A stretch of 24,328 nucleotides of DNA from a virus, in IMG/VR virus record IMGVR_UViG_3300010367_000069, positions 1-24,328 of that record. One strand, written 5' to 3'. The translations under genes and the position numbers were made by a program. This document shows, piece by piece, positions 1-24,328 of the stretch; within the stretch, counting starts at the first letter, position 1, and every line of letters begins with the position of its first letter. The notes below the pieces were generated by a model. The model saw only the letters and a list, made by a program, of their open reading frames with translations, was not told where the DNA came from and searched no databases.

Positions 1-267
1 AAGGACAACGAACAGGAGACCGGCGGAAAGTTCCTCGTCGGCGTGACCGGCCGCCTGTTCGTCGTCGACAGCGACTACCAGATCGGCGAACCCGCCGACG
101 GGTACGCCGCGTGTGGCTGCGGCGAGGACGTCGCCCTCGGCGCCCTGGCCGCCACCGCTGGCATCGACGACCCAGAGGAACGGGTCAGGCTCGCGCTGGC
201 GGCCGCCGAGCGGCACAACGCCGGCGTGCGCGGCCCGTTCCGACTCGTCTGGAGCGAGGCGGCATGA
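1..267 (+). CDS. HslV/proteasome-like Ntn hydrolase, 5' truncated by window edge
   Basis: The reading frame is open from the first base, so this is the C-terminal 88 residues of a longer protein; an in-frame GTG at 43 lies inside the domain and is unlikely to be the true start. The segment reads G-R-L-F-V-V-D-S-D-Y-Q-I-G-E, then D-G-Y-A-A-C-G-C-G-E-D-x-A-L-G-A-L and P-E-E-R-V-R-L-A-L-A-A-A-E-R. This matches the second half of HslV/20S-beta type Ntn hydrolases: a strand, a Gly-rich turn, a helix carrying ALGAL, then the helix before a final strand. In the family the catalytic residue is an N-terminal Thr or Ser, which would lie left of this window and cannot be checked. It overlaps the next gene by ATGA. 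Phage proteins of this kind have no established substrate. Family assignment is by pattern recognition only. Confidence 0.6.
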   Translation, partial: KDNEQETGGKFLVGVTGRLFVVDSDYQIGEPADGYAACGCGEDVALGALAATAGIDDPEERVRLALAAAERHNAGVRGPFRLVWSEAA

Positions 268-614
268 CGGACGACGCAACCACCGACGCGCTGCGCACCC
301 AGTACGAGCAGGCCGCCCAGCTCGGGCAGGGCCAGCCGCCCCGCGTCCTCGTAGACGAGCACGACATCGCCACCGTGGTCAGCCACGGCGACATCGTCGT
401 GACCCGCATCGAGGCGCGGACCATCGTGGAGGAGGCACCCGACCGGGCGCTCATCACGCTGGGGCTGCTCGCGCACTCCGCACCCGACCGGCTCACCGTC
501 GCGGCCAGCACCCTGTACCTCGGCAACGACCGGTCCGGCCGCGAGGCCAGCTATCAGGTCACCGGCTGGGACCCCGACCAGCACGCACTCATCGTCGAAA
601 GGATCAACCCGTGA
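264..614 (+). CDS. hypothetical protein, 116 aa
   Basis: The start at ATG 264 is chosen because it forms a 4-nt ATGA overlap with the preceding stop, the same arrangement used by the next genes; earlier in-frame starts read through the upstream gene. The protein is acidic and soluble, with no signal peptide or membrane segment. The N-terminal 25 residues look helical (DALRTQYEQAAQLGQG), followed by a likely beta-rich body ending in Y-Q-V-T-G-W-D-P-D-Q-H-A-L-I-V-E-R. I do not recognise the family. Position in a tightly coupled run of small genes suggests co-expression with the HslV-like hydrolase and the Cys-rich proteins downstream. Confidence 0.75.
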   Translation: MTDDATTDALRTQYEQAAQLGQGQPPRVLVDEHDIATVVSHGDIVVTRIEARTIVEEAPDRALITLGLLAHSAPDRLTVAASTLYLGNDRSGREASYQVTGWDPDQHALIVERINP

Positions 615-1444
615 CCGACGTCGACCGCCTCCTCGACCAGGCCGAGGCCGAGCTGGATCAGGGCATCGTCGCCGGCGAGCCGGCCACCGGCGCCCTGGCT
701 CGTACGCTGCGCGCCCAACACGCCGTACTCCGCGCACAGATCGCCGCACTGCGCCAAGCGGCCGATCCCGGCGAGCGACTCCGCGCACTCGGCGCCGCCA
801 TGCCCGGCGTCGTCAACCTGGATGTGGCCGCGCCCTCACTTAAGACCGCGATCCGAGGCGCGATGGCAGCCGAGGCGGATCGGGTACGCGCGGCGGCTCG
901 CGAGCCGATGACCGTCAGCGTCAACAGCGGCCCACCTATGCCTTGCACTGTGCGCCTGGAACAGGACTGGATCGACGTCTCCAGCGGGATCGCCACCAAG
1001 CCCGACCCGACGTGGCAAATGGTCGACGTCGCCGGGCACTACCACGCCTGGGCCAAGGACGGCGGGCTACCCACGCTCAAGGCATCTGACATCGCGATGC
1101 CGTGCGACGGCTCCTGCAACGGCGCGTGTGGCGGCGAGGGGTACACCCACATCGAGTACCGCTGCCGTATCTGCGACCAGGTCATCCAGCCGTGCTCCGT
1201 ACCCGACGAGGCCGCCCGCAACCGCAAGATCCCCGGCCGCTCGAACCACATCATCATGGTCGACGGACTCACCGACCAGGTCCCGCCCGAGGTAAGTGGC
1301 CAGGTGTCCGTCAAGGTCGCCGACGGGCAGCGCACGATGTTCGGTCCGGGCTACGTCACCCGACTCAGCGCCACACCGCAAGGCGCCCTGACCCACCTCG
1401 TGCTGCGCATCGACGCCGGCCTCGTCGAACGGCTCGCGGCATGA
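611..1444 (+). CDS. Cys-rich probable zinc-binding protein, 277 aa, unknown function
   Basis: The start GTG 611 gives a 4-nt GTGA overlap with the previous stop. Residues 1-100 are Ala/Arg/Glu-rich and predicted helical, possibly coiled coil (RTLRAQHAVLRAQIAALRQA). Residues 165-195 hold a Cys cluster, C165-x3-C169-x3-C173, then C185-x2-C188-x6-C195, with His143 and His145 nearby, suggesting a structural zinc site. The C-terminal 80 residues look beta-rich, with a conserved-looking stretch G-R-S-N-H-I-I-M-V-D-G-L. No catalytic motif is visible and I do not recognise a named family. It could be a regulator or an adaptor, but nothing in the sequence decides. Codon use matches the neighbours, so this is a real gene. 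Confidence 0.8.
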   Translation: MTDVDRLLDQAEAELDQGIVAGEPATGALARTLRAQHAVLRAQIAALRQAADPGERLRALGAAMPGVVNLDVAAPSLKTAIRGAMAAEADRVRAAAREPMTVSVNSGPPMPCTVRLEQDWIDVSSGIATKPDPTWQMVDVAGHYHAWAKDGGLPTLKASDIAMPCDGSCNGACGGEGYTHIEYRCRICDQVIQPCSVPDEAARNRKIPGRSNHIIMVDGLTDQVPPEVSGQVSVKVADGQRTMFGPGYVTRLSATPQGALTHLVLRIDAGLVERLAA

Positions 1445-1674
1445 GGCGTTGGCTCGACTACAAAGGCGCCGTCGTCGAAGTTTCCGACGACGTTCCGCTC
1501 ACCGCCTGGAACTGGTTCGACCAGCGCACGCACGCCATCTTCGGCGGCGAGCCCGGGTCGATCGCCAGATACCAGCTCCTCACCCGCTGCGGGAAACGTG
1601 GCTGCCCGGCCGCGCGCAACGAGATCCCCGGACGTGGACCAGTCGACTGCCCGGAATGCCTGGAGGTGTCGTGA
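1441..1674 (+). CDS. small zinc-ribbon-like protein, 77 aa
   Basis: ATG 1441 overlaps the previous TGA as ATGA, which decides the start. The protein begins M-R-R-W-L-D-Y-K-G-A and has four cysteines as C50-x4-C55 and C70-x2-C73, separated by a Pro/Gly-rich linker containing E-I-P-G-R-G-P. This is the layout of a small zinc ribbon, though the first knuckle is wider than usual. The N-terminal 45 residues carry several aromatic residues (W4, Y7, W23, W25, F26, F34, Y44) and no membrane segment. The family is unknown. It stops inside the start of the DUF6221 gene, so translation is probably coupled. Confidence 0.75.
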   Translation: MRRWLDYKGAVVEVSDDVPLTAWNWFDQRTHAIFGGEPGSIARYQLLTRCGKRGCPAARNEIPGRGPVDCPECLEVS

Positions 1675-2132
1675 GCAATGACCTGATGGAGTGGCTGACC
1701 GCCCAGATCAACCACGACGAGCAGATCGCGCGCCAGGCCGCCACCACGTATGGCGGCGCACCCGACTGGCGGCACTACATCATCCGCGACGAGCTGAACA
1801 ACCACACAACCCACGCCATGGATGTCGCGGCCCGGACGATCCTCGCGGCCGAAGAACCGGCGAAGCCCGACGACGAGTACCCGCTGATGCCAGCCGAGCT
1901 GGTCCACATCGCACTCCACGACCCGGCCCACGTGCTACGCCAGGTAGCCGCGCACCGACGCATCCTCGCGCGGCACACAACTCACGACAGCGGTACCGAC
2001 GAAGACGGCACACCGTGGAGCATCACCTACTGCGGGCACTGCAACGAGACCCACCCCTGCGGGGATCTGGCCGACCTCGCCTCGATCTACGCCGAGCGGC
2101 CCGGCTACGACCCAACATGGGTGGTGGAGTGA
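1671..2132 (+). CDS. DUF6221 family protein
   Basis: The start GTG 1671 overlaps the preceding stop as GTGA. The 153-residue product has the hallmarks I associate with DUF6221, a small family common in actinobacteria and their phages. These are an N-terminal W-L-T-A-Q-I-N-H-D-E-Q-I-A-R-Q-A helix, a D-P-A-H-V-L-R-Q-V-A-A-H-R-R-I-L helix near residues 84-99, and a Cys pair (C121, C124). A final H-P-C-G-D-L-A-D-L-A-S-I-Y-A-E-R-P-G-Y segment follows, which in the family ends with W as here. The function of the family is not known; the Cys residues (121, 124, 130) may bind metal. It overlaps the next gene by one base (TGATG). Confidence 0.85.
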   Translation: MSNDLMEWLTAQINHDEQIARQAATTYGGAPDWRHYIIRDELNNHTTHAMDVAARTILAAEEPAKPDDEYPLMPAELVHIALHDPAHVLRQVAAHRRILARHTTHDSGTDEDGTPWSITYCGHCNETHPCGDLADLASIYAERPGYDPTWVVE

Positions 2133-2890
2133 TGGAGTTCGAGATCGAACTATTCGGCGGACACGCTGATGGCCGGACCTACACGCTCCCGAACCTGCCG
2201 AGCCACTGGAACACGGTGCAGGTCGGCATCCCCGTGACCTTTGCCGCCACCGAGGCATCCATCTTCGACGTGCCGGACGTCGTTACCTACGCCCTGGAGT
2301 ACAACCAGACCACCGGGAAGCCGCGGCAGACGCCGGAGGGTCGCCACATCTACCGGCACGGCCCACGCCCGGCTGAGCCGGCAGGGCTGCCGCATTGGGT
2401 GGCGGACGGCTTCCCCCGCGCTCATTCGTGGGTGCGCCTCGGCCCGGAGCGGTGGCGGGCACTGGAACCGCTGATGCGCCACGTCGACTACGTGCTGCAC
2501 GTCCTCGCGATCAGCCGGGACGGCCGGTCCGCGTTCGCCGGCCACCGGGCCGACCCGGCAATGCTCGCGCGCCTCGACCTCGACCCGGAGGACTTCGAGC
2601 TGGAGGTCTTCCGTGACCTCGCCCATCGATGTGAGGACATGCTGCTGCCCGCCTGCGTTGCCCCGGGCTGCGAGGAGAGGGGCCGGATGTTGCTCCACGT
2701 CGCCGCTGACGGCCGGCTCGCGGGTCGGGACTGGAAGAACGGCGACGAGATCCGGCTCTGCCACGCGCACTACTCGGACGTGTGGAAGTCGGCCGGCTGC
2801 TACGACGTGTCCCGGATGGCGGAGTGGCTCCAGCCGGACGCAATGACCGCGCCAGATCCCAAGATCTCTCCGGATGGCTGGACACCATGA
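2132..2890 (+). CDS. hypothetical protein with C-terminal Cys/His cluster, 252 aa
   Basis: ATG 2132 shares its A with the upstream TGA. Three parts can be seen. Residues 1-80 are beta-rich (M-E-F-E-I-E-L-F-G-G-H-A-D-G-R and V-V-T-Y-A-L-E-Y). Residues 95-165 contain a helical stretch R-H-V-D-Y-V-L-H-V-L-A-I. The C-terminal part has C175-x4-C180 and C210-x2-H213, which could form a CCCH zinc site, followed by W-K-S-A-G-C-Y-D. This may be a fusion of two or three small phage domains. There is no catalytic signature and I do not know the family. The last codons overlap the next gene by ATGA. Confidence 0.75.
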   Translation: MEFEIELFGGHADGRTYTLPNLPSHWNTVQVGIPVTFAATEASIFDVPDVVTYALEYNQTTGKPRQTPEGRHIYRHGPRPAEPAGLPHWVADGFPRAHSWVRLGPERWRALEPLMRHVDYVLHVLAISRDGRSAFAGHRADPAMLARLDLDPEDFELEVFRDLAHRCEDMLLPACVAPGCEERGRMLLHVAADGRLAGRDWKNGDEIRLCHAHYSDVWKSAGCYDVSRMAEWLQPDAMTAPDPKISPDGWTP

Positions 2891-3063
2891 CCCGCCGAAC
2901 GATCCCAGAGCAGTGGCACGACTACGGCAGCCGCCCACCGATCGCCCGCTGGACCGCGCGCACCTCACTGATCGTCGGCGTGGCGTTCAGCGTCGTGGTC
3001 ACGCTCGCGATCCTCTCCGGCGCAATCTGGTTGATCGTCATCGCCTGGCGGGCCATCCTCTGA
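2887..3063 (+). CDS. small single-pass membrane protein, 58 aa
   Basis: ATG 2887 overlaps the previous stop as ATGA. After a short basic N-terminus (MTRRTIPEQWHDYGSRPP) the protein has one hydrophobic stretch at about residues 28-55 (L-I-V-G-V-A-F-S-V-V-V-T-L-A-I-L-S-G-A-I-W-L-I-V-I-A-W), long enough to cross the membrane once. The positive-inside rule places the N-terminus in the cytoplasm. Function is unknown; small membrane proteins in phages include holin-like, superinfection-exclusion and regulatory proteins, and nothing here separates these. It is the last member of the overlapping run before a 160-nt gap. Confidence 0.7.
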   Translation: MTRRTIPEQWHDYGSRPPIARWTARTSLIVGVAFSVVVTLAILSGAIWLIVIAWRAIL

Positions 3064-3151
3064 CCGACGCCGCCGATCCCTAGCCCGACCAGCTCGAAGA
3101 GCTACACCATCGGCCGAACGGCCACCCTTCGGCGCGTCACCCACACCACGC

Positions 3152-3180
3152 TTGTCGAAGATCGCCATCGTCGGTTTTAC
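3152..3180 (+). promoter_or_regulatory. weak candidate promoter in the 160-nt gap
   Basis: The stretch 3064-3223 has no convincing gene. Within it TTGTCG (3152-3157) and TTTTAC (3175-3180) are 17 bases apart and resemble a poor sigma-70 -35/-10 pair, about 45 bases before the GTG of the helix-turn-helix gene. The T-rich TTTTAC stands out from the GC-rich surroundings. This is a consensus match only, and actinobacterial promoters vary widely. Confidence 0.25.
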
Positions 3181-3223
3181 TTGGGTCACCGCTGGTTCAC
3201 GCTGCCCGAAAACGGGAGGTGCC

Positions 3224-3508
3224 GTGAACCCCGACGAGGTCAACCTCCCCGCCTTCCTCTGCGCCCGCCGCTGCGGCGTCACCCGCCAGCTCTTCTACAC
3301 CTGGATCCGGCGCGGCCTCATCACCCAAGCCGGCACCGGTCGCGACGGCCGCCCCCTCTACGACGTCCGCCACGCCCTCGCCGTCGAACGCGACACCGCG
3401 CTATCCGGCGTCTCCCACCGAGGCCCACGCGGAACCGACCGCCGCACCCAAGCCGTCGACCGGCTCCGCGCCGAACTAGCCGGGCTGACGAAGGGGACCG
3501 CCGCATGA
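3224..3508 (+). CDS. small helix-turn-helix (MerR/excisionase-like) DNA-binding protein
   Basis: The GTG at 3224 is chosen because a GGGAGG ribosome site sits 5 bases before it; an in-frame TTG at 3152 has no such site. The 94-residue product starts V-N-L-P-A-F-L-C-A-R-R-C-G-V-T-R-Q-L-F-Y-T-W-I-R-R-G-L-I. This is the winged helix-turn-helix pattern of MerR-type and excisionase-type proteins (helix, turn at CGV, recognition helix TRQLFYTWIRRG). A wing follows in which G-R-D-G-R-P-L-Y-D-V-R-H-A is the typical strand-to-helix end. The C-terminus is Arg-rich and helical. It may regulate the adjacent genes; an excisionase role cannot be claimed without an integrase in view. Confidence 0.8.
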   Translation: MNPDEVNLPAFLCARRCGVTRQLFYTWIRRGLITQAGTGRDGRPLYDVRHALAVERDTALSGVSHRGPRGTDRRTQAVDRLRAELAGLTKGTAA

Positions 3509-4431
3509 CGTACCAGCTCGGCCGCCGCCCACCCCGCGGACGCCAAGAAGCACCCCGCCTCGCGCTCGGCCCGTTCCTGCACGGCCCGCTTCCACCCACA
3601 CCGCCCGTGGTCGACTGGATCAACCAGGTCAACACCTGGCCCATGTACGGCAACGACCAGTGGGGCTGCTGCGTCTTCGCCGCCGCCGGACACATGATCG
3701 AAGCGATCACCAGCTACGGCCGCGGCACCGGCACCATGCCCACCGTCGAAGACCTGCTCGCCGCGTACAGCGCCGTCACCGGATTCGACCCGGCCGCCGG
3801 CCCACCTGGCAACAACCCCACCGACCAGGGCACCGTCATCCAGGACGCGCTCAGTTACTGGCGCAAGGCCGGCATCGGCGGTCACCAGATCGCGGCATTC
3901 GCCGAGGTCAACGTCCACGACAGGACCGAAGTCGATGCGGCCCTGTACCTGTTCGGCCACCTGATGCTCGGCGTGAACCTCCCCAACGCCGCCATCGACC
4001 AGTTCGACGCCGGCCAGGCGTGGCATCTCGTATCCGATGACGGCGGGATCGCCGGCGGCCACGCCGTCAACCTCGGCTACGAGGCCCGAGGTGGCTACAA
4101 GGCGATCACCTGGTCCAAGTCACAACCGTTCTCCGCCGACTGGTGGGGCCGCTACGTCGAAGAAGCCTGGGTCACCATCTCGCCGGAGTGGCTGACCGCC
4201 GCCGGCGCGAACCCGGCCGGCATCGACCTGCACGCCCTGGCGCAGGGGTTCACCGAGCTGACCGGCGAACCGTTCCCGGTGCTGCCGGGCCCGACACCGC
4301 CGCCCACCGGCGACCCGGCCGACCTCGCCCTCGTGGCCGCGCTCGACGGCTGGTCCCACGAGCACCACGTCGCCGGCAACGCCCACGCCGCCCGCGCCTA
4401 CCAGACCTGGCGCCACGCCAAGCGCCTGTAG
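3505..4431 (+). CDS. papain-fold (C1/C39-like) cysteine peptidase-like protein
   Basis: ATG 3505 overlaps the preceding stop (ATGA). The 308-residue protein has V-D-W-I-N-Q-V-N-T-W-P-M-Y-G-N-D-Q-W-G-C-C-V-F-A-A-A-G-H, with the candidate nucleophile at Cys56 (Cys55 precedes it), and G-G-H-A-V-N-L-G-Y-E, with the candidate general base at His186. This order (Q/D-x-G-x-C at the head of a helix, then GGHAV in a strand) is that of papain-like enzymes. A large family of phage and actinobacterial proteins carries N-D-x-x-G-D-C-x-x-A-A at the same place. Where papain has its catalytic Asn (K-N-S-W-G) this protein reads I-T-W-S-K-S, so the Asn seems to be absent. Residues 255-270 are a Pro/Gly linker to a helical tail. 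There is no signal peptide, so it acts inside the cell or in the virion. Confidence 0.65.
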   Translation: MTYQLGRRPPRGRQEAPRLALGPFLHGPLPPTPPVVDWINQVNTWPMYGNDQWGCCVFAAAGHMIEAITSYGRGTGTMPTVEDLLAAYSAVTGFDPAAGPPGNNPTDQGTVIQDALSYWRKAGIGGHQIAAFAEVNVHDRTEVDAALYLFGHLMLGVNLPNAAIDQFDAGQAWHLVSDDGGIAGGHAVNLGYEARGGYKAITWSKSQPFSADWWGRYVEEAWVTISPEWLTAAGANPAGIDLHALAQGFTELTGEPFPVLPGPTPPPTGDPADLALVAALDGWSHEHHVAGNAHAARAYQTWRHAKRL

Positions 4432-4449
4432 ACCACCCCTGGCGGTGGT
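4432..4449 (+). terminator. possible weak hairpin after the peptidase-like gene
   Basis: ACCACC (4432-4437) and GGTGGT (4444-4449) can pair over a 6-base loop directly after the stop codon. There is no T tract, so termination is doubtful. The remaining bases to 4567 hold no gene I can support. Confidence 0.3.
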
Positions 4450-4567
4450 GCGGTGAAACGGCGGGGTGCGTCAACGCCCCCGGAACAGGGCCAAGGCCGG
4501 CCACGCGGGGCGCCGTATCCTGCGCCCTGCCGGACCTGCGCACCCCGCCACCACCACGGGAGGCGCG

Positions 4568-4789
4568 ATGACCACACCGCTGATGCGAGGCACCATGACC
4601 GTGTCCGTCGACAAACGCGAATGGCTGCACCGGGCGCTCGAAACCCGCGAGCCCATACAGATGAGCTTCCCGAACGGGCGCACAACGCACGTCGTGGTCG
4701 AGCGCATCACCGAGACCGACGGCGCTCTGCTCGCCGACATCGTCGGCTACGAAGCCTCGGCACCCTGGATCGACCCGACCGCGAACTGA
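4568..4789 (+). CDS. hypothetical protein, 73 aa
   Basis: The start ATG 4568 follows GGGAGG (4558-4563) at 4 bases; internal ATGs at 4583 and 4595 lack a comparable site. The product contains V-D-K-R-E-W-L-H-R-A-L-E-T-R-E-P-I-Q-M-S-F-P-N-G-R-T-T-H-V-V-V-E-R-I, a helix followed by a short beta hairpin. The V-V-V-E-R-I region faintly resembles the end of the 116-aa protein at 264-614. No family is recognised. It shares an identical 11-base leader and start (GAGGCGCGATG) with the next gene. Confidence 0.65.
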   Translation: MTTPLMRGTMTVSVDKREWLHRALETREPIQMSFPNGRTTHVVVERITETDGALLADIVGYEASAPWIDPTAN

Positions 4790-4806
4790 GCACGCCAGGA
4801 GGCGCG

Positions 4807-4929
4807 ATGCCCGCACGTCTCCTGCGTACGCACGCGCGCTGGATCGACAGCATCGTCACCCACGCCGTGTACGCGCTGCTCATCCTGGCCGGGCTGTACA
4901 TCCAGGCCGGCGCCGGCCTGACCGGCTAG
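4807..4929 (+). CDS. tiny membrane protein, 40 aa
   Basis: AGGAGG (4797-4802) precedes ATG 4807 by 4 bases, a strong site for such a short gene. The peptide has a basic N-terminus (MPARLLRTHARWIDS) and one hydrophobic stretch V-Y-A-L-L-I-L-A-G-L-Y-I-Q-A-G-A-G-L, consistent with a single membrane span with the N-terminus inside. The function is unknown. It lies between a soluble 73-aa protein and the HNH gene, 3 bases before the latter. Confidence 0.55.
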   Translation: MPARLLRTHARWIDSIVTHAVYALLILAGLYIQAGAGLTG

Positions 4930-4932
4930 CCG

Positions 4933-5211
4933 ATGTCCAGGCTGCGCCACCGCAAGGGCCGGCCGTACCGCACCGCACGCCAGCAGATGTTCGAGATGTA
5001 CGGCACGCTGTGCTGGATCTGCGGACACGGTGGCGCCACCGACGCGGACCACCTGGTGCCCATCAGTGTGGACAGCGAGCAGCCCGTCGACCCGCACGGC
5101 ATGCGACCCGCCCACGGGGTCAATGGCTGCCCCACCTGCGGACGCAAGTGCAACCAGGAGCGGGGTACCAGGGCTGTGGCCAGCATGTACAGGCCGGCGC
5201 TCGACTGGTAG
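4933..5211 (+). CDS. HNH endonuclease next to terminase
   Basis: The 92-residue protein carries a small HNH/beta-beta-alpha-metal nuclease core: C27-x2-C30, then A-D-H-L-V-P-I with Asp39-His40, then M-R-P-A-H and C66-x2-C69 with a final R-K-C-N-Q-E-R-G containing Asn74. The two Cys pairs are the zinc knuckles and the D-H plus the late C-N-x-x-R-G are the catalytic and metal-binding elements of the family. In HK97-like phages such HNH proteins are encoded beside the terminase genes and assist terminase cleavage at cos during DNA packaging; position here fits. The start ATG 4933 lies 3 bases after the previous stop. A homing-type or other HNH enzyme is the main alternative. Confidence 0.85.
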   Translation: MSRLRHRKGRPYRTARQQMFEMYGTLCWICGHGGATDADHLVPISVDSEQPVDPHGMRPAHGVNGCPTCGRKCNQERGTRAVASMYRPALDW

Positions 5212-5342
5212 TCACTCTTAGTCACGACGATCGCGAAGCGTGCGTGTCGGGCGAAACGGACAATTTTTTTGTAGCGGACACGCCGGACGACCCCTCGCCC
5301 AATCCCCCTCCCATCTCTCTGTTCCGGATCTTGGGGGGCGGG
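5209..5342 (+). other. non-coding stretch before terminase; candidate packaging (cos) region
   Basis: Between the HNH stop and the small terminase start no gene is supported. The stretch contains a direct repeat TAGTCAC at 5209-5215 and 5219-5225, spaced 10 bases (one helical turn). It also has an inverted repeat GCGTGTC (5242-5248) / GACACGC (5277-5283), whose spacer includes a run of seven T (5264-5270), rare in this GC-rich DNA. A C-rich tract near 5303-5311 and a G-rich tract near 5332-5343 follow. HNH plus terminase flanks are typical of cos sites; the site itself is an inference. Confidence 0.35.
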
Positions 5343-5927
5343 GTGGCCGACCGGACCGGCGCTGAGCGCCAGGCTCGTTACAGAGCGCACAAGCGGGGCA
5401 ACCACTCGCGCTGCGACCCCGACCGCTGCGACGGCAGCACCGTCACCGTCACGCCCCGAGTCACGCGTGACAGCGTCACACCATCACCCACTGGCCTGGG
5501 AACTCGCGGCCGACGGCTGTGGCGGGACGTCCTCGACGAGGGTGAGCTGGCACCGGCTGAACGGGTGCTGCTGGAGGAGGCGTGCCGGCTCGCGGACCGC
5601 CTCGACCGCCTCGACCAGGTCCTGCGCGGCGACATCGACGTGTGGATGCGTCTGCTCGTCGACGACGACGCCCGCGAGGCCGAGATCGTCGTTGACAAGG
5701 TCCTGTCTGAGGCCCGCCAGCAGCAGGTCGCGCTGAAGCAGCTCCTGGCCGAGCTGCGCCAGTCTCGCGGCACGGCAGGTGCCGCACCCCGGCGCGGGAT
5801 GGGCGGTCAGGTGCGCACCTCGGGAACCGGCGCCCGCCGGCCGGCGGGAGTGAAGCCCTCGGGAGGTGGCGTCCTTGCCGACCTCACCTCTCGGCTTGCC
5901 GGCCGCGGCAACTCGACCGCGGGTTGA
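5343..5927 (+). CDS. terminase small subunit
   Basis: The product (194 aa from GTG 5343, preceded by a G-rich possible ribosome site) begins V-A-D-R-T-G-A-E-R-Q-A-R-Y-R-A-H-K-R-G, a basic DNA-binding N-terminus. It continues G-L-G-T-R-G-R-R-L-W-R-D-V-L and L-A-P-A-E-R-V-L-L-E-E-A-C-R-L-A-D-R-L-D-R-L-D. The latter two blocks are characteristic of small terminases of actinobacterial phages: a helical oligomerisation core that recognises viral DNA and hands it to the large subunit. The Cys-rich bit S-R-C-D-P-D-R-C may bind metal. The frame is open upstream through the HNH gene, so the start is uncertain; earlier codons (for example GTG 5244) are possible. It overlaps the large subunit gene by 53 bases. 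Confidence 0.8.
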   Translation: MADRTGAERQARYRAHKRGNHSRCDPDRCDGSTVTVTPRVTRDSVTPSPTGLGTRGRRLWRDVLDEGELAPAERVLLEEACRLADRLDRLDQVLRGDIDVWMRLLVDDDAREAEIVVDKVLSEARQQQVALKQLLAELRQSRGTAGAAPRRGMGGQVRTSGTGARRPAGVKPSGGGVLADLTSRLAGRGNSTAG

Positions 5928-7437
5928 CACTCACCCGCCCAGCGAGCGCAGCCACGGGCAGATGGCCATCGCTCTCGCCGAGGCTGCCGGCCTGTTCCTA
6001 GATCCGTGGCAGCAGGATTCGCTGACCACGATGCTCGCCGTCGACGACGTCAGCCGGTGGGTGTGCTTCGAGTACTGCGAGCTGGTCAGCCGACAAAACG
6101 GCAAGGGCGCCATCTTGGAGGCCCGGGTCCTGGCCGGGATCCTGCTGTTCGGCGAGAAGCTGATTATGTGGACGGCCCACGAGTACAAGACGGCGATCGA
6201 GCTGTTCATCCGGCTCAAGGTGCTGTTCCGCCGCCTGATTGAAGCCGGGGAGCTCGGCGAGGGCGACGTCAAGGTCTATCACGACAACAACGGCCGCGGT
6301 TTCGACCTGCTGGTAGCCGATGGCGTGGTGCTCGACGAGCCGCGGCGGATCCGGTTCATCGCCCGCTCGGAGGGTTCCGGTCGAGGGTTCAGCGGCGATC
6401 TGGTCATCATCGACGAGGCGTACGCGTATACCCCGGAGCAGCAGTCCGCATTGTTGCCGACGATGTCGGCCCGACCGAACCCGCAGATCGTCTACGCGTC
6501 GTCGCCGCCGCTGAAGGGCGACTCAGGTGAGGTGCTGTACTCGCTGCGCTACCGCGGCGACCCGGGCATCGAGCGCGAGCAGGGCGACGAGCCGTGGGCG
6601 CAGGACGACGCCCTGGCCTATCGGGACTGGGGCTTGGCCGGCGACCTCGACAACCTCGGCGGCGTGGATCTGGCGGACCGGGCGAACTGGGCGCGAACGA
6701 ACCCGGCGGTCGGTACCCGGATCCCGTGGAAGTTCGTCGAGAAAGAGTTCCGGGCGATGGTCAAGCGGACACCGGCGTCGTTCGCACGCGAGCGGCTCGG
6801 GATCTGGCCGTTGGAGATCAAGCCGAAGGCCACCGGCGGGGTCATCCCTGACGAGCTGTGGCACGACTTGGCCGTGGTCGCCGAGCGGCCCGCGGACGTG
6901 GCGATGGCGATTGTGGTCAACCACAAGCGCACGCACACCGCGATCGCCGCGGTCGGGCCGCGCGGGGACGGCCGGATGCAGGTCTCCATCGTGGACTACC
7001 GGCCCGGCACGGCCTGGGTGGTGGCTCGCGCCCAGCAGCTTCAGGAGCGTTGGAACCCGGTCGGGTGGGCGGTGCAGGACAAGGGCCCGTCGGCGACCCT
7101 ACTCCAGCCGCTGCGCGAGGCCGGGATTGCCGAGCCGGAGGAACGCGACGAGCCGCAGCGTGGCCAGGTGGCGGTGCCGTGGGCGGCTGATGTCGCCCTC
7201 GCCTACGGGCTGGTGATCGACGCGTTGGCCGAACGAACGACGGTCCACCTCGATGAGGCGCCGCTGAACCTGGCCGCCGCCGGCGCGACCACCCGGCCGC
7301 TCGGGGCGGGGACGACCTGGGACTACAAGACCGAGGGCGCCGAGCTGCTCCAGGCGTGGACCCTGGCCCACTGGCTGTACGTGACCTGGTCCCCGCTGCT
7401 CGTGCGCGAATACGACCCGCTGGCCAACGTGTGGTGA
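5875..7437 (+). CDS. terminase large subunit
   Basis: This is the packaging motor ATPase and nuclease. Start TTG 5875 is chosen because GGGAGG (5861-5866) lies 8 bases before it; an in-frame GTG at 5866 overlaps that site. The 520-residue length is normal. D-P-W-Q opens the ATPase domain. The Walker A-like loop is S-R-Q-N-G-K-G at residues 72-78, Walker B is L-V-I-I-D-E-A with Asp180 and Glu181, and the coupling motif is Y-A-S-S-P-P around 207-212. The C-terminal nuclease domain begins near residue 335 and retains a later Asp in V-Q-D-K-G-P-S. The first catalytic Asp expected by comparison with relatives (F-D-V-x-x-D-R pattern) reads I-V-V-N-H-K-R, with Val347 at that place. Neighbours are the small subunit and portal, as usual. 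Confidence 0.95.
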   Translation: MPTSPLGLPAAATRPRVDTHPPSERSHGQMAIALAEAAGLFLDPWQQDSLTTMLAVDDVSRWVCFEYCELVSRQNGKGAILEARVLAGILLFGEKLIMWTAHEYKTAIELFIRLKVLFRRLIEAGELGEGDVKVYHDNNGRGFDLLVADGVVLDEPRRIRFIARSEGSGRGFSGDLVIIDEAYAYTPEQQSALLPTMSARPNPQIVYASSPPLKGDSGEVLYSLRYRGDPGIEREQGDEPWAQDDALAYRDWGLAGDLDNLGGVDLADRANWARTNPAVGTRIPWKFVEKEFRAMVKRTPASFARERLGIWPLEIKPKATGGVIPDELWHDLAVVAERPADVAMAIVVNHKRTHTAIAAVGPRGDGRMQVSIVDYRPGTAWVVARAQQLQERWNPVGWAVQDKGPSATLLQPLREAGIAEPEERDEPQRGQVAVPWAADVALAYGLVIDALAERTTVHLDEAPLNLAAAGATTRPLGAGTTWDYKTEGAELLQAWTLAHWLYVTWSPLLVREYDPLANVW

Positions 7438-7438
7438 C

Positions 7439-7459
7439 CCGAGAGGGGGCCTCTCGGTG
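7439..7459 (+). promoter_or_regulatory. hairpin covering the portal gene ribosome site
   Basis: CCGAGAGG (7439-7446) pairs perfectly with CCTCTCGG (7450-7457) across a GGG loop. The 5' arm and loop hold the purine-rich ribosome site, and the 3' arm ends on the G of the GTG start at 7457. Folding would hide the ribosome site. The arrangement matches those before the connector and tape measure genes. Confidence 0.6.
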
Positions 7460-8653
7460 GGTTGGCGTGAGTGGCTCGGGATCCGCACGCCGGGACGGCA
7501 CCGGATGGAGCAGCGGGCCGAGTGGGGTTCGGCGCACATCATCCCGCCGCCCGGCTCCGCGTGGGGTGGCGGCTACGACTCGGCGGCGGCGGACCTGCGC
7601 CGTTTCGAGACGGCGTTGCAGCAGGTGGCGGTCTGGTCGTCCATTGACCTGATCGCGTCGGTCGCGGCACAGCTGCCGATCGACACCTACGCCGGCACGG
7701 CGATCGTCCGCAGCCCGCGCACCGTGCTTGACCCGGGCGGTGACGGCTACGGCGCACCGGACTGGATCTACCAGTACCTGGTTTCGAAGCTGGCTCGGGG
7801 CAACACCTACGGCCGCCCGTACATGGACGACCGCGGCGACATGTACGTGCCGCTGCTGTACCCGGACGACGTGCACGGCTGGCGGGACCGCCAGACCGGC
7901 CGCGTGAAGTGGCGTGTCGACGGGCGGGGCCTGGGCGACGGCGAGACGATGTGGCACCGGCGTTCGTACGTGATGCCGGGCCGGCTGCTCGGGTTGTCGC
8001 CGATCGCGTATCACGCGACGACGATCGGGCAGGGCCTGTCCGCGGCCCGGTTCGGGATGGCGTGGTTCGCGGACGGGGCCCATCCCTCTGCGGTGCTGAC
8101 GAACACCGAGGCGGAGATCGGTCAGACGCAGGCCGAAGGGGTCAAGGCGCGGTTTCTGGCGGCGATCCACGGTCGGCGTGAGCCGCTGGTGCTGGGCAAG
8201 GGCTGGGACTGGAAGGCGTTGCAGGTCGCGCCGGATGAGTCGCAGTTCCTGGAGACCCAGAAGTTCAGCGCGGCGGATAGTGCCCGGATCTATGGCCCGA
8301 ACGTGGCCGAGATCCTGGGTTACGAGACCGGCGGCAGCATGACGTACGCCAACGTTGAGCAACGGTCGATCGATTTCCTCAAATTCACGCTGAATCGGTG
8401 GCTGCGCGACGTCGAGGCGGCCCTGTCGTCGCTGATCAAGCCGGCCTGGACGGTGCGTTTCAACCGTGGGGCGCTGCTGGAAACGGATCTGTTGACCCGG
8501 TACCGGGCCCATTCGATCGGTATCGGCGCGAACTTCCTCACCCCGGATGAGGCGCGCGAGCTGGAGGACCGGCCGCCGCTCACACCGGAACAGAAAGCGG
8601 ATCTCGCCGCGATCACCGTCAAGGACCAAGCCAAGCTGAATGCGGGGACGTGA
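7457..8653 (+). CDS. portal protein (HK97 family)
   Basis: The 398-residue protein forms the dodecameric ring at the capsid vertex through which DNA enters and leaves. Typical HK97-portal features are visible. An early helix is A-V-W-S-S-I-D-L-I-A-S-V-A-A-Q-L-P. The L-A-R-G-N-T-Y-G-R-P block corresponds to the usual L-x-x-G-N-x-Y. M-P-G-R-L-L-G-L-S-P-I-A-Y matches the G-x-S-P-I/L element, and F-A-D-G-A-H-P-S-A-V-L follows. I-Y-G-P-N-V-A-E-I-L-G, S-M-T-Y-A-N-V-E-Q-R and F-L-T-P-D-E-A-R come later. GTG 7457 is the start, with the ribosome site GAGAGGGGG inside a hairpin. Length is close to the family norm. The stop overlaps the protease start (TGATG). Confidence 0.95.
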   Translation: MGWREWLGIRTPGRHRMEQRAEWGSAHIIPPPGSAWGGGYDSAAADLRRFETALQQVAVWSSIDLIASVAAQLPIDTYAGTAIVRSPRTVLDPGGDGYGAPDWIYQYLVSKLARGNTYGRPYMDDRGDMYVPLLYPDDVHGWRDRQTGRVKWRVDGRGLGDGETMWHRRSYVMPGRLLGLSPIAYHATTIGQGLSAARFGMAWFADGAHPSAVLTNTEAEIGQTQAEGVKARFLAAIHGRREPLVLGKGWDWKALQVAPDESQFLETQKFSAADSARIYGPNVAEILGYETGGSMTYANVEQRSIDFLKFTLNRWLRDVEAALSSLIKPAWTVRFNRGALLETDLLTRYRAHSIGIGANFLTPDEARELEDRPPLTPEQKADLAAITVKDQAKLNAGT

Positions 8654-9453
8654 TGGACAAGAGCAGCCGCGGCAAGGTCACCGGCACGGAGCGGCGCGCC
8701 TACCCGGTCCAGCTGGAGGTCCGCGCCGGCGCCACCGCAGGCATGTCGACGATCGAGGGCTATGCCTCGGTGGTCGAGGCGGGCTACGAGATGTACGACT
8801 GGCTCGGCTCCTACACCGAAGTCGTCCGCGCTGGAGCGTTTCAGCGCACCCTCAACGCCAACCCGCAGGTGCAGCTACTGCTCAACCATGGCGGGTTGTC
8901 GATGGCCTACACCAAGGCCGGCACCCTGCGCCTGGCCGAGGACGCCACCGGTCTGCATATCGCCGCTGACCTGAACACTGAACGCACGGACATCCGGGAC
9001 ATGGTGCTGTCGATCGACGAAAAGAACGTGGACGGGATGAGCTACGCGTTCCGGGTGTCCCGCCAGCAGTGGTCCCCGGACTACGACCAGCGCGACATCC
9101 TGGAAGTTGACATCCACCGTGGCGACGTGTCCGTGGTGAACTTTGGCGCCAACCCGGCCACGTCGGTCGCTGCGGCGATGCGCGGCCAGGACATCGACCG
9201 GATGGAACCTGCCGCCGCTCGGGCGCTCGTGGCCCGACTGGAGCAGCGCCTTGCCGTCGTGGTTGTCGACACCGGTAGCGGCGAGGACGATGACGACACG
9301 GTGCCGTGCCCGTCATGCGGTGCGATGAACGACGCCGACGCCACCTACTGCGACCAGTGCGGCGCGGCGATGACCGCCGCGGACACCCAGGTCAACTCGC
9401 AGCAGCGCAACCCGCTGGGCCTGTACCTGGCCCTGGCCTCCGCGCAGGGTTAG
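8653..9453 (+). CDS. prohead maturation protease (S78/U35 type) with C-terminal zinc ribbon
   Basis: This enzyme cleaves the capsid delta domain during prohead maturation. ATG 8653 is preferred to GTG 8650: it forms TGATG with the portal stop, with GGGG (8644-8647) 5 bases before it. Family motifs are I-E-G-Y-A-S-V, R-A-G-A-F-Q-R-T-L, L-L-L-N-H-G-G with His79 as catalytic histidine, and V-D-G-M-S-Y-A-F with Ser130 as nucleophile. E-V-D-I-H-R-G-D-V-S-V-V-N-F-G-A-N-P-A-T-S at 151-171 follows. After an acidic linker (EDDDD, 211-215) there is a zinc ribbon, C219-P-S-C222-G and C233-D-Q-C236-G. This is not part of the standard protease; it could tether the protease in the prohead. The gene ends at the TTAG shared with the reverse-strand gene. 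Confidence 0.93.
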   Translation: MDKSSRGKVTGTERRAYPVQLEVRAGATAGMSTIEGYASVVEAGYEMYDWLGSYTEVVRAGAFQRTLNANPQVQLLLNHGGLSMAYTKAGTLRLAEDATGLHIAADLNTERTDIRDMVLSIDEKNVDGMSYAFRVSRQQWSPDYDQRDILEVDIHRGDVSVVNFGANPATSVAAAMRGQDIDRMEPAAARALVARLEQRLAVVVVDTGSGEDDDDTVPCPSCGAMNDADATYCDQCGAAMTAADTQVNSQQRNPLGLYLALASAQG

Positions 9454-9641
9454 CACTCCAGGTCGGACGCCTGCCACCGCGCGGCGTACGCCATCTCCAG
9501 CAGCTGCATGCGACGGTCGGCCGGCACCCACCAGCAGTCGGCCTGGCGCCGCAGGTCGTAGGACCAGGCGCGCAGGAACGCCGGCCGGTCCGCTGATCGC
9601 TGGAAGCGCCGCACCCAATCCAGACCCACCTCGACCACCAC
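9450..9641 (-). CDS. small reverse-strand gene of unknown function between protease and capsid
   Basis: The 63-residue reading frame (GTG start at 9641, stop TAA at 9452-9450) has coding-like composition: nearly every codon ends in G or C. The protein is rich in Trp, Arg and Asp with regular helical spacing (D-W-V-R-R-F-Q-R-S-A-D-R-P-A-F-L-R-A-W-S-Y-D-L, then M-Q-L-L-E-M-A-Y-A-A-R-W-Q-A). No forward gene occupies 9454-9774. Its stop shares the tetranucleotide TTAG with the forward protease stop. No clear ribosome site precedes GTG 9641; an internal GTG at 9629 is an alternative start. There is no signal peptide or membrane segment. The family is not recognised; it may be inserted cargo (a moron). 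Confidence 0.55.
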   Translation of the reverse strand: MVVEVGLDWVRRFQRSADRPAFLRAWSYDLRRQADCWWVPADRRMQLLEMAYAARWQASDLEC

Positions 9642-9774
9642 AGGCCGAGGTTAACCGCCTGCGTTACCGACGCCCCGGAGTCCGCCCCGGAGCGCGCTGC
9701 CGCGCGCCACCACTCGGACCACCACTCGAACGGACCAGGCCCGCCCTTTCCGCACCTCACGAAAGGAGCGAGCC
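9642..9774 (+). promoter_or_regulatory. capsid gene leader with ribosome-site hairpin
   Basis: The 133 bases before the capsid start hold no forward gene. CCTTTC (9745-9750) can pair with GAAAGG (9761-9766), whose last bases belong to the ribosome site AAAGGAG (9763-9769). The TTG start at 9775 is outside the stem. Two copies of CCACCACTCG occur at about 9707-9730. The region could also hold promoters for the capsid and for the reverse gene, but no convincing -10/-35 was seen. Confidence 0.3.
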
Positions 9775-11217
9775 TTGCTCGCCATCCTCCGTAAGCGTCT
9801 TGCCGAGCTGCTGGAGCAGCGCAAGACGGCCGCGACCGCCCGGGACCAGATCCTGGTCGCACCGCAGGCCGAGAACCGTGACCTGACCGACGACGAGAAG
9901 ACCACCTTCGGCGAGCGCCGCGCCGCCGTAGCGAAGATCGACACCGAGCTGGAAGACCTCCGCGTCCGCATCACAGACCTGGAGGCCGACGAGAAGCGTG
10001 AGCAGGCCGCGGCGCAGATGCTCGCCGACTCCGGCCAGACAGGGCAGGCCCGCTCCGGCGGTGCCGTCATCACCTCCGAGCCGACCACCTACGGCCGCGG
10101 CAGCCGCGGCTCGTACTTCCTGGACCTGGCCCGGGCGCAGCTGAAGAACGAGCCGGACGCCTGGGAGCGGCTCAAGCGCCACGGCCGGGAGATCGACGTC
10201 GACCTGCCGAAGCGGGCCAAGGACCGCGAAGACGGCAAGCGGGAACTGGGCGCCTCGTTCGAGAAGCGGACCAACCCGAACCGCACCGACGGCACCGGCG
10301 GCTACTTCGTTCCGCCGCTGTGGCTCATGGACGAATACGTGCCGTACCTGCGGGCCGGTCGGCCGTTCGCCAACAGCCTGCGCACGATGGACCTGCCCCC
10401 GGGCACCGACAGCATCAACGTGCCCAAGGTGGCCACCGGCACCGCCACCGGGGTGCAGACCGCGGACGCTGCGACGATCACCTCGACCGACCTGACGGAC
10501 ACCACGATCAGTGCGCCGGTCAAGACCATCGCCGGGCAGCAGGACATCGCGATGCAGCTGCTCGACCAGTCCCCGGTCGGGTTCGACAGCATCGTCTACG
10601 CCGACCTGCTGGCCGACTACAACATGCAGCTCGACCGGCAGGCCATCTACGGCACCGGCTCGTCGGGGCAGCTCACCGGTGTGACGCAGGTCAGCTCCAT
10701 CGTGGCGGTGACGTACACCGATGGCTCGCCGACGGCGCCGGAGATGTACCCGGCGTTCGCGCAGGCCGTGTCGCAGATCAGCACGAACCGGTTCTTGCCG
10801 CCGACCGCCTACTTCATGCACCCGCGGCGCTGGTACTGGCTCGCCGCCCAGCTCGACAGCTCGAACCGGCCGTTCATCACGCCGATGCAGGCCCAGGAGT
10901 TCAACCCGATGGCCCTGCAAACCGGGGTGTCAGCTGAGGGCCCGGTCGGGATCCTGCTCGGCCTGCCGGTTCTGATCGACGCGAATATCCCGACCACGCT
11001 CGGCGGTGGCACCGAGGACCAGGCCCTCGCGGTGCGCACCTCGGACATCTACCTGTGGGAAGGATCGCTTCAGACCCGCACGCTGACCGAGGTGCTCTCG
11101 GGAACGATGCAGGTCCGGATCCAGGTCTACGCGTACGTCGCGTTGATGGCCGGCCGGTACCCGAAGGCCATCGCCACCATGGGCGGCACCGGCTTCGCGG
11201 CCCCGAGCGGCTACTAG
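9775..11217 (+). CDS. major capsid protein (HK97 fold) with N-terminal delta domain
   Basis: The 480-residue protein starts at TTG 9775, 5 bases after AAAGGAG. Residues 1-85 are a charged coiled coil (R-K-R-L-A-E-L-L-E-Q-R-K, then I-D-T-E-L-E-D-L-R-V-R-I-T-D-L-E-A-D-E-K-R-E), the scaffold-like delta domain removed by the prohead protease. After a linker, the HK97-fold body begins near G-G-Y-F-V-P-P-L-W at about 175. It contains the family's L-D-R-Q-A-I-Y-G-T-G-S-S-G-Q-L-T-G-V segment, a Y-F-M-H-P-R-R-W-Y block, G-L-P-V-L-I-D-A-N-I-P and the C-terminal Y-A-Y-V-A-L-M-A-G-R-Y-P-K-A-I-A. These identify it as the shell subunit. It is followed 8 bases later by a long GC hairpin. Confidence 0.95.
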   Translation: MLAILRKRLAELLEQRKTAATARDQILVAPQAENRDLTDDEKTTFGERRAAVAKIDTELEDLRVRITDLEADEKREQAAAQMLADSGQTGQARSGGAVITSEPTTYGRGSRGSYFLDLARAQLKNEPDAWERLKRHGREIDVDLPKRAKDREDGKRELGASFEKRTNPNRTDGTGGYFVPPLWLMDEYVPYLRAGRPFANSLRTMDLPPGTDSINVPKVATGTATGVQTADAATITSTDLTDTTISAPVKTIAGQQDIAMQLLDQSPVGFDSIVYADLLADYNMQLDRQAIYGTGSSGQLTGVTQVSSIVAVTYTDGSPTAPEMYPAFAQAVSQISTNRFLPPTAYFMHPRRWYWLAAQLDSSNRPFITPMQAQEFNPMALQTGVSAEGPVGILLGLPVLIDANIPTTLGGGTEDQALAVRTSDIYLWEGSLQTRTLTEVLSGTMQVRIQVYAYVALMAGRYPKAIATMGGTGFAAPSGY

Positions 11218-11224
11218 TCCGCAC

Positions 11225-11264
11225 CCGCACACCACCCGCCCGAGCGTGGGCGGGTGGTGTGCGG
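11225..11264 (+). terminator. strong GC hairpin after the capsid gene
   Basis: CCGCACACCACCCGCCC (11225-11241) pairs perfectly over 17 bases with 11248-11264, leaving the loop GAGCGT. No T tract follows; GGGAGGAG for the next gene begins 3 bases later. It may be a partial terminator or a 3' stabiliser that raises capsid message over downstream genes. Confidence 0.75.
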
Positions 11265-11279
11265 CCGGGAGGAGAACGC

Positions 11280-11501
11280 ATGGACGACGCCCGCATCCAG
11301 GCCGTCCGCACCGAGCGGGCAGCCATTCTTCAGCGCGCCGAGGACCACCCGACGCGCGCCGAGCGGCTCGCCGCCGTCGACGCCGAGCTGGCGCGCCTCG
11401 GCGACCGGCCACAGCCCGAACCGGCCGGCGATGACGCAGCCGACCACACGCCACGTGAGCGCGCCGTTCCCCGCCGGGGCGGGCGCAGAGGAGGTAATTG
11501 A
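11280..11501 (+). CDS. small charged helical protein, 73 aa
   Basis: ATG 11280 follows GGGAGGAG (11267-11274) by 5 bases. The first 45 residues form an amphipathic, charged helix (R-I-Q-A-V-R-T-E-R-A-A-I-L-Q-R-A-E, then R-L-A-A-V-D-A-E-L-A-R-L) and the C-terminus is Arg/Gly-rich (PRRGGRRGGN). Small genes like this often follow the capsid gene in actinobacterial phages, but I cannot name the family. The basic tail could bind DNA or RNA inside the head. It overlaps the next gene by one base (TGATG). Confidence 0.7.
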   Translation: MDDARIQAVRTERAAILQRAEDHPTRAERLAAVDAELARLGDRPQPEPAGDDAADHTPRERAVPRRGGRRGGN

Positions 11502-12064
11502 TGCCGCTCGGCCGTGGCAAGTACGCCACCACCAACCCGATCTGGATGCTGAACGGTTCCCCGTCCGCCACGTTCCGGGAGAACCTCGACCGCCGGTCGT
11601 GTACCAGCAACAACACCGCGTTCACCAGTGCGGTGATGCTGTCGACGGCGATCTACCTCGAAGCCGGCGACGTCGTCACCAACCTGACGTTCCGGTCCGC
11701 GACCACCGCGGCCGGGACGCCGACGAACTGGTGGTTCGCCCTGTACGACACGGCGGCCACGCCGGCGTTGCTGTCGCAGTCCGCGGACCAGACCTCGACG
11801 GCCTGGGCGGCGAACACGGTCAAGACGCTCGCGTTGGGCACCGTGCAGCGGATCAGCGTCACCGGGATCTACTACGCGGCGGTCTGCGTGGTCGCCTCGA
11901 CGGTGCCGACTCTGTTCGGGATCACGCTGCACACCTCTGCGGCGGTGCTCACCGGGCAGAAGGTTCTCGCGCAGACGTCCGGCTCGGCGCTGACCGACAC
12001 GGCGCCGGCGACGATCGCCACCCCGACCGCCGCGGCCACCGTGCCGTACTGCGTCGCCACCTGA
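11501..12064 (+). CDS. beta-rich structural protein, possible capsid decoration or fibre
   Basis: Start ATG 11501 has GAGGAGG 6 bases upstream; a TTG at 11498 is less likely. The 187-residue product is Thr/Ala/Ser-rich with alternating hydrophobic strands: L-E-A-G-D-V-V-T-N-L-T-F-R-S-A-T-T, W-W-F-A-L-Y-D, I-S-V-T-G-I-Y-Y-A-A-V-C-V-V-A-S and P-T-L-F-G-I-T-L-H-T-S. This is the pattern of a jelly-roll or carbohydrate-binding type beta sandwich as found in phage accessory structural proteins. There is no enzyme motif. Its place directly behind the capsid gene suggests a head decoration protein, but a tail role is possible. Confidence 0.65.
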   Translation: MPLGRGKYATTNPIWMLNGSPSATFRENLDRRSCTSNNTAFTSAVMLSTAIYLEAGDVVTNLTFRSATTAAGTPTNWWFALYDTAATPALLSQSADQTSTAWAANTVKTLALGTVQRISVTGIYYAAVCVVASTVPTLFGITLHTSAAVLTGQKVLAQTSGSALTDTAPATIATPTAAATVPYCVAT

Positions 12065-12074
12065 CCGACTCCGA

Positions 12075-12102
12075 CCGGCCCGCCCTCAGCAGGGCGGGCC
12101 GG
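12075..12102 (+). terminator. GC hairpin after the 187-aa structural gene
   Basis: CCGGCCCGCCCT (12075-12086) pairs perfectly with AGGGCGGGCCGG (12091-12102) around the loop CAGC, 11 bases after the stop. There is no T run. With the hairpin after the capsid gene it brackets the two genes 11280-12064. Confidence 0.7.
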
Positions 12103-12149
12103 ACCGACCCGCGCCCGCCTGGTGGCGCACAGCCCCAGAGGAGGCGGTC

Positions 12150-12407
12150 GTGACCGATTTCAAATCGACCCTGGTCCTGCGCCGCAACGCGGCCGGCCAG
12201 GTCCGGATCCAGGGCGACCCGCCCGAGCAGCATGTCTTCCCGACCAGCTTCATCGACCGCGAACTCGTCGACGACGGCGCTGTCGACGTCCAGGTGACCG
12301 TGAAGACGGCGACCGGGCCGGTGCGGTACCGGCTGGCCGGGTTCGAGCAGCTCGACGACGGCCGGCCGAACTGGACCGGGTGGATCTGCGAGCGGGTCGA
12401 GGGCTGA
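12150..12407 (+). CDS. hypothetical protein, 85 aa
   Basis: GTG 12150 follows AGAGGAGG (12137-12144) by 5 bases. The product alternates beta strands: S-T-L-V-L-R-R-N-A-A-G-Q-V-R-I-Q-G, V-D-V-Q-V-T-V-K-T-A-T-G-P-V-R-Y-R-L-A-G-F and a Trp-containing C-terminus (N-W-T-G-W-I-C-E-R). It is a small soluble, probably beta-barrel protein. The family is unknown; the location among head genes suggests a virion or assembly role. It ends one base before the next start. Confidence 0.7.
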   Translation: MTDFKSTLVLRRNAAGQVRIQGDPPEQHVFPTSFIDRELVDDGAVDVQVTVKTATGPVRYRLAGFEQLDDGRPNWTGWICERVEG

Positions 12408-12408
12408 C

Positions 12409-12846
12409 ATGGCGGATTTCATCTTCAACATCAGCAAGGGGAAGATCGCCTACTACGGTGGCCTTCCGGCGGCCAGTGACGGCCTGATCGTGATTCCGAT
12501 CGAGGCGTCCGGGGTCGAGTCTGACGCGACCCTCAAGGACTACGACGACGTCGCAGCTTTGCTCGCCGCGGCGAACAACGAGCAGGGCACCATGGGCCGC
12601 AAGACGGTGACCAGCGTGACCGTGACCGTGGACGACACCAACGACCGGGTCGACATCGACATCGCCGACCAGGTCTGGACCGCCGCCACGGGTAACGCGA
12701 TCAGCGATGTGCTGATCGCCTACGACCCGGACACCGGGGCGGGCACCGACAGCAGTCTGGTGCCGATCTCATTCCACGACTTCAGCATCACCCCGGACGG
12801 CTCCGACGTCACAGCGCAGGTGGCGGTCTTCGCCCGCGCCTCGTAG
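12409..12846 (+). CDS. conserved phage protein of unknown function, probable structural, 145 aa
   Basis: The protein begins M-A-D-F-I-F-N-I-S-K-G-K-I-A-Y-Y and contains S-D-A-T-L-K-D-Y-D-D-V-A-A-L-L, V-T-V-T-V-D-D-T-N-D-R-V-D-I-D-I-A-D-Q-V-W-T-A-A-T-G-N-A and H-D-F-S-I-T-P-D-G-S-D-V-T-A-Q. I recognise this as a pattern recurring in many actinobacterial phage structural regions, without an assigned role. It is acidic and beta-rich, and lacks transmembrane or signal sequences. The gap to the previous gene is one base. A head decoration or connector-accessory role is plausible but unproven. Confidence 0.75.
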   Translation: MADFIFNISKGKIAYYGGLPAASDGLIVIPIEASGVESDATLKDYDDVAALLAAANNEQGTMGRKTVTSVTVTVDDTNDRVDIDIADQVWTAATGNAISDVLIAYDPDTGAGTDSSLVPISFHDFSITPDGSDVTAQVAVFARAS

Positions 12847-12861
12847 CCAGGAGGCCGGCGG

Positions 12862-13755
12862 GTGGCGGACTCCCTGTTCAGTGCGTCGCCGGTCGTTGGC
12901 GACTCCGCGGATGGCATGAGTATCAACACGGGCACCACGTTCCGGGTGACCGCCTCGGTGAGCTGCACGCATCACCGGTTCTTCGCCAGCACGGTGAGCT
13001 ACGTCGCGTCCGAGCCGACCGCCCGGCTGTACGAGCTGACCGCGGACGGCACCGGGAATCTGCTGGCAGAGAAGGCGTACGCGGCGGTCACCACCGGGGC
13101 GTACAACTCGGTGGCCTGGGACACGCCGGTGACGTTGACCCCTGGCACGTACTACCGCACCCAGCATTACGCGCCGAACGGTCACTACGTCGCGACCCTG
13201 AACGACCTGGCCTCGGATGTCACCTCGGCCGGTGGGCTGCTCGTGGCCCTCGCGGACGGCACTTCGACCGGTATCGGGACGCTGCACAACGGCAAGTTCA
13301 AGTACAGCGCGATCGGGCTGGCCGACAGCACGAGTGCGCAGACGAACTTCTTCGACGACGTGATCGTGGTCGCGACGGGCCAGTCCGCCGCCCTGGGTAT
13401 CGCCTCGGAGACGGACACCGCGATCGCGCTGGGCCGGGCCAAGGCCCGCCTGCTCGGCGTCGCCAGCACGGCCGAGGCGGCCCTGGCGCTGGCCCGGGTG
13501 AAGACCCGGGCGGTCGGGATCGCCGCCGAGGTCGACACCGCGCTGCCTATCGGGCGCGGTAAGGCCCGCCTACTCGGGATCGCCTCGACCACCGAAACAG
13601 CGCTGACGCTGGGCCGGGCCAAGGCCAAGCTGCTCGGCATCGCCACCGAAACCGACACCGCGCTACCGATCACCGCGCCGAGCGTCCCGAACGTCAAGGC
13701 CACCAGCACCGCGGCGGTGACCGCCAGGCGCACCTCCACCTCATCCGTGAGCTGA
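12862..13755 (+). CDS. DUF4082-domain structural protein with five 20-residue repeats
   Basis: GTG 12862 lies 9 bases after CAGGAGG (12847-12853). Residues 1-140 match the beta-sandwich DUF4082 domain: G-T-T-F-R-V-T-A-S-V-S-C-T-H-H-R-F-F, A-R-L-Y-E-L-T-A-D-G-T-G-N-L-L-A-E, V-A-W-D-T-P-V-T-L-T-P-G-T-Y-Y-R and H-Y-A-P-N-G-H-Y. The domain is usually seen in surface or glycan-associated proteins. Residues 177-276 are five 20-residue repeats of the type L-G-I-A-S-E-T-D-T-A. The last 20 residues are Ser/Thr-rich. This looks like a virion surface fibre or decoration with an adhesive head; binding to host glycans is inference. It sits between head genes and the connector. Confidence 0.8.
   Translation: MADSLFSASPVVGDSADGMSINTGTTFRVTASVSCTHHRFFASTVSYVASEPTARLYELTADGTGNLLAEKAYAAVTTGAYNSVAWDTPVTLTPGTYYRTQHYAPNGHYVATLNDLASDVTSAGGLLVALADGTSTGIGTLHNGKFKYSAIGLADSTSAQTNFFDDVIVVATGQSAALGIASETDTAIALGRAKARLLGVASTAEAALALARVKTRAVGIAAEVDTALPIGRGKARLLGIASTTETALTLGRAKAKLLGIATETDTALPITAPSVPNVKATSTAAVTARRTSTSSVS
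13390..13689 (+). repeat. five in-frame 60-base repeats in the DUF4082 gene
   Basis: Units at 13390, 13450, 13510, 13570 and 13630 encode 20-residue copies with the core L/V-G-I/V-A-x-x-x-D/E-T/A-A-L and mostly ending G/A-R-x-K-A/T-R/K. The copies differ at many bases, so the array is old or selected at protein level. Similar L-G-x-A-x-E-x-D-T-A repeats occur in other actinobacterial phage structural proteins. Confidence 0.9.
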
Positions 13756-13761
13756 CCCGAG

Positions 13762-13780
13762 ACGGGGGTGATCCCCCGTG
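13762..13780 (+). promoter_or_regulatory. hairpin covering the connector gene ribosome site
   Basis: ACGGGGG (13762-13768) pairs with CCCCCGT (13773-13779) across TGAT. The G-run is the only ribosome-site candidate and the 3' arm reaches into the GTG start at 13778. The core CGGGGGTGATCCCCCGTG differs at one base from the sequence before the tape measure gene. Confidence 0.65.
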
Positions 13781-14674
13781 TCGGCGGTCGTTCTGTACAA
13801 CCACGCCAACGAGATCGCGACGGTCAGCAACACGTTCGCGGTCAGCGGTGTCGCGACGGACCCGACGACCGTGTCTCTGGTCGTCACGGACCCGGACGGC
13901 ACCAGCATCACATACACCTACGCAGCCAGCCAGATCACCAAGACCGGCACTGGGGCGTACAGCAAGGACATCGCCTGCTCGTCGACCAATCCGGGCCGGT
14001 GGTTGGCCGAATGGGTCGGCACCGGCTCGGCCTCGGACGTCGAGCCGCTCACCTGGACCACGTACGAGCCGGCCCGCCAGTACGCCGCCCTCGCGGAGCT
14101 ACGCGGCCGGGTAGACCGCACCGACACCGTCCGCGACGACGAGCTGCTCGCCGCGATCGAAGCCGCGTCCCGGCAGATCGATGACGACACCGGTCGGCGG
14201 TTCTGGCTCGACAGCGTCGTGTCTGCACGGATCTTCAACCCGCGGTACCGCATCATCCGCACCGTCGACGGCGAGCAGCTGCTCGTCGACGACATCGGCT
14301 CCACGACGGGCCTGATCGTGGAGATCGGCTCCGTGTCGGCCGGCGTGTTCACAGGCAGCGCGATCACCGATTACGAGCCGATGCCGGACAACTCGCCGAC
14401 GAGCGGCTGGCCGGTCACCGCGCTGCTGCGCCCCCTGAACGTGTGGCGGATCACCCCGCTGACCCGCATTCGGATCACCGCGAGGTGGGGGTGGCCACGG
14501 GTGCCGACCCCGATCCATGACGCGACCCTGCTGCTCGCGCACCGCCGCTACCGGCGCCGTGGCAGCCCTGAGGGTGTGGCCGGGTTCGGCGACATGGGTG
14601 TGGTGCGGGTCTCGCGGTACGACCCGGACTACGACAAGGCGATCTCCCGCTACATCCTGCCCGGGTTCGCCTAA
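13778..14674 (+). CDS. head-tail connector (gp6-like) with N-terminal Ig-like domain
   Basis: The 298-residue product has two parts. Residues 1-95 are an Ig-like beta domain (T-F-A-V-S-G-V-A-T-D-P-T-T-V-S-L-V-V-T-D-P-D-G-T-S, then Y-T-Y-A-A-S-Q-I-T-K-T-G-T-G-A-Y-S-K-D-I) of the kind often encoded as a separate protein in related phages. From about residue 100 the sequence L-A-E-L-R-G-R-V-D and D-E-L-L-A-A-I-E-A-A-S-R-Q-I-D-D-D-T-G-R-R-F matches the helical core of HK97 gp6/SPP1 gp15-type adaptors, which form the ring under the portal. The C-terminal R-I-T-A-R-W-G-W-P and A-H-R-R-Y-R-R-R-G-S-P-E-G-V fit as well. Its stop overlaps the next start (TAATG). Confidence 0.85.
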   Translation: MSAVVLYNHANEIATVSNTFAVSGVATDPTTVSLVVTDPDGTSITYTYAASQITKTGTGAYSKDIACSSTNPGRWLAEWVGTGSASDVEPLTWTTYEPARQYAALAELRGRVDRTDTVRDDELLAAIEAASRQIDDDTGRRFWLDSVVSARIFNPRYRIIRTVDGEQLLVDDIGSTTGLIVEIGSVSAGVFTGSAITDYEPMPDNSPTSGWPVTALLRPLNVWRITPLTRIRITARWGWPRVPTPIHDATLLLAHRRYRRRGSPEGVAGFGDMGVVRVSRYDPDYDKAISRYILPGFA

Positions 14675-15087
14675 TGGACTTCGAGGCGATCCAGCAGGGC
14701 CTGGCCGACGCGGCCGACGTCATCACGGGCTTGCAGTGCCTGCCCTCGCTCAGCGACGCGATCGACCCGCCCACGTTCGCGCCCACCGAGGTCGAGGGCG
14801 AGTACGACCAGACGTTCAGCGGTGGCGGCGACGGAATGGTCGAAACGCTGTTCACCTGCGGCGTGTTCACCTCCCGCGGCGACACCGAAGCCGGTCGGGC
14901 GCTGCTCGTCGGGTTCATCAACCCGTCCGGCGCCACCTCGGTCAAGGCGGCATTGCAGGCCGACAAGACGCTCGGCGGCGCCGCGAAAACCCTGCATGTG
15001 GGCCGGTTCCGAGGCATGTACCGGCTCTACCAAATCGGCGGCGTGGAGTACCTCGGCGCCCTCATCGACGTCCGCGTCTGGGCCTGA
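14674..15087 (+). CDS. tail terminator / tail completion-like protein
   Basis: ATG 14674 shares its A with the TAA of the connector gene. The 137-residue protein starts M-D-F-E-A-I-Q-Q-G-L-A-D-A-A-D-V-I-T-G-L-Q-C and proceeds to T-S-V-K-A-A-L-Q-A-D-K-T-L-G-G-A-A-K-T-L and G-G-V-E-Y-L-G-A-L-I-D-V-R-V. A helix at the start, a central strand pair and the final G-V-E-Y-L-x-A-x-x-D-V-x-V are what I associate with the tail terminator/minor tail U-like family placed between connector and tail tube genes in actinobacterial siphoviruses. It would cap the tail tube and join the head. A head-closure role is the alternative. Confidence 0.7.
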   Translation: MDFEAIQQGLADAADVITGLQCLPSLSDAIDPPTFAPTEVEGEYDQTFSGGGDGMVETLFTCGVFTSRGDTEAGRALLVGFINPSGATSVKAALQADKTLGGAAKTLHVGRFRGMYRLYQIGGVEYLGALIDVRVWA

Positions 15088-15097
15088 GGAGGGCGCT

Positions 15098-15856
15098 ATG
15101 AGTCTGTCTCCGCAGGTGCTCACGGACTGTCGGATCTACATCGCGACGGCCGACGCGACCGGGGTTTCGAACAAGATCGAGTACAGCGTCGAGTACGAAG
15201 AACTGGACCGCACCACGTTCGCCAGCGGCGGGGCGAAGGAACGCTGTGGCGGCCTGGCCGACATGAGCGCCAACATCGGGCACTTCTGGCAGGCCGGCGA
15301 CCTGAGCATGCCGGACGACACGTTCTGGGCGAACCTGGGTGTCGCGACGGTCCCGCTCACGGTGATCCCGACCTCGGGTGCTGTTGGGACGCTGGCGTAT
15401 GTCACGCGGGTGCTGGAGTGCAGCTACAAGCCGATGGGTGAGGTCGGCAAGCTGCTGTCCGCGACGGTGGACCTGAAGGGCACCTGGCCGGTTGCCCGTG
15501 GGGCGGTGCTGCATCCGCAGGGCACGGCGCGCACGGCGACCGGGACGGGTACGGCGCAGCAGCTCGGGGCGTTGTCCTCGGCTCAGAGCCTGTATGTGAC
15601 GTACCACCTGCTGTCGATCACGGCCGATTCCGGCTCGCCCACACTCACGGTGAAGATCCAGTCGGATGACAACTCCGGCTTTACCAGCGCGACCGACAGG
15701 GGCACGTTCACCGTCTCGTCGGCGCTGGACGGCCAGACGATGAAGATCGACGGCGCGATCACGGATGACTATTGGCGGGCCGCGTGGACTGTCGCCGGTG
15801 GCGCCACCAATCCCAGCGTCCTGTTCGCGGTAGCCGCGGGGATCGCCCACAAGTAG
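15098..15856 (+). CDS. tail tube (major tail) protein A with C-terminal extension
   Basis: ATG 15098 is preceded by GAGGAGGG (15086-15093). Residues 1-135 have a tail-tube-like pattern: V-L-T-D-C-R-I-Y-I-A-T-A, N-K-I-E-Y-S-V-E-Y-E-E-L-D-R-T-T-F, P-L-T-V-I-P-T-S-G-A-V-G and G-E-V-G-K-L-L-S-A-T-V-D-L-K-G. This region aligns with the whole of the gene at 15953, so the two are paralogues. Residues 145-252 are an extra beta domain (Y-V-T-Y-H-L-L-S-I-T-A-D-S-G-S-P-T-L-T-V-K-I-Q-S-D-D-N-S-G-F) found at the ends of several phage virion proteins, which may project from the tail surface. An intrinsic terminator follows. Confidence 0.75.
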   Translation: MSLSPQVLTDCRIYIATADATGVSNKIEYSVEYEELDRTTFASGGAKERCGGLADMSANIGHFWQAGDLSMPDDTFWANLGVATVPLTVIPTSGAVGTLAYVTRVLECSYKPMGEVGKLLSATVDLKGTWPVARGAVLHPQGTARTATGTGTAQQLGALSSAQSLYVTYHLLSITADSGSPTLTVKIQSDDNSGFTSATDRGTFTVSSALDGQTMKIDGAITDDYWRAAWTVAGGATNPSVLFAVAAGIAHK

Positions 15857-15903
15857 ACCTCTCCGGCCGCGCGTGGGCCGGCCATTCGACCTGACCAACC
15901 CTG

Positions 15904-15932
15904 ACCCGCCCGGAGGCCCGTGGCGGGTTTTT
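15904..15932 (+). terminator. Rho-independent terminator between the two tail tube genes
   Basis: ACCCGCC (15904-15910) pairs with GGCGGGT (15922-15928), followed by TTTTT at 15928-15932, the only GC hairpin with a proper T run seen in the window. A further hairpin CCGGCC (15863-15868) / GGCCGG (15876-15881) lies just upstream, 7 bases after the stop codon. The next gene starts 20 bases beyond the T run. Confidence 0.8.
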
Positions 15933-15952
15933 CGCGTGCCCGGGAGCCGAAG

Positions 15953-16369
15953 ATGACCTTCACGCCCACCGTCCTGACCGACGCGTACATCAACCTGGCG
16001 GCCGGAACGTTGGTCGCGGACCACGCGAACAAGGTCGAGCTGAGCATCGACTACGAGGAGTTGGAGACCACCACGTTCGGCCAGACCGCCAAGGTCCGCC
16101 GGGGTGGATTGCAGGACGGCAGCGTCGCGCTGACCTTTATCAACAACTTCACCGCGTCGGCCCTGGACAGCATCTTCTGGGGCATCATCAACACCGTCGT
16201 CACGTACGAGATCAGGCCCACCTCGTCGGCAGTCAGTACCGGAAATCCGAAATACACCGGTAGCTTGTGGATCAAGGAATGGAAGCCAATCGGCGGTGAC
16301 GTCGGCAAGCTGGTCACCGTTTCGGTCAGCTTCCCAACATCTGGCCTGAACAGCCGCGCGACGAGCTAG
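15953..16369 (+). CDS. tail tube (major tail) protein B
   Basis: ATG 15953 is chosen with GGGAG (15942-15946) 6 bases upstream; an in-frame GTG at 15920 lies inside the terminator hairpin and is rejected. The 138-residue protein parallels the first domain of the preceding tube protein. V-L-T-D-A-Y-I-N-L-A-A-G-T, N-K-V-E-L-S-I-D-Y-E-E-L-E-T-T-T-F, Y-E-I-R-P-T-S-S-A-V and G-G-D-V-G-K-L-V-T-V-S-V-S-F line up with V-L-T-D-C, N-K-I-E-Y-S-V-E-Y-E-E-L, L-T-V-I-P-T-S-G-A-V and G-E-V-G-K-L-L-S-A-T-V. It lacks the C-terminal extension. Together the pair probably builds the tail tube; which one dominates cannot be told from sequence. Confidence 0.8.
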   Translation: MTFTPTVLTDAYINLAAGTLVADHANKVELSIDYEELETTTFGQTAKVRRGGLQDGSVALTFINNFTASALDSIFWGIINTVVTYEIRPTSSAVSTGNPKYTGSLWIKEWKPIGGDVGKLVTVSVSFPTSGLNSRATS

Positions 16370-16371
16370 CC

Positions 16372-16857
16372 GTGATCGAGGTCCAGGTCGACGCGCGCAA
16401 CCTGACCGCGCTCGGCCGGGTCCTACGCGCCGAGGCCGACGGCGCCGCGTTGAAGAAAGACCTCGTCGTCGCGATCCGGGCAGCGGTCTCGCCAGGTGTC
16501 AGCGCGGTGCAGGGCAAGTTGCGGGCGATCCCGTCGAAGGGCATCTCGCCCAGCCCGTCGCTCAGTTCGTACCTGGCGAGTCGGGTCAAGGTGTCGGTCC
16601 GCTTCGCCGGCCGGTCGGCCGGGGTGCGAATCCGTATCGCGCAGACGCCGACCCTGCGCGGGTTCAAGATGGCCGCCCGGCGGCTGAACCGCACCCATTG
16701 GCGGCACCCGGTGTACGGCCGGGGCGTCTGGGTGACGCAGCAGTCGCCGATCCCGGACTACTTCGACGGCACGCTGTCGGGCCACAAGAGCGAGTACCAC
16801 GCCGCGGTGATCGCCGCGTGCGAAGCCTGCGCTGCGCGCATCGGAAGGAGATTCTGA
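16372..16857 (+). CDS. HK97 gp10-like head-tail/tail completion protein
   Basis: The GTG start at 16372 is two bases after the previous stop. The 161-residue, very basic protein begins V-I-E-V-Q-V-D-A-R-N-L-T-A-L-G-R-V-L-R-A-E-A. It contains a long helical segment and then V-K-V-S-V-R-F-A-G-R-S-A-G-V-R-I-R-I, followed by H-W-R-H-P-V-Y-G-R-G-V-W-V-T-Q and P-D-Y-F-D. The helix, strand pair and R-H-P-x-Y/F-G-R element are typical of HK97 gp10-like proteins of the head-tail joint. In many siphoviruses this gene lies between connector and tube genes; here it follows the tube genes. No strong ribosome site is visible, so translation may be coupled. Confidence 0.75.
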   Translation: MIEVQVDARNLTALGRVLRAEADGAALKKDLVVAIRAAVSPGVSAVQGKLRAIPSKGISPSPSLSSYLASRVKVSVRFAGRSAGVRIRIAQTPTLRGFKMAARRLNRTHWRHPVYGRGVWVTQQSPIPDYFDGTLSGHKSEYHAAVIAACEACAARIGRRF

Positions 16858-16861
16858 GCCC

Positions 16862-17266
16862 GTGATCCTGACCCACGCCCCGGCTGACGGGGACAAGCGG
16901 GAGTGGCAGTTCCGCCCGGACGACATGCTCAACCACGAGAGTGAGGCCATCGAGCGGCGCACCGAGTGGACCTGGCAAGAGTTCCTCATGAACCTGCAAA
17001 AGGGTTCCACGTTGGCCCGACGCGCGTTGCTGTGGACGATGCTGCGCCGCGAGCACCACGTCCTGCGTTTCGAGGACGTGTCGTTCGCTCAGGGCGAGGT
17101 GTCGGTGGACTACGAGCGCGGTGAGCTGGCCGAACTGCTGGAGCAGGCGCAGGCCGCCCCGGACTCCACGCCGAACAAGGACGGGATGATCCGCTTCCTG
17201 GAGGCCGAGATGGCGAAGCGGCCGGATTCGGGCTCGGGAAAAGCCCTCGCGAGCAGCGAAGGCTGA
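16862..17266 (+). CDS. tail assembly chaperone (short, unshifted product)
   Basis: GTG 16862 has GGAAGGAG (16843-16850) 11 bases upstream, a rather long spacing. The 134-residue protein is hydrophilic and acidic at its end. R-P-D-D-M-L-N-H-E-S-E-A-I-E-R-R-T-E-W-T-W-Q-E-F-L matches the helical core of actinobacterial phage tail assembly chaperones, and R-R-A-L-L-W-T-M-L-R-R-E-H fits as well. It lies just before the tape measure region, as lambda G does. By analogy with lambda gpG it coats the tape measure and guides tail tube polymerisation. The frame stops at 17264-17266 unless the ribosome slips at 17236-17242. Confidence 0.85.
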   Translation: MILTHAPADGDKREWQFRPDDMLNHESEAIERRTEWTWQEFLMNLQKGSTLARRALLWTMLRREHHVLRFEDVSFAQGEVSVDYERGELAELLEQAQAAPDSTPNKDGMIRFLEAEMAKRPDSGSGKALASSEG

Positions 17267-17394
17267 AGTACGCGTACGCGCTGTCGCAGCGCGGTTGTCC
17301 ACCGCCGATCGCGCGCCAGTGCACGGTCGCCGAGCTGGACCACCTGATCGCCGGGGTCGACCAGGAGAACGAGGAAGCTGAGCGGCGGCGCTGA
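16862..17394 (+). CDS. tail assembly chaperone long form by -1 ribosomal frameshift
   Basis: Reading 16862-17242, then continuing in the -1 frame from base 17242 to the TGA at 17392-17394, gives a 177-residue fusion. The added part reads S-P-R-E-Q-R-R-L-K-Y-A-Y-A-L-S-Q-R-G-C-P-P-P-I and T-V-A-E-L-D-H-L-I-A-G-V-D-Q-E-N-E-E-A-E-R-R-R. This corresponds to the T part of lambda gpGT, which contacts tail tube subunits. The segment has no good start of its own, which argues that it is made only by frameshifting. It ends exactly one base before the reverse-strand DUF4429 gene begins its stop codon. Confidence 0.8.
17236..17264 (+). other. -1 frameshift signal: slippery heptamer and hairpin
   Basis: In the chaperone frame the codons are TCG GGA AAA, giving the heptamer G GGA AAA at 17236-17242, a canonical X XXY YYZ site close to lambda's GGGAAAG. 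From the last A a stem can form, 17242-17250 with 17256-17264, nine pairs with one C-A mismatch and loop GAGCA. The stem starts closer to the heptamer than usual, so its base would be melted by the ribosome. Confidence 0.8.
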
Positions 17395-17676
17395 CTACCG
17401 GCGGATTGCGGCCATAAGGTGCTCGTGCAGTGCCTGGAACTCAGCGAGCTGCTTGCCCGTGAAGAGCACTCGCCAAGGGTGATTGGGCATCATGCCCTGC
17501 CTGGTTGCGCTCAGGGTCGAGATCGTCAGCTTGCCGGAGGACAGGAAGCCGGGCAGTTGCAGGTCGACCCCGACGATCTGGTGGACCGGCGCGCTGACCC
17601 AGCCGAAGCCGCGATGCTTGATCTTCAGAGTTGCGCCATCGTAGGTAACGGTCGCGCCCGCGCCTTTGATCTCCAC
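17395..17676 (-). CDS. DUF4429-like protein on the reverse strand
   Basis: From GTG at 17676 the 93-residue product reads V-E-I-K-G-A-G-A-T-V-T-Y-D-G-A-T-L-K-I-K-H-R-G-F-G. Next come an I-V-G-V-D-L-Q-L-P-G-F-L-S-S-G-K-L-T-I-S strand segment and W-R-V-L-F-T-G-K-Q-L-A-E-F-Q-A-L-H-E-H-L. This is the layout of DUF4429, a PH-like beta fold closed by a helix and common in actinobacterial proteins (often with SHOCT). The function is unknown. Its stop (17395-17397) directly abuts the frameshifted chaperone stop on the other strand, and it diverges from the tape measure gene. Its codon ends are less GC-biased than those of the neighbours (for example TTG, AAA, GTT, ACT), suggesting separate acquisition. 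No clear ribosome site precedes GTG 17676. Confidence 0.85.
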   Translation of the reverse strand: MEIKGAGATVTYDGATLKIKHRGFGWVSAPVHQIVGVDLQLPGFLSSGKLTISTLSATRQGMMPNHPWRVLFTGKQLAEFQALHEHLMAAIRR

Positions 17677-17763
17677 GGGGCGTCATCGTTCCGGACGCAA
17701 GGCAGTGATCGGCATCAGTCAGTCGGCCCGCATTGACCGGATGATCGGATCACGCTGAGCAAG

Positions 17764-17781
17764 CGGGGGTGATCCTCCGTG
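17764..17781 (+). promoter_or_regulatory. hairpin covering the tape measure gene ribosome site
   Basis: CGGGGG (17764-17769) pairs with CCTCCG (17774-17779) over TGAT with one G-U pair. The 3' arm ends on the G of the GTG start at 17779. The 18 bases differ from those before the connector gene at one position, the change that makes the G-U pair. The 102-base gap 17677-17778 also must carry any promoter for the reverse DUF4429 gene; no clear one was seen. Confidence 0.65.
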
Positions 17782-20250
17782 AGCGACACCGCCGTGATCT
17801 TCAACATCATCGGCAGGGATCTCACCGGCCCGGCGATCGGCGGGGCGGGCAGCTCCTTTAACAAGTTGGCCCTCGGCATGGCGGCCGGCGCCGCGTTTTT
17901 CGGCGCCAAGTCCATCGACGCAGCGGCGGATTTCCAGACGGCGATGACCCGCGTGCAGACCGGCGCGGGTGAGGCTGAGTCCAACATCAAGTCCGATATG
18001 GCCGGCATCCTCCAGATGATGGGGGAGGTCGGTGCGAAATCCGAGGACCTCGCCAAGGGTCTGTATACGGTCAACTCGGCAGGCTTCCACGGCGCCGCTG
18101 GCATCGATGTCCTGAAGATCGCGGCGATGGGCGCGAGGGTCGGCGCCGCCGACCTGAACACCACCGTCGATGCGGTCACCACGGCGTTGAACGCGTATCA
18201 CATGGGTGCGGATCAGGCGGCGCAGGCAACGAATGCCCTGATCGCGGCCGAGGGTCAGGGGAAGACCACCCTGGAGGCCCTCGCCGGGTCGCTGTCGAAG
18301 GTCGCGCCAACTGCCGCAGTCGCGCATGTGAGCCTCAACGAGGTTCTCGGGGCGATGGCCACGATGACGGCGCAGGGCACGCCGGCCGCCGTCGCAGCGA
18401 CCTACCTGAACCAGACGATCAAGGCCCTGGCACATCCGACCAACGTGGCCAAGCTGGAGATGGAAGCTCTCGGCCTGTCATCGATCAAGGTCAGCCAGAA
18501 CCTCGGCCAGAACGGGTTGGCCAGCACCCTGAAGATGCTGACCGATGCGATTCAGTCGAAGATGGGCCCGGCCGGGCTGGTGCTGCTGGATCGGCTGAAG
18601 AAGGTCGGCCAAAACACCGAGGAATGGCAGAAGATCGTCTCGAATCTGCCACGCGCACAGCAGACGTACATCGCCGCCCTGGCGGACATGGTTGGTGGTT
18701 CGAAGTCGATGTCGGCCGCGTTGCAGCTGACCGGCGACAACATGGCTGTATTCCAGCACAACACCGAGGTCATCAGCGAAAAGGTGAAGGCCGGCGGCCA
18801 AACCATCGAGGGCTGGGCCGCGGTTCAGAAGAACTTCAACCAGAGAATGGCTGAAACCAAGGGCACGTTGGAAGCGGTCGGCATCCGGATCGGTAACTAC
18901 CTGCTGCCGTACGCGCAGAAGATGTTGGTGGCGATTCAGTCCGGGGTGAACTGGTTCGCGAAGCACGAGGCGGTGGCGAAGGGTCTCGCCATCGGCCTCG
19001 GGGTACTGGCCGGCGTGTTCGTCACGGCGAGGATCGCAACCATCGCGGCCACGTTGGCGACCAAGGAGTTCTGGGTCCAGACGAAGATCTGGACCGGCAT
19101 CACCAAGATGGCCGCCGCTGCCCAGTGGGTCTGGAATGCGGCGATGGCGATGAACCCCATCGGTCTGGTCATCATCGCGATCGTCGCCCTGGTCGCAGGG
19201 TTCGTCCTGCTGTGGACGCACTCGAAGGGTTTCCGCGATTTCTTCATCGGCATGTGGGGCCACATCTGGTCATTCATGAAGATGATCGGAGCCTGGTTCG
19301 CGGGCCCGTTCGCGCGATTCTTTGTCGAGCTGGGTAAGCAGCTCGCGGCGCCGTTCATTTGGGTCTGGCATTCGATTCTGGAGCCGTTCGTTCACGCGAC
19401 GGTCGCTTATTTTCAGTGGTGGTGGCGGATCGCGTCGAGCGTGATCCATCTGGTCGCTGACATCTTCACCATGTACCTGGCCCCGGCGATCATGACCGTG
19501 TGGCACGGCGTGGTCGACCCGTTCGTCAGAGCCACCGTCGCTTACTTCCAGTGGCTGTGGGGAATCGCTGTCGCCGCCTGGCACGGGATAGCGGACGGGG
19601 CGATCTGGCTGTACCAGACCGTCCTCACGCCGATCGGCCACGGAATCGCGATGGTCGCCGGCTGGATCGGTGACGGGTTCATGTGGCTCTGGCACCAGGC
19701 CATCGAGCCCGCCGTTCACGGGATCGCCGCCGCCGCGACCTGGGTGTACGACACGGTGATCCTGCCGATCTGGCATGCGATCCTCGCGGCGACGCACTGG
19801 CTCGGAGACGGCATCAGCACGGTGTTCGGCGCGATCGCCGGGTTTATCTCCGGCGCCTTTCATCAGGCCGTGGGCGTCGCGAAAGGCGCGATCAACGCAC
19901 TGATCTCCGTCGTCAATGGCGCCATCCGCGGCATCGACAGCATCCTCACCAAGGCCAACTCGCTGCCGGGCGTGAACTTCCCCATGATCCCGCAGATTCC
20001 CCACTTGGCCAGCGGCGGGATTGTGCAGGTCGGCGAGCACGGCACGGAGATCGTGCGGCTGCCCTCGGGGTCGGCGGTGTACCCGCACGGCAGCGTGCCG
20101 GCGGACATGGCCGGCGGTGGTGGCCGGCGGATGGAGCTGGGCGTGCGCCCAGGAGCTGACGCCGCCCTCGGAACGCTGCTCCAGACGCTGTTCCGGCACG
20201 GCTACGTGCAGGTCTTCGTGGACGGCAAGCAGGTCTCCGTCTCAGCCTGA
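17779..20250 (+). CDS. tape measure protein
   Basis: The 823-residue protein sets tail length and is threaded through the tube. The N-terminal part (about 1-330) has the phage minor tail/tape measure signature: A-A-D-F-Q-T-A-M-T-R-V-Q-T-G-A-G, L-A-K-G-L-Y-T-V-N-S-A-G and T-L-E-A-L-A-G-S-L-S-K-V-A-P-T-A-A. H-V-S-L-N-E-V-L-G-A-M-A-T-M-T-A-Q-G-T-P also belongs to it. Two hydrophobic stretches lie at about 401-426 and 462-479. A Trp-rich repetitive region follows to about 690, with a 45-residue periodic element P-F-V-x-A-T-V-A-Y-F-Q-W. The C-terminus has L-A-S-G-G-I-V-x-V-G-E-H-G-x-E, which is very common at tape measure ends. At about 1.5 Angstrom per residue (general rule) the tail would be near 120 nm. 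Confidence 0.95.
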   Translation: MSDTAVIFNIIGRDLTGPAIGGAGSSFNKLALGMAAGAAFFGAKSIDAAADFQTAMTRVQTGAGEAESNIKSDMAGILQMMGEVGAKSEDLAKGLYTVNSAGFHGAAGIDVLKIAAMGARVGAADLNTTVDAVTTALNAYHMGADQAAQATNALIAAEGQGKTTLEALAGSLSKVAPTAAVAHVSLNEVLGAMATMTAQGTPAAVAATYLNQTIKALAHPTNVAKLEMEALGLSSIKVSQNLGQNGLASTLKMLTDAIQSKMGPAGLVLLDRLKKVGQNTEEWQKIVSNLPRAQQTYIAALADMVGGSKSMSAALQLTGDNMAVFQHNTEVISEKVKAGGQTIEGWAAVQKNFNQRMAETKGTLEAVGIRIGNYLLPYAQKMLVAIQSGVNWFAKHEAVAKGLAIGLGVLAGVFVTARIATIAATLATKEFWVQTKIWTGITKMAAAAQWVWNAAMAMNPIGLVIIAIVALVAGFVLLWTHSKGFRDFFIGMWGHIWSFMKMIGAWFAGPFARFFVELGKQLAAPFIWVWHSILEPFVHATVAYFQWWWRIASSVIHLVADIFTMYLAPAIMTVWHGVVDPFVRATVAYFQWLWGIAVAAWHGIADGAIWLYQTVLTPIGHGIAMVAGWIGDGFMWLWHQAIEPAVHGIAAAATWVYDTVILPIWHAILAATHWLGDGISTVFGAIAGFISGAFHQAVGVAKGAINALISVVNGAIRGIDSILTKANSLPGVNFPMIPQIPHLASGGIVQVGEHGTEIVRLPSGSAVYPHGSVPADMAGGGGRRMELGVRPGADAALGTLLQTLFRHGYVQVFVDGKQVSVSA

Positions 20251-20265
20251 CTTCAAGGAGCAAGC

Positions 20266-20778
20266 GTGCACGAGTACAAGACGTACAACGGGCCGATGGT
20301 GACGACGGCGGCGCAGGCCGCGGTCAGCACCGGCACCGCGATCAAGACGATGCTCCAGCTGGCCACGCCGAGCACCCGGCAGTTGACGGTGATCTCGTGG
20401 GGTTTCACGATCGATGACCCGCCGGGTGCCGACGCGGTGATCGAGCTGCTCCAGACGGACGTCGCCGCCACGGTCACGGCGCACATCGCGTCCGGTGTGC
20501 AGCCGCTCGATCCGAACGGGCCGGCGTCGCTGCTGACGCTGGGCACTGCGGCCACCGGGTATACGGCGAGCGCCGAGGGCAGCATCACCGCGACCCGGAT
20601 GTTCGACGCCGTTTCGCTGAGCAGCGTCAGCGCCGAGGCGGGCCCGTTCCTGACCTACACCTACCAGTTCATGCCCGACGAGCGGCCGATCATCGCGGTC
20701 TCGAAGTTCCTGCGGGTCCGGGCGACGACGCCGACTACGGCGGTCGACCTGCGCACCTGGGTCTGCCACAAGGAGTGA
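20266..20778 (+). CDS. small beta-rich tail-region protein, 170 aa
   Basis: GTG 20266 is placed 5 bases after AAGGAG (20255-20260). The product is a Thr/Ala-rich beta protein: T-I-K... is absent, but T-G-T-A-I-K-T-M-L-Q-L-A-T-P-S-T-R-Q-L-T-V-I-S-W-G-F-T and V-I-E-L-L-Q-T-D-V-A-A-T-V alternate regularly. It ends in F-L-R-V-R-A-T-T-P-T-T-A-V-D-L-R-T-W-V. The A-x-x-L-x-V-x-x-W-G-x-x-F/T-D core recurs in phage virion proteins, so a structural role is likely. It lies where siphoviruses encode distal tail or accessory tail proteins. I cannot name the family. Confidence 0.65.
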   Translation: MHEYKTYNGPMVTTAAQAAVSTGTAIKTMLQLATPSTRQLTVISWGFTIDDPPGADAVIELLQTDVAATVTAHIASGVQPLDPNGPASLLTLGTAATGYTASAEGSITATRMFDAVSLSSVSAEAGPFLTYTYQFMPDERPIIAVSKFLRVRATTPTTAVDLRTWVCHKE

Positions 20779-20782
20779 TCCG

Positions 20783-23092
20783 GTGTCGCTGGCTGCCCGC
20801 ACGATGGCGTTCGACCGGCGCCTGCGCAACCTGCCCGGCCCGGCCGCGCCGGCTTCGTCGCCGGTCGGTGGCCAGCCGTTCCTCGTCGAGGTGTTCGGTC
20901 AGCAGGCCCGGATCCTGGTCGAGGCCGCCTTCGGTGCGGACCTGACGACCGAGCCGCAGACCTGGAATTTCTTCGACATCACCGCCGATGTGATGCTTGC
21001 CCAGGGCGTGACGATCAGCCCGATGGGCCGCTCCGACGAGTTCTCCACCAGTCAGCCGGCCGGGTGTGGTTTCACGCTGATCAACACGTCCGGGGACTAC
21101 ACCGCGTACAACCCGGCCAGTAGGTACAGCCCGTACGTGCGGCGGAACACCCCGATCCGGGTGAGCCTGTTCCTGACCGGGACCAACGCCGACCAGGCGC
21201 TGCGGTTCCAGGGCGGCGCGAACGGCTGGGTACCCAGCTGGGATACCTCGGCGCAGTTGGCGATCGTCACGGTGTCGGCGTCCGGGGTGCTGCGGCGACT
21301 GATGCAGGGCAAGACCCCGCTGCTGTCCGCGGCGCGCCGCGCGATGATCCTCGGCGGTCCGCTGGCCGGCTGGACGCTCGACGACGGCGCGGACGCGACG
21401 CAGTTCGGCTCCGTGCTGGTCGGTGGGGCGGCGCTGACGGGGACGATGCCGACACCAGCTGCGGTCGACAGCGGCATGGGTGGTGCGCCGGGGAAGTTTC
21501 CCCAGCTGGTGGCGAGCCACGCGTACACCGGTGCCGCCGTGGCCCACCTCGGTGGTGTGTCGACCACGGGCTGGTCGATGCAGGCCTGGGTGAAGCTGAC
21601 CTCCGACGAGACCCCGGTGGGCACACCGGAGGCGACCGTCCTGTTCTGGTTGGCCTCGGGGCTGCTGTATCTGTGGCTGGTCCAGGTCGACCACCAGTCC
21701 GACGGGGACCGGATCACGGTGACCCCGTGGCGTTCGGACGTCGGCGCGGCGGCGACGGTGCTGATCGCGTCCGGCCTGTCGACCGGGGGCTGGCACCACC
21801 TGCACGTCACTGCGAGGCAGACGACCGCGAGCGTCGTCGACGCCGAGCTGCTCGTCGACGGCGTGTCGGCGGCGGTGGCGTCGCTCGGTTCGGTCCCGTT
21901 CCCGCACAGCATCGGCACCCTGCTCAAGGTGCAGGTCGGCAACGACGTCGTCGACAACGTGTATGTGTTCACGCCGAGCGACGTGGCCGGGCTGAGTGTG
22001 GCGCAGTTGGCATTTTTCGACTCCGCTGACGCCGGGAGTCTGTATGAGGCGGGGCTCGGCTACCCGGGCGAGACCGCCGCGCGACGGCTCCTGCGCCTAG
22101 GCAGCGAGAACAACCTGCCTGTCACGGTCGTCGGGGACCCGGACGACACGAAGGCCATGGGCCCGCAGTCGGCTGACACCCTGACGAATACCTTGCGGGA
22201 GTGTGAGGCCGCCGACGGTGGGGTGCTGTACGACGGGCTCTCCGCTGGCGTGACCTATGTGACCCGCTCGTCGCGGTACAACGTCGCGGCGACGCTGACC
22301 GCGGACATGGCCGCCGATCCGCCCCAGCTCGCGGTCCCGTTCACCCCCACCGATGACGATCAGCGGAATCGGAACCTGGTCGTCGCCACCCGCAAGAACG
22401 GCTCCAGTGCGACCTTCGAGGACGCGGACGGGCCACTGGGTACGGCGGCGATCGGTACGTACGACTCCTCGATGACGGTCAACGTCGAGGACGACACGGA
22501 CCTGGTCAACCAGGCCGGGTGGCAGGTCCACCAGGGCGCCGTCGAAGGCTTCCGCTACCCGAACCTCGGCCTGGACCTGGCCGCCGCACCGGCGATCGCC
22601 ACCGACTGGCTGCGCACGCAGGTCAGCGCCCGCGTCGACGCCGTCAACGTCACCAGCAAGGCCACGCAGCATCCGCCGAACGATGTGCAGCAGATCGTCG
22701 AGGGCTGGGCCGAGACGCTGTCCCCGTTCGTCTGGTTGGCGAACCTGAACTGTTCCCCGTACGCGCCGTGGGAGGTGTTCGAGGTGGAGGGTGACGACAA
22801 CCGGGGACGGCTGGAGCTGACGCAGACCCTCGCCGTCGCGGTCGACACGGACGACACCACCTGGTCGGTGGCGACGCCGGGCTCCGATCCGCTGCTGACG
22901 ACGTCGGGGGCCTTCCCTGCCGACTTTCCGTACGACATCAACGTCGGCGGCGAGCGGGTGACGGTGACGGACACCTCTGGTGGCAGCTCGCCGCAGACGG
23001 TGACGGTGACTCGGTCCGTCAACGGGGTGGTGGCCGAGCACCCGGCGGGCACACCGATCACGTTGTGGGTTCCGGGGGTGGTGGCGCTATGA
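20783..23092 (+). CDS. minor tail protein with LamG-like domain (tail tip/hub)
   Basis: GTG 20783 follows AAGGAG (20770-20775) by 7 bases. The 769-residue protein has an N-terminal part resembling tail-tip proteins (residues 30-185: F-L-V-E-V-F-G, W-N-F-F-D-I-T-A-D, F-T-L-I-N-T-S-G-D-Y, S-P-Y-V-R-R-N-T-P-I-R-V). A concanavalin/LamG-like domain spans about 190-410 (G-W-S-M-Q-A-W-V-K-L, G-W-H-H-L-H-V-T-A-R-Q, A-E-L-L-V-D-G). A tail-hub-like C-terminal half follows (R-L-L-R-L-G-S-E-N-N-L-P-V and the final V-T-V-T-R-S-V-N-G). The lectin-like insert suggests binding to cell-surface glycan; this is inference. It overlaps the next gene by ATGA. Confidence 0.85.
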   Translation: MSLAARTMAFDRRLRNLPGPAAPASSPVGGQPFLVEVFGQQARILVEAAFGADLTTEPQTWNFFDITADVMLAQGVTISPMGRSDEFSTSQPAGCGFTLINTSGDYTAYNPASRYSPYVRRNTPIRVSLFLTGTNADQALRFQGGANGWVPSWDTSAQLAIVTVSASGVLRRLMQGKTPLLSAARRAMILGGPLAGWTLDDGADATQFGSVLVGGAALTGTMPTPAAVDSGMGGAPGKFPQLVASHAYTGAAVAHLGGVSTTGWSMQAWVKLTSDETPVGTPEATVLFWLASGLLYLWLVQVDHQSDGDRITVTPWRSDVGAAATVLIASGLSTGGWHHLHVTARQTTASVVDAELLVDGVSAAVASLGSVPFPHSIGTLLKVQVGNDVVDNVYVFTPSDVAGLSVAQLAFFDSADAGSLYEAGLGYPGETAARRLLRLGSENNLPVTVVGDPDDTKAMGPQSADTLTNTLRECEAADGGVLYDGLSAGVTYVTRSSRYNVAATLTADMAADPPQLAVPFTPTDDDQRNRNLVVATRKNGSSATFEDADGPLGTAAIGTYDSSMTVNVEDDTDLVNQAGWQVHQGAVEGFRYPNLGLDLAAAPAIATDWLRTQVSARVDAVNVTSKATQHPPNDVQQIVEGWAETLSPFVWLANLNCSPYAPWEVFEVEGDDNRGRLELTQTLAVAVDTDDTTWSVATPGSDPLLTTSGAFPADFPYDINVGGERVTVTDTSGGSSPQTVTVTRSVNGVVAEHPAGTPITLWVPGVVAL

Positions 23093-23571
23093 GCTGGACA
23101 CCGCCGTCGCTGCCGGCCGGGCACAAGGTCACCGGGGCGGAGCTGGCGCAGATCACCGCGCAGATCGTGGCCCTGTCGGTGGACTGGTCGGACTGGGTGC
23201 CGACGTTCACGAACTTCACGCAGGGCAACGCCGGTGTGTCGGCCCGGTACATCCAGGTCGGCAAGAAGGTCACCTTCAACATCAAGGTCACCTTGGGCAC
23301 CACCTCGACGATGGGTTCGCTGCCCCGCTTCAGCCTGCCGGTGACCGGCGCCAGCCAGTACGGGGCGTTCACCGGCCTGTTCGGGGACTGCTATTTGCAG
23401 GATACGGGCACGCAGGATTTCCGCGGCGCGGCACGCTGGCAATCCACCAGCGCCCTGGAGCTGGTCTATTACCCGTCCGGCGGGGCGGCGGCGTCGGTCG
23501 CGGCGACCGCGCCGCATGTCTGGGCCAGCACCGATCTTTTCAGCGTCACCGGCACCTACGAGGCGGCGTGA
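23089..23571 (+). CDS. tail tip / receptor-binding-like beta protein, 160 aa
   Basis: ATG 23089 overlaps the previous TGA. The protein starts W-T-P-P-S-L-P-A-G-H-K-V-T-G-A-E-L-A-Q-I-T-A-Q and continues W-V-P-T-F-T-N-F-T-Q-G-N-A-G-V-S-A-R-Y-I-Q-V-G-K-K-V-T-F-N-I. L-G-T-T-S-T-M-G-S-L-P-R-F-S-L-P-V comes next. This W-x-P-x-[FY]-T ... G-x-[LV]-x-[AG]-R-Y-x-x-V-G-K-x-V ... S-L-P-V pattern is widespread in phage tail fibre and tail tip proteins and forms a small beta sandwich. It is likely a virion appendage involved in host contact. The stop lies 7 bases before the next start. Confidence 0.8.
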   Translation: MSWTPPSLPAGHKVTGAELAQITAQIVALSVDWSDWVPTFTNFTQGNAGVSARYIQVGKKVTFNIKVTLGTTSTMGSLPRFSLPVTGASQYGAFTGLFGDCYLQDTGTQDFRGAARWQSTSALELVYYPSGGAAASVAATAPHVWASTDLFSVTGTYEAA

Positions 23572-23578
23572 GGCGGCC

Positions 23579-24328
23579 ATGACGTACGCACCCGATGACC
23601 TGCTCGCGACCCGCCGCTACCTGCTGGCCACCCTGGACATGCACCCGGGCAACGTCGCCGCCGATCTGGACCCGAATGAGGTCGGCATCGTCGGCGACCC
23701 GGCGCACGCCGCTGGCGGCGGCTATCACGAGGGTGACGATGACCTGGCCCGGGTGGGCCGCCTCGCGAGCGACTACAGCAAGCGGGAGAGCGCCCGGGAC
23801 CGGCCGGGCAGCAACGCGGCGAGCGCCCTGGACATCGGCCAGTTCGCCCACGGTGCCCTGACTCTGCCGGCGTTGAGCGTGGCCCTGGTGCACGCCTGTG
23901 AGGCCGGTGACCCGCGCACCCGCGATGTCCGGGAGGTCATCTACAGCCCGGACGGCAAGGTGGTGCACCGCTTCGACGCGCTGGGCATCCGGTCGTCGGG
24001 TGACGACTCGCACCTGTTCCACACGCACCTGTCGTTCTTTCGGGACTCGGAGGGCCGCCGGGACCGGTCGGACAACATCCTCGGCCTGCTGGCCGAGCTG
24101 ATCGAGGGCCGTACGGCGGCCGCCACGACGGGAGGAGACGGACCCATGTGGGCCAAGGTCAAAGGCCAGGGCACGATCTGGCGTAATGCTGGCCGGGTGC
24201 GGATTCCGGCACCCGACGGCCCGACGGCGACGGCCTGGCAGAAGCTGCTACCCGGCCAGGAGGTCGACTCCGAGGCCGCGCTGACCGCGCTACTCGGACC
24301 GACAGCCGATCCCGAGCTGACCGCGCTG
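23579..24328 (+). CDS. probable M15-like peptidase/endolysin, 3' truncated by window edge
   Basis: From ATG 23579 the frame is open to the window end (250 codons, no stop), so the gene is incomplete here. The first 160 residues have A-G-G-G-Y-H-E-G with His50, then S-D-Y-S-K-R-E-S-A-R-D-R and A-A-S-A-L-D-I-G with Asp85. After a gap come L-F-H-T-H-L-S-F-F-R-D-S-E-G-R with His148 and His150. A His, an Asp some 35 residues on, and a late H-x-H is the zinc-ligand layout of M15/VanY-like D,D- or L,D-peptidases, seen in phage lysins. Residues from about 189 start a second domain (W-A-K-V-K-G-Q-G-T-I-W-R-N-A-G). Place after the tail tip genes fits a lysin or tail-associated hydrolase. A non-catalytic virion protein remains possible. 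Confidence 0.6.
   Translation, partial: MTYAPDDLLATRRYLLATLDMHPGNVAADLDPNEVGIVGDPAHAAGGGYHEGDDDLARVGRLASDYSKRESARDRPGSNAASALDIGQFAHGALTLPALSVALVHACEAGDPRTRDVREVIYSPDGKVVHRFDALGIRSSGDDSHLFHTHLSFFRDSEGRRDRSDNILGLLAELIEGRTAAATTGGDGPMWAKVKGQGTIWRNAGRVRIPAPDGPTATAWQKLLPGQEVDSEAALTALLGPTADPELTAL

Follow-up and report, generated by a model that had tools for sequence, protein, structure and literature searches.

The question raised by this locus is whether a hairpin that recurs, with a single change, over the start codons of two late genes of one virus is a control element in its own right, or the consequence of the ribosome binding site that it contains. The window, i.e., the whole stretch of DNA that was analysed, is a complete IMG/VR virus record of 24,328 bases, and includes a siphovirus late region with genes for the terminase, portal, capsid, head-tail connector, a tail protein, and the tape measure protein (TMP). 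Two 18-mers set on the GTG starts of the connector and TMP genes (Table 1) differ only in the C at position 13775, which is a T at 17776, and as this base is paired with G13766 or G17767, respectively, the change turns a G-C pair into a G-U pair. The original prediction of near-identical hairpins whose one difference preserves the pairing was confirmed by both the sequence and RNAfold, while the phrog_442 and phrog_1272 matches bore out its naming of the two genes, and the shared sequence does belong to the leaders rather than the coding sequences, and concerns translation initiation. Both GTG starts are credible from comparison with relatives, in which homologous TMPs begin at the same residue and connector homologues nearby, and the TMP N-terminus can be aligned from residue 1 with that of the related locus L004 (MSDTAVIFNIIGRDL / MTDTAVIFDIIGRDL).

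In each leader, RNAfold predicts one single hairpin with a UGAU loop, of -14.0 kcal/mol before the connector and -11.3 kcal/mol before the TMP, so that a stable stem would cover both the SD (Shine-Dalgarno) sequence and the start codon. The corresponding z-scores are -3.5 and -3.4 against shuffled 20-mers, and only about -1.6 when the hairpins are folded in a 75-nt context. The SD core makes up the 5' arm, as had been proposed together with the TGAT loop, while the 3' arm, formed in hairpin 1 by the spacer and the GT of the GTG, does not stop at the first base of the start codon, given that the stem is one base longer and reaches the second.

Table 1. Positions of the leader elements in the window and of the genes that surround them.
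Feature	Position	Strand	Description and basis
18-mer 1, CGGGGGTGATCCCCCGTG	13763-13780	+	on GTG start of head-tail connector gene
18-mer 2, CGGGGGTGATCCTCCGTG	17764-17781	+	on GTG start of TMP gene
Hairpin 1	13762-13779	+	7-bp stem, A13762-T13779 to G13768-C13773; loop TGAT 13769-13772; sequence and RNAfold
Hairpin 2	17763-17780	+	7-bp stem including two G-U pairs; loop TGAT 17770-17773; sequence and RNAfold
Hairpin 3	7439-7457	+	CCGAGAGG-GGG-CCTCTCGG; 8-bp stem, -13.6 kcal/mol
Extended SD of connector gene, GGGGGTGATCC	13764-13774	+	sequence; 16S pairing
Extended SD of TMP gene, GGGGGTGATCC	17765-17775	+	sequence; 16S pairing
Terminase large subunit gene, upstream neighbour of portal	5866-7437	+	phrog_9, E=2e-52
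Portal protein gene	7457-8653	+	phrog_12, E=7e-49
Gene upstream of connector, DUF4082-containing	12862-13755	+	its TGA 22 nt before connector start, about 6 nt before hairpin 1
Head-tail connector/adaptor gene	13778-14674	+	GTG start; phrog_442, E=7e-22
TMP gene	17779-20250	+	GTG start; phrog_1272, E=1e-51, and many other TMP families

A repeat of 17 letters in 18 is unremarkable by itself in this window, which contains 12 such pairs where Markov-resampled windows have 0-4, and the identity between the copies is not continued beyond the edges of the 18-mer. The part that is not due to chance is the same register of both copies on a start codon, and this can for the most part be put down to the make-up of the 18-mer, in which 11 letters complement the rRNA tail and 3 are the start codon itself. 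The 11-nt sequence GGGGGTGATCC pairs with the 3' end of the 16S rRNA, GGATCACCTCC, at every position, with one G-U, so that the uninterrupted complementarity beyond GGAGG comes to 11 nt in both leaders, a fact overlooked by the original prediction. The tail used here for actinobacterial 16S rRNA, GGCTGGATCACCTCCTTTCT (complement AGAAAGGAGGTGATCC), comes from a Kitasatospora genome, in which it was verified to terminate the SSU rRNA; this genome is of host type, the host of the window being inferred solely from relatives.

In the window, GGGGGTGATCC occurs exactly twice, at these two leaders, with no third copy, and in both the spacing from GGGGG to GTG is 9 nt, which suits a start codon. The remaining 4 letters of the 18-mer are the C at the foot of the stem and the YCC of the spacer, and since both copies consist of a complete extended SD plus GTG, their near-identity is mostly accounted for (14 of the 18 letters). 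The 3' arm is also explained in part by composition, given that CCC is frequent before GTG (17 of 120 control SD leaders).

The leaders are thus, in our estimation, probably ordinary translation initiation regions, in which an unusually long SD is folded back on its spacer and is opened by the 30S subunit or by a terminating ribosome. In this mechanism, GGGGGUGAUCC would pair with the actinobacterial 16S tail over 11 nt, and the hairpin would arise when the YCC spacer and the initial bases of the GUG fold back onto the run of G; the 16S tail may begin to pair at the UGAU loop, which is exposed, before displacing the 3' arm. Such a site would be structured and still usable because the duplex of the SD with the 16S tail (-20.8 kcal/mol) is much stronger than the hairpins (-8.6 to -14.0 kcal/mol). 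At the portal, the connector, and the majority of other starts with the exact element, a co-oriented gene terminates only a few nucleotides upstream, and the ribosome that finishes it could open the stem, which would couple the translation of both genes. The near-identity of the copies would then reflect a common rRNA target and a shared C-rich spacer, although recombination of a start-site cassette may have contributed to it. The leader hairpin is, on this account, mainly a known kind of translation-start element, and not a conserved new control device.

The long SD is not distributed evenly among the genes. A DNA-only search of viral contigs with GGGGGTGATCCnnnGTG returned 108 stretches, and of the proteins that begin at credible sites of this kind, 26 were scanned for families: 11 are TMPs, the others include portal, neck/adaptor, terminase, and minor tail proteins, as well as several with no match, and there is no capsid, tail tube, or chaperone among them. 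Judged from these family matches, GGGGGTGATCCnnnGTG is a signature of low-copy virion genes in high-GC viruses. In proviruses that carry a TMP, which were retrieved by TMP protein similarity and not by leader, the TMP leaders pair with the 16S tail over the greatest length (a mean of 8.6 nt, versus 5.9 nt for capsid and approximately 5.8 nt for unclassified genes; p=1e-14 for TMP versus all others), with gene starts at the comparison loci being assigned by a simple script based on third-position G+C and SD score, so that some background starts are wrong.

Among 16 named actinophages, the same trend is weaker (p=0.001 relative to other genes), and there it is absent in the comparison with capsid and no TMP leader has this element, and single-query searches with the TMPs of two loci, L078 and L090, recovered near copies only. 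The long SD is a real TMP-associated feature, and this association is the part worth keeping. The prophages of Streptomyces sp. CB01201 (L302/L303) are further examples with a TMP leader of this kind. The identical 18-mer is also seen, in other sequence surroundings, ahead of unrelated genes of unrelated viruses.

A further hairpin in the window stands before the portal gene. It begins 1 nt past the terminase TGA (7435-7437), its 3' arm ends at the first base of the portal GTG, and it has the layout of the other two and an unrelated sequence. Genes other than those for TMP, portal, and connector can also have strong leader hairpins: a phrog_290 tail protein gene in two other viral sequences (L009 at 3641, L010 at 181) has a very strong one together with an extended SD (cccgagggggtgatcgccgGTG; -20.7 kcal/mol in L009), and they are also found at other non-TMP genes.

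The stem itself may, on the other hand, have been selected, throttling or timing the initiation of virion proteins that are needed in few copies, with the strong SD setting the balance, an explanation that we regard as possible but unlikely. The portal and the connector are generally present in 12 copies each in a virion, and the tape measure in about 6. The three hairpins of the window do precede portal, connector, and TMP genes and not the capsid or tail tube, and in other viruses the strict element is found before TMP, neck, and minor tail genes, so the earlier idea of a device for low-copy proteins stands as far as the genes are concerned, most carriers elsewhere being low-copy virion genes. 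In named actinophages (L314-L329), the mean leader energies of capsid, tail tube, and chaperone genes (-3.6, -4.8, and -4.3 kcal/mol) also indicate less structure than those of the TMP (-7.4) and terminase (-7.5). The energetics of the idea fare less well, given that the crude net energy is no worse at the three window leaders (-6.8, -3.8, and -1.8) than at the capsid leader (+2.9), and the strong hairpins at the phrog_290 and other non-TMP genes do not fit a restriction to this class.

Evidence of selection on the stem can be found in two places. The strict stem occurs above the product of the independent frequencies of its parts (6/33 versus 4%, p=0.002), and in the TMP leaders of the LPPV clade, where the stems vary (e.g., GAGGGAG-GTGA-CTCCCTC-ATG, CACGGGA-GGTGA-TCCCGTG, and GCCGGA-(SD)-TCCGGC-ATG), spacer swapping gave 7 observed stems of at least 7 bp versus 2.0 expected, with 0 of 300 shuffles reaching 7. 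As both the strict stem and this one TMP clade show an excess, the hairpin may be more than a by-product of the SD, and a shared regulatory device is possible. Against this, a general hairpin excess at TMP leaders was not replicated in the 22 non-LPPV prophage TMP leaders from Streptomycetaceae genomes (2 observed versus 2.08 expected from spacer-swapped controls). Neither the stem nor the extended SD is found in the closest TMPs (L004, L006, and L055; 62-65% identical) or the closest connectors (34-46% identical), while the TMP leader of L145, which shares only an N-terminal SDT.. start motif with the window TMP, has the extended SD and no stem.

The search for covariation in relatives, which had been proposed for this element, likewise yielded no compensatory pair, with one-sided G-U changes and no double-sided change: at the A/G-C/T pair with GGRGGTGATCCYCCGTG, window included, the family counts are G-C 6, G-U 2, A-U 1, and A-C 1, from too few real starts to be informative, and none of the 79 GGAGGTGATCCnnnATG sites has a full hairpin. 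The claim of a conserved control element shared by the two leaders was therefore not upheld, in view of the stemless nearest homologues, the missing compensatory changes, and the prophage leaders without excess. An excess of pyrimidine-only spacers at GGGGGTGATCCnnnGTG sites was also considered and rejected (9/33 versus 22% in control GTG leaders, p=0.28).

A third explanation, which seems rather unlikely, is that a start-site cassette, consisting of an upstream stop followed 3-8 nt later by CGGGGGTGATCCYCCGTG, has spread among actinobacterial phages and couples low-copy morphogenesis proteins, above all the TMP, to the translation of the preceding gene, the loop of the SD offering the 16S tail a toehold. 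The upstream co-oriented gene does end just before the hairpin at the portal and connector, with stop-to-start distances of 19 and 22 nt. An upstream gene could be called for six distinct strict-element starts, one being the window connector and the others lying in five further viruses, and in all six the distance is 19-23 nt, compared with 1 of 18 other GGGGGTGATCCnnnGTG sites (Fisher p=5e-5, in a post hoc test on six sites) and 3.6% of neighbour pairs in general. These distances fit the opening of the stem by a terminating ribosome that forms part of the preferred account, i.e., coupling by RNA unfolding (PMC12548453). The gene whose stop precedes the connector, which lies between the capsid and the connector, encodes several imperfect alanine-rich repeats (LGIAxExDTALxLxRxKxxLLGIA-like).

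Coupling cannot explain the TMP copy of the window, because no convincing co-oriented gene ends there: the TMP start lies approximately 370 nt past the end of the tail chaperone frame, with an opposite-strand gene in between, and a 37-codon frame that ends at 17758, upstream of the TMP, has weak coding bias. For the same reason, the SD must open this stem itself, and the modelled duplex energy (-20.8 kcal/mol) makes it plausible that it does so unaided. The tail chaperone-like gene (16862-17266) has a slippery heptamer, G GGA AAA, near its 3' end and an open -1 frame to 17394 (17230-17394), which is the usual siphophage programmed frameshift of the G/GT type. The intervening gene (17395-17676, - strand) is small and moron-like, encodes 93 amino acids with no PHROG or Pfam match, and is not found at this site in the closest relatives.

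This inserted gene also bears on the suggestion, which we find very doubtful, that a recent duplication or recombination transferred the leader cassette between the two gene starts, given that the window TMP leader follows the insertion and is unlike the leaders of its closest homologues. The identity ends, however, at the edges of the 18-mer, and as this sequence is found before unrelated genes of unrelated viruses, in other flanks, convergence on the rRNA complement suffices. Finally, it is highly improbable that a phage protein binds the hairpin, or a DNA inverted repeat CGGGGG-TGAT-CCCCCG, as an operator that represses both genes, an idea prompted by two near-identical inverted repeats in one genome whose lone difference preserves RNA pairing through G-U, and for which no evidence was found, since the SD, start codon, and spacer account for the shared positions, there is no third sequence copy in the window, no Rfam match in a scan of it, no covariation, and no candidate cognate protein, the portal hairpin matches in layout and not in sequence, and genomes of the host phylum contain the element no more often than expected by chance (1 hit in 298, 0 in 296). 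The sole chromosomal 18-mer in the 298 Streptomyces-family genomes is antisense within a 544-codon frame (an FAD-type oxygenase by eye), and is a chance match.

The preferred reading, that of an ordinary initiation region with a long SD, relates these leaders to known systems. Hairpins that sequester the ribosome binding site, of the MS2 coat gene type, were reportedly described by de Smit and van Duin in 1990 and 1994 (cited in PMC2176067), and the predicted folds resemble them in having the SD core in one arm, the start codon at the foot of the other, and a stability in the range that matters for initiation. Unlike in that type, the loop is here part of the SD, which would leave an open landing place for the 16S tail. 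Extended SDs in Staphylococcus aureus (PMC13009471) and in the length tests of Escherichia coli (PMC2176067) likewise have, immediately before the start codon, a long unbroken stretch that pairs with the 16S tail, whereas here the full 11 nt, including GATCC, are part of a predicted hairpin and are found in high-GC phages of actinobacterial type, where they are concentrated at TMP genes and further low-copy genes of the virion.

High output does not necessarily follow from a long SD, because the E. coli tests found SDs of more than 6 nt to be less efficient (PMC2176067). In the translational coupling by RNA unfolding of genes VII and IX of phage f1 (reviewed in PMC12548453), as at the portal and connector, an upstream stop lies a few nucleotides before a hairpin over the next ribosome site, in contrast with the window TMP copy, which has no convincing upstream gene to couple.

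Simple rRNA complementarity thus explains a striking repeat. It also points to a regularity that may be unreported, with a partial literature search finding no report of TMP leaders with an extended SD or such hairpins: the TMP genes of actinobacterial phages have the strongest SDs of the virion operon, even though few copies of the protein are needed. If the hairpin does gate the TMP site, it would offer a handle on how siphophages set the ratios of virion proteins from one long transcript.
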